The notes: generated by a model from the sequence alone, not told the origin. Shown: positions 1 through 64,000, counted from the first letter of the stretch. The stretch is 64,000 nucleotides of DNA from Gemmatimonas groenlandica (GCF_013004105.1 NZ_CP053085.1:186001-250000), one strand, 5' to 3'. Made by a program: numbers and translations.

Positions 1-11
1 GTCGCTCGCCA

Positions 12-1619
12 GTGCTGCTCGCGATGGCGCAACAGGCGCTGCGGGAGAGCGAGGCCCGGTACCGCAGCATCGTCGAGACATCGAACGAGGGGATCTTCAC
101 GGTGGCGCTGGACGCCACGCTGACGTTCGCCAACCGACGAATCGCGGACCTGCTCGGATATACGCCCGCTGACTTGATTGGACGATCGTTACTCGAGCTG
201 CTGCCGGCGCACGCGTACGAACGCGCCATGCTGCGTATCAGTAGTCTGGATCACGATGTCGATGGGGCGAGCGAAGTCACCATCCTCAAGAAGGACGGCA
301 CCGAGCTGCATGTCGAGTTGAAGTCCAGCGTCGTGCGGGATGAGCACGGGAAACATGTTGGCATGCTGGCCATGATGACAGATCGGACCCGAAGGCGGCA
401 GGCCGAAGAGGCGTTGCGCAAGATCGAAGCACAATTGATCGTCAGCGATCGCATGGCGTCGGTCGGCACGCTGGCTGCGGGGGTGGCGCACGAGATCAAC
501 AACCCGCTGGCTGCGGTGACGGCAAACTTGGCGTTCATCGCGGAGCACTGCCGTTGCGGTGGTGCGCTCTCGCCGACTGCCGATGGCTGCGAGGTCAGTG
601 GGCAGCCCAGTATGCAGGATGCGATCAAGGATGCCCGCGAGGCGGCTGAACGCGTGCGGATCATCGTGCGTGACCTGATGATCTTCTCTCGCGCGCGGCC
701 GGACGAGCTGATCGGAGCGGTCGACGTGCATCGTGTCTTGGATTCGACGGTTCGTATGGCATGGAACGAAATCCGGCACCGCGCGCAGCTCGTCCGCAAC
801 TATGGTTCGGTGCCACTGGTCAGCGCCAGCGAGGCTCGACTCGGTCAAGTGATGCTCAACTTGCTGGTCAACGCGGCGCAGGCGCTTCCCGAAGGACACG
901 CGGAACACCATGCGATCAGCCTCTCGACGTGGTTTGACCGTGACCGGCAGCGGGTCATGGTCGAAATACGTGACACCGGCGTTGGGATCTCGCCGGAACA
1001 CATCAACCGTATCTTCGACCCCTTTTTCACCACCAAAGACGTCGGCCTCGGCACCGGTCTGGGACTCGCCATTTGCCAGCGGATCGTCACCGATCTCGAT
1101 GGCGAGTTGACCGTACGAAGCGAGCTGGGGACGGGAACGACGTTCTCCGTTTCCCTGCCGATCGCAACGATGCCGTCGGTCGTTAAACCGCTTCCCGTTC
1201 CGGCCAACGAACGCGGGGCTCGCGCGCGCATCCTGATTGTCGACGACGAGGAGCTCATCGTGCGCAGCCTAGTGCGAACGCTCGGGGGAGAGCACGACGT
1301 CGTTGGCGTGACCGCCGCACGAGAGGCGCTGGCGTTGCTCGAAGCAGGCGATCGGTTCGACGTCATTCTCTGCGACATCATGATGCCCGAGATGACGGGG
1401 GTCGACCTGTACGGTGAGCTGATGCGCATGGCGCCAGACCAGGCGCATCGCATGATGTTTCTGACGGGGGGCGCGTTCACGCCCAGCACGCAAGCGTTTC
1501 TCGCGGAATCGAGCAACCTGCAGCTCGAGAAGCCGTACGCGCCAATCCAGCTTCGTGACGCCGTGCAACTCGTGCTTCGCGATGGACGCTCGCCTGCGAA
1601 TCCGTCGCCCGAGTGCTAG
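12..1619 (+). CDS. PAS hybrid sensor histidine kinase with C-terminal receiver
   Basis: This is a cytoplasmic signalling kinase without a visible membrane segment. Residues about 10-125 form a PAS domain. A DHp helix follows, with phospho-acceptor His160 in the motif GVAHEINNP. The HATPase domain shows an N box (LLVNAAQAL) and G boxes (DTGVGIS, GLGTGLGL). A response-regulator receiver begins near residue 400 with the acidic pair in VDDEE, the phospho-Asp at about 455 in CDIMMP, and a late Lys in LEKP. The track start is GTG at 12, but the frame is open to the window edge, so the true N-terminus, possibly with more sensor domains, may lie upstream. The stop overlaps the stop of the convergent gene by 4 bases. 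The cognate output gene is not identifiable here. Confidence 0.9.
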   Translation: MLLAMAQQALRESEARYRSIVETSNEGIFTVALDATLTFANRRIADLLGYTPADLIGRSLLELLPAHAYERAMLRISSLDHDVDGASEVTILKKDGTELHVELKSSVVRDEHGKHVGMLAMMTDRTRRRQAEEALRKIEAQLIVSDRMASVGTLAAGVAHEINNPLAAVTANLAFIAEHCRCGGALSPTADGCEVSGQPSMQDAIKDAREAAERVRIIVRDLMIFSRARPDELIGAVDVHRVLDSTVRMAWNEIRHRAQLVRNYGSVPLVSASEARLGQVMLNLLVNAAQALPEGHAEHHAISLSTWFDRDRQRVMVEIRDTGVGISPEHINRIFDPFFTTKDVGLGTGLGLAICQRIVTDLDGELTVRSELGTGTTFSVSLPIATMPSVVKPLPVPANERGARARILIVDDEELIVRSLVRTLGGEHDVVGVTAAREALALLEAGDRFDVILCDIMMPEMTGVDLYGELMRMAPDQAHRMMFLTGGAFTPSTQAFLAESSNLQLEKPYAPIQLRDAVQLVLRDGRSPANPSPEC

Positions 1620-2155
1620 TTCGACTCCGCCGGTGGAGGGACAACGCCGGCCGCCGCCACATCCGGATACACCCACGGATAGCGCGCCTCGCGCCCCGCG
1701 CGCAGTAACGACGCCAGCTGCACGTCTCCCCGACACACCGACGGTCCCCACCGCTTGACCCGTCCGGGATCGCCCATCTCCCACGAGAGCAATTCGTCGG
1801 TGGTCGGGTCGAATGCCACGAAGTACTGCGTCGGGCTCCGATGGAGCTGCACCACGTCATGATGCCGCAAATCAATCAGCGTGGGATCGAGCAGCGCCGT
1901 CATGATCCCTCTCGGCATGACCGGCGTCTTCTCGGCCGGCGCGCGATGGCGACGATCGGCCAACGCCAACTCGCGCTCCACACGCAGCGACTGGATCGCG
2001 TCGTGAGCCAGTCGCGACACACTGTGCGGCGCGGGAACTGGGCCGTGACCACGCACCCACGCCAGAACGTGCGCGGCGTACGTCCGCGCAGTGCGCTCGG
2101 CGTCGTGCTGACCAGTCGTCGTCGACTGGTCCGGCGGAAGTTCGGGGACGGTCAT
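1616..2155 (-). CDS. Hypothetical protein (179 aa)
   Basis: I do not recognise a family. The product is soluble, with no signal peptide or membrane helix. The C-terminal half has the look of a small beta domain (FVAFDPTTDELLSWEMGD) followed by a conserved-looking Trp/Gly/Cys segment (KRWGPSVCRGD). The N-terminal half is helical and rich in His and Arg. It converges on the histidine kinase with a 4-base overlap of stop codons. The ATG at 2155 has only a weak ribosome site, so the start is tentative. Codon use is typical of the neighbourhood, which supports a real gene. Confidence 0.6.
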   Translation of the reverse strand: MTVPELPPDQSTTTGQHDAERTARTYAAHVLAWVRGHGPVPAPHSVSRLAHDAIQSLRVERELALADRRHRAPAEKTPVMPRGIMTALLDPTLIDLRHHDVVQLHRSPTQYFVAFDPTTDELLSWEMGDPGRVKRWGPSVCRGDVQLASLLRAGREARYPWVYPDVAAAGVVPPPAESN

Positions 2156-2307
2156 TGCCTACGGTGCAGAGTGTTTCCAATCGCCGTATCGCGCGCACTT
2201 GGTATCCCTACAGCATTGGCGTCGGCGATCCGTGGGGCAAGGGGGGCGGCGCGAATGCCAGCGCGAACTGGCCCGAACCGTCACACCGTGGCACGCGAGG
2301 CGAGGCG

Positions 2308-2613
2308 CTACTTCTTCGCCTGCAGCACCCGCGTCAGCAGCGACTCCCAGACACCGTCGAGCTTCTCGATCGCGGCCGTGTCCACCGACGCGGGATCCAG
2401 GCGGTTTGACAGGCGACGCCGGTTGCGATGATACGACTTCTCATACCGCGCCTCCGCCTGCTCGCTGGGCAGATTCTTGGCGTACCACCCGGCGATCACG
2501 GCGAGCGTCGCTTCGTTCCACTCGGACGCGGGGAGTGAAAGGTCCTCGTACTTGAGGACGAGTTCCCATTCGAACGAGCGGTGCTCGGCGGTAAACGAAC
2601 TCTGATCGGACAT
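2308..2613 (-). CDS. Small hypothetical protein (101 aa)
   Basis: This is a small, soluble, mostly helical protein of unknown function, rich in Glu, Lys and Trp (SFEWELVLKYEDL, WNEATLAVIAGWYAKNLP). A good ribosome binding site (GAGGAG) lies 8-10 bases before the ATG at 2613, which fixes the start. No metal-binding or membrane motif is visible. It is divergent from the DksA-like gene at 2819, and the two share a 205-bp intergenic region that holds a 10-bp inverted repeat. Confidence 0.6.
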   Translation of the reverse strand: MSDQSSFTAEHRSFEWELVLKYEDLSLPASEWNEATLAVIAGWYAKNLPSEQAEARYEKSYHRNRRRLSNRLDPASVDTAAIEKLDGVWESLLTRVLQAKK

Positions 2614-2643
2614 CGAGCGGCTCCTCTTCGGGAAATGGGGCAG

Positions 2644-2700
2644 GGAGGCCGCGACCTGCGCCGCCCCCGCAACAGGAACCTAGCGGAAAGCGCGGCCTCC
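2644..2700. repeat. 10-bp inverted repeat in divergent promoter region
   Basis: GGAGGCCGCG at 2644-2653 is perfectly repeated in inverse orientation at 2691-2700, with 37 bases between. It sits between the divergent genes starting at 2613 (-) and 2819 (+). It could be a regulator site or could have arisen by chance in GC-rich DNA. No U tract is present, so it is not a simple terminator. Confidence 0.3.
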
Positions 2701-2818
2701 GGTGCTGCCGACGCGGTCGCGCCCGAGCGGGTGGACCGATCCATGCAAGTGAATCGCTACGCTCACCGCGCCGGGCTGCTCTTCAGCCCGCCACGATAAC
2801 CTTGGATTCGGAGTATCA

Positions 2819-3181
2819 ATGCCACTGACCGCCTCACAGCTAAAGCACCTCGAGAAGCGCCTCCACGAGGAGCGCACCCGTCTCCTTGAGCAGCTTCAGG
2901 ACTTCGTAGGCGAGGAATCGTCGGAAGACAGCCAGGATTTGGCCGGCGACCTGTCCAAGTTCCCGACGCACGCGGCCGACCTCGGCACCGACGCCGCCAA
3001 CGAAGAGCTCGAGGCCTCCGTTGCCACCCGGCGCTCGGCGGAGATCGCCGAGATCGACGCCGCGCTGGAGCGCCTGGCCACCGCACCCGAGACCTTCGGG
3101 CTCGACGAGCAGTCGGGGGAAGAGATCCCGTTCGAACGACTCGACATCATCCCCTACGCGCGCGCGAACGTCGCCGCGTAG
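2819..3181 (+). CDS. TraR/DksA-family protein lacking all zinc-finger cysteines
   Basis: DksA-type proteins bind in the secondary channel of RNA polymerase and adjust transcription, often with ppGpp. The 120-residue product has the family's layout: a long coiled coil (about 1-90), then the segment matching the C4 zinc-finger region (about 93-120). Each family cysteine is replaced: FGLDEQSG has Asp96 and Ser99 where the family has Cys, and PYARANVAA has Asn117 and Ala120. The flanking PFERL and IPYA signature is retained, so this is a diverged member, not a truncation. GGAG lies 8-11 bases before the ATG at 2819. A hairpin downstream (3222-3247) may terminate it. Confidence 0.8.
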   Translation: MPLTASQLKHLEKRLHEERTRLLEQLQDFVGEESSEDSQDLAGDLSKFPTHAADLGTDAANEELEASVATRRSAEIAEIDAALERLATAPETFGLDEQSGEEIPFERLDIIPYARANVAA

Positions 3182-3221
3182 CCGGGTCGTACAGGGCGTG
3201 CGCCCGTTGGACCACGTTGCC

Positions 3222-3247
3222 GCCGATCGATGATACTGTCGATCGGC
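3222..3247 (+). terminator. Putative terminator after the DksA-like gene
   Basis: A perfect 9-bp stem (GCCGATCGA at 3222-3230 with TCGATCGGC at 3239-3247) and an 8-base loop are followed by a short ATTT run. It lies 41 bases after the stop at 3181. The U tract is short, so termination may be weak. Confidence 0.45.
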
Positions 3248-3368
3248 ATTTGCGTGCTCCCGACCCACGGAGTGCTAGCGCCAGGCAGTACCAAACGCCT
3301 TGCGCTCAACCGTAGCCGACGCGTTTCTTAGCGTATCACGTCCGCTTCCCTCACGCACCAGCAGAGCC

Positions 3369-3671
3369 ATGGCCATCGAGAACAAGCCCAGTCGCAACGA
3401 AGAAGAGTACTTCGCTCGGATCGACGCCGACCTGCGCAAGGAAATGCGCGCCAAGGCCGACGCCGAGCGCGCCGCTCAGGTGGCCGCCGACCGCAACAAG
3501 TGCCCGCGCGACGGCACGCCGCTCGTGCCGCGCGAAACGCATCATGTGACCGTCGATACCTGTCCCACCTGTGAAGGCATCTGGCTCGATAAGGGCGAGC
3601 TCGAGATTCTCGAGAAGGCACAGGCCGAACACAGCGGGTTCGTCACCAATTTGCTGAACATCTTCAAGTAA
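3369..3671 (+). CDS. Zinc-ribbon (zf-TFIIB type) protein
   Basis: This is a 100-residue cytoplasmic protein. The N-terminal half is a charged helix (about 10-42), followed by a TFIIB-type zinc ribbon with the family signature CPTCEGIWLDKGELE. The ribbon ligands visible are Cys45, Cys65 and Cys68. The position expected to carry the fourth Cys is Asp48 (CPRDGT). The open frame runs upstream to 3300, but ATG at 3369 begins the recognisable protein, and the upstream 23 codons look non-coding. It ends 9 bases before the S9 peptidase ATG, so the two are probably co-transcribed. The function of this family is not established. Confidence 0.75.
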   Translation: MAIENKPSRNEEEYFARIDADLRKEMRAKADAERAAQVAADRNKCPRDGTPLVPRETHHVTVDTCPTCEGIWLDKGELEILEKAQAEHSGFVTNLLNIFK

Positions 3672-3680
3672 GAGGCCGCC

Positions 3681-5756
3681 ATGTCGCTCCGTCTGCGTCC
3701 GTCTGCCGTACTCATTGCGGCCTGCGTGGCCGTGCCGTCGCTCACCCTCGCCCAGTCGAAGGGACTCGACGAGAGCGACATCATGCGTCTCAAGTCGGTC
3801 GGCGGCGTGGCGATGTCGCCCGACGGCGCGCGCGTGCTGTATGCCATCAGCGCGTGGGAGCATCCGAACGCGAAGGGTGACACCGCTCTGGGCGATCGGC
3901 ACGAGCGTCGTTCGCACGTGTTCATGGTGCCGGCCGGCGGTGGTGCGCCGCGTCAGCTCACGTTTGGCGAGCGCGGTGAGGCGCAGGCACAGTGGTCTCC
4001 CGATGGTCGCACGATTTCGTTCGTGGCGGCGCGCGGTACGGGCACCGGCGAGGATGCGCCGAGGCCGCAACTCTGGCTGCTGCCGGCTGACGGTGGCGAG
4101 TCGCGACAGCTTACCACGGTGCGTGACGGCGTCTCGTCGTACGTGTGGTCGCCTGATGGCTCGCGCATCGCGGTCGTGACCACCGATTCGCTCACGCGCG
4201 AGCAGGAAGCGAAGGTGCGCCGACGTGACGATCCCAAGGTGTACGAAGACGATTTCCGCTTGAATCACATCTGGGTAGTCGATGTCGCATCGGGCAAGGC
4301 GAGCAAGATCACGTCCGGTGCATACACGGTGAGCGGTGTACCGAACTGGTCACCAGACGGGAAGAAGCTGGGCTTCCGCGCGTCACCGACGCCGATGATT
4401 CGCGATGAACGTGGCAACGCGTATGTGGTGGATGTCGCCTCGCTCGTGCTGGATGCGATCACGACGACGAACGACGCAGAGACGGCGCCGCAGTTCTCGC
4501 CCCACGGCAAGACGCTCGCGTTCACGATGCTGCCTCACGAAATGGCGCCACACAAGGACGGCATCATGCCGCGCACGCTGCGGAACGCGCGTGTGGTCAC
4601 GTTCGATATCGCGACGCGCGCGCTCACGAATCATGCCCGCGCTGATTTTGATGTGAGTCCGGGCGCACTCCGCTGGTCGCCTGATGGCAAGCAGCTGTGG
4701 TTCACCGCCAGCGATCGTGTGTGGAACTCGCTGTATGCATACGACCTTGCGAGCAAGAGCTACAGCAAGCGCACGAAGGATGTCCTGGTGCAGGGACTCT
4801 CGCCGAGCAGCGACGGATCGAAGCTCGCCATGGTGCTCGACACACCAGACATGCCGGGTGAAGTGTACGTGCAGAGCGGCGGTGGTACGCCATCGCGCAT
4901 CACGACCACGAATGCGTGGCTCGGCGAGCGCACCCTCGGTGCGTCGCGCGTGATCACTTGGAAGTCGAAGGACGGTCGCGACGTGGAAGGCGTGTTGCTG
5001 CTGCCCGTGGGATACCGTGATGGCGCACGCGTGCCGCTGGTGGTATCGGCGCATGGTGGTCCGACCGGCGCCCACACCAACGGCTTCAAGGGCGGCACCA
5101 GCCCCGGACAGACGTACGCCGCGCGCGGCTGGGCGGTGCTCTACCCGAATCCCCGTGGCTCCACCGGCTACGGCGAATGGTGGATGCACGCGAACACCGG
5201 TGACTGGGGCGGTGGCGATTACCGCGACATCATGACCGGCGTTGATGATCTCATCAAGCGCGGCATCGCCGATTCCACGCGTATGGCGTTCGAAGGCTGG
5301 AGCTACGGCGGCTATATGACGTCGTGGGTAGTGTCGCAGACTGGACGCTTCAAGGCAGCCATGATGGGCGCGGGACTGCCGTCGCTGCTGTCGATGGCGG
5401 GCACGACGGACATTCCGGGCTACATCAACACGTTCTTCGGCGATCCGCAGTACGACGGCTCGATCGTGAATGCCAACATCCGGAAGTATCTCGAGCGATC
5501 CGGTATCAGTTACAGCAACAACGTGACGACGCCGCTGCTGATCCTGCATGGTGGCAACGACGAGCGTGTGCCAATCGGCCAACCCATGGAGTTCTACCGC
5601 GCGCTGAAGGACCGCGGCAAGACCACCGAGCTTGTGTTCTATCCGCGCGAAGGCCACGGCTTCACCGAGTACTATCACCAGATGGACCGTATGAAGCGTG
5701 AGTACGAATGGCTGGCGAGGTTCACCCTTGGCAACGCGATGAAGACCGCGATGTAG
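3681..5756 (+). CDS. Exported S9 family peptidase (prolyl oligopeptidase / acylaminoacyl-peptidase type)
   Basis: This is a serine peptidase for short peptides, predicted periplasmic. A signal peptide spans about residues 1-24. A seven-bladed TolB/WD40-like propeller follows, with repeated WSPDG signatures (about 40-420). The C-terminal alpha/beta-hydrolase domain carries the triad: Ser541 in GWSYGGYM, Asp627 in GNDERVP and His659 in EGHGF. The length of 691 residues is normal for the family. It follows the zinc-ribbon gene by 9 bases. A strong hairpin (5787-5840) lies 31 bases after its stop. It is one of three S9 peptidases in the window. Confidence 0.93.
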   Translation: MSLRLRPSAVLIAACVAVPSLTLAQSKGLDESDIMRLKSVGGVAMSPDGARVLYAISAWEHPNAKGDTALGDRHERRSHVFMVPAGGGAPRQLTFGERGEAQAQWSPDGRTISFVAARGTGTGEDAPRPQLWLLPADGGESRQLTTVRDGVSSYVWSPDGSRIAVVTTDSLTREQEAKVRRRDDPKVYEDDFRLNHIWVVDVASGKASKITSGAYTVSGVPNWSPDGKKLGFRASPTPMIRDERGNAYVVDVASLVLDAITTTNDAETAPQFSPHGKTLAFTMLPHEMAPHKDGIMPRTLRNARVVTFDIATRALTNHARADFDVSPGALRWSPDGKQLWFTASDRVWNSLYAYDLASKSYSKRTKDVLVQGLSPSSDGSKLAMVLDTPDMPGEVYVQSGGGTPSRITTTNAWLGERTLGASRVITWKSKDGRDVEGVLLLPVGYRDGARVPLVVSAHGGPTGAHTNGFKGGTSPGQTYAARGWAVLYPNPRGSTGYGEWWMHANTGDWGGGDYRDIMTGVDDLIKRGIADSTRMAFEGWSYGGYMTSWVVSQTGRFKAAMMGAGLPSLLSMAGTTDIPGYINTFFGDPQYDGSIVNANIRKYLERSGISYSNNVTTPLLILHGGNDERVPIGQPMEFYRALKDRGKTTELVFYPREGHGFTEYYHQMDRMKREYEWLARFTLGNAMKTAM

Positions 5757-5786
5757 CTCGTGGGTGAGCGTTGGCGGGAACGCGAC

Positions 5787-5840
5787 GACGGCGGGCGGGT
5801 TGATCTGGTGTGACCACACCTGATCAAGTCGCCCGCCGTC
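5787..5840 (+). promoter_or_regulatory. 54-nt near-perfect hairpin enclosing the next gene's start codon
   Basis: Three stacked stems are visible: 5787-5797 with 5830-5840 (11 perfect pairs), 5800-5805 with 5822-5827 (6 pairs) and 5807-5811 with 5816-5820 (5 pairs), capped by the loop GACC. The GTG start of the DUF2071 gene (5810-5812) lies in the apical stem-loop, and its first ten codons form the 3' arm. The element is also 31 bases after the S9 stop and is followed by CGTTTCTC, so it could be a terminator with a poor U tract, a translation-blocking structure, or both. Confidence 0.6.
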
Positions 5841-6556
5841 CGTTTCTCACCGCCGAATGGCGGTATCTCGTGATGCTGAACTACGAGATCCCGCCGGCTG
5901 TGCTCGAGCCGCTCGTGCCGAAGCACACGGTGCTCGATCTGTTCGAAGGGCGCGCCCTCGCGAGCATCGTCGGGTTCCGCTTCCTCCACACGCGCGTGCT
6001 CGGCATCCCGGTGCCATTCCACCGCGATTTCGACGAAGTGAACCTGCGCTTCTACGTGAAGCGGCCGATGCCCGATGGCTCGGCCCGCCGCGGCGTCGTG
6101 TTCGTGCGCGAGCTCGTGCCCAGGGCTGCGATCGCCTACACTGCGCGGTTGTTCTACAACGAGCCGTACTCCGCGTTGACGATGCACAGCCGTGTGCCGC
6201 CCACGCTCATTCCGTCCCCCGGACGTCTGATGTACGGCTGGTTCGACAACGCGCAGCATCAGCAGGTGAGCGTGACGGCGGTCGGCGAGCCCGCGCCGCT
6301 GGTATCGGGGTCGGAGCCGGAGTTCATCGCTGAGCACTATTGGGGCTACACGCCGCAGCGGGATGGCAGCACGGTGGAGTATCAGGTCGCGCATCCCTCA
6401 TGGCGGGTCTGGCAGGGGGCGGACCCGTCGTTCGATGCCGATGTGCGCGGTTTATACGGCGACGCGTTCGAAGCACCGCTGTCGGTGCCGCCGCGGTCGA
6501 TGTTCGTGGCCGAAGGATCGCAGGTCACGGTGTACCGCCCCACGCGACTCCGGTAA
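5810..6556 (+). CDS. DUF2071 (YqjF-like) protein
   Basis: This 248-residue protein belongs to the DUF2071 family, recognised from the N-terminal block RPFLTAEWRYLVMLNYE, the central FRFLHTRVLGIPVPFHRDF and the mid-protein VRELVPRAAIAYTAR. It is soluble with no signal peptide. Biochemical function is unknown for the family. The start is taken as GTG 5810. An internal ATG at 5873 would cut the conserved PFLTAEW block and is less likely. The start codon is buried in a strong hairpin, which suggests poor or conditional translation initiation. Confidence 0.8.
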   Translation: MTTPDQVARRPFLTAEWRYLVMLNYEIPPAVLEPLVPKHTVLDLFEGRALASIVGFRFLHTRVLGIPVPFHRDFDEVNLRFYVKRPMPDGSARRGVVFVRELVPRAAIAYTARLFYNEPYSALTMHSRVPPTLIPSPGRLMYGWFDNAQHQQVSVTAVGEPAPLVSGSEPEFIAEHYWGYTPQRDGSTVEYQVAHPSWRVWQGADPSFDADVRGLYGDAFEAPLSVPPRSMFVAEGSQVTVYRPTRLR

Positions 6557-6607
6557 ACGTCGTGTCGGTCGGTTGACAGCCACTGTACAGGCGCTCAACT
6601 ACCACGC

Positions 6608-7927
6608 GTGGACAACGTCACTCACGCACTGGCCGGCCTGCTCCTGGCTGACGCCACCGTTTCATATGTTCAGCGTCGCATCGGCCGCGCTTCTCCCATG
6701 GGGGCGGAAGCGCCATCGCTGGCACGATTCCGCCGCGCGGCGGTGGTCCTGGGTATCGCGGCGGCCGAATTTCCTGACGCGGATCTGGTGTATTCCGGTC
6801 CGATGGTCGCCATGGGGAAGCTCGGCTATCTGCTGCATCATCGAGGGCACACCCACACGGTCGTTTGGGCGCTGGTGAGTGCCGTGGTGCTGTGGTGGGC
6901 CACGCGCTGGTGGTGGCAGCGCGGGCTGAAGGGACGAGAGCGGGCGGACGCCTCGTCGGCGATCGTGTCCCGCGTTGGCGCGCGGGCGTTGTTCATGCTC
7001 GCGCTGGTCGGCACGCTGTCGCATTTGGCACTCGACTTCACGAACAGCTACGGCGTGCACCCGTTTTGGCCGTTCGACAATCGCTGGTACTACGGTGACG
7101 CGGTGTTCATTGTGGAGCCGTGGTTGATGGTCGTGGCGATCCCACCGCTCGCCTGGGGGCCGCGAGGCATAGCCGGACGCGTCTTGTTGCTGCTCGCGCT
7201 GGTCGCGATCCTCGCGCTCTGCTGGTTTGCCGGCCAGGTGTCGCCGCCCGTCGCCCTCGGCATCACGATCATGTCGCTCGTGGGGATGCTCCTGCAGCGC
7301 GCCGTCTCCGCTGCGGCGCGCCCACTCACGGGGATTGCGGCGTGGGTTGTGGTGACGATCATGTTCTTTCTGTCCTCGGTTCAGGCGCGCGCCGTAGTGA
7401 CGGAATTGGTGAACGATGGCTCCCTGCGCGATGTGGTCCTCACGCCGGCGGCGGCCGACCCGCGCTGCTTCTCGGCCATGGTCGTCACCTCCACCAGTAC
7501 GGAATACCGCGTGACGACGGCAACCGTTGCCCCGTGGAGCTCAGGGCTGAATGCGGCGGGATGCCTGTCCACCGGCTCAGGCGCTGGGCGCAACACCCTG
7601 GGAGCACTGCCTGGTACCTCCCCGTCCGTGCCATTCGCTGCGTCGCCGGCGGTGGCGTGGGGGGAGACGTGGGCCGTGCCGCGCGCCGAGTTCGTGGCGC
7701 TGGCGGCCACGCGCTGCGAGTTCGCTGCCGCCATGCGGTTCATGCGCACCCCGGTGTGGTCGCTCGACGCCAGCGGCATGGCCATCGTGACCGACGCGCG
7801 CTTCGGCGTTGGCGGTGGCGGCTTTGCCGGGCTGTCGGTGGCACCGGGAACCGGCTGCCCGCTCACCGGGAAGTGGATACCGCCCTGGGTGCCGCCGCGC
7901 GCCGACGTGCTCGCGCCCGGGCGCTGA
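6608..7927 (+). CDS. Inner-membrane metal-dependent hydrolase (YdjM/DUF457-like)
   Basis: The protein begins MDNVTHALAGLL, the hallmark of the LexA-regulated YdjM family of membrane-bound metal-dependent hydrolases. It has several membrane helices in the first 260 residues and His-rich motifs (HHRGHTHT; HLALDFTNSYG) that probably bind metal. The last ~170 residues form a soluble, probably periplasmic tail with Cys and Gly (about 270-439). At 439 residues it is longer than the short E. coli homologue and resembles the long form with a C-terminal extension. GTG at 6608 is the start because it begins the conserved motif. Substrate unknown. Confidence 0.78.
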   Translation: MDNVTHALAGLLLADATVSYVQRRIGRASPMGAEAPSLARFRRAAVVLGIAAAEFPDADLVYSGPMVAMGKLGYLLHHRGHTHTVVWALVSAVVLWWATRWWWQRGLKGRERADASSAIVSRVGARALFMLALVGTLSHLALDFTNSYGVHPFWPFDNRWYYGDAVFIVEPWLMVVAIPPLAWGPRGIAGRVLLLLALVAILALCWFAGQVSPPVALGITIMSLVGMLLQRAVSAAARPLTGIAAWVVVTIMFFLSSVQARAVVTELVNDGSLRDVVLTPAAADPRCFSAMVVTSTSTEYRVTTATVAPWSSGLNAAGCLSTGSGAGRNTLGALPGTSPSVPFAASPAVAWGETWAVPRAEFVALAATRCEFAAAMRFMRTPVWSLDASGMAIVTDARFGVGGGGFAGLSVAPGTGCPLTGKWIPPWVPPRADVLAPGR

Positions 7928-7974
7928 TCGCCGCATGTTTCGCGCGAGTATTCTGACGTCATCCTCGCGCATAC

Positions 7975-9330
7975 ATGCCTCTCAGTCGTCGACACTTTTT
8001 GACGCAGCTCACGGCGTCCGCGGCGATCGCTCGCCTCGGTGCAGTGCCCTCGCTCGGCTTTCAATCGCGACCGCGCCCGACGCCGCAGCAGCTCGCCTGG
8101 CAGCGCGACGAGTTGGCTGTTTTTGTGCATTTCGGTGTGAATACGTTCACCGACCGCGAGTGGGGTGACGGCACCGAATCTCCGTCGCTCTTCAACCCTG
8201 CGCGCCTCGATGCGCGGCAGTGGGTGCGCGCGGCGAAGGCGGCCGGGGCGAAGTCGATGGTGCTCACGGCAAAGCATCATGACGGCTTTTGTTTGTGGCC
8301 AACAGCGACCACCGCGCATTCGGTGGCGTCGAGTCCGTGGAGGCGGGGCGCGGGCGATGTGGTGCGCGAGTTCGTCGATGCCTGTCGGATAGAGGGCATG
8401 AAGCCCGGACTCTACTGCTCACCGTGGGATCGCAACCATCCCACCTATGGCGATTCGGCGCGCTACAACGACGTGTACATGGCGCAGCTCACGGAGCTGC
8501 TCACGCGGTACGGTACGCTGCACGAAGTGTGGTTCGACGGCGCGAACGGCGAAGGGCCGAACGGCAAGCGTCAGACGTATGATTGGCCGCGCACGTGGGC
8601 GCTGGTGCGCAAGCTGCAGCCTGATGCGATCATGTTCTCCGACGCGGGTCCTGATGTGCGTTGGATCGGCAACGAGCGCGGCGTCGCCGGCGAAACGCAT
8701 TGGAGCACGATCCGTCCGGAGTCGGTGCCGTATATCGGGGCCAGCGGTGATGATGTGATCGCGTCGTTGCAGCACGGGCATCCCGACGGGTCGGTGTGGC
8801 GCCCGAGCGAAACGGATGTGTCCATTCGCCCCGGCTGGTTCTACCATCCAGCCGAGGATGCGAAAGTAAAGAGTGTCGACGATCTCGTGCAGCTCTACTT
8901 CACGAGCGTAGGGCGTAACTCCAAGCTGTTGCTGAACGTGCCTCCCACGCGCGATGGACTCTTGCATGATGTGGATGTAGCACGACTGGCCGGCATGCGC
9001 GCGTCGCTCACGTCGCTCTTCGCCCGCCCCCTCGCGGTACGCAACAGCGCCTGGCGCACCGACGGTGTACGCGCGGGCGTGCGCACGATTCAGTTGCGGG
9101 CGCCACAGTCCGTCTCGCTGCTCGATCTGCGTGAACCGATCTCACAGGGACAGCGCGTGTCGTCGTGGAGTGTGTCCACGAGTGGTAGCCGCCCGCAACT
9201 GTTGGCGAGCGGCACGACAATCGGACACCGGCAGCTGCGTCGAGTCCCGGCTACGACCGTCTCGTCACTCACGTTGCGCGTGGAGACGGCGGACGTCGTG
9301 CAGCCTGTCGAGCTCAACCTGTTCGTTTGA
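7975..9330 (+). CDS. Exported GH29 alpha-L-fucosidase
   Basis: This glycoside hydrolase of family 29 removes terminal alpha-L-fucose from glycans. The N-terminus MPLSRRHFLTQL with a following Ala-rich stretch is a Tat-type signal, so the enzyme is probably periplasmic. GH29 motifs are clear: VHFGVNTFTDREWG, the block LTAKHHDGFCLWP (residues about 98-109), YCSPWD, and WFDGANGEG with the predicted nucleophile Asp188. The length of 451 residues suits the catalytic domain plus a small C-terminal beta domain. No other fucose-metabolism gene is adjacent, so it probably acts in scavenging. Confidence 0.9.
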   Translation: MPLSRRHFLTQLTASAAIARLGAVPSLGFQSRPRPTPQQLAWQRDELAVFVHFGVNTFTDREWGDGTESPSLFNPARLDARQWVRAAKAAGAKSMVLTAKHHDGFCLWPTATTAHSVASSPWRRGAGDVVREFVDACRIEGMKPGLYCSPWDRNHPTYGDSARYNDVYMAQLTELLTRYGTLHEVWFDGANGEGPNGKRQTYDWPRTWALVRKLQPDAIMFSDAGPDVRWIGNERGVAGETHWSTIRPESVPYIGASGDDVIASLQHGHPDGSVWRPSETDVSIRPGWFYHPAEDAKVKSVDDLVQLYFTSVGRNSKLLLNVPPTRDGLLHDVDVARLAGMRASLTSLFARPLAVRNSAWRTDGVRAGVRTIQLRAPQSVSLLDLREPISQGQRVSSWSVSTSGSRPQLLASGTTIGHRQLRRVPATTVSSLTLRVETADVVQPVELNLFV

Positions 9331-9424
9331 AACCCGGTTCGGGGTTCCGGCCGTACGAGTCTCCATCACCGTTTGTACCGCGGTGCCAATCCACCACCCT
9401 TAGACAATCGTATCAGGAGTCATC

Positions 9425-10312
9425 ATGCATAAACGTCGGCTAATGAGTCGTCTTCCCCGCGTCGCGCTGGCGGTCGCTGCAACAGTTGTGTCGGCTACGC
9501 TGCTGGGGGCGCAGCCCGCCGCACCATCAGCGGCAAAGTCCGCAGTCCCGGCGCGCTTCGCAGCGCTGCCCGGTGCCAATGTCATTTCCGTGGTCGCGTC
9601 GGACTACGCCTTCGACATGCCGGCGAGTGTGCCGGCCGGACTCACGACGATTCGCTTTTCGAATAAGGGCAAGGAGCTCCACCATGTCTATCTCGTGAAG
9701 GTGGAGAAGGGTAAGAAGCCCGACGATGTGCTCGCCTTCTTCAAGGCTGGTGGACCGCCGCCGAAGTGGATGAAGCCGGTGGGCGGGCCGAACGCTCCGG
9801 CCCCCGGCGATGAAACGGCCTTCACCAGCAACCTCGAAGCGGGCGACTACGTCGCGCTGTGCGTCATCCCGAGCCCCGGCGGACCGCCGCACGTGATGAA
9901 GGGCATGATTAAGGCGCTCACCGTGACGCCGTCCGCGCGCAAGACCACCGCACCGGTGGCCGACGTTACGCTGACGCTGTCCGACTACGACCTCGCCTTC
10001 TCCAAGCCATTGGCGCCGGGCAAGCATGTGATCGCGGTGCGCAACACGGGCAAGCAGCCGCACGAGTTCTTCATGGCGATGCTCATGCCGGGCAAGTCAC
10101 CGATGGACATGGCGAAGTTCGCCGAAAATCCCGTAGGTGCGCCTCCGGGCAAGCCGATGGGTGGCATCACCGACATCGTGCCGGGTGATGTGGTGTATCT
10201 GCAGGTCGATGTGCCGAAGGGCGAGTTCGCGTTCATGTGCTTCACGCCCGACATGAAGGACGGGAAGCCGCATCTCGCGCACGGCATGATCAAGCAGGTG
10301 TCCGTCAAGTAG
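9425..10312 (+). CDS. Exported protein with two tandem cupredoxin-like domains
   Basis: A signal peptide (about 1-30) precedes two homologous beta domains (about 50-168 and 178-295). Each has the order His...Cys...His...Met typical of type 1 copper sites: His86 or His87, Cys146, His156 and Met161 in the first; His213, Cys272, His283 and Met288 in the second. The Cys-to-His spacing (9-10 residues) is longer than in classical plastocyanin or azurin. Each domain ends with a similar PHxxxGM-type element (GPPHVMKGMIK, AHGMIKQ). AGGAG lies before the ATG at 9425. It is probably periplasmic and may carry electrons or bind copper. Copper binding is inference. Confidence 0.65.
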   Translation: MHKRRLMSRLPRVALAVAATVVSATLLGAQPAAPSAAKSAVPARFAALPGANVISVVASDYAFDMPASVPAGLTTIRFSNKGKELHHVYLVKVEKGKKPDDVLAFFKAGGPPPKWMKPVGGPNAPAPGDETAFTSNLEAGDYVALCVIPSPGGPPHVMKGMIKALTVTPSARKTTAPVADVTLTLSDYDLAFSKPLAPGKHVIAVRNTGKQPHEFFMAMLMPGKSPMDMAKFAENPVGAPPGKPMGGITDIVPGDVVYLQVDVPKGEFAFMCFTPDMKDGKPHLAHGMIKQVSVK

Positions 10313-10338
10313 TGCGCGTCGGATTCGCCGGCGCGGTC

Positions 10339-11136
10339 TCAGCTCTTCGCGACGAAGAGCCAGATCGCGCTGGCGAATCCGATCGCCGTTACGGCATTGC
10401 GAACCCACGCCTGCGGCACCTTCTGCGCGAGGCCCGACATCAGGTAGCCGCCGGCGCTCGACCCTACCGCCATCACGACGCCGATCGGCCAGTTCACCTG
10501 CCCCATGACGGCGAAGGTGATGGCGGCGATGCCGTTGAAGCAAATGCCATTGAAGTTCTTGAGGCCATTCATCTGGTGGATGTTCGTGAGCCCCATCAGC
10601 CCGAACACCGCGAGCATCACGATGCCCGCTCCGGCGCCGAAGTAGCCGCCGTAGATACCGACCACGAACTGCGCGATGAGCATGCCCGTGGTCGGATTGA
10701 TCGGGCGTTCGATCACGCCCGTCGGTGACGCGCTGGCCCGCTTGCGCAGGTGCTTCATCACCGGCCCCTGCAACGCGAACAGCACGGTCGCGCCGAACAC
10801 CAGCCACGGTACGAGCGCCCGAAACTGCTCATCCGTCGTCGCCAACAACAGGGCTGCACCGATACCGCCGCCGAGAATGCTCGGGATCGCGAGACGCAGC
10901 GCCCAGCGCTCGGCGCCCACGAGTTCGCGCCGGTAGCCCCACATGCTGGCCAACGAGCCGGGCCAGAGCGCGAGCGTGCTGGTGGCGTTGGCTGACACCG
11001 GTGGTACGCCCAGCGCCAGAAGGGCCGGGAAGGTGAGCAACGTGCCGCCGCCAGCAATCGAGTTCACGGCGCCGCCCACAGCCGAGATGGCGGCGATCGC
11101 CGCGAGCTGAGGAACGGAGGGGTGCGCTAGGAGCAT
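10339..11136 (-). CDS. TauE/SafE family permease
   Basis: This 265-residue inner-membrane protein of the TauE/SafE (sulfite or organosulfonate exporter) family has about 8 membrane helices. The glycine-rich N-terminal motif (AVGGAVNSIAGGGTLLTFP) and the repeat-like GGYFGAGAGI in the second half mark the family. It is convergent with the cupredoxin-like gene, with a 26-bp gap. The substrate cannot be told from sequence; sulfur-containing anions are the family default. No sulfur-metabolism gene is adjacent. Confidence 0.85.
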   Translation of the reverse strand: MLLAHPSVPQLAAIAAISAVGGAVNSIAGGGTLLTFPALLALGVPPVSANATSTLALWPGSLASMWGYRRELVGAERWALRLAIPSILGGGIGAALLLATTDEQFRALVPWLVFGATVLFALQGPVMKHLRKRASASPTGVIERPINPTTGMLIAQFVVGIYGGYFGAGAGIVMLAVFGLMGLTNIHQMNGLKNFNGICFNGIAAITFAVMGQVNWPIGVVMAVGSSAGGYLMSGLAQKVPQAWVRNAVTAIGFASAIWLFVAKS

Positions 11137-11193
11137 GACCGAACAATCGCAGGTGCGCTCCAGTTCGTCACCCCTTGTTCAACACTTTCCGCC

Positions 11194-11829
11194 TTACACG
11201 AAGGTTGGACTCTCTCCACCCATGATCCGGAATTCCCGATCGGTTACTGGGGCCGAGAGGCCGACGGCGAGGCCGGCCGCGATCGCCACGGCGCCGAGCG
11301 CCAACGGATTGGCGCTGTAGGCTTCTTCGATCCGCCCCTGACCGCGACGGCTGGTGTCGGACACCGATGAGGCGATGCTCCGAGCGCGTGCTTTGACGCT
11401 GTCGGTCAGCTCACCGGCCTTGTCTTTCACGCCGCTCGCGACCTGCTGCGCACCACGCTCCGTGCGCTCTGACGTGCTGTTGAAGAACATCCAGCCAATT
11501 CCCAACGCGATCATCGCGGCAGGGATTGGATTCTCTCGCACCGCGTTCGTGATACCGCTGGTGCCTCGCTGTACGCTTTCGGTCGCATTTCGCGCCATGT
11601 GGCTTACCCTCCCGATGGTGGCTTCTCTGATGGAGTCTTTGACGTTCTCCTTGATCGTCTGAGGATTGAGTCGATCGCCGATTTCATCGAGCGTATCGCT
11701 CATCCGCATGCGTGTCGATTCGATTTCTGCACGCATCACATCCGTATCGCTGGAATTGTGGCTGTTGGACTCACGCCCGGTATCCAGCTCCGTCTCGACC
11801 GCATCCGTCGTGGGCTGCATTGGTGACAT
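11194..11829 (-). CDS. DUF3618-containing membrane-associated protein
   Basis: The N-terminal region has the DUF3618 signature (MRAEIESTRMRMSDTLDEI followed by GDRLNP). A basic amphipathic stretch and a short membrane helix near residues 105-120 (IPAAMIALGIGWMFF) follow, then a second hydrophobic segment (LALGAVAIAAGLAVGL). The frame is open to 11898, but ATG at 11829 is preceded by GGGAGAG at a correct distance and follows the previous stop by 2 bases, so I start there (211 aa). It is the last gene of a three-gene operon with an unknown protein and a Holin-X-like protein. Such triples are common in bacterial envelopes; the function is not known. Confidence 0.8.
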   Translation of the reverse strand: MSPMQPTTDAVETELDTGRESNSHNSSDTDVMRAEIESTRMRMSDTLDEIGDRLNPQTIKENVKDSIREATIGRVSHMARNATESVQRGTSGITNAVRENPIPAAMIALGIGWMFFNSTSERTERGAQQVASGVKDKAGELTDSVKARARSIASSVSDTSRRGQGRIEEAYSANPLALGAVAIAAGLAVGLSAPVTDREFRIMGGESPTFV

Positions 11830-11831
11830 GG

Positions 11832-12419
11832 TCACTCTCCCAGCGTGGGCGGCAGCGGTTCCCGATAGCGGTTGACGGGCTGCTCGCCTTCGTACCAACC
11901 GCCACGTTCCGGTCCCTGATCCGCGAGCGGACCGTCGGCGACGGGGACAGAGAACGATTGCGTCATGCGAGAGTTGTCAGACATGTCCTTCGCACCGTCG
12001 GGTTGCTGCGAACTCTTGAAAAAGCGCGCCGCCACAACGCCGAGCACAAAGGCACCTCCGATAAAGGCGATGGGTTGCCGGCGCGCAAAGGACTCCGCAT
12101 CGCGGGTCAGCTGCTTGACGTCGGCCTTCTCCAGGTAGTCCGCAGCCCGCTGCACCTGCTCGCCCGCCTGCCGGATATACTGCCCGGCGCCGGACTGCTC
12201 GGTGGCACTGCCGTGCATCAGCGAATCGGCAACACCCAGCAACGCGCCAGCGGCTCGCCGCTTGCCACTGTCGAGGCCACTCCGTACCTGCTCGCCAGCC
12301 TTGTGTTGTACATCAGCAACGACCTTTCGCGTTTGTTCGCCAAGGTTGTGCGGTATGGCGTTCGACGCTGCTCCCGTAAAAGCTGTACTAGCGCCAACAT
12401 TCATCTCGTGATCGGACAT
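11832..12419 (-). CDS. Hypothetical membrane-anchored protein (195 aa)
   Basis: No family recognised. The protein is hydrophilic and helical (residues about 25-115, with heptad-like spacing), with one predicted membrane helix (PIAFIGGAFVLGVVAARFF, about 115-135) and a disordered Pro/Gly-rich tail. A similar helix-then-TM-then-tail plan occurs in proteins encoded next to DUF3618 and Holin-X genes. It lies 10 bases after the Holin-X-like gene and 2 bases before the DUF3618 gene, all in one leftward operon. Confidence 0.7.
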   Translation of the reverse strand: MSDHEMNVGASTAFTGAASNAIPHNLGEQTRKVVADVQHKAGEQVRSGLDSGKRRAAGALLGVADSLMHGSATEQSGAGQYIRQAGEQVQRAADYLEKADVKQLTRDAESFARRQPIAFIGGAFVLGVVAARFFKSSQQPDGAKDMSDNSRMTQSFSVPVADGPLADQGPERGGWYEGEQPVNRYREPLPPTLGE

Positions 12420-12429
12420 GACACCCTCC

Positions 12430-12948
12430 TCAGGGTCGGACGTGTGGGGGATCGCTCTTGTCAGTGAGCTCGTGCTTCAGGTCTTGCACCTCGCGACTCG
12501 CCCAGCGCTGATCCGCTTTCAACGACGCGATCGCCTCTTTGGGCGCGAATCCGTGATCGCTGAGATCGCGTAGCGCACTCTGCACCATCGAATAGCCGGC
12601 GCCGAATGCGGCCACTCCAACGATCAGTGCCGAGAGCCAGTAGTTGCCGCTCAGCAGAACGCCGAGGCCGACAATAAGCGACGTCGTGAGTGCCAAGCCA
12701 CCCATCAGCGTCAGCCCCGCCGCGATACCGACTTTCGCTGCATCACGCATCAAGCGGGTGCCGGCTTCACGCGCTTCCGACTTGGCGAGCGCCAGTTCCT
12801 GTCGAAGCAGATCGGCGGTGTCGCCGGTCAACTGCTTCAACAGCGTGCCGAGTGGTGCATCCTGTCGGTCGTTGACGCGGACGTCTATGAGTGGCAGTGA
12901 GCCTTCTCGTTGTCGATCGAGCCGAACTTCGAAGTCATCGTTCCTCAT
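12430..12948 (-). CDS. Holin-X-like (phage holin superfamily) membrane protein
   Basis: The 172-residue product has an amphipathic helix (LLKQLTGDTADLLRQELAL) followed by two membrane helices (about 85-105 and 112-132) and a charged C-terminal helix. This is the plan of the 'putative actinobacterial Holin-X, holin superfamily III' proteins. Despite the family name there is no lysis cassette nearby, so a structural or stress role in the envelope is more likely than lysis. It is the first gene of the operon 12948 to 11194. Confidence 0.75.
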   Translation of the reverse strand: MRNDDFEVRLDRQREGSLPLIDVRVNDRQDAPLGTLLKQLTGDTADLLRQELALAKSEAREAGTRLMRDAAKVGIAAGLTLMGGLALTTSLIVGLGVLLSGNYWLSALIVGVAAFGAGYSMVQSALRDLSDHGFAPKEAIASLKADQRWASREVQDLKHELTDKSDPPHVRP

Positions 12949-13106
12949 GCATTGCTCTCCGGGCAGCGTGTGATGCGTCTCCGGTGCAGCAACGGTGCCA
13001 CGCGAACGGACATTTGTGCGCTATGCGCATATCCTGTGCAATTCAGCTGCCCGTATTGGCCGTGAAAAGTGGCATTCGGACAGGCCGTACCTGCACAGCA
13101 GGTATC

Positions 13107-13262
13107 CAAGGTTCACGCGAAGCTCGCGAAGAACGCGAAGGCACGCGAAGAACAGCAAAGGAGAAACATTGTTTGAAGGCGTCCACGCCGAGAGTTCCGT
13201 TCCAACGCACCGCCGTTCTTCGCGTGCCTTCGCGAACCTTCGCGCTCTTCGCGTGAACCTTC
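13107..13262. repeat. CGCGAAG-rich palindromic repeat, 46-48-bp arms
   Basis: The left arm (13107-13153) and the right arm (13215-13262) are inverse copies, identical except for a few bases and one 1-base indel. The spacer is 61 bases. Both arms are built from short direct copies of CGCGAAG at a 9-10-bp period. The element fills the middle of a 364-bp gene-free stretch (12949-13312) between the Holin-X-like and tamB genes. I see nothing else in the rest of that stretch. It may form a large hairpin or be a REP/BIME-type element. Confidence 0.8.
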
Positions 13263-13312
13263 GGGTTCTCCGCGCCCGACTCAACGGTCAGAAAGCACGC
13301 AAAGTCCAAGAA

Positions 13313-16300
13313 TCAGAAGCGCCAGCGACGCACCAGAAACAATCCGAAGGCATTGGCCTTGGTGATTTCTTGTAGTGACAACGACGGTTCAGGGAGAAAG
13401 AAGCGCGGCTGAAACGTGGACTCGATCGAGAGTCCGGGATTGCGGCTGAGCTGATGCTCAACGCGAAAGCCGGGAGTCGTCGTCGCCTGCACCTGCAATC
13501 CCACGAACGTCCGCGTCGTGAAATACTTGCCGAACTCGAATTGCGTGCCTTTCAGAAATGTCGTGAGCCCACCGAAGTTGCCGCTTGCCAATTCTGTCGG
13601 AATGTTCGACGGCGTGATGTTGAAGACGTCGGCGCCGAGTGAACGCGCCGCCTGTCCCTCGAGCTCGCTCACGATGGCGCCTAGCGCCACACCGGTCAAT
13701 TGACGCGTCGCGAGCGCCGCGCTGGTACCAACGAGTCCGCCACCGGCCGATCCGCCCGACAAGCTCGATCCGCCAAACTGCAGCAGTGAGCCCGCGTCGC
13801 TGCCGAACGCCAGATAGCTCAACAAGTCACTCTGCGAAATCGGCGGCTGTGCGTCGCTCTCCAGAGAGAGGCGCGGGGAAAGCAACGTGCCGCCGATCAG
13901 TACACGGATATCAATCGCCTGACGAGACGGCTGCTGCACCGTGTACTCGGCGGTGATCTGCACCAGCGGATTGATTTCCTGGGTGCCGATGAACTGCACC
14001 GCTCCGCGCTTCACCTGAAACCGCTTGCTGAGAAACTCATACTCGCCGCGGTCGGTGTTCACGATACCATCGAGCGCCAGCGCCTGTCGGCGTCGATCGA
14101 TCGTGATGCGAAGATCGTCCTCGCTGTAGATTTCGATGTTGGCTTCCTGGGAGCGCACCCACGTGTCGCGATCGACCCCCAAGGTGAGGTCCATACGCAT
14201 GTTCGCAAGGAGCGGCGACGACTCAGGTAGCAGCTCGCGGTACCGAAAGTTTGCGGTATCCACGACCGCGAACACCGCCGGATCGCCGGCATTGATGACT
14301 TCTCTGCTGTCGGGCTTCGGGATGTAGAACACGCCGTCCCGAATCCGCGCACGGCCTTGTACGGACACATCGTCGAATGGACCGCGCATGGTGAAGTCCG
14401 CGTCGGCTCTGGCTCGTCCTTGCTCGTTGTCAAGCACACGGGCGCGCTCTGCCGTTACGCGCAGGTCAAAGCTGGGCGCCGCGAGACTTTTGATACCGAT
14501 GCCGCCCGACATGGCAATACGTCCGTGGCTGTCGGCCGTAAGCGAGTCGATCACCACGCTATCGCCGTCGAGGCGCATGGACGCGTTCATGCGGTCGAGC
14601 GTGATACCGAGCGCCACGACGTCGCTTCGCCCGTTGCGCAACGCGAGCGCGCCGGTCACATCGGGCTTTCGTAACGTGCCGCGTAGACTCGCCTGACCGT
14701 TCACATCCCCGCGCACGTTCGCGATCGCATCTGTGACGCGCGACAGCAGATCGAGTGGCAGACTGTCAGCGCGAAGCTCGCCCGACGCCTCGCCGTCGAG
14801 CACGCGCGAACCTTCGACTCCACTAAAGGCAAGATCGAGAGGAAGCCGTGCGCTCGCCGTGGCCGAAGGCCTAGCTACACCCCGCGCCGAGTCGGTGAGG
14901 AGCGCGTCGACCTGCATGATGCGGTCGGCATAGTCGAATCGGCTTTGAAGATCGGGTACGGTCGTGCCGCGATACGTGCCGCGCGTGATGCCGGCGGTAC
15001 CCACGACGCGCGGATTACGCCCCGACCCGGTAATGCGGGTATCGACACCGATTAGGCCCTGCGCTTCCAGATCGCTCTGCACCAAGCCGAGCAGGTCACC
15101 GATCTGGAAGTTCTGTACGACTAATCGAAGGTCGGCGACGCCATCGGTCGGCACCAAGCCGTTGGCGAATACCCGTCCATTGGTGTTGCTCCGCAGATCC
15201 AAACTGTCGATCGCGATGCCCGGCTGCCCCCAACGGACCGTACCGGGGGCGACCGCAGTCCACAGCGTCGTATCGAAGCGCAACCGCAAGGCCTCGAACG
15301 TGATCTCGCGTTGCTCCGGACGAATGGCGTAGCGAGCATTCAGCGTGTAATCGCGATCGGTGCTCTGGAAGATCGCCACCTGTGCCGTTCCTCCCGGCGC
15401 GAAGTAGTCGCCGCGCAGCACGACGCTGTCGAGCGCGAACCCAGCTGCCACGATGGTGTCGGCGTTGGCACGAAGGCGGACCTGTGCACTATCGGTGAGC
15501 GCGCCGAGCCAGCTGTACTCCGCTTGCGCCCGCTGTACGCGATTGCCCATCGCCACGATGCCCAGCCCGTTCGCGACGCCGGTCAAATTGAATCCACCGA
15601 GACCGCCAGCGATGCGTCCCGAGGCGGTGAGTGAACCGGCCAGCGTATCGCGACGCAGACTCGGCGGCGAATCAACGACAACGGGCGACGCCAGCGGTTC
15701 AACCCCCGCAGCCCGTGCCACCGCCAGTTGCGTTGCGATTCGCGACGAGTCGGCCCGCGCCCCACGCAGACGCTCGGCGGTGGAAAGGGGACGGGGAAAT
15801 ACTGTGGTGGTGTCGCGGGGCAGGTATCGAGCGAGCAGACCCAGCGAATCAACACGCACCGCATAGCGGAGATCGCCGGACGACGGTTTGGAGAGACCGA
15901 ACGTGCCAGTTGCGTCGGCCGCGACACCGGGAGCGTTGAGGGTCAGTGTATCGAGGGTCGCTATGCCGTCGCCGATGCGCAGACGCAACCGGAGCGAGTC
16001 GACGGCGACGGTGTCGACACGCGAAGCCAGGGCGTCGGCCGCGTACTCGCCGCGCATGGTCGCGGGATCGAGTCCACGTCCGCGCGCTTGCATTTGCGCG
16101 CTGATAGAACTTCGGGGAGCCTTCTCCACCAGCTCGTTGGCGTTGAAGAGCTGCGTCGCGACATCGAGCGCGTAGCCCAGCTCCTCGCTTGCCAGGTCGA
16201 GCCGACCTCGGGCACTGACTACGCCGCCGTCTGACGTGCGGAGCGTGCTGCTGATGCCGAGCGCGCTCAGCGGGCCGGTGGCGCGGATCGGCCCAGACAC

Positions 16301-17923
16301 GGCACCTCGCAATCCCGCTGCCGGCGCGAAGCGTCCGACGGTCACGAGCGACAGCGGACGCGCTGTGACGCGCGCGTCGAGCCAGCTTGGGCTCGACGCG
16401 GTCGCCATGCGAAACGCGGCCTGTCCCTCTACACGCGAGCGCTCCCCCCGGTCGAGATGGGTCAGCGCGATACGGCGTGCATCGAGGCGAGTGTCCGTTT
16501 GTCCGTTCAGAATCGTGCTGCCCGACAACGTTCCGCCCACCGGCAGTGACGACATTGCGATGCGGGCCAGGTCAACCTGCAACGGCGCGAGTGTGACGCG
16601 CAGTTCTCGCGCGCGGAACACGCCGTTGGCGGCGCCAAGTTCACCGACGGCATACACCCGACTTCGGCCCGAGCGCTCGTCGTCGAATGTCACGTCGCCG
16701 TCCAATTGCATCCCGGTGGCCGTCCCACTCACGATCGCCCGACCGCTCAGGGTACCCGTGCGCGGAAGATCGAGACTGGGTGCCAGTTGTTCGATCAGAG
16801 CCGTGCTCAGCGTTTCGAATTCCAGATCGGTGTTGTCGAAGCGGAGCGTGTCTCCGATGGTGAGACCAAGGGCGCCGCGAACCCGGCCGCCGAGCGTCGA
16901 CACATCGAGTTCGCGAGCTTCATAGCGCTGAACGGGTCCTGTCCAGTCGAGCGATAGATCGAGGCGCCCTCCCCCAGTTGTCGGCAGCGCCGGATAGAGG
17001 AATCGAACGTCGTCGAGCGCGATCGGTGCCGCGATGGTTCGAAGCGCAAGGTCGCCGTTCTCGATCACATATCGGCCTGTCAATCGCGCTTTCGACGAGG
17101 GAAGCGAGACCGCGACGTCGCGAAACCACACCGAATCCGTGTCGATTTCGAACTCACCGGACAGCGCTCGTACGTCAGCACCGGGCGGTGCAAACATGAA
17201 GGCTTGAAGTCGAAGTGAGTCGGTGCGAATGAGTTGGGTGGTGTAGTCGGGATGCGCAATTCGCACCAAGGGGAGTCGTCCGTTGATGGCACGATACTCT
17301 TGCGTCGCCTGCCAACCAGTTCCGGTGGTGGCGGGCGCAATGACGGCGCGTTCATTGCCGGCCACGGCGAATGCGATGGCGCTGTCCCGCGCCGCACCGC
17401 GCAACGCCGTGTCCGGCAGCCATGGAATGCGTACGGTGAGTCGTGAGCGCTCGACAATGACATCGCTGAGCACGATCCAGTCGCCAAAGCTGGGACTGCT
17501 GTCGCTCGCCGCGACCGTATCCCTGGGAAAGATGCGATCGTAGTTCCACGCGCCGTCGGTAGGACGCTCGATCACGATCGCGGCATCACTCAGGCGCACG
17601 TCGCGGAGGTCAATGCGACGGCCGATCAACGCCCGCAGTCCGTAGCCGGCCCGTAGCGCCTTGGCGGTAATGAACGGTGCACCGGCGCTGTCCGTGATCG
17701 AGATATCGTGGAGCGTGATGCCCTTCAGCAGATTTCCGCTGACCGCCCCCACTTTCACGATGCCGTGCGCCGCGCCATTGAGAGCCGAGAGCGCACGGAT
17801 GCGTATCTGCCCGCGTCCCCAGTCAGAGTTCGATATCAGGAAGACGGCGGCTACTGCCAGTGCGCTGATCACAAGCACGACTGCCGCCACTGCCTGGATC
17901 ACACGACGCATTCGTATCGGCAT
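13313..17923 (-). CDS. tamB: Translocation and assembly module subunit TamB (DUF490)
   Basis: This 1536-residue protein is predicted to be anchored in the inner membrane by one N-terminal helix (AVVLVISALAVAAVFLI) and to span the periplasm as an elongated beta-rich (AsmA/TamB) structure. The C-terminal DUF490/TamB domain occupies roughly the last 400 residues and ends in a typical aromatic C-terminus (RRWRF). TamB works with an Omp85 barrel in outer-membrane biogenesis or lipid transport. Its ATG (17921-17923) overlaps the TGA of the upstream barrel gene (17923-17925), indicating translational coupling. Confidence 0.93.
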   Translation of the reverse strand: MPIRMRRVIQAVAAVVLVISALAVAAVFLISNSDWGRGQIRIRALSALNGAAHGIVKVGAVSGNLLKGITLHDISITDSAGAPFITAKALRAGYGLRALIGRRIDLRDVRLSDAAIVIERPTDGAWNYDRIFPRDTVAASDSSPSFGDWIVLSDVIVERSRLTVRIPWLPDTALRGAARDSAIAFAVAGNERAVIAPATTGTGWQATQEYRAINGRLPLVRIAHPDYTTQLIRTDSLRLQAFMFAPPGADVRALSGEFEIDTDSVWFRDVAVSLPSSKARLTGRYVIENGDLALRTIAAPIALDDVRFLYPALPTTGGGRLDLSLDWTGPVQRYEARELDVSTLGGRVRGALGLTIGDTLRFDNTDLEFETLSTALIEQLAPSLDLPRTGTLSGRAIVSGTATGMQLDGDVTFDDERSGRSRVYAVGELGAANGVFRARELRVTLAPLQVDLARIAMSSLPVGGTLSGSTILNGQTDTRLDARRIALTHLDRGERSRVEGQAAFRMATASSPSWLDARVTARPLSLVTVGRFAPAAGLRGAVSGPIRATGPLSALGISSTLRTSDGGVVSARGRLDLASEELGYALDVATQLFNANELVEKAPRSSISAQMQARGRGLDPATMRGEYAADALASRVDTVAVDSLRLRLRIGDGIATLDTLTLNAPGVAADATGTFGLSKPSSGDLRYAVRVDSLGLLARYLPRDTTTVFPRPLSTAERLRGARADSSRIATQLAVARAAGVEPLASPVVVDSPPSLRRDTLAGSLTASGRIAGGLGGFNLTGVANGLGIVAMGNRVQRAQAEYSWLGALTDSAQVRLRANADTIVAAGFALDSVVLRGDYFAPGGTAQVAIFQSTDRDYTLNARYAIRPEQREITFEALRLRFDTTLWTAVAPGTVRWGQPGIAIDSLDLRSNTNGRVFANGLVPTDGVADLRLVVQNFQIGDLLGLVQSDLEAQGLIGVDTRITGSGRNPRVVGTAGITRGTYRGTTVPDLQSRFDYADRIMQVDALLTDSARGVARPSATASARLPLDLAFSGVEGSRVLDGEASGELRADSLPLDLLSRVTDAIANVRGDVNGQASLRGTLRKPDVTGALALRNGRSDVVALGITLDRMNASMRLDGDSVVIDSLTADSHGRIAMSGGIGIKSLAAPSFDLRVTAERARVLDNEQGRARADADFTMRGPFDDVSVQGRARIRDGVFYIPKPDSREVINAGDPAVFAVVDTANFRYRELLPESSPLLANMRMDLTLGVDRDTWVRSQEANIEIYSEDDLRITIDRRRQALALDGIVNTDRGEYEFLSKRFQVKRGAVQFIGTQEINPLVQITAEYTVQQPSRQAIDIRVLIGGTLLSPRLSLESDAQPPISQSDLLSYLAFGSDAGSLLQFGGSSLSGGSAGGGLVGTSAALATRQLTGVALGAIVSELEGQAARSLGADVFNITPSNIPTELASGNFGGLTTFLKGTQFEFGKYFTTRTFVGLQVQATTTPGFRVEHQLSRNPGLSIESTFQPRFFLPEPSLSLQEITKANAFGLFLVRRWRF

Positions 17924-20289
17924 CAGAAAGCCTGTCCAATGCTGAGGTGAAGCGTGAGACGGTTCGTGAGCTTTCGGAGGAAGCTCAGTCGCTCCGCCGG
18001 ATCGGGAAAGGTTCGACAGCCGGTAGTGGATTCCGCACCACAGCCAGTCACCGGCGCCAGAGCGACCAGCACACTTTGGCCAAGACTATCGGTGGTTTGC
18101 GTGATGACCGGGAGCGCTCGACGGAGCGTTGGCCGAAGCCCAAGGTCGACGCGAATCGGTCCGACCGGCGACTCGTAGCGTACGCCGAATCCTGGCGTGA
18201 GTGCCCCGGTGCCTCGAGTGATCGAGTTCAGCGTACCCTCACCAAGAATGGCGCCATCGAGGAATACGGCCCCGACCACCGATCGCCACACCGGAACGCG
18301 CAGCTCAACGCTGCCTTCCAGCAGGGTCGTGCCACCCAACGGCCGCACCTGAAAGTCGCTGTCGCGAAGCGAGGCAGCGTTCACGCTACACGATGTAATC
18401 GGGGTAGATGGCGCGCACTGGAAGGTGGTATCACCGTCGGTCACCGTACGACCGCGCAACACGTCGGGAGCGATCGTCAGCACGCGCGGGCCAAGCTGAT
18501 TCTCACCAAAGCCGCGAACGCTTTGCGCTCCACCGGCGTAGAAGCGCTTCCGCGGATGTAAGATCTCTGCGAATTCGGCACCGCTCGCAGCGCCCGGCAA
18601 GCCTACCGCAGCGGCGGTGCCGGAGATCGGCTGAACCCAGCCGGCCCTGAGGTGAAGGGCTGCGACGATTCGACGGAACGGCAACGGTCGGTATACCGCG
18701 ATATCCGCCGTCGCCCGATTGTACCGGAAGTCGGATGCCGTGAGCGCCGACGCATGCTCGGCTTCGGCACGAAAGCGCACGCCACGTGTCGGGGACAGTG
18801 GTGCATCGCTGCGATCCGTCGACACCGTCACGGCGGCGGGCGACAGGCGCTGCTGGCCGCGGAGCGCTTGAATGGTCGAGCCGTCGCAGACGCCGTAGTT
18901 CACACAGAAGTACACATCACCGGCCTCGACACTGCTGATCTCGAAGCGGTACGTAGCGCTCGCCGGCATGCGAATGCCGAGCTCGCGCGTAAAGGTGGCG
19001 CTGGCGCCGTAGCCACGATCTACGAATACACCGGGCGAGCTACGTCGATGCGAGAAGATGCCAGCACCGATGGTGTTTCTCGGCGACTGGAACCACCGCT
19101 GCCGTGCGTCCACGCTCGCTTGGTATGTCGGCGAGTAGAATCGCCCCAACTCATTGCCTCGCGAGATGTTGGTGAAGTTCACGAACAACGGACTGCGCGT
19201 GAGCTGCTGGGCCAACAGGTTGCCCACGGTGAGCGTGGCGTCGAACTTTCTCGTACCACCGAGCCAGTAGTTGTGCGTGAACTGCGCTTCGGCTTGAACG
19301 AAGTCGGCGGTGGTGAAGCCAACGCTGGCGCGGGCCTCTCGCTGCGGCGCCTCGATCACGCGCACGACCAGCGATTTCACACTGTCGGGCGCGCCCGCCG
19401 TGTGCGGGAGCGTGTCGATGGTCGCTCGACGAAAGAGCGCCGATTCATAGAGGGCGCGTTGGCTTCGCGTGATGCGCGAACGACGGAACACATCGCCGGG
19501 CTCGACGCGGAGCGATCGGCGGATGTCGCGCTCGGCAATCTTCTCGGCGCCCTCGATCTTGATCTCCCCGATGCTGACTCGACGCTTGGGATCCACCCGG
19601 AAGCGCAGTGAGGCGCTATCGGCGGCCGAATCGACATTGGTCACCGGCGCAATGGTCGCGTCGGCGAATCCAAGCTCCCAGAGCGCATCGCGGACCCTTG
19701 CGACGGTGGAATCGATGGCGAGCAGGCTGAGCGGCTCATTCACGCGCGGCCGGATCAGCCGGGCACTGTCGATAGGTACCGGTATCGTGGAGATAATCCC
19801 GGTAGACGCCACGCGCGTCGGTGGGCCCTCCCGGACCGACATGGTGATCCGCACCGCGTTGGTCCCGACGCGGACGACGCTCGTGTCGATCGCCGCATCA
19901 CGGTAGCCACGGCGAAAGTAGAAGACGAGCGCGCGAAGTACGTCGCGTTGGAACTCGTCGCGGTCGAGGTAGCTGCGCTCGTAGATGTACCGCGACTTCG
20001 TGATCCAACAGAACGGCTTCAGCAGCAAGCTTCTGCAGCTCGAGGCCTTCGACGCGAGGCTCGCGCGCAGGTCCCCCTCGGGTACACGCGTGATCCCGGT
20101 GATACGGAGCTCGCGAATCTCCGGACTCTCTCGCTGCGTACCGCCTTGCTCACGGTTGGAGCTCTGCTGTGCGCCCAATCGGGCGGCCGACGGCACAAGC
20201 AGCAAAATCGTGAGGAGAATCGGCAGACTCAGCCGCGCGGCAAAGTCGGACAGGGCTGCACCGATGTGCGAGCGGTGTGATGCGTGCAT
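17923..20289 (-). CDS. Omp85 (BamA/TamA-type) outer-membrane barrel protein
   Basis: The signal sequence is followed by POTRA domains (three can be made out from about residue 50 to 320: the start IRELRITGI, then VREGPPTRV, then VSIGEIKIEGAEKI). A C-terminal surface-antigen barrel follows, with the Omp85 lid-loop motif (SVRGFGENQLGP) near residue 600. At 788 residues with coupling to tamB, it is likely the TamA partner, but a BamA role cannot be excluded. The frame's first codon is a GTG at 20292; I prefer the next codon, ATG at 20289. The last bases overlap the tamB start. Confidence 0.9.
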   Translation of the reverse strand: MHASHRSHIGAALSDFAARLSLPILLTILLLVPSAARLGAQQSSNREQGGTQRESPEIRELRITGITRVPEGDLRASLASKASSCRSLLLKPFCWITKSRYIYERSYLDRDEFQRDVLRALVFYFRRGYRDAAIDTSVVRVGTNAVRITMSVREGPPTRVASTGIISTIPVPIDSARLIRPRVNEPLSLLAIDSTVARVRDALWELGFADATIAPVTNVDSAADSASLRFRVDPKRRVSIGEIKIEGAEKIAERDIRRSLRVEPGDVFRRSRITRSQRALYESALFRRATIDTLPHTAGAPDSVKSLVVRVIEAPQREARASVGFTTADFVQAEAQFTHNYWLGGTRKFDATLTVGNLLAQQLTRSPLFVNFTNISRGNELGRFYSPTYQASVDARQRWFQSPRNTIGAGIFSHRRSSPGVFVDRGYGASATFTRELGIRMPASATYRFEISSVEAGDVYFCVNYGVCDGSTIQALRGQQRLSPAAVTVSTDRSDAPLSPTRGVRFRAEAEHASALTASDFRYNRATADIAVYRPLPFRRIVAALHLRAGWVQPISGTAAAVGLPGAASGAEFAEILHPRKRFYAGGAQSVRGFGENQLGPRVLTIAPDVLRGRTVTDGDTTFQCAPSTPITSCSVNAASLRDSDFQVRPLGGTTLLEGSVELRVPVWRSVVGAVFLDGAILGEGTLNSITRGTGALTPGFGVRYESPVGPIRVDLGLRPTLRRALPVITQTTDSLGQSVLVALAPVTGCGAESTTGCRTFPDPAERLSFLRKLTNRLTLHLSIGQAF

Positions 20290-20334
20290 CACTCACCGCA
20301 ACGCAAGCTGCGGTCCACTCCGGCGCTTTTTATG

Positions 20335-20362
20335 AACGCGGCGCTGAGAAACGCGCCGCGTT
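20335..20362. repeat. 10-bp inverted repeat upstream of the Omp85 gene
   Basis: AACGCGGCGC at 20335-20344 is inversely repeated at 20353-20362 with an 8-base loop. In the leftward direction it follows the DUF423 gene, but no U tract follows, so it is at best a weak terminator. It could also lie in the promoter region of the Omp85 gene. Confidence 0.35.
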
Positions 20363-20385
20363 ACACGCCAATAGCCTAGCTGAGC

Positions 20386-20757
20386 TTATCGCGAACGCGT
20401 CGCGGCCAAGGCGAGACACGCCCATCCCGCGATGAAGCACACGCCCCCAAGCGGCGTGATCGCGCCAAGCGCGCGAATGCCGGAGAGCGCCATCGCGTAG
20501 AGCGATCCCGAGAAAAGGACGGTCCCGGCGAGAAACAGCCACCCGCTCGCATTCGCCAGCGAGCCCGGGAATCGCGTGACAATCCAGGCAGCCGCGAGCA
20601 TCGCGATGGCGTGATACATCTGGTAGCGGGCGCCGGTCTCGAACACCTCGAGCATGCGCGGTTCAAGGCGGGCGCGAAGGGCATGGGCGCCGAACGCGCC
20701 TGCCGCCACGCCGATCGCGCCCGACAGCGCGCCGATGATCACAAAGAGTCGGTCCAT
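20386..20757 (-). CDS. DUF423 small membrane protein
   Basis: The 123-residue inner-membrane protein has four predicted helices. The family signature is the Gly/Ala-rich N-terminus IGVAAGAFGAHALR, followed by FETGARYQMYHAIAML and the SGSLYAMALSG segment. DUF423 (YgdD/TMEM256-like) proteins have no established biochemical role. It starts 3 bases after the stop of the S9 peptidase gene, so the two form an operon read leftward. Confidence 0.88.
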   Translation of the reverse strand: MDRLFVIIGALSGAIGVAAGAFGAHALRARLEPRMLEVFETGARYQMYHAIAMLAAAWIVTRFPGSLANASGWLFLAGTVLFSGSLYAMALSGIRALGAITPLGGVCFIAGWACLALAATRSR

Positions 20758-20760
20758 GGC

Positions 20761-22956
20761 TCAGTTCTTCGGGCCGATCTGATATTCCTTGGGCGGCATG
20801 GCTCCAAGGAGATGCTGCACGAAATAATCCCAGCGACGGCGCATCATGTAGTTCGACGCCGCTCCGTAGCCGTGTGCTGCGTTCGGAATCATGACGAGGT
20901 CGAAGTCCTTGCCCGCCTTGATCAGGGCGTCGACGACGAGCCATGTGTTGTCAGGCGGCACGTTGTCGTCCATCGTGCCATGCGCCAGCATCAGCTTGCC
21001 CTTGAGGTTCTTCGCCAGACTCTGATTCGCTTCCTTGTCGTAGTTGTCCACGGCGCCGTTCTTCGTGAGCAATCCGTGGTAACGCTCGCCCCAATCGTCT
21101 TCGTAGTTGCGGTTGTCGTGATTGCCCGACTCGGAAATGCCGACCTTGAAGAAGTCGGGATACTGGAACATTGCCGACGCCGTCGCGAAGCCGCCGCCCG
21201 AGTGGCCCCACATGCCCGCGCGTTCCAGGTCGATGAAGCGATAGCGCGCGGCCAACTGCTTCATGCCCGCGATCTGATCGGGAAGCGTGTTGTCGCTCAT
21301 GCGACCGTAGTACGCATCGTGAAACGACTTCGAGCGCGTCGGGTTTCCGGTGCCGTCGATGGCCACGACGACGAATCCCAATTCGGCCAGCGCCTGATTA
21401 TCGCGCGTCGCGGCCGAGAATTGACGGCTGCCCACACTGCCGCCCTGCGGACCCGGGTAGATGTAGTTGATGATCGGATACTTCTTCGTCGAGTCGAGCG
21501 CGGTGGGCGTCCACATCAGCCCGTACAGGTCCCACTTGCCGGCGCGATCCTTCACGGTGATGCGCGTGGGGGCCTTCCAGCCGGTCGCGATCAGTTTCGA
21601 AATGTCACCCTGTTCCAGTGTCGAGATCAGTTTGCCGGTGCTCGCATTGCGTAGCACGGCGGTTGGCGCAAGGTCGGCGCGCGACCAGCTGTCCACGAAC
21701 ACGGCGCCGTTGGGAGACAGCGTGGTGTTGTGGTCGCCGTCCTCTGGCGTGAGGAGCGTCAACCCCTTCCCGTTCATGCCGATGCGATACAGATGCCGGA
21801 AGTACGGATCGCGTCCCGGAATCTTGCCGGCGGCGACGAACCAGATCATGCGGGCCTTCGCATCCACGCGCTCGACCGAGAGCACCGGACCGTCGCCAGT
21901 CGTGATCTTCGACTTGAGCGCGCCCGTGGTGAGGTCGTATAGATACAGCTGTCCCCAGTCATCGCGCTCGGAGAACCAGATCACTTCGTTGGTGGCCGGC
22001 AGCACACGCCAGTTGGCCACGTTGTCACCGCTCTCGAACTGCGTGGCCACTTCCTCGCGCAGCACGTCGCGCACGTCACCCGTGTTGGCGTCGGCGATGC
22101 GCAGCGTCGCGATCTTGTGGTCACGCGAGTTCGACAGGAACGCGAGCTTGGAGCCGTCCGCGTACCATTCCACGTCGGAGAGTTCACCGCCACTGCACGA
22201 GATGTGATCGCACACCGACGAGCGATGCTGATCGGCCAGCATCTTGAAGCGCACCACCTTGGGCGTCGACGCCGACAGATCGACGATCACGCGGTGAATC
22301 ATCGACACCGCGCTGTCGCCCGGCAGCGGATACTTCCACGCGCTCAGCTCGGGATGACCGACCTTCGTCTTCACGAGGTACATGTCACCGACGTTGCGCT
22401 GATCCTGCTGGAACGTGGCCATCTTCTTGGAATCGGGCGACCAGGTGAGAATTGCGCGATCCGAGTGAATCCAGCCGGCGTTGTCCGTGGCGTACCCGAA
22501 GTCCTTCACGCCATCGGTCGTGACCTGCGTTTCCTTGTTCGTGGCCACATCGCGCACCCAGAGGTTCCAGTCGAGGATGAACGCGGCGGTCTTGCCGTCG
22601 GGTGAGACGTGCTCGGGCGCGCGACTACCAGGACGGGCGGCCGGGCGGCCGTTGGCACGTGCAGGTTCAGCCGGGCAGTTGGCGCCAGCGGCGGTGCAGT
22701 CCGTCTTGGTCCCCTTGATCGCGTCGACCACCACGAGCGGCGAACTCCCGTCCGCGAGCCGCACGCGGTACGTGAACCGGCCATCGGGGAGCCACGTCGG
22801 CTGCACGCCGGTGCGCGACACGAGATTCGACGTGTTGAATGCGAGGAAGCGCTCGGCACGCGCGTAGTCGGCGGCGGTGATAGCGCGCGACTGGGCAAGC
22901 AGAGGGGCGGCCAGGAGCGGGCCGGCAAGAACGGCACGAAGAAGAGAGCGGCGCAT
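20761..22956 (-). CDS. Exported S9 peptidase, DPP IV-like (S9B)
   Basis: This is a dipeptidyl-peptidase-IV-like serine peptidase, predicted periplasmic. The signal peptide (about 1-22, ending LLAQS) is followed by a DPP IV N-terminal propeller and a catalytic domain with Ser586 in WGHSGGGF, Asp663 in GTMDDNV and His695 in NAAHGYG. These motifs (GTxDDNV in particular) match the DPP IV subgroup, which releases N-terminal X-Pro dipeptides. The open frame reaches 23082, but ATG at 22956 begins a clean signal peptide (731 aa). DUF423 follows 3 bases after its stop. Confidence 0.92.
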   Translation of the reverse strand: MRRSLLRAVLAGPLLAAPLLAQSRAITAADYARAERFLAFNTSNLVSRTGVQPTWLPDGRFTYRVRLADGSSPLVVVDAIKGTKTDCTAAGANCPAEPARANGRPAARPGSRAPEHVSPDGKTAAFILDWNLWVRDVATNKETQVTTDGVKDFGYATDNAGWIHSDRAILTWSPDSKKMATFQQDQRNVGDMYLVKTKVGHPELSAWKYPLPGDSAVSMIHRVIVDLSASTPKVVRFKMLADQHRSSVCDHISCSGGELSDVEWYADGSKLAFLSNSRDHKIATLRIADANTGDVRDVLREEVATQFESGDNVANWRVLPATNEVIWFSERDDWGQLYLYDLTTGALKSKITTGDGPVLSVERVDAKARMIWFVAAGKIPGRDPYFRHLYRIGMNGKGLTLLTPEDGDHNTTLSPNGAVFVDSWSRADLAPTAVLRNASTGKLISTLEQGDISKLIATGWKAPTRITVKDRAGKWDLYGLMWTPTALDSTKKYPIINYIYPGPQGGSVGSRQFSAATRDNQALAELGFVVVAIDGTGNPTRSKSFHDAYYGRMSDNTLPDQIAGMKQLAARYRFIDLERAGMWGHSGGGFATASAMFQYPDFFKVGISESGNHDNRNYEDDWGERYHGLLTKNGAVDNYDKEANQSLAKNLKGKLMLAHGTMDDNVPPDNTWLVVDALIKAGKDFDLVMIPNAAHGYGAASNYMMRRRWDYFVQHLLGAMPPKEYQIGPKN

Positions 22957-23125
22957 CGGCAGGATGGGTGGAGGGTGCGTACTCCTGAAAGGTGCCCCAC
23001 AGGCCCATGTCAGGGAAAGCCCGAAGCCGAAACGATCCGCCGGAGATCTGCATTGGTCCGTGTGACCCGCGCAACCCTCCACAATCCGTGTTCCAGCTGT
23101 TGCAGTTTCGACGGTTGTCGCTCGA

Positions 23126-24730
23126 TCAGATCGCGGCGGCTCCCGCGATCGCCGCCGCCGTGCGCAGGCCCACCGCGACGAAGGTCAGCGTGCCGTTGCA
23201 GCACGACGCCGTCGGCTGCGCTGGCGCTCCGGCTACCCAGAGGTTCTCGTGATCGTGCGCGCGGCCATGCGCATCCACCACGCTCTCCATTGGATCGATC
23301 CCCATGCGGCAGCCACCGACCGGGTGTTCCTGGCCGAGGTCGTTGGCGCTGTTCTCCATGCGCAGGATTTCGCCGCCGCCAGCCTTCGCCATGGTGCGGA
23401 ACAGCTCGCGCAGCTGCTCCTCCTGCCAGTCCTTCAGCGCGGCGCTTTCCGGCGCGTCCTTGAACGACACCTTCGGCATCGGATCACCGAAGCGGTTGGC
23501 CGTCGACGCGTCGAGCGACAAGGCACTCTCCTTGTCGGGCAGCACGTCGTAGTAGCCACGCACGCGCGCCGTCGCGCCCTTCGCGCGTCGCTGCCAGTCC
23601 TTCATCAGGTCATCACCGAACTGCACCTGGCCATCATCACCGCGTAGACGCGGCTCACGCCCGACGCTCGATTCCCAGATGCGCAAATCATGGCGCAGAT
23701 AGCGCGACGAGCGGGGCACGCGCATGAACTGCTTCGATACCAGCGAATGCTGCACGTTGATGCCGGGGAACAGTTCCATCGGCAATCGCAGGTACGCGTT
23801 CACATTGCGATGGCCCGCCAGATACTTGCCCACCAATCCGCTGCGGTTGGCCAATCCATTCGGGAACGCACTGCTCTTCGACAAGAGCAGCAAATGCGGC
23901 GACCACACGAAGCCGGCCGCCAGCACGAACGTGCCACCTTCGATGGTCACGTCCTCGCCCGAGGCGTTCGTGCGATTGCCCGTGGCGCGGGTGATGCGCC
24001 CCGTTTTCGGATCGGCCTCGAGCCGGCGCACCAACGTTTCGGTTACGAGCGTGATGCGCTTCCGCGCGATCAACGCGTCCCACGTGAAATCGGGCGAGTA
24101 CTTGGCGCCGGTAGGGCACACGGGATAACAGGTGTCACACCGCTGACACTGCGCGCGTCCGTCGTGCTGTATCGAGTTTTTCGCGCTCGGCGTGCTCCAC
24201 GTGGCGATGCCGGCCTTGGTAGCCCACTGCTGCAACTGCGCGAGGTTGTAATTAATCGGTAGCGGTGGCAACGGATACGGCTTGCCGCGCGGGTCGAGGG
24301 CAATCGGCCCCTGCTCACCGGCCACACCCATCCGCTCTTCCGCTTCCTGATAGAACGGATCGAGATCGTCGTAGCTGAACGGCCAGTCGCTGCCCACGCC
24401 GTACATCGAGCGCAAGCGGAAGTCTTCCGGCGAATAGCGCGGCGACACGCCGCCCCAGTGCATCGCCAAGCCGCCCACGTTCATGCTGGGTGAGAAGCCC
24501 CACGTCGTGCCCGTCGCGTTCTGGTCGTCGAGATGATCCTGCTTCCAGGGGCTCTCTCCATACGCGCGCCAACGCTCGCGCGCCTTGACACGATCGGCGA
24601 ACGGTGTCGTGGGCTTGCCTGCCTCGACGACGAGAATGGATTTGGTGGTCTTTTCGGCGAGCGACGCTGCCATCAGCGCGGCCGTGATGCCACTGCCGAC
24701 GATCACGATGTCTGCACTATGCGTGATCAT
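23126..24730 (-). CDS. GMC-family FAD-dependent oxidoreductase, catalytic subunit
   Basis: This is a flavoprotein dehydrogenase of the GMC family. The FAD-binding motif is at the start (IVIVGSGITAALMA). A Cys cluster (CQRCDTCYPVCPTGAKY, four Cys in C-x2-C-x2-C-x3-C) sits about a third of the way in and could hold an iron-sulfur cluster. The C-terminal GMC catalytic region includes GGCRMG and ANLW-like (HENLWVAG) segments. It has no signal peptide; its partner just upstream has one. The ATG at 24730 overlaps the TGA of the small-subunit gene. FAD-dependent glucose dehydrogenase works as such a pair and is exported by its small subunit. The substrate, probably a sugar or polyol, is not determined. 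Confidence 0.82.
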   Translation of the reverse strand: MITHSADIVIVGSGITAALMAASLAEKTTKSILVVEAGKPTTPFADRVKARERWRAYGESPWKQDHLDDQNATGTTWGFSPSMNVGGLAMHWGGVSPRYSPEDFRLRSMYGVGSDWPFSYDDLDPFYQEAEERMGVAGEQGPIALDPRGKPYPLPPLPINYNLAQLQQWATKAGIATWSTPSAKNSIQHDGRAQCQRCDTCYPVCPTGAKYSPDFTWDALIARKRITLVTETLVRRLEADPKTGRITRATGNRTNASGEDVTIEGGTFVLAAGFVWSPHLLLLSKSSAFPNGLANRSGLVGKYLAGHRNVNAYLRLPMELFPGINVQHSLVSKQFMRVPRSSRYLRHDLRIWESSVGREPRLRGDDGQVQFGDDLMKDWQRRAKGATARVRGYYDVLPDKESALSLDASTANRFGDPMPKVSFKDAPESAALKDWQEEQLRELFRTMAKAGGGEILRMENSANDLGQEHPVGGCRMGIDPMESVVDAHGRAHDHENLWVAGAPAQPTASCCNGTLTFVAVGLRTAAAIAGAAAI

Positions 24731-25362
24731 GCGCGTGGCTCCGTGGCGAGAGGCAACGGCTTGCGCGTGGCATCGCCCAACGTGCGGCACACCCCGGGCG
24801 CGACACGGGCGCCGATAGCGGCGTCCCACGCATCAGGACCCGACGACCAATGCGCCAGTAGTGCAATTGCGACGTGGTTCGCATCGAGTGGAGACGGCAG
24901 CCGGTCGCCGCGCTGGTCACGCAAGACGGCGCGAAGCAGCTCCCGCCTGCGTGGGAGCGGAAGGGTGGAGAAGCTGTCGGTACCGTACCTGTGCGCCAGC
25001 AAATCCAGTGCGGTGAGCTGCGCGCGCCACGCCGGAGAGGGGTCGGCCGGCAGATAGCGCACGTCGGCGTAGCCATATCCGTGCATCTCCTCTGCCACCG
25101 GTTCGTAGCCGTCGGCCCATGCGACGAACGCATTGGTCGCCGTGCGGATTCCGGTCGCGCCGAGTGATGCCGGCAAGACCGCGGTCGCCACGGCATCGAG
25201 CAGTACGCGATCGAATCCGCGCACGCGCTCTGCGCTGTTCTCCTGTCCGGTCGCATTGCTTGCGGTCGGGTCTTTTACGGCGCAGGCGGTGCTAGTGCCA
25301 ACGGCGGCGACACCGGCGGTCAGGGCGCCGGCGGTCTTGAGGAAGCTGCGTCTGGATGTCAC
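24727..25362 (-). CDS. Gluconate 2-dehydrogenase subunit 3-like protein (Tat signal)
   Basis: The 211-residue small subunit belongs to the gluconate 2-dehydrogenase subunit 3 family. Its N-terminus (SRRSFLKTAGALTAG) has a twin-arginine signal followed by a cleavage-like TACA. In related FAD dehydrogenases such a subunit carries the catalytic subunit through the Tat system. It starts with GTG at 25362, whose bases overlap the TGA of the amidohydrolase gene, and its own TGA overlaps the start of the GMC gene. The open frame extends to 25815, but the upstream part overlaps the amidohydrolase and lacks homology. Confidence 0.82.
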   Translation of the reverse strand: MTSRRSFLKTAGALTAGVAAVGTSTACAVKDPTASNATGQENSAERVRGFDRVLLDAVATAVLPASLGATGIRTATNAFVAWADGYEPVAEEMHGYGYADVRYLPADPSPAWRAQLTALDLLAHRYGTDSFSTLPLPRRRELLRAVLRDQRGDRLPSPLDANHVAIALLAHWSSGPDAWDAAIGARVAPGVCRTLGDATRKPLPLATEPRA

Positions 25363-26642
25363 TTCCGAGCTCCGGTAAGGCGTGCTCCGTCGTTGCGATA
25401 CACACGGCCACCCTTCATCACGAACGACACGAGCTGCGACGCTTCGATCTGGGCCACGGGATCGCCGTCGGTCGCGATGAGGTCCGCTGCGTAGCCCACG
25501 GCGACGCGGCCGATCTCCTTCTCGAGGCCGAGCGACTCGGCGGCCCGGCTGGTCGCACTGAGAATGGCGTCCATCGCCGGCTGTCCGCCGCGACGCACAC
25601 GGCACACCAGTTCTTCGGCGTTCCGGCCGTGCGCGCCGGCGACCGCGTCGGTGCCGAAGACCAACTTCAACGTCGGTAACTTGGCCGCGAGGCCGATGCC
25701 TTTCTCGGCCAGCGGAATTGCCTGCTCCATCGAGGCGAAGCCGGCGGCGTTGTAGTTGCCGATGCCTTCGAACCACGGCTTGTTGTCGAGATAGTTGTGA
25801 AATACGAGTCCGCACTGCGGGTCGAAGAACGTGCCGCGCTGCACGAGCAAGGCACGCGTGGCATCGTCGGCGAACACTCCGTGCTCTACCTGCGTGCAGC
25901 CTGCCCGCGCCGCGCGTTGCACGGCTTCCGCCGAATGCGCATGCACCACCGAGCGCAGCCCTTGCGCCTTCGATTCGCCGCAGGCTGCCTCGAGCTGCTC
26001 CGGTGTCATCGTCGCCTCGCCGCCGTCCCGAATCGACTTGGACGCGAAGATCTTGATCACGTCAGCGCCGCGTGCCTTGAATCGACGTACCGACGCGCGC
26101 AGTGAATCGGGTGATCCGCCCCCGGTGCGTTCGTTCAGCGAGCCCAGTGACGTGAGCACGCGAGGACCGGGAATACGACCCGCATTGATCGCATCGCGCA
26201 GCACGGCGTTGTCGGCCTCGCCGATGCTCTGCACCGTAGTGAAGCCCGCCCGCAGCGTGGCCCAGGCATTCCCCGCGCGCTGGAGCGTGCTCACGTCGGG
26301 GGTATCGCCATCGCGATCCTCATGAAGCCGCTGCTTGTCGGTGATGTACCAGCCCAGATGGACGTGCGTATCGATGAGTCCCGGCAGCAGCGTGCGCGCA
26401 CCCAGATCGATGCCTCTCGCCGGCAGGGGGCCAACCGACGCGCGCATGGCGGTGATCCGGCCACCTTGCACGGTGACGTCCTGATTACGCAGGGTACGTC
26501 CCGTCCCATCGATGACCCGCGAGGCGCGCAGCACGACGGGAAAAGCCGCGGCATCCGGGGCCGCCTGGGCCGACAGCGTCGGGGCAGAGAGAGTGAGCAG
26601 CGCCACGAGGGCGCGGCGGGGCAGAGCAAGGAATGCGGACAT
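25359..26642 (-). CDS. Exported amidohydrolase (imidazolonepropionase/prolidase-like)
   Basis: This is a metal-dependent hydrolase of the amidohydrolase superfamily. The signal peptide (about 1-25) is followed by the beta-sandwich N-domain and the barrel with metal ligands GLIDTHVHLGW, VIKIFAS (a Lys that may be carbamylated), HAHSAEAV, QVEHGVF and FGTDAVAG. Exported homologues are annotated as Xaa-Pro dipeptidases or imidazolonepropionase-like hydrolases; the substrate is unassigned. ATG at 26642 is chosen for its clean signal peptide (427 aa), although the frame extends to 26951. It is the first gene of the operon with the FAD dehydrogenase pair. Confidence 0.87.
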   Translation of the reverse strand: MSAFLALPRRALVALLTLSAPTLSAQAAPDAAAFPVVLRASRVIDGTGRTLRNQDVTVQGGRITAMRASVGPLPARGIDLGARTLLPGLIDTHVHLGWYITDKQRLHEDRDGDTPDVSTLQRAGNAWATLRAGFTTVQSIGEADNAVLRDAINAGRIPGPRVLTSLGSLNERTGGGSPDSLRASVRRFKARGADVIKIFASKSIRDGGEATMTPEQLEAACGESKAQGLRSVVHAHSAEAVQRAARAGCTQVEHGVFADDATRALLVQRGTFFDPQCGLVFHNYLDNKPWFEGIGNYNAAGFASMEQAIPLAEKGIGLAAKLPTLKLVFGTDAVAGAHGRNAEELVCRVRRGGQPAMDAILSATSRAAESLGLEKEIGRVAVGYAADLIATDGDPVAQIEASQLVSFVMKGGRVYRNDGARLTGARK

Positions 26643-26780
26643 CGGAAGCCGGGGCAGAGGGAAACGTTCCCCAAAAGAGGGCTCGGCGCGCCGCACGGCA
26701 AGGCCCCATATTTGCTCAGGAGCTGGGGAGGGTGCCGTCCGGTGCCCGTCCGATATGATCTCGTACGCGAGGGTTGGTCG

Positions 26781-27212
26781 ATGCAGCGCACAGCACAGGC
26801 ACAGTGGAAGGGCACGGGCAAGGAAGGCAGCGGCACGCTCACGACGCCCAGCGGCGTGTTGAACGCGCAGCCGTATTCGTTCAAGCTTCGCTTCCAGGAT
26901 GAAGACGGGCGCAATGGCACGAACCCGGAAGAACTCATCGCCGCCGCGCACGCCGGCTGCTTCTCGATGGCGTTGTCGTTCCAGCTGGCTGGCGCCGGCT
27001 TCACCGCCGACGAGATCAACACCACCGCCGTGCTGACCATGGAGCCGGTGGACGGCAACCAGACGATCACCAAGATCGTGCTGAAGCTCACGGCCACCAT
27101 TCCCGGCATCACCGCCGAGCAGTTCCAGACGCTGGCCGAGAACGCCAAGGCGGGTTGCCCGGTGTCGCGCGTGCTCAAGGCCGACATCAGTCTGGAAGCC
27201 ACGCTAGCGTAG
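26781..27212 (+). CDS. OsmC/Ohr family peroxidase
   Basis: The 143-residue protein carries the two reactive cysteines of the OsmC family: AHAGCFSMAL and AKAGCPVSRVL. Members reduce organic hydroperoxides. The start is ATG 26781 with GAGGG upstream; the longer open frame to 26322 overlaps the divergent amidohydrolase gene and is rejected. It starts divergently from the amidohydrolase. A -10-like TATGAT lies at 26754, without a clear -35. It precedes the ArsR-type gene. Confidence 0.9.
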   Translation: MQRTAQAQWKGTGKEGSGTLTTPSGVLNAQPYSFKLRFQDEDGRNGTNPEELIAAAHAGCFSMALSFQLAGAGFTADEINTTAVLTMEPVDGNQTITKIVLKLTATIPGITAEQFQTLAENAKAGCPVSRVLKADISLEATLA

Positions 27213-27231
27213 GGCGCTCCGCGACACAGCG

Positions 27232-27258
27232 CGAGGACGGCGAGGGTTGCCGTCCTCG
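27232..27258 (+). terminator. Hairpin after the OsmC gene
   Basis: A perfect 9-bp stem (CGAGGACGG at 27232-27240, CCGTCCTCG at 27250-27258) with a 9-base loop lies 19 bases after the OsmC stop. Only a mixed pyrimidine run follows, so termination is possible but not strong. It also sits just upstream of the ArsR promoter region. Confidence 0.4.
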
Positions 27259-27273
27259 TCCTCGGTCTTATAT

Positions 27274-27297
27274 ATTCATACGTGTGTATACGTGAAT
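27274..27297 (+). promoter_or_regulatory. Putative ArsR operator/promoter with repeated ATACGTG
   Basis: ATACGTG occurs twice, at 27278 and 27288 (a 10-bp period), flanked by ATTC and GAAT in inverse orientation. The element overlaps the AT-rich TATATATTC, the only AT-rich spot nearby, and lies 19 bases before the ArsR-type ATG at 27316. One helical turn between the repeats suggests binding of a dimer, probably the product of the next gene. This is inference. Confidence 0.5.
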
Positions 27298-27315
27298 TTA
27301 CTGCACGGGGGTCCG

Positions 27316-27648
27316 ATGGCGCAGAAGATCATGCGTCCGGAGTTGCTCGACCTGGTCGCGGACCGGTTTAAGGCACTCAGTGACCGTGCTCGACTCAGTC
27401 TCCTGCAGGAGCTGCGTGGCGGCTCGTGCACGGTGAATGAACTGGTCGAAGCGACCGGCATGGGCCAAGCCAACGTCTCACGGCATTTGGCCATTCTGTT
27501 CAATCACGGATTGGTGAGCCGCGAGCGCGATGGCGTGTACGTGCGCTACGAACTCGCCGACGCCGACGTGCTCAAGCTGTGCGAGTTGGTGTGCGGACGA
27601 CTGGAAAGTGAACTGGCGGAGCGGAAGAAGGTGATCAGCGGGCGCTGA
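27316..27648 (+). CDS. ArsR-family HTH transcriptional regulator
   Basis: This is a 110-residue winged-helix regulator: helix-turn-helix (VNELVEATGMGQANVSRHL) followed by a beta wing (GLVSRERDGVYVRYEL). The metal-binding CxC of arsenic sensors is absent (ELRGGSCTVNEL), so it may sense something else or act through redox of Cys residues (SCTVN, KLCELVCGR). The start is ATG at 27316. The open frame to 27247 would include the operator region. It overlaps the convergent trxC gene by 14 bases and lies next to OsmC and thioredoxin genes, which suggests control of oxidant or thiol genes. Confidence 0.85.
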   Translation: MAQKIMRPELLDLVADRFKALSDRARLSLLQELRGGSCTVNELVEATGMGQANVSRHLAILFNHGLVSRERDGVYVRYELADADVLKLCELVCGRLESELAERKKVISGR

Positions 27649-28081
27649 TCACCATCTGCTCCAGCTGGCCCATCGGTACGGCGCCGACCTGTCGCGCCAC
27701 TTCCTTCCCGTCCTTCAAGAGCGCGATCGTAGGAATGCTCCGGATGGCGAAGCGGGAAGCCACTCCTGGATTGCGATCGGTGTCGACCTTCGCCACGATG
27801 GCCTGCCCGCGCTGCTGCTTCGCGAACTGAGCGAACACCGGCGCCATCATCTTGCAGGGCCCACACCAGTCGGCGTAAAAGTCCACCATCACCGGCACCG
27901 TGCTGTTGCCGACGACGGTGTCGAAGTTGGCGTCGGTCAGCACCACGGGCGCATCGAGCACCAGTGGCACCCGGCAGGTGCCGCATTTTGGCTGGGCGTC
28001 GGACCGGGACAGGTCGACGCGGTTGAGTTTGCCGCAGGCGGTGCAGGGGAGCACCGCCTTCTTGGCGCTGGTGGTGGTCAT
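27635..28081 (-). CDS. trxC: Thioredoxin 2 (zinc-binding, TrxC type)
   Basis: The 148-residue protein has the TrxC layout: an N-terminal zinc-binding segment with Cys13, Cys16, Cys33 and Cys36, then a thioredoxin fold with the active site WCGPC (residues 72-76). It reduces protein disulfides in the cytoplasm. ATG at 28081 is chosen, because the upstream in-frame 28 codons are not conserved-looking. Its 3' end overlaps the convergent ArsR-type gene by 14 bases. Confidence 0.92.
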   Translation of the reverse strand: MTTTSAKKAVLPCTACGKLNRVDLSRSDAQPKCGTCRVPLVLDAPVVLTDANFDTVVGNSTVPVMVDFYADWCGPCKMMAPVFAQFAKQQRGQAIVAKVDTDRNPGVASRFAIRSIPTIALLKDGKEVARQVGAVPMGQLEQMVISAR

Positions 28082-28281
28082 CGATGGGATTCCGTGAATG
28101 TCAGGCGCGGAGCTCCGGCGTGCATCCGAACATACCCGCCTTCCCCCGCAGGAGTTCACGCGCACAGAAATTCGCGATGGGACGGCTGGACGTGTCGTTA
28201 CACGCGACGGCCAGTCTCCGCGAGATCGCGACGGAGGTACCTTCCAAGTTCACCGTGCCATCACTCTGCTCGAGGTCCCTC

Positions 28282-28875
28282 ATGCGCCGTCCTCACTTCG
28301 TATCGGCAGGCGCGGCGGCGATCGTGCTCGCCAGCCTGCTTTCCTCCACGACACTCGCGGCGCAGGAACATGCGCATACCCCGGGGATGACCCATCCGGC
28401 CCCGGTGCAACTCCCCACCCAGGGGGGGCAGGCGACCTTCGCAGCGATCGCCGAGATCGTCGCGATGCTGCAGGCCGATGCCAACACCGACTGGTCGAAG
28501 GTCAATATCGAGCGCCTGCGTCTGCATCTCGTCGACATGGATCTGGTGACGCTACGCAGTCGCGTGGTGTACACACCCGTCGCTGGTGGTGCCCAGTTCC
28601 TGGTGCGCGGCACCGGCGACGCGATCGCGGCCATCAAACGCATGACGGGTGCGCACGCGACCATGGTGATGAACAGCGGTGGCCCGCGCGTGGTGCGCAC
28701 GGAGCTCCCCGACGGCGTGCGCCTCGTCGTCACGGCGGCCGACACCAACGATGCCGCTGCCTTGGCGAAGCTCCGGGGGCTGGGCTTCATCGGCCTCATG
28801 ACCGCCGGTGACCATCACGCCGCACATCACATGGCGCTGGCTCGCGGCGACGCGATGGACGACCACGGGCACTGA
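28282..28875 (+). CDS. Exported hypothetical protein with His-rich tail
   Basis: The 197-residue protein has a signal peptide (about 1-30) and no recognised family. Long helices are predicted (WSKVNIERLRLHLVDMDLVT), and the C-terminus is His-rich (DHHAAHHMALARGDAMDDHGH), with another His pair near the mature N-terminus (EHAHTPGMTH). This suggests metal binding, perhaps copper or zinc, in the periplasm. The start at ATG 28282 gives a clean signal peptide; the frame is open back to 28084. It is divergent from trxC. Confidence 0.6.
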   Translation: MRRPHFVSAGAAAIVLASLLSSTTLAAQEHAHTPGMTHPAPVQLPTQGGQATFAAIAEIVAMLQADANTDWSKVNIERLRLHLVDMDLVTLRSRVVYTPVAGGAQFLVRGTGDAIAAIKRMTGAHATMVMNSGGPRVVRTELPDGVRLVVTAADTNDAAALAKLRGLGFIGLMTAGDHHAAHHMALARGDAMDDHGH

Positions 28876-28925
28876 GGAGACGCAACCGGGTACTGGTCTG
28901 CGATCTCCGACCCCCGGCCACGCCC

Positions 28926-29288
28926 ATGACACCGCTTCCGCATACGTCCCCTGACCGTTCTGAACACCCTGCGGCACCGACGGCCAACGAACGGAATCTG
29001 AGCGGTCATATCTTTTCCGTGTCGGCGGGCCTCGTTGGGGCATGCCTTACGGTGATCGGCCTCTTCAATGTCCTGAATTATGCCGGCGAGATTCGAGGAA
29101 AAGCTGACAACCTGCTCGCTATCGACGCCGCCGCGTTCCTCGCCGCTTGCTTCTTCGCATATCTCGCGTTGCGTACTCGGGATGAACGTCGGTGGCAGCG
29201 TCTCGAGCGCGTCGCCGACGCCTGCTTTCTCGTCGGACTCTCTGGCATGGTCGCCATCGGCGCATTGATCGCCTTCGAATTCATCTAA
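28926..29288 (+). CDS. Small membrane protein (120 aa)
   Basis: I do not recognise a family. Three membrane helices are predicted (about 27-47, 64-84 and 98-118), with a cytoplasmic basic loop RTRDERRWQRLE between the second and third. It lies 50 bases after the His-rich protein and 65 bases before the DUF1003 gene, in the same direction. No charged catalytic motif is visible. Confidence 0.6.
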   Translation: MTPLPHTSPDRSEHPAAPTANERNLSGHIFSVSAGLVGACLTVIGLFNVLNYAGEIRGKADNLLAIDAAAFLAACFFAYLALRTRDERRWQRLERVADACFLVGLSGMVAIGALIAFEFI

Positions 29289-29353
29289 GGGGCCACGGGG
29301 GTTCCCCTGCCGGTCGCGCTCCGTCGCCTCTCCCACCAATCTTCCAACGCCCT

Positions 29354-29860
29354 ATGTCACCGCGCACTGACTCTGCAGTACCACGGAAGGATTGGTCTCC
29401 CGTCACCCAAGACATCCTCGCCGTGTCGCAGCACAATGTCACGCTTGGCCAGCGACTCGCCGACCGCATCGCGGTCTTCGGGGGGTCGTGGACTTTTATC
29501 CTGCTCTTCCTCGCTTTTCTGCTTGCGTGGGCAGTGCTGAACACCGAGATCCTCGGACCGCGCAACCAAGCGTTCGATCCCTATCCGTACATCTTCCTCA
29601 ATCTGTTTCTCTCCATGCTGGCAGCGCTGCAAGCCCCGGTCATTATGATGAGCCAGAACCGGCAGTCGCAACGTGATCGCCTGCACGCCGCGAACGATTA
29701 TGCGGTGAACCTCAAGGCGGAAATCGAGATTCGCGAACTCCACGAGAAGCTTGATGCCCTACGAGAGCGAGACTGGGCCGCGCTCGCGGCGCAGCAGCAA
29801 CAGCAGATCGACATGCTGACGCATCTGATGGAACGGAGCACCCGCGGCGATCGGGTCTGA
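29354..29860 (+). CDS. DUF1003 membrane protein
   Basis: This is a 168-residue member of the DUF1003 family. Two membrane helices (about 42-62 and 80-100) are joined by a short loop (NTEILGPRNQAFDPYPYIFLN is the family's loop region). The second helix is followed by the hallmark MSQNRQSQRDR and a cytoplasmic coiled coil rich in Gln. The biochemical role is unknown. ATG at 29354 is taken as the start; the frame continues upstream to 29192 over the preceding gene. Confidence 0.85.
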   Translation: MSPRTDSAVPRKDWSPVTQDILAVSQHNVTLGQRLADRIAVFGGSWTFILLFLAFLLAWAVLNTEILGPRNQAFDPYPYIFLNLFLSMLAALQAPVIMMSQNRQSQRDRLHAANDYAVNLKAEIEIRELHEKLDALRERDWAALAAQQQQQIDMLTHLMERSTRGDRV

Positions 29861-29931
29861 GCGGAGGGTCACACTGCGGGCGCCTCGTCGCAACGACGGA
29901 AGCCGCAACCGCTCCTCGATCGTGCGCCGCG

Positions 29932-30894
29932 TTACCGCCTGATCCACCGCGGAGCGCGCTGCTGCAGCTCGTCGTTGGTGAGTCGCTGGAGGGCGGAGCC
30001 GTCCACTCGCACCACGTACAGCTCGTAGTCGAGATTATCGGCCATGTTTGACGCGAAAGCGATGCGCTCGCCGTCGGGTGACCAGGACGGGGAGCGATTG
30101 CGCCACGGAAAGTCGAAGGCGCGCTCGACGCCTGATGCCAGCTCCTTGGTCATGAGCACCGTGCGCGCGGGCGAGGTGCCGCGCACGAACGCCACCGACC
30201 GGCCATCGGGCGACCACGCCCCCTCGGTATCGCTCTCGGCTCCCGTCGTGAGCTGACGAAGCCCAGCGCCGTCGGCGCGAGCACTGAAAAGGTGCAGGTT
30301 GCCGGGCGCACCGGCGGAGAAGAGCAACGTCGACCCGTCAGGGGACCACGCTGGATACGCATAGGCGTAGGAGAGCCCAGGGGCCAAGGCGATCGGCACG
30401 GCGGCCTCGCTGCTGCCGTCGACGCGCGCCACGTACAGGCGTCCGACCGCGTCGGCACCGCGCTTGATGTACGCCACGCGCGTGCCGTCCGGCGACAAGG
30501 TGGGACTCGACTCCGTTCCCGCGGCCAGGGGGATTCGCTGCGGCGGGGCATCGCGACCCACCACGAACAGATCCTGAACATCGTCGGTGTCGCCATCGCG
30601 CGAGCCGACGAATATCACCCGTGCGCCATCGGCCGATGGGCTTGGGTTGCCCCCCAGCACCTGGGTGCCGAAGAGGGGCACCGACACAGCGTCATCGAGT
30701 CGGCGCACCATCAGCCGGTCGGAATTGAGTCCAACCGCCGATGTCTCCTCGAACACGAGATCGAACGACGGCAGCGGCTGGGGACCAGGACCGGTCGCGC
30801 TGTCGTCCTGGCATCCAGCGGAAATGAGCGTGGTGATAACCAGCGGGAGCAGCGCTGACAGGGCGCGGGGGCGAGTGCGTATTGGCATTGGCAT
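29932..30894 (-). CDS. TolB-like beta-propeller lipoprotein
   Basis: The lipobox LISAGC (Cys near residue 28) shows a lipid-anchored protein. The remaining ~290 residues are PD40/TolB-like propeller repeats, marked by SADGARVIFVGS, LSPDGTRVAYI, WSPDGSTLLFSA, WSPDGRSVAFVRG and WSPDGERIAFAS. There are 5-6 repeats. TolB-like propellers are protein-interaction scaffolds; no partner is encoded nearby. It is divergent from the BNR propeller gene at 30983. Confidence 0.85.
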   Translation of the reverse strand: MPMPIRTRPRALSALLPLVITTLISAGCQDDSATGPGPQPLPSFDLVFEETSAVGLNSDRLMVRRLDDAVSVPLFGTQVLGGNPSPSADGARVIFVGSRDGDTDDVQDLFVVGRDAPPQRIPLAAGTESSPTLSPDGTRVAYIKRGADAVGRLYVARVDGSSEAAVPIALAPGLSYAYAYPAWSPDGSTLLFSAGAPGNLHLFSARADGAGLRQLTTGAESDTEGAWSPDGRSVAFVRGTSPARTVLMTKELASGVERAFDFPWRNRSPSWSPDGERIAFASNMADNLDYELYVVRVDGSALQRLTNDELQQRAPRWIRR

Positions 30895-30982
30895 GTGACG
30901 TCACAACGAGAGGTGGTTCCGCAGCGTACTTTCCTCTGACTACGGCCGTTCGGTCCGTCGGGTTTCCCCGTCTCAATTCGCC

Positions 30983-33900
30983 ATGCCTCACCTGTTCATT
31001 CGCTCCACTGCCCGCACCGTCGCCGCGCTCGCCGTGGCGGCGGCGTCGGCACTCCCTGCCGTGGCAGCGGCGCAAGCCCCGTCGACGTCGCTCGCCGACT
31101 CGCTGCTCGCGCGTCCGTTCGCCTTCCGCGCCATCGGCCCCGCCTCCATGAGCGGTCGCATCTCGGACATCGCGGTGGTCGAAGGCCCGCGCACGCTGCG
31201 CGGTGGTCGACTAGGCACCGCGATGTATGTCGCCGTTGCCACCGGCGGCATCTGGAAGACCACCAATGGCGGTCTGTCGTGGGCGCCCGTCTCCGATTCC
31301 ATCGGCGTCGGCTCTGTCGGCGCCGTGGCCGCCGCTCCGTCGAATGGTGACGTGGTCTGGGTCGGCAGCGGTGAGGCCAACAACATGCGCAGCTCGTCGT
31401 GGGGCGTGGGCGTGTTCAAGTCCACCGACGGCGGCAAGACCTGGTCGAAGCCGATGCTGCCCAAGACGCAGCACATCGGTCGCATCGTCATCGATCCGCG
31501 CGACCCGGACATCGTGTACGTGGCTGCCATGGGGCCGCTCTGGGCGCCCGGTGGCGACCGCGGTCTCTACAAGACGATCGACGGCGGCAAGACGTGGACG
31601 AATACCAAGTCAATCTCCGCTCAGACCGGCTTCACCGAACTCGTGATGGATCCGGCCAATCCCGACGTGCTTTATGCCGCTTCGTTGCAGCGTGAACGTC
31701 GGGAGTACGGATTCCTCCCCGGCGGTACCGAGAGCGCGATCTGGAAAACCACCGACGGCGCGAAGACGTGGACCAAGCTCACGAGCGGCCTGCCGACGGG
31801 TGAGATCGGCCGCATCGGCCTCACGGTGTGCCGTTCGCGTCCGAGCACGGTCTACGCCTCGGTGCACGCGAAGGCGGCCGCCAACGGCTTCTATCGCAGC
31901 GACGACGCCGGCAGCACCTGGAAGCTGGTCAACACCAGCAACGGCACCGCGTGGTACTACAGCCAGGTACGCTGCGATCCGACCGACGCCGAACACGTGT
32001 ATCGCCTGAACGCCAACTCGCAGGAGTCGTACGACGGCGGCAAAACGTGGATCGGCTTCGCCGGCGGTGGCGGCGTGCACGGCGACGCACATGCGCTCTG
32101 GATCAATCCCGAAGATCGCGAACACATCGTGCTCGGCAACGACGGTGGCGTCGACATTTCGTACGATCGCGGCCGCACCTGGTATAACGTCGAGAACATC
32201 GTCGGCGCGCAGTTCTACGCCATCGCGGTGGACAACGCCAAGCCGTTCTACAACGTGTACGGCGGACTGCAGGACAATCAGACCTGGGGCGGCCCGAGCC
32301 GCACGCGCAACGCCTTCGGTCCGTCGAACGCCGACTGGTATCGCATGGCCGGCGGCGACGGCTTCTACAACGTGCCGGATCCGCTCGATCACAACATCGC
32401 GTACGCAGAATCGCAGAACGGCGGCGTGGTGCGCTACGATGCGCGCACGGGGCAGACCAAGAGTATCAAGCCGTATCCGAAGAACGGTGAGCGGCATCGC
32501 TGGAACTGGAGCGCGCCGATCGTGCCGTCGCAGCACACCGGCCGCACCCTGTACATGGCCGCGAACTATCTGTTCAAGAGCGCCGATCGCGGCGATTCGT
32601 GGACGACGATCAGCCCCGACCTCACGCGTGGACTCGATCGCGACAGTCTGCCCATGCGCGGGGCCGTGCCGTCGCGTGACGTACTCGGCCTGCACGAAGG
32701 CACCGCGGAATTCAGCAACATCTCCACGGTATCCGAGTCCCCGCGCCGCGCCGGCCTGCTCGCTGTCGGCACCGATGACGGGCTGATTCAGGTCACGCAG
32801 AACGACGGCAAGTCGTGGACGAAGTCGTCGGTGTTCCCGGGCGTACCCGACACCACATTCGTGAGCCGCGTGCAGTTCTCGACGCACAGCGAAGGCACGC
32901 TCTACGCCACGTTCGACGGTCATCGCAGCAACGACTTCAAGCCGTACGTCATGCGCAGCACCGACTTCGGACGCACGTGGACGTCGATCACCGGCGACCT
33001 GCCCGACGGTGGCTCGGTGCAGGTGATCCGCGAGCATTTCCGCCAGCCGAATCTGCTCTTTGTCGGCACCGAGTTCGGCGCGTTCTTTACCGTCGACAAC
33101 GGCGTGCACTGGACGCAGCTCAAGTCCGGCATCCCCGGCGTGCCGGTGTGGGACATGCAGATTCAGGAGAGCTGGAACGATCTCGTGCTCGGCACGCACG
33201 GTCGTGGTGTGTACATCCTCGACGACCTCGGTCCGCTGGAGAAGCTGGCCGAAGCGAAGCGGGCGGAGGTGGCATACCTGTTCCCGGCGCGCAACGAGAT
33301 TGCGATGACGCTCAACAACAGCCGCAACTCCGGCATGGGCTCCACCGGATTCACGGGGCAGAACCCGGAGAACGGCGTGCGTCTCGCGTATCTCCTCAAC
33401 AAGATCACGGCCGACGATAAGGCCAAGCTCGAGATCATCGACGGTGGCGGACGGACCGTGCGTGAACTCCCGGTGCCGCGTCGCACCGGCATGTTCCGGC
33501 CGGTGTGGGACATGCGCGTCGGTGCACCGCTCACGGCCGCCGTCGATAGCAATGTCTCGGCAGGACGCGTGCCGTCGGCGGGCGGCGGCGGTGGATTCGG
33601 TGGTGGCGGTTTTGGTGGCTTCGGCCGTGGCGGCACGCCGAGCTACACGGCCGCGCCGGGCAACTACATGGCGCGACTCACCATCACCCCGAAGGCGGGC
33701 GCGAGCACGGTGCTCACGCAGCGCTTCGCACTGTTGCGCGACGCCGGACAGGCGATGTCCGAGGGTGAGCTCAAGGCGCTCGATGCCTTCCGCTTCAAGG
33801 TGGTGCAGTTCCAGAAGGCCGTGACAGCGCAGCAGACGCGTGGTGACAGTGTGGTGTCGCGCTTTGCCGAGGTGAAGAAGGCGGCTGAAGCGAACACGGC

Positions 33901-34294
33901 CAAGCTCACGCCGGAGCTCAAGCAATCTCTCACCGACATCGACAAGGAACTCGCGAGCTACGTGAAGGAAGTCGGACAGGCACCTGGTGCGCGTCCACGC
34001 GGCGTTGGTGGTGCACCGGCCGGTGGTCCGCCAGCGGGTGGTGACGACGATGTCGGCGCGTCGGGTCAGGCCGACGGATCGTTCACGGGCCGCGCGGCGC
34101 TGTTGAACAGTGCGCTCAACAGCAGCTTCCCACTGTCGGCGGCGCAGCAGTCGATGCTGGGGGGGCTCACCCGCGAACTCGAGCAGCACGGCGCTCGTGT
34201 GGCGTCGGTGAAGTCGGCCAAATTGCCGGCGCTGCTCAAGTCATTGCAGGTGGCCGGCATCACGGTGCCGGACGCTCCCGTGCGTGGTCAGTAA
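30983..34294 (+). CDS. Large exported BNR/VPS10-like beta-propeller protein
   Basis: This is a 1103-residue secreted protein. The signal peptide (about 1-30) is followed by at least eleven Asp-box/BNR repeats of the xWKTTNGGxxW type (for example GGIWKTTNGG, FKSTDGGKTW, LYKTIDGGKTW, YVMRSTDFGRTW), forming two propellers as in VPS10/sortilin or xyloglucanase-like proteins. Near residue 870 a Gly-rich linker (GGGGFGGGGFGGFGRGG) leads to a C-terminal helical region with a second Gly/Pro-rich stretch. Its role is not established; a carbohydrate- or peptide-binding propeller with hydrolytic relatives is likely. An 859-codon frame on the other strand across it is a codon-bias shadow. Confidence 0.85.
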   Translation: MPHLFIRSTARTVAALAVAAASALPAVAAAQAPSTSLADSLLARPFAFRAIGPASMSGRISDIAVVEGPRTLRGGRLGTAMYVAVATGGIWKTTNGGLSWAPVSDSIGVGSVGAVAAAPSNGDVVWVGSGEANNMRSSSWGVGVFKSTDGGKTWSKPMLPKTQHIGRIVIDPRDPDIVYVAAMGPLWAPGGDRGLYKTIDGGKTWTNTKSISAQTGFTELVMDPANPDVLYAASLQRERREYGFLPGGTESAIWKTTDGAKTWTKLTSGLPTGEIGRIGLTVCRSRPSTVYASVHAKAAANGFYRSDDAGSTWKLVNTSNGTAWYYSQVRCDPTDAEHVYRLNANSQESYDGGKTWIGFAGGGGVHGDAHALWINPEDREHIVLGNDGGVDISYDRGRTWYNVENIVGAQFYAIAVDNAKPFYNVYGGLQDNQTWGGPSRTRNAFGPSNADWYRMAGGDGFYNVPDPLDHNIAYAESQNGGVVRYDARTGQTKSIKPYPKNGERHRWNWSAPIVPSQHTGRTLYMAANYLFKSADRGDSWTTISPDLTRGLDRDSLPMRGAVPSRDVLGLHEGTAEFSNISTVSESPRRAGLLAVGTDDGLIQVTQNDGKSWTKSSVFPGVPDTTFVSRVQFSTHSEGTLYATFDGHRSNDFKPYVMRSTDFGRTWTSITGDLPDGGSVQVIREHFRQPNLLFVGTEFGAFFTVDNGVHWTQLKSGIPGVPVWDMQIQESWNDLVLGTHGRGVYILDDLGPLEKLAEAKRAEVAYLFPARNEIAMTLNNSRNSGMGSTGFTGQNPENGVRLAYLLNKITADDKAKLEIIDGGGRTVRELPVPRRTGMFRPVWDMRVGAPLTAAVDSNVSAGRVPSAGGGGGFGGGGFGGFGRGGTPSYTAAPGNYMARLTITPKAGASTVLTQRFALLRDAGQAMSEGELKALDAFRFKVVQFQKAVTAQQTRGDSVVSRFAEVKKAAEANTAKLTPELKQSLTDIDKELASYVKEVGQAPGARPRGVGGAPAGGPPAGGDDDVGASGQADGSFTGRAALLNSALNSSFPLSAAQQSMLGGLTRELEQHGARVASVKSAKLPALLKSLQVAGITVPDAPVRGQ

Positions 34295-34321
34295 GACCAC
34301 GCGCGCGCGACAACAGTCGCG

Positions 34322-35428
34322 CTAGCGGAAGATGGGCAAGGGCGGGGCCGCTTTCGGCTCCGCCCTTTGCCAATCCCGCCCCAGCAGCGCCGCGATCGTG
34401 GCCGCCACTTGTGCTTGTTGCACGGGCGTGCTGGTGCGTACCCCGCGCGCCGGCGTATCCGGACCGATCACCGCCGCCCAGATGAACTCGGCGCCGCCCA
34501 CGTCCTTCCCATGGTCCGTCCATTCGCGTGCCCACCCGCGACCATGGTCGGTGCTCACGATCAGCGTCGTCTTGTCGCGGGTGCGCGGATCACCCTGCAC
34601 CCGCGCCCACAGCTGGGCGAGATAGCCGTCCATGTTGCGCGCCGAGTGCAGGTACAGGTCATACTTGCCCGCGTGCGCCCACTCGTCGGTCTCGCCGTAT
34701 CCCACGAACAGCACACGCGGATCGTGCGTGCCCAGATACTCGAGCAGCGACTGCTGCATGAGCGCATCGAAGGCCACGTCGGGCCACAGACGAATCGTGG
34801 TCGCGTAGAGATCGCGCAGCAGCGCCGATCGCGGTGACGACGACGGGGCCACGCCACGTGTCCACCCGTCGTAGACCGGTAGTCCACTCCGCTCTGCGTT
34901 GAAGATACGACCGAACGCGTTCCACGTGGCGAAGGCGGCCACCCGCCCTTGGAATGCGGCATCGCGGTTGAGCCATTCGAAGACCGTGGTGTTCGCATTG
35001 GGCGGATGATTGTTGCTGTCGATGCGCGGGTCGGCAAAGCCGGTGAACGTTTCGCTGTATCCCGGATATGAGAACTTCATGGTGTTGGTGATGCGCGCCT
35101 GACTGCCCGCCGCGCTATCGCCGAAGATCTGGCCCTGCGCGGCAACCGTGCCCCACAGGAAGGGAAAGAGGGCCTCGCGCCGCGACTGCGGCCTGTCGCG
35201 CCAGAAGTCGCGACGCAGCGACGCCGTATCCGACACACCGCCGTCCTTGCCCATCAGCGACGCGTCGGCCCCACCGAACACTTCCTGCCAGCGTACGCCG
35301 TCGGAGATCACGAGCATCACGTACTGCGTTTTCAGTGCGGCGGGTGGTGCCTGCGTGGATTGCGCGTGTCCGATCGAGGCGGCCAGCAGCAGCGTCGCCG
35401 CGAGCGCGTGGCAAACACCGCGCATCAT
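34322..35428 (-). CDS. Exported alkaline-phosphatase-superfamily protein
   Basis: The signal peptide (about 1-22) precedes an alkaline-phosphatase-like fold with VISDGVRWQEVFGG, the KFSYPGYSETFTGF segment (possible nucleophile Ser or Thr), FVGYGETDEWAHAGKYD and STDHGRG. These are metal-ligand-type motifs of the nucleotide pyrophosphatase/phosphodiesterase branch. The 368-residue length suits that branch. The enzyme probably acts on a phosphodiester or phosphate monoester in the periplasm; substrate unknown. Its ATG (35426-35428) shares a base with the TGA of the DUF1028 gene, so the two are coupled. An in-frame TTG at 35431 is a less likely start. Confidence 0.75.
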   Translation of the reverse strand: MMRGVCHALAATLLLAASIGHAQSTQAPPAALKTQYVMLVISDGVRWQEVFGGADASLMGKDGGVSDTASLRRDFWRDRPQSRREALFPFLWGTVAAQGQIFGDSAAGSQARITNTMKFSYPGYSETFTGFADPRIDSNNHPPNANTTVFEWLNRDAAFQGRVAAFATWNAFGRIFNAERSGLPVYDGWTRGVAPSSSPRSALLRDLYATTIRLWPDVAFDALMQQSLLEYLGTHDPRVLFVGYGETDEWAHAGKYDLYLHSARNMDGYLAQLWARVQGDPRTRDKTTLIVSTDHGRGWAREWTDHGKDVGGAEFIWAAVIGPDTPARGVRTSTPVQQAQVAATIAALLGRDWQRAEPKAAPPLPIFR

Positions 35429-36219
35429 CAACGCGGTCTCCGCATCGTCGCCGCTTTCTCCACCAGCCGGCGCAACTCCTTGATCGGCTCAGGGCTGTCG
35501 TCGACCTGCAATCGCAGTACGACATCGTTGTGCAGCCACACGCCGCCGTCTTTCTTCACGATGAGCATCGCGGCCGACTGCATACCGCGCTTGTCGCCGC
35601 CGGCCATCTGGCCCGCCTCGAGGGCCGCCATCAGCCGCAGGGAGAGATGCCCGGTGGTGTTCTCGAACGCACTGACCATCGCGTTTACCACCTCGGCGCT
35701 GGCCAGAATGTTGCCCTGTGCGGTGCAGAACTTTCCCTGTTTGTCACCAGCCCACACGGTCGCCTTGGGGCCGGTGTAGGCGGCCACGTTGCCCTGGGCG
35801 TCGATCACCGCGAACTGTCGGCCCTCCTTGGTCCAGTCCACCGGCCGAGGGTCAGGGTCGCCCTGCCACACGCGCTTGATCACTTCGGCTGGCTTCACGC
35901 CCTGACGCAGCAGCGCGATGGCCTGCGGACCGTAGCTCACGTCGACGATGGCCTGGGTGGCCGCCGCGCCCACACCGGCCTCAGCCCAGAGTACGCCGTT
36001 GCCCACGGAGAACACGCGCGACTGCACGGCGCCGCCGACTTCACCCGTGGCCGGATCGTAGCCGAGAATGGAAAAGGTGGCCACCGGTGGCCACGGGAGT
36101 GGCGGCGTGGTGGAGAATCCCGAGGATTGCGCGCGGGCGGCGCTCGCCGAGGCCAGGATGCCAAGGGTGAGCGTGACGGTGCGAACGACGGTGTGAACGA
36201 CGGACGGCAGAGAGCGCAT
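35428..36219 (-). CDS. Exported DUF1028 protein
   Basis: The signal peptide (about 1-30) is followed by the DUF1028 core: the start of the mature fold TFSILGYDPATGEVGGAVQS, the ATQAIVDVSYGP segment and RQFAVIDAQGNVAAYTG. The family has been grouped with Ntn hydrolases, but no substrate is established. The open frame continues upstream to 39297 as a shadow of the M14 gene; ATG at 36219 is the real start (263 aa). It is divergent from the M14 peptidase, sharing a 132-bp region with a 14-bp palindrome, and is coupled to the phosphatase-like gene downstream. Confidence 0.85.
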   Translation of the reverse strand: MRSLPSVVHTVVRTVTLTLGILASASAARAQSSGFSTTPPLPWPPVATFSILGYDPATGEVGGAVQSRVFSVGNGVLWAEAGVGAAATQAIVDVSYGPQAIALLRQGVKPAEVIKRVWQGDPDPRPVDWTKEGRQFAVIDAQGNVAAYTGPKATVWAGDKQGKFCTAQGNILASAEVVNAMVSAFENTTGHLSLRLMAALEAGQMAGGDKRGMQSAAMLIVKKDGGVWLHNDVVLRLQVDDSPEPIKELRRLVEKAATMRRPR

Positions 36220-36280
36220 GGCGGGAATTCGGAGAAGGTGGCCGGTGTTTCCACCACTAATGTGCACCGCAGGCAGCTCG

Positions 36281-36294
36281 CGTGAGCGCTCACG
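36281..36294. promoter_or_regulatory. 14-bp perfect palindrome between divergent genes
   Basis: CGTGAGCGCTCACG is a perfect palindrome lying midway between the DUF1028 start (36219, -) and the M14 start (36352, +). Its position fits an operator controlling both genes. The bound regulator is unknown. Confidence 0.4.
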
Positions 36295-36351
36295 CCATCT
36301 GCCGCGTAGTCTCCATGCAGCAGGTGGTCCACACTCTCGAGGAGACAGCAC

Positions 36352-39300
36352 ATGGTCGGCAGGATGCATCGATGGCGCGCAACGCTGGTTCACCCGATGG
36401 CTGTTGGGACGCTGGTCGCCACGGCGATGCTGGCGGCGGCGCCGGCAGCGGCACAGACGGGAGCCGCTGCGCAGCAGATCGACGAAGCGTACACCGCGAA
36501 GATCAAAGAATTCCTGCAGGACCCTCGCATCACCACCGAGTTGGTCGATCACCTGCCGTCGTCTGCCACGGTGCCAACGCCGCTCAAATTTCACGGTCGC
36601 ATCGTCGGCACGCCCGGCGAGCTCACCTATGCGAAGGACATTCATCGCTACTTCGAGGCGCTCGACAAGGCGTCGCCGCGCGCGAAGTACTGGACCATCG
36701 GCAAGACGGAAGAAGGACGCGACATGGTGGTGCTGGCGATCGCCGATTCGGCCACGATCGCCAATCTCGACAAGTTCAAGGGCGACCTCGCCGCGCTGAG
36801 TGACCCGCGCAAGACGAGCGAAGCCGAGGCCAAGCGGCTGATCGGCACGACGAAGCCCATGTACTGGCTCACCAGCGGCATTCACTCGCCGGAGACCGGC
36901 GGTCCGGAAATGCTGCAGGAGTTGGCGTACCGTCTCATCGTCGAAGAGACGCCGTTCATCCAGCAGATCCGCAACAACATCATCACGTTCATCACGCCGG
37001 TGATCGAAGTGGACGGCCGCGAAAAGCAGGTCGACACGTACTATTACAACAAGAAGCTGCCGCCGGGCGCGGCGCGCTTGCCGCTGATGTACTGGGGCAA
37101 GTACGTGGCGCATGATAATAATCGCGATGGCATGGGGCAGTTCCTGTCGCTGACGAAGAACGTCAACGACTTCTTCCTGCAGTGGAAGCCGCAGGTGATG
37201 CACGACCTGCACGAGTCGGTCACGTACTTGTACTCGAGCACCGGTACCGGCCCGTACAACGATGCCATCGATCCGATCACGGTGACCGAGTGGTGGATGA
37301 TGGCGCAGGTCGACGTGCAGGAGATGACCAAGCGCGGCGTGCCGGGCGTGTGGACATACGGCTTCTACGATGGCTGGACGCCGAACTACATGTTCTTCGC
37401 GGCGCACACGAAGAATGCGATCGGCCGTTTCTACGAAGTGCAGAGCTACGGTCCGGACAACTACGAAGTGCGTCCGCCGGCGACGACCACGAGCCGTGAG
37501 TGGTTCCGTCCGAACCCGCCGCTGCCGTACATCAAGTGGGGCCCGCGCAACAACACGAACATCCAGGAGTCGGCGGTCCTCTTCTCGCTCAAGCACTTCG
37601 CCGACAACAAGTCGCTGTACCTGGAGAACTTCTGGATCAAGAGCAAGCGCGCGGTGGACAAGGGCAAGACGGGCGCCGGGCCGTTCGCGTGGGTGATTCC
37701 GGCCACGCAGCGCCGGAAGGCCGACGCCGCCGACGCGGTGAACGAACTGCGCAAGCAGGGGCTCGAAGTGCACACGGCCAACAGCGCTTTCTCGGTGGGA
37801 TCGCTGGCGGTGAAGGCCGGCGACTACATCGTGCGCGGCGATCAGCCGTATCGCACGCTCGCCGACATGTACTTCTCGATCCAGAACTACTCGCCGGCCA
37901 ACCCCAGCCCGTACGACGATACCGGTTGGACCTTCCAGTACATGCGCAACGTGGCCGTGCTGCCGGTCAGCGAGAAGAGCATTCTCGATCAGGGGATGTC
38001 GGCCGTCACGGCCAAGGTGCACGCGGCCGGCGGCATCGAGGGAACGGGACCGGTGCTGATCGTCGATCACACCACCGACAACAACCTGATGAAGTTCCGC
38101 ACCACGCACGCCGCGGTGCGCATGCAGGCGGCGGAAGCCGAGTTCACGGCGGCAGGTCGCACGTTCCGCGCGGGCGCCTTCATCGTGCCGGCGGCTGATC
38201 GCGCCAAGCTGGAGCCGACGCTCAAGGAGCTGGGACTGAGCGGATATGCGGTGGCGAGTGCCCCCGCGGTGAAGATGCACGATCTGGATCTGCCGCGAAT
38301 CGGCTACGTCCATGCCTGGCAGCGCACGCAGGATGAAGGCTGGGTGCGGGCGGCGCTCGATACGTACGGCGTACCGTACACGTACTTCGCCGACATCAAG
38401 CTCAAGGACGGCAATCTGCGCGCGAAGTACGACGTGATCATCTATCCGAGCGTAGGCGGCAGCGCACAGTCGCACGTGGCGGGTATCATCAAGTCGGGCG
38501 ATACACCGTTGCCGTACAAGAAGTCGGCGGCCACACCGAACCTCGGTGCCAACGACAGCGCCGACGACATCCGCGGCGGCATGGGTATCGAGGGACTCAC
38601 CGAGTTGTACAAGTTCGTGCAGGCCGGTGGTACGCTGATCGTGGAAGGCTCCACGACCACGATCTTCCCGGCGTATAACCTCACCAGCGGCATCACCGTC
38701 GAATCGCCGGCCGGCCTCTTCGCCCGCGGCACCATTCTGCGTGGCGTGGTCACCGATCGCACGAGCCCGTTGTCCTACGGCTTCGACGCGCAGCTGCCGG
38801 TGTACTTCAACCAGGACCCCGTGCTGGCCGTGGCCGGCTCGGCCGGACTCTTCGCCGGTGGTGGCGGTGGCCGCGGGTCGGCGCTGAGCCAGAACGTGAC
38901 GCCGAATGCGGTGCCACTGCGCATTTCGCCGTGGACGTTCGGCGCGAGCGACTCGACCGGAACGCCGACGCCCGCCACGGGCCGTGGGGCCGCCCCTGGG
39001 GCCGCTGGCGCGCCTGGGGCAGGGCAGGGTGGCCGTGGCAGTGCCGGAGGCGCTGGTGCGGCGCCTGGCGCGGCGACGCCTGGTGCCGCCGGTGGCAACG
39101 TGTTCGGCGGGGCCACCGGCATCGACGGCTCGCGTCCGCGCGTCATTATGCAGTTCCCGGCGAATGCCGCCGACATGCTGCTCTCCGGCACGCTCGCCAA
39201 TGGTGAAGGGTTGGCCAACCGCGCGCAGCTGGTGGATGCCCCGGTCGGCAAGGGGCACGTGGTGATGTTCGCCATCCGTCCGTTCTGGAGATGGCAAACG

Positions 39301-39366
39301 CAGGGCACGTACTTCCTCGGCTTCAACGCGATCCTGAACTGGAATGATTTGGACGCGGGCAAATAG
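36352..39366 (+). CDS. Exported M14 family zinc carboxypeptidase
   Basis: A zinc metallopeptidase of 1004 residues. The signal peptide (about 1-35) is followed by the carboxypeptidase domain with zinc motif H178-SP-E181 (GIHSPETGG) and a later His-containing block HDLHESVTY (His284, His287) that may hold the third ligand. The middle is beta-rich. Near residues 877-920 lies a low-complexity Gly/Ala/Pro linker (for example GAAPGAAGAPGAGQGG). Substrates are probably oligopeptides in the periplasm or outside. GAGGAG lies 8 bases before the ATG. An antisense open frame of over 1000 codons across this gene is a shadow of GC-biased codon use. Confidence 0.88.
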   Translation: MVGRMHRWRATLVHPMAVGTLVATAMLAAAPAAAQTGAAAQQIDEAYTAKIKEFLQDPRITTELVDHLPSSATVPTPLKFHGRIVGTPGELTYAKDIHRYFEALDKASPRAKYWTIGKTEEGRDMVVLAIADSATIANLDKFKGDLAALSDPRKTSEAEAKRLIGTTKPMYWLTSGIHSPETGGPEMLQELAYRLIVEETPFIQQIRNNIITFITPVIEVDGREKQVDTYYYNKKLPPGAARLPLMYWGKYVAHDNNRDGMGQFLSLTKNVNDFFLQWKPQVMHDLHESVTYLYSSTGTGPYNDAIDPITVTEWWMMAQVDVQEMTKRGVPGVWTYGFYDGWTPNYMFFAAHTKNAIGRFYEVQSYGPDNYEVRPPATTTSREWFRPNPPLPYIKWGPRNNTNIQESAVLFSLKHFADNKSLYLENFWIKSKRAVDKGKTGAGPFAWVIPATQRRKADAADAVNELRKQGLEVHTANSAFSVGSLAVKAGDYIVRGDQPYRTLADMYFSIQNYSPANPSPYDDTGWTFQYMRNVAVLPVSEKSILDQGMSAVTAKVHAAGGIEGTGPVLIVDHTTDNNLMKFRTTHAAVRMQAAEAEFTAAGRTFRAGAFIVPAADRAKLEPTLKELGLSGYAVASAPAVKMHDLDLPRIGYVHAWQRTQDEGWVRAALDTYGVPYTYFADIKLKDGNLRAKYDVIIYPSVGGSAQSHVAGIIKSGDTPLPYKKSAATPNLGANDSADDIRGGMGIEGLTELYKFVQAGGTLIVEGSTTTIFPAYNLTSGITVESPAGLFARGTILRGVVTDRTSPLSYGFDAQLPVYFNQDPVLAVAGSAGLFAGGGGGRGSALSQNVTPNAVPLRISPWTFGASDSTGTPTPATGRGAAPGAAGAPGAGQGGRGSAGGAGAAPGAATPGAAGGNVFGGATGIDGSRPRVIMQFPANAADMLLSGTLANGEGLANRAQLVDAPVGKGHVVMFAIRPFWRWQTQGTYFLGFNAILNWNDLDAGK

Positions 39367-39386
39367 GGCACGCCGCGCGGGACTGG

Positions 39387-39515
39387 AACTGCCAAAAGCT
39401 TAGGAAGCAGGAAGGAGGGTGTCAGGAAGGAGGATGCAGGGAAACCGCGCAGTCGCGCCGTCCCGCTTCCTCCTCCCTGACACCCTCCTTCCTGCTGCCT
39501 AAGCCGTTGGCAGTT
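39387..39515. repeat. Inverted-repeat element copy 1 (129 bp)
   Basis: 48-base arms (39387-39434 and 39468-39515) match in inverse orientation at 44 of 48 positions, and the outer ends read AACTGCC...GGCAGTT. Purine-rich (GGAAGGAGGG) and pyrimidine-rich arms would form a stable hairpin, which could end transcription of the M14 gene upstream. A second copy lies at 40271-40401. No target-site duplication is visible. Confidence 0.85.
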
Positions 39516-39602
39516 GTGCGCCTCAGCACGTACGCCGCGCCCCCGCGGCACGCGTTGTGCCCTAACCCATGGATGCAATCCCAACTCAACAGGAGAACAT
39601 TC

Positions 39603-40262
39603 ATGAAACTGACTCGTGCACTCTGTGGCCTCGTGGCCATCGCGATGCCGTTCGCCGTGCAGGCACAGACCAGCTCGACCACACCGGCGCCGGCCGTTGG
39701 ATTCGGCATTCTCGGTGGTGCCACCTTCCCCGTCGGTGATTACAACGACGTGGCGCCCGCTGGTTTTCACGTCGGTGGTTTCGCTGACTTCGGTCGTCGC
39801 GTTGGCCCGTTCGGTATCCGTGCCGACGTGATGTACCACGGTTTTGGTGATCGCAATCTCGTCACCACCGGCAGCAGCACCACGCAGGTGACCATTTCCA
39901 ACAAGTACAGCATGATCACCGGCACGCTCAACGCGATGCTCGGCATTCCGCTCGAGAATTCACCGGTTCGTCCGTACCTCACCGGCGGCGTCGGTGGCTA
40001 CTACGTGCGCAACAGCCCGAAGTGCGCGGGCTCGGGCTGCGGTTCGCTGCTGAACAACAATGAAGAGAACACGACCAAGTTCGGTCTCAACGGCGGCGCC
40101 GGCATCGAGTTCGGCATGGGCGGTATGGCGGCGTTCGTGGAATCGCGTTTTCACCACGTCTTTGACGGCACGCCGAAGCTGAATTGCATCGGTGATGTTG
40201 GGTGCAATCGTGCCTCGCTGCAGATCGTGCCGGTGAGCTTGGGAATTCGCTTCGGGTTTTAA
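39603..40262 (+). CDS. Outer-membrane beta-barrel protein (OmpA-like/porin_OMP type)
   Basis: This is a 219-residue protein with a signal peptide (MKLTRALCGLVAIAMPFAVQAQ) and a predicted 8-10-stranded barrel. Alternating glycine-aromatic patterns and a C-terminal aromatic residue (SLGIRFGF) are typical of an outer-membrane barrel. Two Cys in SPKCAGSGCG may form a disulfide in a surface loop, and two more (NCIGDVGC) follow later. CAGGAG lies 8-10 bases upstream of the ATG. The gene is bracketed by two copies of a ~130-bp inverted repeat, which is unusual. Confidence 0.82.
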   Translation: MKLTRALCGLVAIAMPFAVQAQTSSTTPAPAVGFGILGGATFPVGDYNDVAPAGFHVGGFADFGRRVGPFGIRADVMYHGFGDRNLVTTGSSTTQVTISNKYSMITGTLNAMLGIPLENSPVRPYLTGGVGGYYVRNSPKCAGSGCGSLLNNNEENTTKFGLNGGAGIEFGMGGMAAFVESRFHHVFDGTPKLNCIGDVGCNRASLQIVPVSLGIRFGF

Positions 40263-40270
40263 GCTGGGCG

Positions 40271-40401
40271 AACTGCCAAATGCCTAGGGGGCAGGAGGGA
40301 GGGTGTCAGGAGGGAGTCAGCAGGACAGCGCATTCGCCGCGGTGTCTCCTGCATCCTCCCTCCTGACACTCTCCACCCTGCCCCCTAAGCTTTTGGCAGT
40401 T
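40271..40401. repeat. Inverted-repeat element copy 2 (131 bp)
   Basis: The arms (40271-40318 and 40354-40401) match at about 41 of 48 positions. The outer ends are the same as copy 1 (AACTGCCAAA), and the arms share the AGGAGGG(A)GGGTGTCAGG core. It lies between the convergent outer-membrane protein and kinase genes, where a hairpin could terminate both transcripts. Confidence 0.83.
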
Positions 40402-40406
40402 CTCAA

Positions 40407-41924
40407 TTACCGCAGACTATCCGCCTTCACCTTCGTCGTTTCCGGCGCGGCTGCCGCCGCCGACGCGGTTGAATCCGCCTTCGCCTTCGTCGTCGTATCG
40501 GCGCTCCGTTTACGCGCACTCGGCTTCTTCGCGACAGGCGCGGGTGTCGGCTCCACCGGCAGCACCACCTCAGGCGCCTTGTCCGGCGCCCGTTCGATGT
40601 AGCCGTTCACCATGTCACGCGCGGCACCGGCATAGATGCCGATCTTATCGGCGGCCTGTCGGGCGAGCCCGGATTCCTGCTTGGAGCCGTACCACCACGT
40701 GCCCCAGGTCGCGATGCCGAACAGCACGATATACGGCACCACCGACTGTCGACGCCGCACTGCCACGGGATCGTTGCGACGCTTCGGCTCCTTCTTGGCC
40801 TTCTTCGCCTTGGCCGTGGCTTCGCTCGACGACGGCGTACGCACACCAGTGATGTCACTCGGTGTGCGCGAGGCCACGCTCAGCATGCGATTCCCCAGCG
40901 CATGCCGATAGATCTCGGCCGTCTGTGACGGCGTCATCTCCATCACCGCGTTGCCCAGCGTCACGCCGAAATCGGACACGCTGGCGAACCGATCGACCGG
41001 ATCAGGGGCCAACGCCTTGTCGAAGACGTCCTGCAGCGAGTTCGGCCACTCGAGATCACTGCGGACTTCGTCGAGTCGACGCGGACGGCTCGTGAGTCGC
41101 GCGATCAGCGACTCCTTCGAGGACGAGTTCGTGAACGCATCGTGCCCCGTGAGCGCAATGAACGCCACCAGGGCCAGCGAATACTGATCGGACCGACTAT
41201 CGAGTACATCACCAGACAGCTGCTCCGGCGACATGAACTCCGGCGTGCCGACGGCGAAGCCGGTGCGCGTCACTTGCTGGGCCCCCTTCTCCATCATGCG
41301 TGCGATACCGAAGTCCACGAGCTTCACGACGAACGTGCCGTCGGAGCGCTTCGTGAGCATCAGATTGTCGGGCTTGAAGTCGCGGTGCAGAATGCCGAGG
41401 TCGTGCGCGGCCTGCAGTGCGTCGGCGGCTTGGCCGATGATGTCGGCCGCGACCACGGGATGCAGCGCCACTTCGCGCTTGAGGGTGGCGGCAAGCGCTT
41501 CGCCGTCCACGAACTCCATCGCGAGATACACCATCCCTTCGTCCGTCTCGCCGAAGTCGAAGATGGACGCCACGTTCGGGTGCGAGATCTTGCTGGCGTT
41601 CTCGGCTTCACGGGTGAAGCGCTGCAACGCCTCGGCGTCGCCCACCAGCGCCGGACGCATGATCTTGATCGCGCTCTTGCGCTTCATGCGCACGTGCTCG
41701 GCCAGGTACACCGTGCCCATGCCACCTTCACCCAAGTGCGAGACTACACGATAGCGCCCGCCGATCACATGACCGACGAGGTCCGCCTGGGCGGCGGGCG
41801 ACACGAGCCCCGTGCCGTCCTTCGCGCAGAAGGCAACCGAGCTGTCATACTCTTCCCCACACTGGGGGCACACCTTGCGAGCGTCCACGATTGGCGAACC
41901 TAAAGGAAGAACTGTGTTAAGCAA
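40407..41924 (-). CDS. Ser/Thr protein kinase with N-terminal zinc ribbon and one membrane helix
   Basis: The kinase has an N-terminal zinc-ribbon-like segment (CPQCGEEYDSSVAFCAKDG, with Cys19, Cys22 and Cys33), then a Pkn2-type kinase domain: the Gly-rich loop GEGGMGTVYLAEH, Lys87, HRDFKPDN with Asp182, DFG with Asp204, and activation segment GTPEFMSPEQ. After the kinase domain comes a basic region, a membrane helix (VVPYIVLFGIATWGTWWYG) and an Ala/Pro/Lys-rich exposed tail. No PASTA or sensor domain follows. The start is TTG 41924 or, more plausibly, GTG 41888, which gives VDARKVCPQCG. Confidence 0.88.
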   Translation of the reverse strand: MLNTVLPLGSPIVDARKVCPQCGEEYDSSVAFCAKDGTGLVSPAAQADLVGHVIGGRYRVVSHLGEGGMGTVYLAEHVRMKRKSAIKIMRPALVGDAEALQRFTREAENASKISHPNVASIFDFGETDEGMVYLAMEFVDGEALAATLKREVALHPVVAADIIGQAADALQAAHDLGILHRDFKPDNLMLTKRSDGTFVVKLVDFGIARMMEKGAQQVTRTGFAVGTPEFMSPEQLSGDVLDSRSDQYSLALVAFIALTGHDAFTNSSSKESLIARLTSRPRRLDEVRSDLEWPNSLQDVFDKALAPDPVDRFASVSDFGVTLGNAVMEMTPSQTAEIYRHALGNRMLSVASRTPSDITGVRTPSSSEATAKAKKAKKEPKRRNDPVAVRRRQSVVPYIVLFGIATWGTWWYGSKQESGLARQAADKIGIYAGAARDMVNGYIERAPDKAPEVVLPVEPTPAPVAKKPSARKRSADTTTKAKADSTASAAAAAPETTKVKADSLR

Positions 41925-41929
41925 GCGTT

Positions 41930-41984
41930 ACGCCGTGAGATCCGGTTCACAGTCGCGCTCGGTAAGCGCCGACTGACACGGCGT
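41930..41984. repeat. Nested inverted repeat near divergent starts
   Basis: ACGCCGTG at 41930 is inversely repeated as CACGGCGT at 41977-41984, enclosing a smaller stem (AGTCGCGCT with AGCGCCGACT, one bulged base). It lies just upstream of the kinase start (-) and ~48 bases before the MetX-like hydrolase (+). It may be an operator or structured leader. This is weak evidence. Confidence 0.35.
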
Positions 41985-42031
41985 TTAGCCCGCTACCCAG
42001 CGTAAGTTGCTGACAGTCATTATCTTCCAGA

Positions 42032-43150
42032 ATGTCACGTGCATCGCTTCTTCGCCTCCTGCTCAGTTCGCTCTCCGTTGCGAGCTCGGCCATAACGGCG
42101 TCGGTCGGCAACGCCCAGACGCCAACTTCCGCCGCCGGTTGGGCTCGCGCCGGCACTCAGGGCGACTTCGTCGTCAAGGATTTCACCTTCCGCTCGGGTG
42201 AACGACTCCCCGAGCTGCGCCTCCACTACACCACGCTCGGCACCCCGCAGCGCGACGCCAACGGCGTCGTCCGGAACGCCGTGATGATCCTGCACGGTAC
42301 CGGCGGGGCAGGGCGAAGCTTCCTGTCCAACGGCTACGCCGGCGAACTCTTCGCGCCCGGCAAGCTGCTGGACAGCGCCAAGTACTTCATCGTGCTCCCC
42401 GACGGCATCGGTCACGGCGGCTCCAGCAAGCCCAGCGATGGACTGCACGCCCGCTTCCCGAAGTACACGTACGACGACATGGTCACCGCACAGCACCGGT
42501 TGCTCACCGAGCACCTCAAGGTGAACCACCTGCGGCTCATCATGGGTACCTCCATGGGATGCATGCACGGCTGGGTGTGGGGACACACGTATCCGGAGTT
42601 CATGGACGGGCTCGCGCCGTACGCCTGCGTGCCCGCGCAAATTGCCGGTCGCAATCGCATGATCCGCACGATGGCGATGGACGCCATCCGCAACGATCCG
42701 GCCTGGAAGGGTGGCGAATACACCAGTGCGCCGCCGGGACTGCGCGCCGCGCAGATGATGCTGTACATCATGTCCAGCGCTCCGCTCGTGCAGCAAACGC
42801 AGGCGCCCACGCGCGATAAGGCCGACAGCGTGATTCGCGCCTACCTCGATGCGCGCATGGCCAGCACCGACGCCAACGACTTTCTGTATCAGTTCGACGC
42901 GTCGCGCGACTACGATCCGTCGCCGAACCTGAAGCGCATCACGGCGCCCGCGCTGTTCATCAATTCGGCCGACGACCAGGTGAATCCGCCCGAGTTGGGT
43001 CTAGCCGAGCGGTATGCGGCGATGATGCCGCGCACGAAGTTCATTCTGTTGCCGATCACGCCGGAAACGCGCGGACACGGCACACACTCGGCGCCCAAAG
43101 TGTGGGGCGGCTACCTCAGCGCGTTTCTCGCCGCGCTTCCCCAGCGATGA
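42032..43150 (+). CDS. Exported alpha/beta hydrolase (homoserine acetyltransferase-like fold)
   Basis: The signal peptide (about 1-29) precedes an alpha/beta-hydrolase fold of the MetX group: LHGTGGAG near the oxyanion region, nucleophile in MGTSMGCMHG, an Asp in NSADDQVNPPE and a His in ETRGHGTHSAP. MetX is cytoplasmic and acts in methionine synthesis, but the signal peptide here makes that role unlikely. An exported esterase or acyl-hydrolase is the better guess. The last bases (TGA at 43148-43150) overlap the ATG of the DUF983 gene. Confidence 0.75.
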   Translation: MSRASLLRLLLSSLSVASSAITASVGNAQTPTSAAGWARAGTQGDFVVKDFTFRSGERLPELRLHYTTLGTPQRDANGVVRNAVMILHGTGGAGRSFLSNGYAGELFAPGKLLDSAKYFIVLPDGIGHGGSSKPSDGLHARFPKYTYDDMVTAQHRLLTEHLKVNHLRLIMGTSMGCMHGWVWGHTYPEFMDGLAPYACVPAQIAGRNRMIRTMAMDAIRNDPAWKGGEYTSAPPGLRAAQMMLYIMSSAPLVQQTQAPTRDKADSVIRAYLDARMASTDANDFLYQFDASRDYDPSPNLKRITAPALFINSADDQVNPPELGLAERYAAMMPRTKFILLPITPETRGHGTHSAPKVWGGYLSAFLAALPQR

Positions 43151-43596
43151 ACGCCGGCACGCTTTCTGTTGAAAAGCCGTCGATCACACAACTGGTGTTC
43201 CGTGCGCTGCAGCTGCGCTGCCCGCACTGTGGCGGTCGCAAGATCTTCGCGTCGTTCTTCGAGCTCAAGGAACGCTGCCCCACCTGCGGCATCCGTCTCG
43301 AGCGCGGCGAGAAGGACTACTTCGTCGGCGCGTATCTGTTCAATCTGATTGCGGTCGAACTCATTCTGTTCTTCTGCGTCTGCGGCTTCGTGTACTTCAC
43401 ATGGCCTGATCCGCCCTGGGATCTGATCACGTATGTCACGGCGTTTCTGATGCTGTCCGGCTGCGTGTTCTGCTATCCGTTCGCGAAGACCACGTGGCTT
43501 GCCGTCGACCTGGCCATTCGGCCGCTGTCAGCCGAAGAGTTGGATTGGCATCGTCAAGGCGGCGACGTGGGGGAGCGTGAACTTCCCCACGTCTGA
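43147..43596 (+). CDS. DUF983 membrane protein with zinc ribbon
   Basis: The 149-residue protein has an N-terminal cytoplasmic zinc ribbon (CPHCGGRKIF with CPTCGIRLERGEKDYF, four Cys) and two membrane helices (about 65-90 and 95-118). This matches DUF983. The family is widespread and its role is unknown. Its ATG (43147-43149) shares bases with the TGA of the hydrolase gene, so the two are probably co-translated. It ends 6 bases before the convergent lipoprotein gene. Confidence 0.85.
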   Translation: MNAGTLSVEKPSITQLVFRALQLRCPHCGGRKIFASFFELKERCPTCGIRLERGEKDYFVGAYLFNLIAVELILFFCVCGFVYFTWPDPPWDLITYVTAFLMLSGCVFCYPFAKTTWLAVDLAIRPLSAEELDWHRQGGDVGERELPHV

Positions 43597-43602
43597 CCGT
43601 CC

Positions 43603-44553
43603 TTACTTCTCGACGATGATCAGGTAGCGCGAGGCGGCCCAGAACTTCACCGGGTCGGTAATGCGGATGCTCTCACCGCGGAACGCGCCGTCCTTCTCCT
43701 TCTTGGCCGCTTCGATCAGGCCCACATCGTGACGCGACACGATGCGATACGGGCGATCGCTGCGCGGCAGCGGGATGGTAAGCACTTCGCGACGATCGGC
43801 CCGCGTGAAGCGCGACTCGTCGAGTGAACGTGCCGGTACCAGCGTCTTGCCGAGCTTCACGATGAGCAGCCCGCGAGAGCCGCCTTCTTCCGCGACGAGC
43901 TTGTCGGCGATGAGCTGACGGCGAGACCCGACCACGTAGAACACCTTGTTCTCGCGCACGTCCATCGCCTTCACCGTGTCGGTGAGAACGGCCTTCTCGA
44001 CCGTGAGCTGTTCGTTCTGCGTGCGGAGCGCGCGAACCTCTTCCTGGAAGACCGCGATCTCCTTATCGCGCGTCGCGAGACGCGCGTTCAGATCGGCCAG
44101 CAGCGTAGCGGCCGCACTGGAGTCGGTGCGCATCGTCTTCATCGTGTCGAGCAGGGCCGCCACCTGACGCTGGCGAGCCGCCAACCGCTGCCGCATCTGC
44201 GTGAGGCGGTCGAGGATGTCTTTCTGCGCGGCGGCCGCTTCCGTCTTGCCCGACTCGTCGCTCTTCGTCACGCCCACCTTGCTCGAGAGGCCGCGCACCT
44301 TGCGAAGTTCCGCGTCGACTTCGTCGGCGAACTTCGAGGCTTCAACGACCTGCGCCAACGCGCGATCCTTGTCGGCGCTCGTGCCCTGCATCAGCCCCTG
44401 CAGCGAGTCGCGTTCCGCGCTCGCACTGGCCAGGGCGGCCGATAGCGAGTCGGCACGGGCCCGCGCGGCGGTGTCGGTACAGGCGCTCAACGCGAAGGCG
44501 AGCACAACGGCAAGCGCGGACGCTCCACGCTTACGGAATGAAAAAGAGCTCAT
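43603..44553 (-). CDS. Coiled-coil lipoprotein of unknown function
   Basis: The 316-residue protein has a lipobox (ALSAC, Cys about 24) and a long coiled coil (about 28-205) with regular heptads (LSAALASASAERDSL, ALRTQNEQLTVEKAVLTDTV). A C-terminal globular domain follows (about 205-316), with FYVVGSRRQLIADKLV and the late IRITDPVKFWAASRYLIIVEK. The family is unrecognised, but coiled-coil lipoproteins often span the periplasm between membranes. ATG at 44553 is the start, because the frame upstream (to 44586) is short and unlike coding DNA. Confidence 0.7.
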   Translation of the reverse strand: MSSFSFRKRGASALAVVLAFALSACTDTAARARADSLSAALASASAERDSLQGLMQGTSADKDRALAQVVEASKFADEVDAELRKVRGLSSKVGVTKSDESGKTEAAAAQKDILDRLTQMRQRLAARQRQVAALLDTMKTMRTDSSAAATLLADLNARLATRDKEIAVFQEEVRALRTQNEQLTVEKAVLTDTVKAMDVRENKVFYVVGSRRQLIADKLVAEEGGSRGLLIVKLGKTLVPARSLDESRFTRADRREVLTIPLPRSDRPYRIVSRHDVGLIEAAKKEKDGAFRGESIRITDPVKFWAASRYLIIVEK

Positions 44554-44626
44554 GGAATTGGTGGCGAGAGGGAGAACAGCCTGCAAAACGTACCGGTCTC
44601 GAGCATCACATGAAAGTGTCGTGCAT

Positions 44627-44652
44627 CACGCATTCGATAAATCGAAGGCGTG
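44627..44652. repeat. 12-bp hairpin downstream of ydcF-like gene
   Basis: CACGCATTCGAT at 44627-44638 is inversely matched (11 of 12) by 44641-44652 with a 2-base loop. It lies 14 bases beyond the stop of the leftward YdcF-like gene and upstream of the next leftward gene. No U tract follows, so its terminator role is uncertain. Confidence 0.35.
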
Positions 44653-44665
44653 AAAGGTTGCTTTC

Positions 44666-45517
44666 TCACGGCGTCCAGCCACGTAGCGCATAGAGCAGCG
44701 TGGCGGCGCTCTCGTAGACCACATCGGCGAAGGCCAGCCGTCGGTTTTCCGGGCGATCGAGGCGGGAGAGCGCGTACTCGCGGGACGCGGCCGGCGTGCA
44801 GCGCACCGGCAGCCCGGCGTGTTCGACGGCGGCACAGGCTCGCCGCGAATGCAGCGGGGACGTGACCACCACGACGCGCCGCCATCCGTGCGTCCGCGCC
44901 ATCGCCGCGAAGGCCAGCGCTTCGTCGCGGGTGCTGTGCACGTTCTTCACGAAGCGGAGCTCCAGATCGGGGGCCATGAGTTGGGCCAGTTCGCGCTGAT
45001 CCCGCTCGGAACTTTCCACCGACGGGTCGGCGTCATCGCCGACCACCGACAAGGCCACGACGCGTATGCCAAGTCGGCGCGCCTGCTGGAACCCGCTGAT
45101 GAGGCGCTCGAGCGCGGCGCCGGTCACGCGCCCCTCGGAGGTCACGCCGCCTGACAGCACAACGACCGCGTCGGCCGGGGGCGAGGTCGGAGTTACCGCA
45201 TCGCGACGCACGAACGGCACGACCAGCGGCGCGACCAGTGGCGTATACGATACCAGCATGAGCGCGGTGCTCAGCAGCCCGGAGATCAGCCAGAGCCAGG
45301 CGCCGCGGGACGAGGTGGCCAGCAGCGCGCCGGCGCTCATCAACACGAGGCGCGCGGTGAACGATGATACGCCGACGGCAGTCCACACGCCGAGCACCGC
45401 CGCGAGTTGCATGATCGCCAGTCCCAGTACGGCGCCGGCACTGCGTACCAACCACGCAGGGGCGCGGCCGCCGACATCGGCGCCGCGCCCCCGAAACAAC
45501 AGGTCACTCACGTCCAC
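44666..45517 (-). CDS. YdcF-like (DUF218) membrane protein
   Basis: This 283-residue protein has N-terminal membrane helices (about 24-45, 52-75 and 75-95) followed by a soluble DUF218/YdcF domain with DAVVVLSGG, STRDEALAFAAMARTHGW and VVVTSPLHSRRAC. YdcF-like proteins bind nucleotides such as S-adenosylmethionine in E. coli; related SanA and ElyC proteins act in envelope or cell-wall processes. GTG at 45517 directly abuts the stop of the S9 peptidase gene (no gap), so the two are one transcript. Confidence 0.85.
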   Translation of the reverse strand: MDVSDLLFRGRGADVGGRAPAWLVRSAGAVLGLAIMQLAAVLGVWTAVGVSSFTARLVLMSAGALLATSSRGAWLWLISGLLSTALMLVSYTPLVAPLVVPFVRRDAVTPTSPPADAVVVLSGGVTSEGRVTGAALERLISGFQQARRLGIRVVALSVVGDDADPSVESSERDQRELAQLMAPDLELRFVKNVHSTRDEALAFAAMARTHGWRRVVVVTSPLHSRRACAAVEHAGLPVRCTPAASREYALSRLDRPENRRLAFADVVYESAATLLYALRGWTP

Positions 45518-47593
45518 TCACTGCTGATCCTGCGTGACACGCTGGCCCTTGGGCGGCGCCTGATACTTGTCGAACCAGCTGCGCAGATAGAGCTGCGTTC
45601 GCACGAAGTTCGACGGCGTGGAACTGGTACCGTGCCACTCGTTGTTGAAGCGGATCATCGCCGTCGGCACCTTCCGGATCTTCAGCGCTTCGTAGAACTC
45701 CTCCGTCTGACTGATCGGCGTGCGCAGATCGTTCACACCGGTCATGAGCAGCGTCGGCGTCTTCACGCTGCCCACGTACATCAGCGGCGAGCGCTTGAGA
45801 TGTTCGCTGGGATCATCCCACGGATACTTGGCGAAGTTGTAGTACCAGCTCGAGCCGTCGGTCGTGCCGACGAAACTGAGCCAGTTGATGACGGGGCACA
45901 TCGATGCCGCCGCGGCGAATCGGTCGGTGTGGCCGACCGTCCACGCGGTGAGCACGCCGCCACCCGAGCAGCCGAACACGTAGAGGCGATTGCTGTCCAC
46001 GAAGCCGCGGTTGATCACCGTATCGACGCCGGCCATGAGGTCGTTGTAGTCCTTGCCGGGATACGCGTTCTTGATCGCGTTGCCGAAGGCCGAACCGTAG
46101 CCGGTAGAGCCGCGCGGATTCGTGTAGAGCATCACAAAGCCATTCGACGCGTGATCCTGGCGTGAGAAATTGAAGCCCACATTGTACATCGAGTGCGGCC
46201 CGCCGTGAATCTCGAGCATCAGCGGATACTTCTTCTTCGCATCGAAGTCGGCCGGCTTCACGATCCACCCCTGAATGCGCTGTCCATCCACCGATGTGTA
46301 CCACACCTCCTCGGTACTTGCCAGCTTCTTGCCAGCCAGCACATCGCCGTTCACATCGGTGAGCTGCTTGATCGCTGGCGTGCGCACATCGAACGCCACG
46401 ATGTCGTTTGGTTTGGTGGGCGACGTGGCCACGCCGACCGCCATGAAGTTCTTGTTGATATCACTCACCGTGAGCACGTGCGCACCCTTGGTGACCTGCC
46501 GGACGTCGCCCTTGAGCGACACGAAGTACAGGTTGCGCGATCCCTCGTTCTCCACGTTGAAGTACACGCCGCTCGCGTCGGGTGCCCACATCATGCCGCT
46601 CGGCGAGCGATCCAGTTTTTCCGTGAGGGCGCGCGCGTTCTTGCCGTCGGCATCCATCACGTACATCGTGGCGTCCTTCCACGTCGCATCGGTGCTGTCG
46701 TAGCCGGTGTACGCGATGAAGCGGCCATCGGGCGACGGCACCGGCGAGTTGTCCGGACCATTGCGCGAGGTGAGTGCCGACACCACACCGGTGGCGATAT
46801 CCACTTTGTAGATGTCACTCTGACGCCAAGCGTACTCGGCGTCGGCCGTGCGCAGTGAGGTGAACACGAAGCTCTTGCCGTCGGGCATCCATGTGGTGCC
46901 GTTGGCCGCCCAATCACCGCTCGTGACCTGGCTCGGTGTGCCGCCGTCGGCGGGCACGGTGAACAGCTGTCGCAATCCGTCTTCGAGAAATCCCTGACGA
47001 TCGGCCCGATACTTCACCTTCGTGACCACGCGCGGCGGCTCTGTCCACTTGGCGCCCTTCGGTGGCGTCGGCATCGCGATGCGCCACGTGTCCGTGCCGC
47101 GCACCAACATGCCGAAGGCGAGCGTCTTGCCGTCGGGTGACCACTCGATATCGGCCGGTGCCTCTGTGAGGCGCGTGATCTGCGTGGTCGCGCCTTCCGC
47201 GTCCATGTAGCGCACCCAGAGCTGCGCACCGCCGGGTTCACCGGGCGCGACGTACGCGATCCGCGACCCGTCGGGTGACCACTTGGCGTCGGCGCCTTTC
47301 ACGAGGAAGCGGTTCTTCGTCCCGTCGGCGTTCATGATCCACACCGACGATTCCCGTTTGTCGTTCAGCTGATCGATCCACGTTCGCCTGTAGATGATCT
47401 GACGGCCGTCCGGTGACATGCTCGGTGCGGCGACGTCTTCCCAATTGAAGTAATCGGCGATGGTCAGTCGATCCTTCGGTAACGACATCGTCGCCGACGG
47501 CTGTGCCGCAATGCGTGCGGGCAATGCGCTGGCGAAACAGAGGGGCGCGGCAAACAACACGGCGCGGGTGGTGCGGGCGATCAGTGCGGACAT
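45518..47593 (-). CDS. Exported S9 family peptidase (prolyl oligopeptidase type)
   Basis: This third S9 peptidase has a signal peptide (about 1-30), propeller repeats with SPDGRQIIYRR and WSPDGKTLAF, and a catalytic domain with Ser543 in FGCSGGG, Asp622 in GVNDLRTP and His654 in NEWHGTS. The nucleophile motif GCSGGG (instead of GxSYGG) differs from the first S9 gene, so substrate preference may differ. At 691 residues it is full length. A terminator (47628-47647) for the upstream NlpC gene lies 35 bases from its ATG. The YdcF-like gene follows without a gap. Confidence 0.92.
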   Translation of the reverse strand: MSALIARTTRAVLFAAPLCFASALPARIAAQPSATMSLPKDRLTIADYFNWEDVAAPSMSPDGRQIIYRRTWIDQLNDKRESSVWIMNADGTKNRFLVKGADAKWSPDGSRIAYVAPGEPGGAQLWVRYMDAEGATTQITRLTEAPADIEWSPDGKTLAFGMLVRGTDTWRIAMPTPPKGAKWTEPPRVVTKVKYRADRQGFLEDGLRQLFTVPADGGTPSQVTSGDWAANGTTWMPDGKSFVFTSLRTADAEYAWRQSDIYKVDIATGVVSALTSRNGPDNSPVPSPDGRFIAYTGYDSTDATWKDATMYVMDADGKNARALTEKLDRSPSGMMWAPDASGVYFNVENEGSRNLYFVSLKGDVRQVTKGAHVLTVSDINKNFMAVGVATSPTKPNDIVAFDVRTPAIKQLTDVNGDVLAGKKLASTEEVWYTSVDGQRIQGWIVKPADFDAKKKYPLMLEIHGGPHSMYNVGFNFSRQDHASNGFVMLYTNPRGSTGYGSAFGNAIKNAYPGKDYNDLMAGVDTVINRGFVDSNRLYVFGCSGGGVLTAWTVGHTDRFAAAASMCPVINWLSFVGTTDGSSWYYNFAKYPWDDPSEHLKRSPLMYVGSVKTPTLLMTGVNDLRTPISQTEEFYEALKIRKVPTAMIRFNNEWHGTSSTPSNFVRTQLYLRSWFDKYQAPPKGQRVTQDQQ

Positions 47594-47627
47594 GAATTCC
47601 TCCCCGGGGGCGGCTCGAAAACAAAAA

Positions 47628-47647
47628 CGCCCCCTATGCTGGGGGCG
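47628..47647 (-). terminator. Rho-independent terminator of the NlpC/P60 gene
   Basis: Read leftward, a perfect 7-bp GC stem (CGCCCCC with GGGGGCG, 6-base loop) is followed directly by TTTTTGTTTT. It lies 31 bases after the NlpC stop at 47678. The U tract and stem are both strong, so this is a confident terminator. Confidence 0.8.
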
Positions 47648-47677
47648 AATCGATCGATTGGCAACAAGGCCGGCGCG

Positions 47678-48313
47678 TTACGGCTTGATGGAGTCGGCGA
47701 AGGCGAGCAGTGAATCGCGCACATTGGCGCCGGCCCCGCCGACGAGGCGGCGCACCCCCTGCCACTGCCGAATGAGCGGCGAGCGCTCGGAGAGACGGGA
47801 TTCGATCACTCGGCGCTTCGACGTGCTCGCGTGCACCATGCGGCCCTCACCGACGTAGATGCCGATGTGCGAAATCCGCTGGCCGCGACCAAAGGTGAGA
47901 AGATCGCCCGGCTTGAGCGCGGCGAGATCCTTCGGCACTTCCTGACCGATCGTCGCTTGCTTCTGCGCCGTGCGGGGAAGCATCACGTCGAGCGCGCCCA
48001 TCACGTACTTCACGAGGCCGCTGCAGTCGAGCGCGAGGTTGGGCTTGGTGCCGCCAAGCTTGTAGCGGGTGCCGATCTGTCCGCGCGCCTTCGCCACGAT
48101 GGAGTCGCGCAGATTCTGCGCCGATGCACTCCACGCCGCGAACGGCTTCCGGCTCTCGAGCTTCTCGACCGTCTGACCGTCGACGCGCGGTGCCAGCGCG
48201 ACAAGCGCGCCACACAGGCTGAGCGAAAGCAGTTGGCGCGAGAGTGAGATCACGATACGCAATGCGCGGGGGGGGGCGAGTTCGGTCCGGAGCGAGGAAC
48301 CTAGCCCAGCCAT
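47678..48313 (-). CDS. Exported NlpC/P60 peptidoglycan hydrolase
   Basis: This is a cell-wall endopeptidase of the NlpC/P60 family. It has a signal peptide (about 1-40: ISLSRQLLSLSLCGALVALAP) and catalytic motifs LDCSGLVKYV (nucleophile Cys), SHIGIYVG (His) and MVHAST (His-containing third motif). At ~211 residues it has a single catalytic domain without a separate binding module. ATG at 48313 is chosen for the signal peptide. The frame is open to 48439, overlapping queE. A terminator follows the stop. Confidence 0.88.
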   Translation of the reverse strand: MAGLGSSLRTELAPPRALRIVISLSRQLLSLSLCGALVALAPRVDGQTVEKLESRKPFAAWSASAQNLRDSIVAKARGQIGTRYKLGGTKPNLALDCSGLVKYVMGALDVMLPRTAQKQATIGQEVPKDLAALKPGDLLTFGRGQRISHIGIYVGEGRMVHASTSKRRVIESRLSERSPLIRQWQGVRRLVGGAGANVRDSLLAFADSIKP

Positions 48314-48393
48314 GGCCGTCACGCTACCGGCTACCGTCACACCGGTGGCAACTTTCTGTACATCCGCGGCCCCCGGCTTTTCCCGCTCCTTGG

Positions 48394-49032
48394 CTACCGG
48401 ATTCCGAGCGCCTTGTGCGTCTGCACCGAGAGCCGCCACTGGGGGTGCGCGAGACAGTAGGCCAAGGCGGCGGCCGTGTTCTCGGTGGCCTGTGGTCCAT
48501 CCATGGGCTGCAGCAGGAAGTGACGGAAGGCGAGCCCAGCAAAGCGTTCGGGCATGGCGGTGGCCTGCGGGTATACCAGCTTCAGCTCATCGCCCGAGGT
48601 CAGCACGAGCGGCGCCTGGGCCTTGGGGCTCACGCAGGTCCAGTCCAGCCCCTGCGGTGGATTCTGTGTGCCGTTGGTCTCCACGGCGATCTCGAAGCCC
48701 TCAGAATGCAAGGCCGCCACCGCCGCGTCGTCCAGCTGCAGTAACGGCTCCCCGCCGGTGCAGACGACGAACGGCCGCACGCTGGCCGGCGCGTCGGCCG
48801 GCCACCGGCTTTTCACGAAGGCCGCCAATTCGGCCGCCGTGGCGAACTTGCCCCCGTCGCGCCCGACTCCCACGAAGTCCGTGTCACAGAAGGTGCACAC
48901 GGCGGTCGCGCGGTCGGCTTCGCGCCCGGTCCACAGGTTGCACCCGGAGAAACGGCAAAAGACGGCCGCGCGTCCGGCCTGCACACCTTCTCCCTGGAGC
49001 GTGTAGAAACACTCGCGAACGGTGTACGTCAT
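48394..49032 (-). CDS. queE: 7-carboxy-7-deazaguanine synthase
   Basis: QueE is a radical SAM enzyme that makes 7-carboxy-7-deazaguanine on the path to queuosine. The 212-residue protein has the family N-terminus YTLQGEGVQAGRAAVFCRFSG. The iron-sulfur loop has Cys31, Cys46 and Cys49, spaced CX14CX2C rather than the usual CX3CX2C, the variant spacing seen in some QueE proteins. The SAM-contact motif is VVCTGGEPLLQ. It lies 3 bases after queC, so the two form an operon. No queD or queF gene is in the window. Confidence 0.93.
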   Translation of the reverse strand: MTYTVRECFYTLQGEGVQAGRAAVFCRFSGCNLWTGREADRATAVCTFCDTDFVGVGRDGGKFATAAELAAFVKSRWPADAPASVRPFVVCTGGEPLLQLDDAAVAALHSEGFEIAVETNGTQNPPQGLDWTCVSPKAQAPLVLTSGDELKLVYPQATAMPERFAGLAFRHFLLQPMDGPQATENTAAALAYCLAHPQWRLSVQTHKALGIR

Positions 49033-49035
49033 GGC

Positions 49036-49791
49036 TCAGGCTCCGGCCGCGTACGCGATCGGATCGGCCGATCCGGCCTCGGCGAACCCGCGCAACCGGA
49101 GTTGGCAGGCATCGCAGTGGCCGCAGGCCGTTCCATCGGGGGCTGGGTCGTAACAGCTCGTGGTGATCGAGTAGTCCACGCCAAGCTCTCGGCCAAGCCG
49201 AACAATGTCTGCTTTGCTCAGGTGTTGCAGCGGTGCATGGATCGTAAGCCGCTGCGTCCCCTCCACGCCAGCACGGGTGGCCAGGTTCGCCATGTGCTCG
49301 AACGCCGCGATGTATTCGGGCCGACAGTCGGGGTAGCCCGAATAGTCGAGCGCATTCACCCCGATGAAGATGGCCTGCGCGTTGAGCGTCTCCGCCCAAG
49401 CCAGCGCGAACGACAGAAAGATCGTGTTGCGCGCGGGCACGTAGGTGACCGGGATCTCGTCGGTCGGATGCTCGACGTCGCGGTCCTTGGGGACTTCGAC
49501 ATCCGAGGTCAGGGCCGAGCCGCCCCATTGCCGCAGGTCGATGTCCACCACCACGTGCTTGGCGACGCCGTGCGCGGCCGCAACGCGGCGGGCGGCGTCG
49601 ATCTCCAGGGAATGGCGCTGACCATAGCGGAAGGTCATGGCGTACGGGGTGAACCCGTCCCGGCGCGCCACCGCCAGCACCGTCGTGGAGTCGAGACCGC
49701 CTGACAGGAGCACGACGGCTGGACGAACGGTTGAAGAGGCGTCGGGGGACGCGGCGTCAGGCGATGCGGTAGTGGTCGAAAAGGCAGACAT
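49036..49791 (-). CDS. queC: 7-cyano-7-deazaguanine synthase
   Basis: QueC uses ATP and ammonia to convert 7-carboxy-7-deazaguanine to preQ0. The PP-loop SGGLDST is at residues 30-36. The C-terminal zinc site is Cys213, Cys223, Cys226 and Cys229 (CYDP...CGHCDAC). An N-terminal 20-residue Ser/Thr/Pro extension precedes the usual start. It is divergent from terC with only 30 bp between, so the two promoters overlap. Confidence 0.95.
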
Positions 49792-49821
49792 TTACCAAAG
49801 ATAGCCAATTAAGTTGTCCCG

Positions 49822-50577
49822 ATGATCGATTTGCTCTCTGATCCGCAGGCGTGGATTTCCCTGCTGACGCTTTCGGTGCTCGAAGTCGTACTCGGCATCG
49901 ACAACATCATCTTCATTTCGATCCTGGCGGGGAAGCTCGCACCGGCAGATCAGCCGAAGGCCCGCCGGTTCGGCCTCATGGGCGCCTTTCTGTCGCGCGT
50001 GGCGCTGCTGCTGTCGATCACCTGGGTCATGCGCCTCACGGAGCCGCTGTTCACGCTCATCGGGCGCGCCGTTTCTGGACGCGATCTGATTCTCATCGTC
50101 GGCGGCCTGTTCCTGATCGGCAAGGCTACGCTGGAGATCCACAGCAAGCTCGAAGGGCCGGAGGAGTCGACGACGACCACGAAGGGAGGGCGGTCGCTCT
50201 GGGCGACGGTGGCGCAGATCGCCGTCATCGATATCGTTTTCTCACTCGACTCGGTGATCACGGCCGTGGGTATGGCCGACAGTGTGATCATCATGATCGC
50301 GGCCAACGTGATCGCTCTCGGCGTGATGCTCGTCGCTGCCACGCCCATCAGCGACTTCGTGGACAAGCACCCCACCGTGAAGATGCTGGCGCTGTCCTTC
50401 CTCGTGCTCATCGGCACCAACCTCGTGGCCGAAGGTCTGGGACAGCACATCTCAAAGGGGTACACCTACATGGCGATGGCCTTCTCCGTCATCGTGGAGA
50501 TGCTCAACATCCGCGCGCGCACGAAGTCTGAGGCCGTGCAACTGAGAGGGGTGCCGCAGCCGCCGGACGACGAATAG
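49822..50577 (+). CDS. TerC family membrane protein (YkoY/Alx type)
   Basis: This 251-residue TerC-family integral membrane protein has 7 predicted helices. Two Asp-containing motifs characteristic of the family are clear: LEVVLGIDNIIFIS in the first helix and DIVFSLDSVITA in the fourth. TerC members export manganese (Alx) or aid metal loading of exported enzymes. Given the many exported metalloenzymes here, metal supply is a plausible link, but this is inference. The terminator at 50611-50636 follows. Confidence 0.9.
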   Translation: MIDLLSDPQAWISLLTLSVLEVVLGIDNIIFISILAGKLAPADQPKARRFGLMGAFLSRVALLLSITWVMRLTEPLFTLIGRAVSGRDLILIVGGLFLIGKATLEIHSKLEGPEESTTTTKGGRSLWATVAQIAVIDIVFSLDSVITAVGMADSVIIMIAANVIALGVMLVAATPISDFVDKHPTVKMLALSFLVLIGTNLVAEGLGQHISKGYTYMAMAFSVIVEMLNIRARTKSEAVQLRGVPQPPDDE

Positions 50578-50610
50578 GCGACTGGTCGGATGTCGGTCGG
50601 TTGATACAGA

Positions 50611-50636
50611 CGAGCGTCCTCTTTTGGGGACGCTCG
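50611..50636 (+). terminator. Terminator of the TerC gene
   Basis: A perfect 9-bp stem (CGAGCGTCC at 50611-50619 with GGACGCTCG at 50628-50636) with an 8-base loop is followed by TTTC. It lies 33 bases after the stop at 50577. The U tract is short but the stem is strong. Confidence 0.65.
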
Positions 50637-50789
50637 TTTCACTTCCGGAGCGAGCGGTCGTGCGGTGAGCGACGGATAAGTCTCTTTCCTCCAATGACTT
50701 GACCACGGCCACCGTCGCCCGCCACACGGGGCGGGGGCAACGGTCCGCGACGTGCACCTGGAGGGGACGTCACCTTCTGGAGATCAGCT

Positions 50790-51470
50790 ATGTCGAATTC
50801 TGTCCGCACGGCGGCTCGTACCGATTCGCTTCCCCGTCCTTCCTCGGCGTCCCGCACGTTGGCCGTCGTCGTTGCGTCGTCCTTGTTGGCCACGGTTCTG
50901 GTGGCCTCAACCGCGAAGGCCCAGACGGGCGTTGGGGCCAGCGTGACGCCGTACGCCGGGTACTTGATTACCGGCAACTGGTATGACGGCCCGATCGGCA
51001 CGAGCCTCTCGACCACGAACGCGCCGATGGTTGGCGGACAGGCCAGCATTCCGCTCACCAAGGGCATCGCGCTCGTCGGTAACCTGGCCTACGCGTCGGG
51101 CGACTTGCGCATAGGGTTGCCGCTGCTCGGTGGTGTCAACGTGGGAACGGTGAAGACGTGGCTGTACGACGCCGGCCTCGAGCTTGGCGGTCTTCCCGGC
51201 AAAAAGGTCGGCATCGCGCCATTCGTGCAGGTCGGTATCGGTGGACTTACCAACGACATCAAGAACTCCCTGTTCGACGTTCGCGCTTCGAACATTGCGT
51301 ATACCGGCGGGGTAGGTCTCGATATCGGTCTCGCCGAAAGCTTTGCCCTCCGGGTGCAGGCGAAGGACTGGGTGAGCCGATTCAATTCGGAGGATGCGGT
51401 GGGTTTCCGTGCCGAGGGGAATCTCGCGCACAACTGGGCGCTCACGGCCGGGGTGAAGTTGACGTTCTGA
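50790..51470 (+). CDS. Outer-membrane beta-barrel protein
   Basis: This 226-residue protein has a signal peptide (about 1-45, cleaved near KAQT) and a predicted small barrel with alternating strands: VTPYAGYLITG, YDAGLELGGL, VGIAPFVQVGIGG and a C-terminal strand WALTAGVKLTF ending in Phe, the barrel assembly signal. Loops lack Cys. GGAG lies 8-11 bases before the ATG at 50790. The function is unknown. Confidence 0.8.
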   Translation: MSNSVRTAARTDSLPRPSSASRTLAVVVASSLLATVLVASTAKAQTGVGASVTPYAGYLITGNWYDGPIGTSLSTTNAPMVGGQASIPLTKGIALVGNLAYASGDLRIGLPLLGGVNVGTVKTWLYDAGLELGGLPGKKVGIAPFVQVGIGGLTNDIKNSLFDVRASNIAYTGGVGLDIGLAESFALRVQAKDWVSRFNSEDAVGFRAEGNLAHNWALTAGVKLTF

Positions 51471-51525
51471 ATCCCGGGGCGCTCCTCCGAGCGTTAACTT
51501 CGCACGACGCGTCTCGATCGATTCG

Positions 51526-51555
51526 GGCGCCTCGATGTCGTGTCGATGAGGCGCC
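51526..51555. repeat. 8-bp inverted repeat downstream of the barrel gene
   Basis: GGCGCCTC (51526-51533) is inversely repeated at 51548-51555 with a 14-base loop. It lies 55 bases beyond the barrel gene's stop and before the next start. No U tract follows. Confidence 0.3.
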
Positions 51556-51614
51556 GCGCCGACCGCTACCGGTCGCGCGGCGCACTGTCGATTTCTCTCA
51601 GGAGCAGGCCCTTG

Positions 51615-53438
51615 GTGAATCAGATCGCTCGCCGCCGGTTGATGTCCGCCGCGCGGCACTCGTGGGCGCTGGCTGTCGTCACGACTCTGTCGGCGGCGTG
51701 GTTGCCCGTGTTGTCGGCGCAGGCGCCGCCGACGCAGCCGCCGACTGATACCACGCGGCCTCCGCTCGTCGGCGGTATGGCGAGCCTTCCGGCCGATCCC
51801 TTGCGCGGCAATCCGGCCACGATGAGCTCACTCGGCTCACAGGCGCGCACCATGCAAGACGGATTCGAGCGCAACCACCGCACCGGGCTCCGCTTCTACA
51901 ACGGCGGTGCCGATGCGTCGTGCGAGGTCCCGCTGGGGCGCATCTGCTATTGGAACAACAACGGCGACGTCCCGCCGCCGGCCGAGCGCAATGACGCGAA
52001 GCTCGAACGCGAACAGTTGCTGGAGTTGCTGGCACAGGCACAGGCCGCCGACCCGAAGGATGACTGGGTAAACGGCATGCGTGTGCGCTACGCGATCGAG
52101 TCGGAGCAGCGCGACGTGGCCATCAGCGCAGCGCGTGCGTGCAAGGGGACGCTGTGGTGGTGCGAGGCGCTCGAGGGACTCGCGCTGCACAACGCGAATC
52201 AGCACAAGGACGCCACGGCCGCGTTTGCGCGCGCGCTCGCGTCGATGCCGGTCGCACAGCAATGCACCTGGACCGACCTCTCGTGGTGGCTGGATCCCTC
52301 CATGCATGCCGCGTACAAGGCGACGCCGTGCGCCAACCGCGGCGCCGAAAACGTGCGCATCCTGCGACTTGCCCAGCCGTTGTGGATGATTCCCGCCAAC
52401 GACATTCAGAACGAACTGTACGCCCGTCGCACGATGTCGCGCGTGCACTCGTTGGCGCGCATTCCGTACGACCTGCAGTGGGGCGACGATCTGCTCGAGT
52501 CGCAAATGCGCTACGGTTGGCCGACCGCGTGGTCTGTGCAGAACGGCGGCGTGGCCGATCCGCGTCCGCCCTCGGTGATCGGACACGAGCCTACGCCGAG
52601 CTATGATTTCATGCCGGTCGCCGAGGCCATCGCCACGCCGCTTTCCGCTACGCCGGGTGACTGGAATCCGCGACGTCAGAAGGCGCGCATGCGCTACGCG
52701 CCGCGCTTTGCCACCGGCTTCGGCGCCTTGCCCAATCAGTTTGCGCGATTCCTGCGCGGTGACACCACGATCGTGGCTGGCGGATACCGCTTGATGCGCG
52801 AGCTCGAGATGGGCCGTGCTCCGTACACCGCCGCGCTCACGCTCGATGCATTCGATGGACGCGAGCCGCTGCAGGCCAAGCGGGATAGCGCGCAAGCCAA
52901 CGGCGCCCTCCTGCTGCCGGTACCGTCACCGATGCTGGCCAGCCTCGAAGTGCTGGCACCGGTCGGCAAGCGCGCCGCGCGCGTGCGCACGGTGATCAAG
53001 CCGTTGCCGGCTGGTACACGCCTGTCGGAATACCTGCTGCTGCAGCGCGGCGATGTGTCGGCCACACCGATGCTCGATCGCAACGCGCTGCAAGCGTATG
53101 GCAGCAACGAGATCGAAGGGGGCACGTCGATCGGTATCTACTGGGAGATGTATCGCCAGGCGTCGCCGGGTCAGCCGCTGCAAGTGTCGCTGCGGGCCAC
53201 CCGCGTAGGCGCGGGCTTCATGCAAAAACTCGGCAGTTCGTTCGGTCTCTCGAAATCCGTTACGCCGGTGTCGATCAAGTACAACGACAATGGTCGCCCC
53301 GACGGCGGGCCGGGACGCAGCCTGACCATCAACTTTCCGCAGGTGCCCGCGGGTGATTACCAGCTGACGCTGATGGTGTCAGGGGCGGGAATCACGGACA
53401 GCACGACGCAGGTGATTCGGGTGAAGGGCGGGAAATAG
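51615..53438 (+). CDS. Large exported hypothetical protein (607 aa)
   Basis: No family recognised. The signal peptide (SAARHSWALAVVTTLSAAW, about 8-35) is followed by a Pro/Thr-rich segment and then a helical, TPR-like portion (about 130-260: LALHNANQHKDATAAFARAL). An aromatic-rich central part (WGDDLLESQMRYGWPTAWSVQ) and a C-terminal beta-sandwich-like region (about 440-600, ending TLMVSGAGITDSTTQV) follow. The start is GTG 51615, 10 bases after AGGAG; the upstream frame to 51540 is unlike coding. It is probably exported or lipid-independent periplasmic. A strong terminator follows at 53546. Confidence 0.7.
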   Translation: MNQIARRRLMSAARHSWALAVVTTLSAAWLPVLSAQAPPTQPPTDTTRPPLVGGMASLPADPLRGNPATMSSLGSQARTMQDGFERNHRTGLRFYNGGADASCEVPLGRICYWNNNGDVPPPAERNDAKLEREQLLELLAQAQAADPKDDWVNGMRVRYAIESEQRDVAISAARACKGTLWWCEALEGLALHNANQHKDATAAFARALASMPVAQQCTWTDLSWWLDPSMHAAYKATPCANRGAENVRILRLAQPLWMIPANDIQNELYARRTMSRVHSLARIPYDLQWGDDLLESQMRYGWPTAWSVQNGGVADPRPPSVIGHEPTPSYDFMPVAEAIATPLSATPGDWNPRRQKARMRYAPRFATGFGALPNQFARFLRGDTTIVAGGYRLMRELEMGRAPYTAALTLDAFDGREPLQAKRDSAQANGALLLPVPSPMLASLEVLAPVGKRAARVRTVIKPLPAGTRLSEYLLLQRGDVSATPMLDRNALQAYGSNEIEGGTSIGIYWEMYRQASPGQPLQVSLRATRVGAGFMQKLGSSFGLSKSVTPVSIKYNDNGRPDGGPGRSLTINFPQVPAGDYQLTLMVSGAGITDSTTQVIRVKGGK

Positions 53439-53545
53439 CGGATTCCGCGGATCAGTGCTCAGTGCACAGAGCTCTGGCGTCTGACCGCGTATCGTGCTCC
53501 GAGTTCAGCAACGACAGTGAACAGTTCTGAGCGTCTTCGGAGCAA

Positions 53546-53587
53546 CAACGGGCCCTGTCGATCGCTTCGACAGGGCCCGTTGCTTTT
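53546..53587 (+). terminator. Strong rho-independent terminator
   Basis: A perfect 16-bp stem (53546-53561 with 53567-53582), a 5-base loop (TCGCT) and a following CTTTT tract (53583-53587). It lies 107 bases after the stop of the gene ending at 53438 and has the best stem of any terminator in the window. Confidence 0.85.
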
Positions 53588-53621
53588 CATCAAATACCCT
53601 CGCGACTGTGGACTGTAGCTG

Positions 53622-53663
53622 CTGAATTCTGAACACTATAAAAAGTCTGACGTCAGAATTCAG
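53622..53663. repeat. Nested palindromes in the gene-free stretch before the sigma operon's 3' end
   Basis: CTGAATTCTGA (53622-53632) is inversely repeated as TCAGAATTCAG (53653-53663). Between them lies a separate 12-bp palindrome TCTGACGTCAGA (53646-53657). It is unusually AT-rich for the window (AACACTATAAAAAG). It may be a regulator site or a folded element. No U tract follows, so a terminator is unlikely. Confidence 0.4.
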
Positions 53664-53703
53664 ACCACTGTACCCTGAATCCGCCCAATCCAATCGCTTT
53701 CCC

Positions 53704-55167
53704 TCACCGCCGCTTCCCGCGCACCGTGATCATCCCGACCGGGCTGCCGTAGTCATCATTGCCCATCGGCAAACCCGGCGGCGCGATCCACGCGCCGCCA
53801 TCGGCGCGCACGGTGATGCGATGCATGCCAGGCGCAAGTTTGAGCTCGGCGCGCCAGCGTCCGTTCGTGGCGCGACGCATCTGCGTGACCGTCCACTCGG
53901 TGGCATCACCCATGAGCTCCACCGATTCTGCGCGCGGCGCATCGATCAGCAACACCACGCGTAGCGTGTCGCCATCGGGCGCAGACACACCCTGTTCCAC
54001 CGCGAGCGAATCGACGGCGCCGAGCGTGCGCGTTTCGAAGGCCAGAATACCGCCCGGCGTGCCATCGGTGCCGCGGAAGGGTAGGCGCGAAATGCGAACG
54101 CCAATGGCGAGCACCGGGGCAAAGCTACGCGCACGATGATTGTCGAGATCATCGCGCAGTGCCGTGCCACCAACGGTCGCGGCGTTGGTCGCCGCGGCGC
54201 CCACCAACGACAGCCACGCGGTGACCGGCTGCACAACCGCCAGTGATGCGACCGTCGGCAGCATACTGGGTTTCGGCGCGAGCGCGTCGCTGGAAATCCA
54301 GGTGGCAACCGGCGAGGTCACCGACACCAACCACGTGGTGGGCCCGGTGTTGAAGCCCAGCGAGGCGATGCCGGTGGCAATGTCGCGGCGCTGCAGTGAT
54401 CGCGTGGTGCGATTGCTCACGAGTCGCGTGAATCCACCGACCGTCGGCATCGTGATCGCGTCGGGCTCGTCGATCGTCAGCGTCTGCGTGGTCGTGCGTG
54501 TCGCACGTTCCACGGAGAAACCAAACGAGAACTCCATGCCCGCCACATTCGTCATCATGCCCGCCTCGGCGCGGCTGATGGCACCGACGTCGACGCGACG
54601 TGAGACCGTGGTGTCGGCCGCGCGCAGGTCGAGTCCACCGGCCGATATGGGGGGCATCGCGTTGCCCAGAATGTCGGCCGTGGGGCTGGCGCCGTTCACC
54701 GACGCGTGACCATAGCTGATCGCACTCCACACGCGCTGCTCGCCCACGCGGGCCCGCGCGCGAAGCGCGAGCGTGCCCTCGAGCTGGCCGTCGGTCCCCA
54801 CGCCTTGCGGCACGCGCCAATTGCCCGTGCCAAGCGCAGCAAGACGTACGCGGCCGATGCGACCGAGGGGCTGCGTGGCGCCAAGCCACAGGTCGTTGCG
54901 TTGCGTGAGCGCGTTGCCCGTGCCGTCGGGGAGCGCCGCGATGCCAAGTACCGACAGCGTGGAGGCGTCGGTGACCGGACCAATCGTAGCCGCCGGCGCG
55001 ATAGGCGCGTCGCCGCGAACCTGCGCGGCAAGCGACGGAGCGAACGTGAGGCTCGCCAAGGCGCACGGCACCAGTGCACGCGGCGCGAACACACGCGGCA
55101 AGGCCCATCCGCGGCTCGGCAAGGAGCGACGGTGCGACGCGCTGAGGAGGAGGCGAGCGGGCGTCAC
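53704..55167 (-). CDS. Exported protein with possible C-terminal CBM48/glycogen-binding-like module
   Basis: The 487-residue protein has a long signal region (about 1-48) and a beta-rich middle (50-390) of repeated strands, possibly a barrel-like or porin-like fold. The last ~90 residues resemble a CBM48/AMPK-type early-set domain (VELMGDATEWTVTQMRR, GMHRITVRADGG). The module is diverged. It is the last of four overlapping genes started by an ECF sigma factor. Its ATG overlaps the preceding gene (55164-55167). The glucan-binding role is inference. Confidence 0.6.
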   Translation of the reverse strand: MTPARLLLSASHRRSLPSRGWALPRVFAPRALVPCALASLTFAPSLAAQVRGDAPIAPAATIGPVTDASTLSVLGIAALPDGTGNALTQRNDLWLGATQPLGRIGRVRLAALGTGNWRVPQGVGTDGQLEGTLALRARARVGEQRVWSAISYGHASVNGASPTADILGNAMPPISAGGLDLRAADTTVSRRVDVGAISRAEAGMMTNVAGMEFSFGFSVERATRTTTQTLTIDEPDAITMPTVGGFTRLVSNRTTRSLQRRDIATGIASLGFNTGPTTWLVSVTSPVATWISSDALAPKPSMLPTVASLAVVQPVTAWLSLVGAAATNAATVGGTALRDDLDNHRARSFAPVLAIGVRISRLPFRGTDGTPGGILAFETRTLGAVDSLAVEQGVSAPDGDTLRVVLLIDAPRAESVELMGDATEWTVTQMRRATNGRWRAELKLAPGMHRITVRADGGAWIAPPGLPMGNDDYGSPVGMITVRGKRR

Positions 55168-55919
55168 GAATCAGGAGGGCGGACCGGCTTGCGGTCGCTC
55201 GTCGCGGGAGTGGACGGCGACACGGCACCGGAGACCGTACCTCGAACATAGCGATTCAACGCGTCGACAGCCATACCGGGCCCACGCTGCGAATTCTTTG
55301 CCACCGTGGATTGCAAGCCCAGCAGTGCGTCGTCGGACTTGGGCATCCGGGCGATGGTCGATACCGCCTCGCGCGCCGTTGCAGTAGGGACGCCGCGTCG
55401 GACCACATCGGTCAGCACCACCAGCGCCGTTACTGCGGTACCGGCCGGGCGCGTATTGCGCAGGACCATCAGCGTTCTGGCGTCGATGCCAGCTCTGAGC
55501 GCGGTCGCACCAGCGTCGAGCTCGGCGACAGTGCTTCCATCACCCAGCGCGTCCTTGGCCTCCGCGAGCGCGGCCGCATGGGCGCGCACCACCAGCAAAA
55601 TGCGTTGGCCGCCCACCCGCCGGGCGGCGCCCTCCAACGCGCGATTGATCAACGGCGCCGTGGGCAGCCCCTTCGCCGCGGCGTCATCGAGCAGCAGGCG
55701 CAGGGCGTTGGCGGTGAGCGTGTCGAATCGTGCGGCGTCGAACTGCCCCTGCGGATCCCGAAAGAACACCGTGTCGATCGATGCCACGAGCGCGGCCGCC
55801 GATTGCACGGAGTCGGTGCGGCTCGTGGCGATCAGCGTGGCGGCCGCCACCGGCGAGGCTATCGTCGTGGAGAGCAGCTGCAGGGAGAGCCAGAGCGTCG
55901 TGCGTGCGCGGGGCCTCAT
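55164..55919 (-). CDS. Exported hypothetical protein (251 aa)
   Basis: I recognise no family. A signal peptide (about 1-26, TTIASPVAAA) is followed by a helical, Ala-rich domain (ANALRLLLDDAAAKGLP, AAALAEAKDALGDGSTVAELDAGA). No catalytic motif is visible. It is the third gene in the sigma operon; its ATG overlaps the previous stop by 4 bases (ATGA at 55916-55919) and its own stop overlaps the next start. The exported location matches the neighbours. Confidence 0.6.
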   Translation of the reverse strand: MRPRARTTLWLSLQLLSTTIASPVAAATLIATSRTDSVQSAAALVASIDTVFFRDPQGQFDAARFDTLTANALRLLLDDAAAKGLPTAPLINRALEGAARRVGGQRILLVVRAHAAALAEAKDALGDGSTVAELDAGATALRAGIDARTLMVLRNTRPAGTAVTALVVLTDVVRRGVPTATAREAVSTIARMPKSDDALLGLQSTVAKNSQRGPGMAVDALNRYVRGTVSGAVSPSTPATSDRKPVRPPDS

Positions 55920-56554
55920 CGCGGACCGTCCACGACGACCGCGTTGGCCGGACCATACCCCTCGTCGGGCACCTGTGGCGCGAGCGGATCGACGAGCCAG
56001 GTTCGACCATCGATCACGAAGGCGTACACATGGCGGCCGGGCGGCAGAGGCACCTTTGCCGTCCAGGCGCCATCGTTGCTGCGGCGGAGCATCGGCGTGG
56101 CGTGTTCATCCCAGCCATTGAAGTCGCCAACGAGCGCGACCTCCTGGGCGGCGTTCGGCAGGGTGAGGTCGAATCGAATCGCGTCGCCGCTGGCCGCGGT
56201 CGTGCCGACGGCGGACGCCGCTCGCGACTCACCTGACGCCCCGGCAAAGGCGCTGTCGGCATGCCGCACGGCGACCTCAGGCCGCCAGGGGCGCAGCACA
56301 CTGACCACCAGGACCGCCGCGGCTGCCGCGCCCCACCACCAGCGAGGGCGTAATGCACCGCCGAACCGGCGGGCCGGCGCATGCATCGCCGCCGCGAGCA
56401 CCGAGGTGGTGCAGCGGGCAATCTGGGCGGCATCGGGGGCCGGCAGCTGAGCGTACGACGCCCGAACGCGCGCGACGAGCAACGGATCGTCGACGAACCC
56501 GGTGAGATCGAGATCGTTAGGCTCGTTCGGTTTGTGTGGGCGATCGCTATTCAA
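55916..56554 (-). CDS. Single-pass membrane protein with CBM48-like module in the anti-sigma slot
   Basis: The 212-residue protein has a cytoplasmic N-terminus (about 1-70, helical), one membrane helix (about 72-88) and a periplasmic part. The final ~90 residues are a CBM48/AMPK-type glycogen-binding early-set domain (VALVGDFNGWDEHATP, PLPPGRHVYAFVIDG). TTG at 56554 is the start: GGGAGG lies 4-5 bases upstream, and it overlaps the sigma factor's stop. Anti-sigma factors commonly occupy this slot, but no zinc (ZAS) His-Cys motif is visible. A carbohydrate-sensing anti-sigma is inference. Confidence 0.72.
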   Translation of the reverse strand: MNSDRPHKPNEPNDLDLTGFVDDPLLVARVRASYAQLPAPDAAQIARCTTSVLAAAMHAPARRFGGALRPRWWWGAAAAAVLVVSVLRPWRPEVAVRHADSAFAGASGESRAASAVGTTAASGDAIRFDLTLPNAAQEVALVGDFNGWDEHATPMLRRSNDGAWTAKVPLPPGRHVYAFVIDGRTWLVDPLAPQVPDEGYGPANAVVVDGPR

Positions 56555-57083
56555 GCGACCTCCCGAGCAGCGCACGCAGCCGCTCGCTGCCGCGCTTCAC
56601 GCGCATCTTGAGCGCCGATTCGCCGGCGCCGGTCATCGCCGACATCTCGCCGTACTCCAGTCCTTCGGCGTATTTGAGCAACAGCGCCTCCCGCTGAAGC
56701 GGGTCGAGCTGACTGAGCGCATGCACGAGCGCGGCGTCTTCGACGCCGGTCGCGAGCCCGAGTGGAGGGGCAGGCGCGGTCTCAAGAGCGATCTCGTCTT
56801 GCACGAACCGACGCGTGCGACGACCGCGGGAGGTAAGGGCGTTGCGGCACTGGTTGGTCAGGATACGAAAGAGCCACCCGCGGAACTGATCACGCTCGTC
56901 GTACCGACCGATGGCGAGATACGCGCGTAAGAAGGAGTCCTGCACCACGTCCTCCGCATCCGCTCGCTCCCCCAGCATGTGGTACGCGAAACGCCAGCAC
57001 GCGTCGTAGTACCTCGACACCAAAGTCCCAAAGGCGTCGGGGTCACCTGCGCGGGTCCGAACAACCAGCTCCGCGTCAGTCAT
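56547..57083 (-). CDS. ECF RNA polymerase sigma factor
   Basis: A 178-residue extracytoplasmic-function sigma factor. Region 2 (about 10-80) includes FRGWLFRILTNQCRNAL-type helices (YDERDQFRGWLF). Region 4 (about 120-175) has the helix-turn-helix LEYGEMSAMTGAGESALKMRVKRG. Regions 3 and a long C-terminal extension are absent, as is usual for ECF sigmas. It opens the operon: the next gene starts within its stop. A 76-bp gap separates it from the preceding gene. No promoter pair for autoregulation could be assigned. Confidence 0.9.
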   Translation of the reverse strand: MTDAELVVRTRAGDPDAFGTLVSRYYDACWRFAYHMLGERADAEDVVQDSFLRAYLAIGRYDERDQFRGWLFRILTNQCRNALTSRGRRTRRFVQDEIALETAPAPPLGLATGVEDAALVHALSQLDPLQREALLLKYAEGLEYGEMSAMTGAGESALKMRVKRGSERLRALLGRSLE

Positions 57084-57159
57084 CGATGAACAACAGCCCA
57101 GCCGCGATGCGCGTCACCAGAATCCCCGGTTCCGACCCAACGCGACCCCAGTGCACCGA

Positions 57160-57720
57160 TCATCCCCCGATCGTTGCTACGGCAAGCATCATCGACAGCG
57201 CCACGAACAACGAGGTCGCCATCCTGTTTACGCCACCGACCCGACGAAGCAACAGCTCCGACTCAGCCTGTGGCAACTGCTGCTGCACCACCAAGCGGTT
57301 TGCCGCTCGGGCCCGACGGTAGAGAAACCAGTTCGCCGTCCCGCCAGACGCCAACATCGTGGAGACGAACACTGCCGCGTTCATCATCAGCAGCCACTCG
57401 TTTTCCGGCTGCTGCATCGCCGCCATCGTGAGCGGCTTCTCGGTGCCGGTCAACAAACGAAACGCGATCCCCGGCATCAGGAAGAAAAAGGCGAACGGCA
57501 AGTACAACTTTCGGTACAGGAACCACGCCGGCGGAAAGGCGATTGCCGCGCTCCAGTTCCAGGTCGGCACGAACGACGCGTCGTCGAGAAACGGCGCCAA
57601 CTTGCGGCGATACACCTTCTCCCACTTGGGACCGATGAACGCTTCCATCTCCGCATCGCTTGGCTGCTCGAGCGATCGCTCCTGATTCTGCTTTTGCGCC
57701 CAGCGCGGCAACTCGTTCAT
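57160..57720 (-). CDS. DUF2628-like membrane protein
   Basis: The 186-residue protein has a charged N-terminus (FIGPKWEKVYRRKLAPF), then WNWSAAIAFPPAWFLYRKLY, the pattern of DUF2628 proteins. Membrane helices lie at about 53-85, 105-125 and 155-180. The function is unknown. ATG at 57720 overlaps the agmatine deiminase stop (57717), so it is coupled to that operon. The open frame to 57897 overlaps the neighbour and is rejected. It ends 76 bases before the sigma factor gene. Confidence 0.75.
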   Translation of the reverse strand: MNELPRWAQKQNQERSLEQPSDAEMEAFIGPKWEKVYRRKLAPFLDDASFVPTWNWSAAIAFPPAWFLYRKLYLPFAFFFLMPGIAFRLLTGTEKPLTMAAMQQPENEWLLMMNAAVFVSTMLASGGTANWFLYRRARAANRLVVQQQLPQAESELLLRRVGGVNRMATSLFVALSMMLAVATIGG

Positions 57721-58808
57721 GACGCCACCTCCGCTGAAGCGGCAGCGGGCTGCTGCTGACTGAGACAATGCAGCGTGCCGAGGCCCCACACCAGATCCAC
57801 CGCGTGAATGCCCACGATACGATGCTCGGGCAGGAGCGCAGCAAGACTGTTCAACGCAACTCGATCGTTCGGGTCGTTGAACGTGGGTACAATGCACACC
57901 CCGTTGGCGATGTAGAAGTTCGCGTAGCTCGCCGGCAGCCGCGTACCGTCCATGATCACCGCGCGCGGATACGGCAGCGTGACCACCCGGATCGGTTCAC
58001 CGCGCGCATCGCGCGCGCGCTGCAAGCGGTGCAGGTTGTCGAGTGATCGCGCATGATTCTCGTCGGCGGGATCCTCTTCGTGCGCCAGCACCACGACGCC
58101 CGGCGACACGAAGCGCGCGATGTCGTCCACGTGCCCATGCGTGTCGTCGCCCACGCATCCCTCGCCCAGCCAGACGGTGTGCGTGATGCCAAGGTACGTA
58201 TGAAACGCGCGCTCGTAGTCGGCGCGCGTGAAGCCCGGATTGCGCACCTGCACATCCGACAACAACCACTCTTCCGTCACCAGCATCGTCCCGAGTCCAT
58301 CGGTCTCGATGCCGCCGCCTTCGAGAATCAGGCGCTGCCCGTTGTCGTGACACATCGCCTCCACACGCGGCAGTGACGTCACCCGCGAGACCGCCTCCGG
58401 CACATACACGTCCAGCGCATAGTTGTCGTACTTGCTCCACGCGTCGAAGCCCCAGTGCACGAGCGCCACGCTGCCGTCGGCGCGCTGCACGCCGGTCGGC
58501 CCCGAGTCGCGCAGCCACACCCGGTCGGTGGGCTGCACGTGCAGTCGATAGTGATCGGCGTGCACACCGTGCATCGTGAGCGCGGCACGTGCGTCCTCGC
58601 ACACGGCGTCATCCTGACAGAGAATCTCCACGCGCTCGAACGGCGCGAGGGCCCGCACGATCTCGGCGTACACCCAGGGAATCGGCGCGAACTTGCCGGG
58701 CCAGTCGGGTTCGTGGGTGGGCCACCCGATCCACGTTGCGTCGTGACGCTCCCATTCGGCAGGCATCCGCACCGGACCGAGTGCTGACAAGTCGATGAGG
58801 TGACTCAA
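57717..58808 (-). CDS. aguA: Agmatine deiminase
   Basis: Agmatine deiminase turns agmatine into N-carbamoylputrescine and ammonia. The 363-residue protein has the family blocks WPTHEPDWPGKF, RDSGPTGV, ILEGGGIETDGLGT, GDDTHGHVDDIARF and the catalytic Cys348 in GTLHCLSQQQP. It is full length. Its start (58808) overlaps the stop of aguB (58805) by 4 bases, so both proteins are made from one transcript. This gives the two-step agmatine-to-putrescine route. Confidence 0.95.
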   Translation of the reverse strand: MSHLIDLSALGPVRMPAEWERHDATWIGWPTHEPDWPGKFAPIPWVYAEIVRALAPFERVEILCQDDAVCEDARAALTMHGVHADHYRLHVQPTDRVWLRDSGPTGVQRADGSVALVHWGFDAWSKYDNYALDVYVPEAVSRVTSLPRVEAMCHDNGQRLILEGGGIETDGLGTMLVTEEWLLSDVQVRNPGFTRADYERAFHTYLGITHTVWLGEGCVGDDTHGHVDDIARFVSPGVVVLAHEEDPADENHARSLDNLHRLQRARDARGEPIRVVTLPYPRAVIMDGTRLPASYANFYIANGVCIVPTFNDPNDRVALNSLAALLPEHRIVGIHAVDLVWGLGTLHCLSQQQPAAASAEVAS

Positions 58809-59728
58809 CGACCGGCCAGCCAGCGCTGCGTGATCGGACCGTAGGCATCGATGCGGCGATCCCGCAGGAACGGCCAGTTGCGACGCGTCTCTTCGATCAG
58901 GCCAAGGTCACATGCCGCAACGAGAATCTCCGGTTCGGTACCGGCCTGTGCGAGATAGCGTCCGAACGGATCGGCGATGAACGACTGTCCGAAGAACTCG
59001 AGGCCATCGGTGCCGGGCTCCGGCTCGAAGCCCACGCGATTCGGCGACGCGACGAACACGCCGTTGGCGATCGCATGCGCGCGCTGCGCGGTGCGCCACG
59101 CGTCGACCTGCGCGTCGCCGAACGTCGCCTTCTCGCCCGGATGCCACGCAATCGCCGTGGGATAGAACAGCACCTGGGCTCCGAGCAACGCCGTGATGCG
59201 CGCCGCTTCCGGATACCACTGATCCCAGCAGATCAAGACGCCGATGTTCGCGTACTTGGTATGCCACACGCGAAAGCCGTTGATGCCCGGATGCGCATCG
59301 TGCCGCAGATCCGCCGTGACGTCGCCGGGCGCGAAGTAATATTTCTCCTCGAACAGCGGATCGTGCGGAATGTGCATCTTGCGATACGTGCCGAGCACAC
59401 TGCCGTCGGCATCGATCACGGTGGCCGAGTTGCGATAGAGGCCCGCCGCCTCACGCTCGTAGTACGGCACGACGATGACGACGTCGAGTTCCTTGGCGAG
59501 CGCCTGAAACGTGTGCACCGTTGGACCGTCGGCTGGTTCGGCGATGTCGAACCGCTCGGGCTTCACGCTCTTACAGAAATACGGCGCGTTGAAGAGCTCT
59601 TGCAAGCAGATGATCTGCGCACCGCGCGCGGCGGCTTCGCGCACACGCGCCACCGCACGCGTCACGTTGGCGGCGAGATCATCCGAGGCGGTGTCCTGAA
59701 TGACACCGATGTTCACGATGTTGGCCAT
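58805..59728 (-). CDS. aguB: N-carbamoylputrescine amidase
   Basis: This nitrilase-family amidase hydrolyses N-carbamoylputrescine to putrescine, CO2 and ammonia. The catalytic triad is Glu44 (CLQELFNAPYF), Lys117 (GTYRKMHIPHDP) and Cys167 (VLICWDQWYPE). The length of 307 residues is normal. It is encoded 44 bases after the TetR regulator and overlaps aguA. Together these genes make putrescine from agmatine; arginine decarboxylase is not in the window. Confidence 0.95.
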   Translation of the reverse strand: MANIVNIGVIQDTASDDLAANVTRAVARVREAAARGAQIICLQELFNAPYFCKSVKPERFDIAEPADGPTVHTFQALAKELDVVIVVPYYEREAAGLYRNSATVIDADGSVLGTYRKMHIPHDPLFEEKYYFAPGDVTADLRHDAHPGINGFRVWHTKYANIGVLICWDQWYPEAARITALLGAQVLFYPTAIAWHPGEKATFGDAQVDAWRTAQRAHAIANGVFVASPNRVGFEPEPGTDGLEFFGQSFIADPFGRYLAQAGTEPEILVAACDLGLIEETRRNWPFLRDRRIDAYGPITQRWLAGR

Positions 59729-59772
59729 GACGAAAAGTCATCGATCCCGAGGCCAGTGGCAACGTGGCGGGA

Positions 59773-60630
59773 TCACCGTTTTTTCGGTGCCGGCTTCGCC
59801 TCACCCTTTGTCTTGACGGCGGGTGGCTCGAGCACGGGCTGGAGATAGGCCAGCAGAATGCGCCGCAGGTCGTCGAGCAACGGCTTCTTCTCGGCGGCGA
59901 CGGCGCGTCCGCGACGGGCCAGCAACGACTGTCCCAGCGAAGCGGCCACAAGCGCCACGCGGCGTCGATCGCGGGTCGCGAGCTTCGGATTGCGCGCGGC
60001 GAACAGCACATCGAGCCGGTCGACGAATGAATCGAAGAGCTGAGCGCGTAGGCGCGTCGGCGCCGACCGGGTGTCGTCGCCGGGGCCTTCCACGGTGGCG
60101 AACACGCGCCGGAAGGCGGGGTGCGTGTCGTGGAATTCGGCCAGCGGCTTCACGATGCGGTCGATGAGCCGATCGAGGGGCAGGCCGTGCGGGTCGATCG
60201 GGAATGCTCGCTCATGAATGGCGCGCATTTCGTCGGCATACCGCAGCGCGAGCGCCGCCAGCACGGCATCGCGATTGGGGAAGAACTGGTACAGCGAGCC
60301 CTTGGCGGTACGAGCGCGCAGGGCGATGGCTTCCGCGGTCGCGGCGTGCAGTCCCTGTTCCGCGATTACGGCGGCCGCCGCGTCGAGCAGGAGTTCGACC
60401 CGCGCTTGTCCGCGCGACTGTCGAGGCCGCCGCCGATACGCGTCGGGTGATCCGCTATCGGCATTCGGCGTCGAGGCAACCGGCGCGATCGCAACCGGCG
60501 CGATCGCAACCGGCGCGTTCGCGACCGGCGCGCTGGCAACCGGCGCACGAGCGAGCTGCACCGTGGCGGCCGCTACCGACTCGACGGCGATGGGTCTGGC
60601 AGTGGGACGAGGCGCACGTTTGGCGGGCAT
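59773..60630 (-). CDS. TetR-family regulator with repetitive N-terminal extension
   Basis: The 285-residue regulator has an unusual N-terminal extension (about 1-75) containing five copies of an APVA-type pentapeptide encoded by 15-bp tandem repeats (60481-60555). The TetR HTH follows (ELLLDAAAAVIAEQGLHAATAEAIALRARTAKGSLYQFF), then a ligand-binding domain of about 130 residues and a short Lys/Pro-rich tail. ATG at 60630 is used; the frame is open to a TTG at 60681. It lies upstream of aguBA on the same strand and may control them. Autoregulation is possible. Confidence 0.82.
   Translation of the reverse strand: MPAKRAPRPTARPIAVESVAAATVQLARAPVASAPVANAPVAIAPVAIAPVASTPNADSGSPDAYRRRPRQSRGQARVELLLDAAAAVIAEQGLHAATAEAIALRARTAKGSLYQFFPNRDAVLAALALRYADEMRAIHERAFPIDPHGLPLDRLIDRIVKPLAEFHDTHPAFRRVFATVEGPGDDTRSAPTRLRAQLFDSFVDRLDVLFAARNPKLATRDRRRVALVAASLGQSLLARRGRAVAAEKKPLLDDLRRILLAYLQPVLEPPAVKTKGEAKPAPKKR
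60481..60555. repeat. Five 15-bp tandem repeats in the TetR coding region
   Basis: The CGGCGC-(N)9 unit repeats five times: the first two are identical (CGGCGCGATCGCAAC) and the others differ at a few positions. Read on the minus strand, each unit encodes APVA plus one variable residue. Such in-frame repeats can vary in number between strains. Confidence 0.85.
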
Positions 60631-60656
60631 CGCCAACGATACCGCGTCCGGGAGGC

Positions 60657-60687
60657 CTTGACAATGCGACGCTACCGTCAAGATTTA
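60657..60687 (+). promoter_or_regulatory. Candidate promoter overlapped by inverted repeat
   Basis: A perfect -35 TTGACA (60658-60663) is followed about 17-18 bases later by a GATTTA-like -10 (60682-60687). The site is inside the imperfect repeat CTTGAC (60657-60662) with GTCAAG (60677-60682). It lies between the TetR (-) and the lipoprotein (+) starts, so a regulator binding here could control both. The -10 is weak. Confidence 0.4.
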
Positions 60688-60741
60688 ACGGCGTTAGGTA
60701 AATAGAACATCGTTCTCCACGCGCCACTTCCCAGAGGTCCT

Positions 60742-61071
60742 ATGCGTTCATTCCGTCATGTCACGACGGCGGTCGTCGTCGCGTCGGCATCACTCCTGTT
60801 CACGGCCTGCGCCTCGGGTGGCGCGGCGACGGCCGCCCGAACCGAAGGCACGCAGAACAGCGTGCCCAGTGCCTCACAGAAGGCGATCGCCAACGCGATC
60901 GACGCGAGCACGGCGCCATTCGTGGGCTCGCTCAAGACGAAGAAGTTCTATCCGCAGAGCTGCCACACGGTGAAGCTGATCAAGGCGGACGACAAAGTCG
61001 GCTTCGTGTCGATGAAGGACGCGCAGGACGCCGGATTTACGCGCGACGCGTACAACACGGACTGTCAGTAA
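60742..61071 (+). CDS. Small lipoprotein with Ada-like Cys motif
   Basis: The 109-residue protein has a lipobox (LFTAC, Cys23). The mature part has KKFYPQSCHTVKLI and DAQDAGFTRDAYNTDC, resembling the KYHRPDC...YFDSREEALAAGY...C pattern of the Ada-type metal-binding fold (also seen in nuclease and calcium-binding tails). Two Cys (about 74 and 108) may bind metal or form a disulfide. It is likely an outer- or inner-membrane lipid-anchored protein. A promoter candidate lies ~55 bases upstream. Confidence 0.6.
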   Translation: MRSFRHVTTAVVVASASLLFTACASGGAATAARTEGTQNSVPSASQKAIANAIDASTAPFVGSLKTKKFYPQSCHTVKLIKADDKVGFVSMKDAQDAGFTRDAYNTDCQ

Positions 61072-61117
61072 CATTCGTCGCGATGGGCTCGCGATGAGTT
61101 ACCCGCGTTAAGCCAAT

Positions 61118-62578
61118 TCAGGCGCGGATATACAGCGCGACGACGTCCATGACGTTGGTGCCAGTCGGGCCGGGGCGCAGCAGCGCCTCGGCCGCATCGA
61201 GCGGAAACCACGACCGGCCGGTACTGAGGTCGTCTTCGGGTACGCGTCCCGCGCGGCGGGCCAGCGCCGGCACTGCCGCATCCACGATGGCGCCGGCGGC
61301 ATCGGTCGGACCGTCACGCCCATCGGTGCCCGCCGCCAAGACGCTGATCTTCCACGAGCGCGAGTCACCGCAGGCGGCCGCTTCCTCGAGTGCCAGCGCG
61401 GCCGACAGGGCGAGCACCTGCATGCGACCGCCGCGCAGTGGTTCGTCCGACCACGGCACCTCCAGCGACTCGTCTTCATTGCGCGACATTGCCCGATCAG
61501 CCGTCTCGCGCAAGTTGACAACGGGCTCGCCGCCACACACCAGCAGCGTATCGCCGTGCGCCTCGGGCGCTGTCTGCAGCGCCAGCCGCGCGAGCTGATC
61601 GCCCAGTTGTGCGGCGTCGCCCTCGAGCGGCATCTGCTGGACCACCACCTGCGCGATGCCGAGGGCACGCGCCTCATGCGCCAGCGCCTGCACCGCATCG
61701 GCGTTGCGCGCGACCAGGGTGTAGCCCACGCGCGCGAACGCGGCATGGTCGGTACTCGGAACGCGCGGAGGATCGCTGGCACCCTCGAGCCCCAGCACCG
61801 TGCCCATCACGCGCTCGACACGCGAACGCATGTCGTGCGCGTCGAGTAGAGCCAGGAAGGTCGCGTCGTCGAGCGGATCGGCGGTGCAGGGGCCCGAGCC
61901 GATCACCGCCGGATCGTCGCCGATCACATCGGAGATCGCGAACACCGGCACGTGCTCCGCGCCATGCTGCACGAGACTGACCGCGAGACGACCGGCGCCC
62001 CATCGCAGCACGCGACGTCGGATCGCATTCATCTCGTGAATGGCGAGCCCTGACTCGAGCAGTGTTTCGGCGAGGGTGGCCAGATGCGACTGCGCGCGAT
62101 CGGCATCACCAACCTCCTGCGAGAGTGTCGCGATCGGCGCCGCACAGAGCGAGGTGGTGCCACCCGACAGCAGCACGAGCACGATGCTGCCGTCGTCGAT
62201 GCTATGGGCGAGATCATCGAGCGCGTCGGCGGCGTCGAGCGACGCAGGCCCGGGCACCGGATGATCACCGACCATGAGCCGAATACGGGCAGGCAAGTCA
62301 CCGCCCACCTCGTCTCGCTTCGGTTCGTGCGCCGCGACCACGAGACCACCGTGCACCGTGCGCCCGCGTTGATCGAGCGCGTCGAGGGCACCGGCCATCA
62401 TCGCCGGCGCGGCTTTTCCCAAAGCGATCACGTAGACGGGCGCATGCGCGGACAGCATGGAACGTGCGTCGAACCAGGCGCCCACCGCGTCACGTGTCCG
62501 CGGAAACGGCGCCGCGCCCTGCACCGCGGCACGATAGAGTGCCGCGAGCAGGGCGCGGGGATGCTGCGAGGTATTCAC
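61118..62578 (-). CDS. Glycerate 2-kinase (GckA/MOFRL type)
   Basis: This ATP-dependent glycerate kinase has an N-terminal DUF4147 domain (VYVIALGKAAPAM, HPVPGPASL, VLLSGGTTSL) and a C-terminal MOFRL domain (TLLVCGGEPVV, LAAGTDGRDGPTDAAGAI). The 486 residues are a little longer than the usual ~420, with inserts in the middle. It phosphorylates D-glycerate, in glyoxylate, serine or sugar-acid metabolism. No other glycerate gene is adjacent. It is divergent from no strong neighbour. Confidence 0.9.
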   Translation of the reverse strand: MNTSQHPRALLAALYRAAVQGAAPFPRTRDAVGAWFDARSMLSAHAPVYVIALGKAAPAMMAGALDALDQRGRTVHGGLVVAAHEPKRDEVGGDLPARIRLMVGDHPVPGPASLDAADALDDLAHSIDDGSIVLVLLSGGTTSLCAAPIATLSQEVGDADRAQSHLATLAETLLESGLAIHEMNAIRRRVLRWGAGRLAVSLVQHGAEHVPVFAISDVIGDDPAVIGSGPCTADPLDDATFLALLDAHDMRSRVERVMGTVLGLEGASDPPRVPSTDHAAFARVGYTLVARNADAVQALAHEARALGIAQVVVQQMPLEGDAAQLGDQLARLALQTAPEAHGDTLLVCGGEPVVNLRETADRAMSRNEDESLEVPWSDEPLRGGRMQVLALSAALALEEAAACGDSRSWKISVLAAGTDGRDGPTDAAGAIVDAAVPALARRAGRVPEDDLSTGRSWFPLDAAEALLRPGPTGTNVMDVVALYIRA

Positions 62579-62626
62579 GAACGGAGTATCGTAGTTCGCA
62601 CAGGCGGACGTCGCTGTGCGAACGGG

Positions 62627-63205
62627 TTAGTGCGAGCCGCCGGCGTGTGAAATCGCGGCACCGAGGTCGGTGTAGGCGTCAGCCGCCATCTGGTTAAACG
62701 GCGCGGCCACGTACGAGATCTTGCCCGACGGATCGATCACGTACAGCGTGCGCTTGTGGTAGCCGGTGCCCGCGTTGGCACCGTACGCCACGCCAACCTT
62801 GCGGTCGGTGTCGGCGGCGAAATGGAACTGGAACTTCGCGTCCTTGGCCCACGAGACGAGCGCGGTGTCGCTGTCGATGCTGACGCCTACGAGCGTGACC
62901 TTCTTCCCGCCCTGGAATGTCTGCGCGTACTTGTCGCGATACGACTCCATCTGCACCGTGCAGCCGCTGGTGCGCGCCTTCGGGAAGAACGCCAGCACGA
63001 CCGTCTCGCCCTTGTGCTCCGAAAGCTTGAACGGCTTCTTGGCGACGCCATCCGCCGTGACGACCGTCACCGTGAAATCAGGTGCCATCTCGCCGACCTT
63101 GAGCGGCGTCGGCGCGGGCGCGGCCTGCGCGCCAGCGATGGACGGAGCGATTGCGGCGACGGCGAGCACCGCAACGAAACGTGCGGCACGTGAGCGAATG
63201 GACAT
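62627..63205 (-). CDS. Exported peroxiredoxin (BCP/AhpC-TSA type)
   Basis: The signal peptide (about 1-27, IAGAQA) is followed by a thioredoxin-like AhpC/TSA domain with the peroxidatic Cys82 in KARTSGCTVQM (the usual motif is TPGCT). The usual resolving Cys of BCP (five residues later) is Glu here, so it may act as a 1-Cys type. The start at ATG 63205 gives a clean signal peptide; the frame upstream to 63403 overlaps the divergent gene's region. The 192-residue length is normal. It probably removes peroxides in the periplasm. Confidence 0.85.
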   Translation of the reverse strand: MSIRSRAARFVAVLAVAAIAPSIAGAQAAPAPTPLKVGEMAPDFTVTVVTADGVAKKPFKLSEHKGETVVLAFFPKARTSGCTVQMESYRDKYAQTFQGGKKVTLVGVSIDSDTALVSWAKDAKFQFHFAADTDRKVGVAYGANAGTGYHKRTLYVIDPSGKISYVAAPFNQMAADAYTDLGAAISHAGGSH

Positions 63206-63306
63206 CAAGAACTCCGGAAGAGTATGAACGGGGATTGAGCGGGTGTCGCTGAACGGAGACGGGTCGCTGACCACGCCTGTGGACAACGTACTACTCCAAA
63301 CTAACG

Positions 63307-63330
63307 TTTCCGGCCCATTTCGACCGGAAA
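63307..63330. promoter_or_regulatory. 7-bp inverted repeat upstream of glycine-zipper lipoprotein
   Basis: TTTCCGG (63307-63313) is inversely repeated as CCGGAAA (63324-63330) with a 10-base spacer. It lies about 70 bases before the ATG at 63402 and between divergent genes, where an operator would be expected. Confidence 0.35.
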
Positions 63331-63401
63331 TCGATCGATTCGGCGTGGCACGACCCCTGCCTGGTGATGGTGGTGCAAGCACGATCATCTCAGGAGGATC
63401 C

Positions 63402-63992
63402 ATGACTCAAATCCGTACGCGCATCCGTCACGCCTCGTTGCTGCTGGCCCCCTTGGCCTTTGGAGTCCTGACGGGGTGTGGCGGAGCCGATTCGCGCCTC
63501 GACGAGCAGCTGAAGGCCGACCTGGCCGCCGCCGCGCAGGCGCCCGGCGCTCGCGGTCAGTTTGCGAGTCCGGCCGAGTTGGGATATCCGCAGGGGTACG
63601 CGCCGCAGTATCCGGGTCAGTATCCAGCGCAGTATGGCTATCCGCAGCCTGGGTACCCGCAGGGCTATCCGCCGGCGGCGTATCCCCAGGGCTATCCGGC
63701 GCCGCAGCCGCAGACTCGGGTGGTGTATGTGCCGCAGCAGAGCACCGTACGACGGACGAGCAGCGCCGGGAGCGGCGGGGGTTCGACCGGCAGTTCTGGA
63801 ACGCGGTCGGGCACGCAGCCGGCCAATACACAGAAGGGCGCCATCATCGGCGCGGCGACGGGGGCGGCGATCGGTGTCGCTACGTCGCGTGACAAGGTGA
63901 AGGGTGGAGCGATCGGCGCGTTGGGCGGCGCCGTGTTGGGCGGCATCATTGGTCATCAGATCAAGAAGCGTAGCGGGTCCGTGAGGGAGTAG
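63402..63992 (+). CDS. Glycine-zipper lipoprotein with Tyr/Pro-rich repeats
   Basis: The 196-residue lipoprotein has a lipobox (VLTGC, Cys about 26). After a short helix comes a Gly/Tyr/Pro/Gln-rich stretch with YPQGY-type repeats (about 60-100), then a Ser/Gly-rich linker and a C-terminal glycine-zipper pair (GAIIGAATGAAIGVATS, GALGGAVLGGIIGHQIKK), as in YMGG/2TM-type envelope proteins. AGGAGG lies 5-6 bases before the ATG at 63402, an excellent ribosome site. It is probably an outer-membrane or cell-surface protein of unknown role. It ends 8 bases before the window edge. Confidence 0.8.
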   Translation: MTQIRTRIRHASLLLAPLAFGVLTGCGGADSRLDEQLKADLAAAAQAPGARGQFASPAELGYPQGYAPQYPGQYPAQYGYPQPGYPQGYPPAAYPQGYPAPQPQTRVVYVPQQSTVRRTSSAGSGGGSTGSSGTRSGTQPANTQKGAIIGAATGAAIGVATSRDKVKGGAIGALGGAVLGGIIGHQIKKRSGSVRE

Positions 63993-64000
63993 TTGCAGGA

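Follow-up and report, generated by a model that had tools for sequence, protein, structure and literature searches.

A conserved ECF sigma factor operon of Gemmatimonadota with a probable anti-sigma factor and a predicted outer-membrane barrel that both end in CBM48-type domains

The window, that is, the whole stretch of 64,000 nucleotides of Gemmatimonas groenlandica DNA that was analysed, belongs to a genome of 5.18 Mb assembled as a single contig. Its minus strand carries, from 57083 to 53704, four tightly packed genes in the order ECF sigma factor, p2, p3, and p4. Their features are as follows, with p2 residues numbered by position in the 211-residue fragment 55919-56551.

57091..57117, minus strand: promoter-like motif GTGACG-N16-TGTTG, 7 bases 5′ of the sigma ATG, of putative function
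56547..57083, minus strand: ECF sigma factor, 178 aa, with Sigma70_r2 and Sigma70_r4_2 over the Pfam cut-off and a place in a sigma clade of SH-aLRT 99
55916..56554, minus strand: p2, probable anti-sigma factor (cytoplasmic N-terminus, transmembrane segment, periplasmic CBM48), with a putative TTG start
56378..56494, minus strand: probable two-helix anti-sigma region of p2, fragment residues 20-58, from a family profile against anti-sigma helix 4; the single-sequence match is weak
56294..56341, minus strand: transmembrane segment of p2, residues ~71-86, from hydropathy
55931..56182, minus strand: CBM48/AMPK-type domain of p2 with GDFNGWD, residues 130-207 (CBM_48 1e-10, AMPK1_CBM 1.2e-9, AMPK-beta chains 1e-6)
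55164..55919, minus strand: p3, exported protein of 251 aa without a known family, all-helical in its model
53704..55167, minus strand: p4, exported protein of 487 aa, a predicted outer-membrane barrel plus CBM48 (model and structure matches)
54085..54960, minus strand: predicted 12-strand barrel of p4, residues 70-361 (model; barrel matches with Z 14-17)
53719..54009, minus strand: C-terminal CBM48/AMPK-type domain of p4, residues 387-483 (pLDDT ~90; AMPK-beta CBM, Z 12.2; below the Pfam cut-off alone)

The start of p2 is most likely the TTG at 56554, which gives an 8-base overlap with the sigma stop (TTGAATAG). This codon is preferred because an overlap of 8 bases is the commonest spacing between the sigma and p2 genes in relatives (median −8); a GTG at 56575 is a possible alternative. 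Overlaps of 4 bases join p2 to p3 (55916-55919) and p3 to p4 (55164-55167), and the initial annotation, which had described an overlap through the sigma stop followed by overlaps of 4 bases, is borne out in this respect. p4 and the gene convergent with it (51540-53438) are separated by a strong terminator-like hairpin of 16 pairs (53546-53582). Upstream, 57717-59728 encodes two overlapping genes that by eye resemble agmatine deiminase and N-carbamoylputrescine amidase, a putrescine route.

The sigma factor matches Sigma70_r2 (4e-19) and Sigma70_r4_2 (9e-11) in Pfam and scores 92.8 bits against TIGR02937 (sigma70-ECF; cut-off 42.9). With 178 aa and sigma-70 regions 2 and 4 only, it has the composition and the size (~180 aa) by which ECF factors are defined. 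A single clade (SH-aLRT 99) unites the operon sigmas of Gemmatimonadota and Ca. Eisenbacteria with two more sigmas of the G. groenlandica genome, and operon sigmas from more distant phyla are placed elsewhere in the tree on long branches.

Of 20 operons from the same genus, 19 have an exact GTGACG-N16-TGTTG located 5-8 bases 5′ of the sigma start, and both the spacer and the flanks vary among them. In the window, this motif has a single match against 0.06 expected, and a sigma-70 promoter, looked for near the operon, was not found. The motif is likely the sigma factor's own promoter, and its recurrence 5′ of sigma in these congeners suggests that the operon is probably autoregulated. The G. 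groenlandica genome contains five exact copies, the one at the operon included; the remaining copies are mostly inside long open frames, and none is closely 5′ of an ATG. When the motif was searched genus-wide with its ATG spacing, the operon copy recurred and the other matches were scattered. A regulon beyond the operon is not claimed, since no further site was seen to be shared among congeners as widely as that of the operon.

Among 61 genomes from the genus, family, and order, 53 encode relatives of p2, and the p2 family extends to 98 of 150 genomes (54 of 75 genera) of the phylum. Genomes with the family have between one and eight matches each, some of them p4. Same-genus genomes harbor additional paralogous copies of the operon. 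The initial annotation had suggested a search for conserved neighbourhoods with an ECF gene followed by a gene for a membrane-anchored CBM48 protein, and the order is kept in relatives: among 61 p2-type loci, the window included, 58 have a sigma gene directly upstream of p2. Two of the three exceptions are a locus that begins at a contig end (L051) and a p4-like orphan (L063). The sigma and p2 genes overlap in 52 of these 58 loci, and p3 follows p2 in 56. p3 and p4 are no more than 1 kb apart in 48 of 57 loci, with several of the misses at contig ends, and in two loci (L054 and L062) p4 is placed before sigma. Because the order recurs throughout relatives, the gene arrangement is not due to chance; the operon is conserved across the phylum and is also found in a few other phyla. 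A sigma gene lies directly upstream in only 5 of 60 CBM48 loci outside the phylum; therefore, the sigma pairing is a property of this module and not something that CBM48 genes show in general. The operon order beyond the phylum, the p4 barrel, and the promoter-like motif extend what the initial annotation had described.

The second protein, p2, has one transmembrane segment by hydropathy ahead of a domain (residues 130-207) that matches CBM_48 with 42.2 bits (1e-10; Pfam cut-off 22.4), AMPK1_CBM with 1.2e-9, and AMPK-beta chains with an E value of 1e-6. Its earlier description as a single membrane helix with a GDFNGWD-containing CBM48 domain is thus confirmed by a Pfam match well over the cut-off. 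In Gemmatimonadota, ~66 residues precede the transmembrane segment. No anti-sigma Pfam domain was found in 47 p2 members, that of the window included, and the zinc-binding sequence HxxxCxxC is absent from all 75 Gemmatimonadota p2 proteins checked. The N-terminal three-helix bundle of class I anti-sigma domains is likewise not recognised in Gemmatimonadota p2; it is present in L108 and L119, described below. The N-terminal family profile of p2 aligns to helix 4 of anti-sigma domains with a score of 24.2 (P 2e-4), at an hhalign probability of only 46%, and with 21.5 (25%) when the L276 sequence is added; column-shuffled controls reach at most 8.9 and the reversed control 8.1. The p2 of the window is therefore described here as a protein without the zinc bundle, the remainder of which aligns with anti-sigma helix 4 at the level of family profiles. 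Class I anti-sigma factors bind sigma2 through helix 4, and a similar binding mode is described for CnrY, which has two helices (PMC7406223).

Forms of p2 that retain a zinc finger are found in other phyla. L119 (Ca. Desantisbacteria) and L108 (a MAG labelled Clostridia) combine a zf-HC2 domain above the Pfam cut-off, a helix-4-like segment, a transmembrane segment, and CBM48 in one protein that sits in the p2 slot, and such fusions have sigma before and p3 after them. Four loci of the Fibrobacterota group, namely L120 (Chitinispirillaceae) and L227-L229, have HxxxCxxC by eye and the same two neighbours. In L123 (Krumholzibacteriota), where the protein is preceded by sigma and followed by p4, the N-terminus is zinc-free and matches zf-HC2 weakly (0.0027), and one genome (G181) has both zinc and zinc-free forms, each with sigma and p3. 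The forms themselves, and not a tree, suggest that the zinc domain shrank to a short helical remnant in the p2 lineage. The initial annotation had assigned p2 to the slot usually occupied by anti-sigma factors. The conserved order, the fusions of a zinc anti-sigma domain, transmembrane segment, and CBM48 elsewhere, and the helix-4 profile alignment lend support to this role and make it very likely that p2 is the cognate anti-sigma factor.

Several related loci deviate from the full operon. The genome of G. groenlandica contains a sister sigma followed by a probable anti-sigma protein with WLDGE, NIMAAIPEA, and a transmembrane segment, and with no sensor domain (L276:5174-6249; G000:C1 ~3015200-3016250). 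A second sister sigma is followed by a p2-like transmembrane protein with an eroded CBM (GTFNGWH), with neither p3 nor p4 at the locus (L277:6188-7591; G000:C1 ~3629200-3630600). In an Elusimicrobia MAG (G182), one contig (at the start of L111) ends with p3, sigma, and the start of a zinc anti-sigma gene, and another (at the end of L222) begins with a transmembrane CBM48 protein; these contigs may carry the two parts of a single operon.

In the model of p4, residues 70-361 form 12 long strands and the CBM comes after them; the mean pLDDT is 69, that is, moderate confidence, and ~90 for the CBM. The barrel resembles autotransporter translocators and oligosaccharide porins such as NanC and VhGalP with Z scores of 14-17, a likeness of the model that reflects common architecture and not function. 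The C-terminal module gives 23.5 bits (6e-5) against AMPK1_CBM, below the Pfam cut-off of 26.8 bits. However, AMPK1_CBM is matched at E ≤ 0.1 by 54 of 61 p4 relatives, and model residues 398-483 superimpose on AMPK-beta CBM structures with Z 12.2 and 1.6 Å over 83 residues, which upholds the earlier impression that p4 ends in a module similar to that of p2. The termini of such outer-membrane barrels face the periplasm; thus, the CBM of p4 would lie opposite that of p2. On the strength of the model, there is a high likelihood that p4 is an outer-membrane barrel with a periplasmic CBM. The p3 model is all-helical, with pLDDT ~97 over residues 62-230, and no Pfam family was found for this protein. 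An assignment of p3 as a designed-PPR-like or other helical repeat was rejected: the sequence match is weak, and the structure matches are mostly designed repeats at Z ~10, the noise level of helical proteins.

In AMPK, residues W100, K126, W133, and N150 matter for glycogen (PMC4032982). All 80 p2 and all 69 p4 proteins examined retain the first tryptophan; the second is retained by 66 of 80 p2 and by 67 of 69 p4. K126 is replaced in every operon CBM counted, in p2 (80/80) as well as in p4. CBM48 proteins without a sigma neighbour, by comparison, have Arg or Lys at this site in 26 of 31 cases. A simple pattern detected an equivalent of N150 in 49 of 80 p2 and 3 of 75 p4; it gave no match in 5 p2 and 29 p4. 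Judged by these residues, the chance that the operon CBMs bind a sugar ligand is somewhat short of even; the ligand may differ from glycogen, or binding may have been lost. The glucan or other carbohydrate signal proposed in the initial annotation may therefore apply, and a relay through CBM-CBM contacts or mediated by p3 is an equally plausible alternative to it.

CBM48 domains also occur in other protein contexts. In a Latescibacterota MAG (L115:4257-5345) and an Omnitrophota MAG (L121:1890-2972), a C-terminal CBM48 follows what by eye is a ParA/MinD-type ATPase. Small proteins of a Fibrobacterota set (L231-L245, near 1400-2000 each) have a lysine/alanine-rich, histone-H1-like tail before CBM48. 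A Krumholzibacteriota MAG with twelve CBM48 matches (G185) includes a 1073-aa open frame with three of them in a row (G185:C14:20420-21352, L223).

The operon is best read, with a probability of roughly 0.55, as an autoregulated ECF sigma/anti-sigma system spanning both membranes, in which the CBM of p2 acts in relay with p4 and p3. p2 would hold the sigma factor at the inner membrane via a short, probably two-helix cytoplasmic domain that makes a helix-4-type contact with sigma region 2. The periplasmic AMPK-type CBM of p2 would receive the signal in cooperation with its counterpart at the periplasmic end of the p4 barrel and with the helical, periplasmic p3. This assembly would be altered by a trigger, in the simplest case a glucan or oligosaccharide entering through p4 or accumulating at it, whereupon p2, we infer, releases the sigma factor, and the freed sigma would transcribe its own operon from GTGACG-N16-TGTTG. 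The relay from p4 to p2 across the periplasm is a tentative element that we infer from the arrangement of the two CBMs, the odds leaning slightly against it. More speculative still is a TonB-independent trans-envelope switch in which one glucan links the CBMs of p4 and p2, or the two CBMs bind each other, and p3 serves as adaptor, such that the sigma factor reads arrivals at the outer membrane.

Alternatively, the CBM of p2 alone might bind periplasmic alpha-glucan or maltooligosaccharide and thereby free the sigma factor, as proposed for RsgI, in which case p3 and p4 would be targets serving capture and uptake. Such direct sensing agrees with the retention of both tryptophans, with a counterpart of N150 in 49 or more of the 80 p2, with the similarity of the p4 barrel to oligosaccharide porins, among others, and with the existence of some sigma-p2-p3 operons without a nearby p4. 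However, the AMPK lysine is missing from all 80 p2, yet 26 of 31 stand-alone CBM48 proteins have Arg or Lys there, and p3 nearly always accompanies p2, making this reading somewhat unlikely. The lost lysine would also be compatible with a protein-based envelope sensor in which the CBM48 folds are protein-binding modules and the assembly state or abundance of p4 (or p3), and no sugar, is the signal. The folds of p2 and p4 match, the sugar-contact lysine is lost in both, N150 is lost in most p4, and of the sister pairs in the same genome one has an eroded CBM and another none. Both tryptophans are nevertheless kept in 67 of 69 p4 and in most p2, although the first may be structural, and a purely protein-based signal is considered unlikely, although it and direct sensing by p2 both come close to the favored reading. 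That p2 is a glucan-binding membrane protein merely co-expressed with a sigma factor controlled otherwise, e.g., by transcription, would explain why the p2 of the window has no anti-sigma domain recognised by Pfam, but it is highly improbable in view of the zinc-finger anti-sigma versions in the same slot, the helix-4 alignment, and the near-constant overlap with sigma.

The two-membrane system with p2 as anti-sigma factor, favored here, shares features with several known systems. In SigI/RsgI of cellulolytic clostridia, a single operon encodes the sigma factor and a single-pass anti-sigma factor with an extracytoplasmic carbohydrate module as the proposed sensor, and is autoregulated (PMC6056542). 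The present operon likewise combines a sigma factor, a single-pass anti-sigma candidate with a carbohydrate-type module, and proposed autoregulation. In contrast, SigI is not an ECF factor, the CBM family differs, the present operon includes an outer-membrane barrel and p3, and no RsgI-type anti-sigma domain was found by Pfam in 47 p2 proteins. ECF52 proteins (e.g., SCO4117), reported only in Actinobacteria, fuse sigma, a zinc anti-sigma domain, a transmembrane segment, and a carbohydrate-binding domain in one protein (PMC5826349). The same elements are linked here, but as separate genes, and ECF52 carries another carbohydrate module. FecA-FecR-FecI comprises an outer-membrane barrel with a periplasmic signalling domain, a single-pass anti-sigma factor, and an ECF sigma factor (PMC9249621), a layout that the present operon resembles. 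Unlike FecA, p4 has a plugless 12-strand barrel in its model and a C-terminal CBM instead of an N-terminal signalling domain, and TonB-receptor Pfam domains were found in none of 61 p4. Because its sigma is an ECF factor and not SigI, its proteins are separate, and p4 is without TonB-receptor domains, the operon belongs to none of these three systems.

At the level of domains, the helix-4-type segment before the transmembrane segment of p2 is like that of class I anti-sigma domains (RseA, RskA, ChrR, and RsiW) and of the two-helix CnrY (PMC7406223); unlike in class I, the three-helix bundle is not recognisable in Gemmatimonadota p2. Both p2 and p4 share the fold and the two sugar-contact tryptophans of the AMPK beta CBM48, from which they differ by the absence of K126, by an N150 equivalent present in most p2 and few p4, and by their periplasmic setting. 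A literature search, the supplements of the ECF classification excepted, returned a few papers containing both terms (ECF sigma/anti-sigma and CBM48) and, as judged from titles and abstracts, none joining the two in this way; the sigma group may be listed under a number in those supplements. If the proposed reading is true, the sensors used by anti-sigma factors come to include the AMPK glycogen-binding fold, zinc anti-sigma domains can be reduced to a short helical remnant, and Gemmatimonadota have a signalling module that is phylum-wide, occurs in several copies, and offers a testable promoter. The barrel and its helical partner suggest a relay from the outer to the inner membrane unlike that of TonB-dependent systems.
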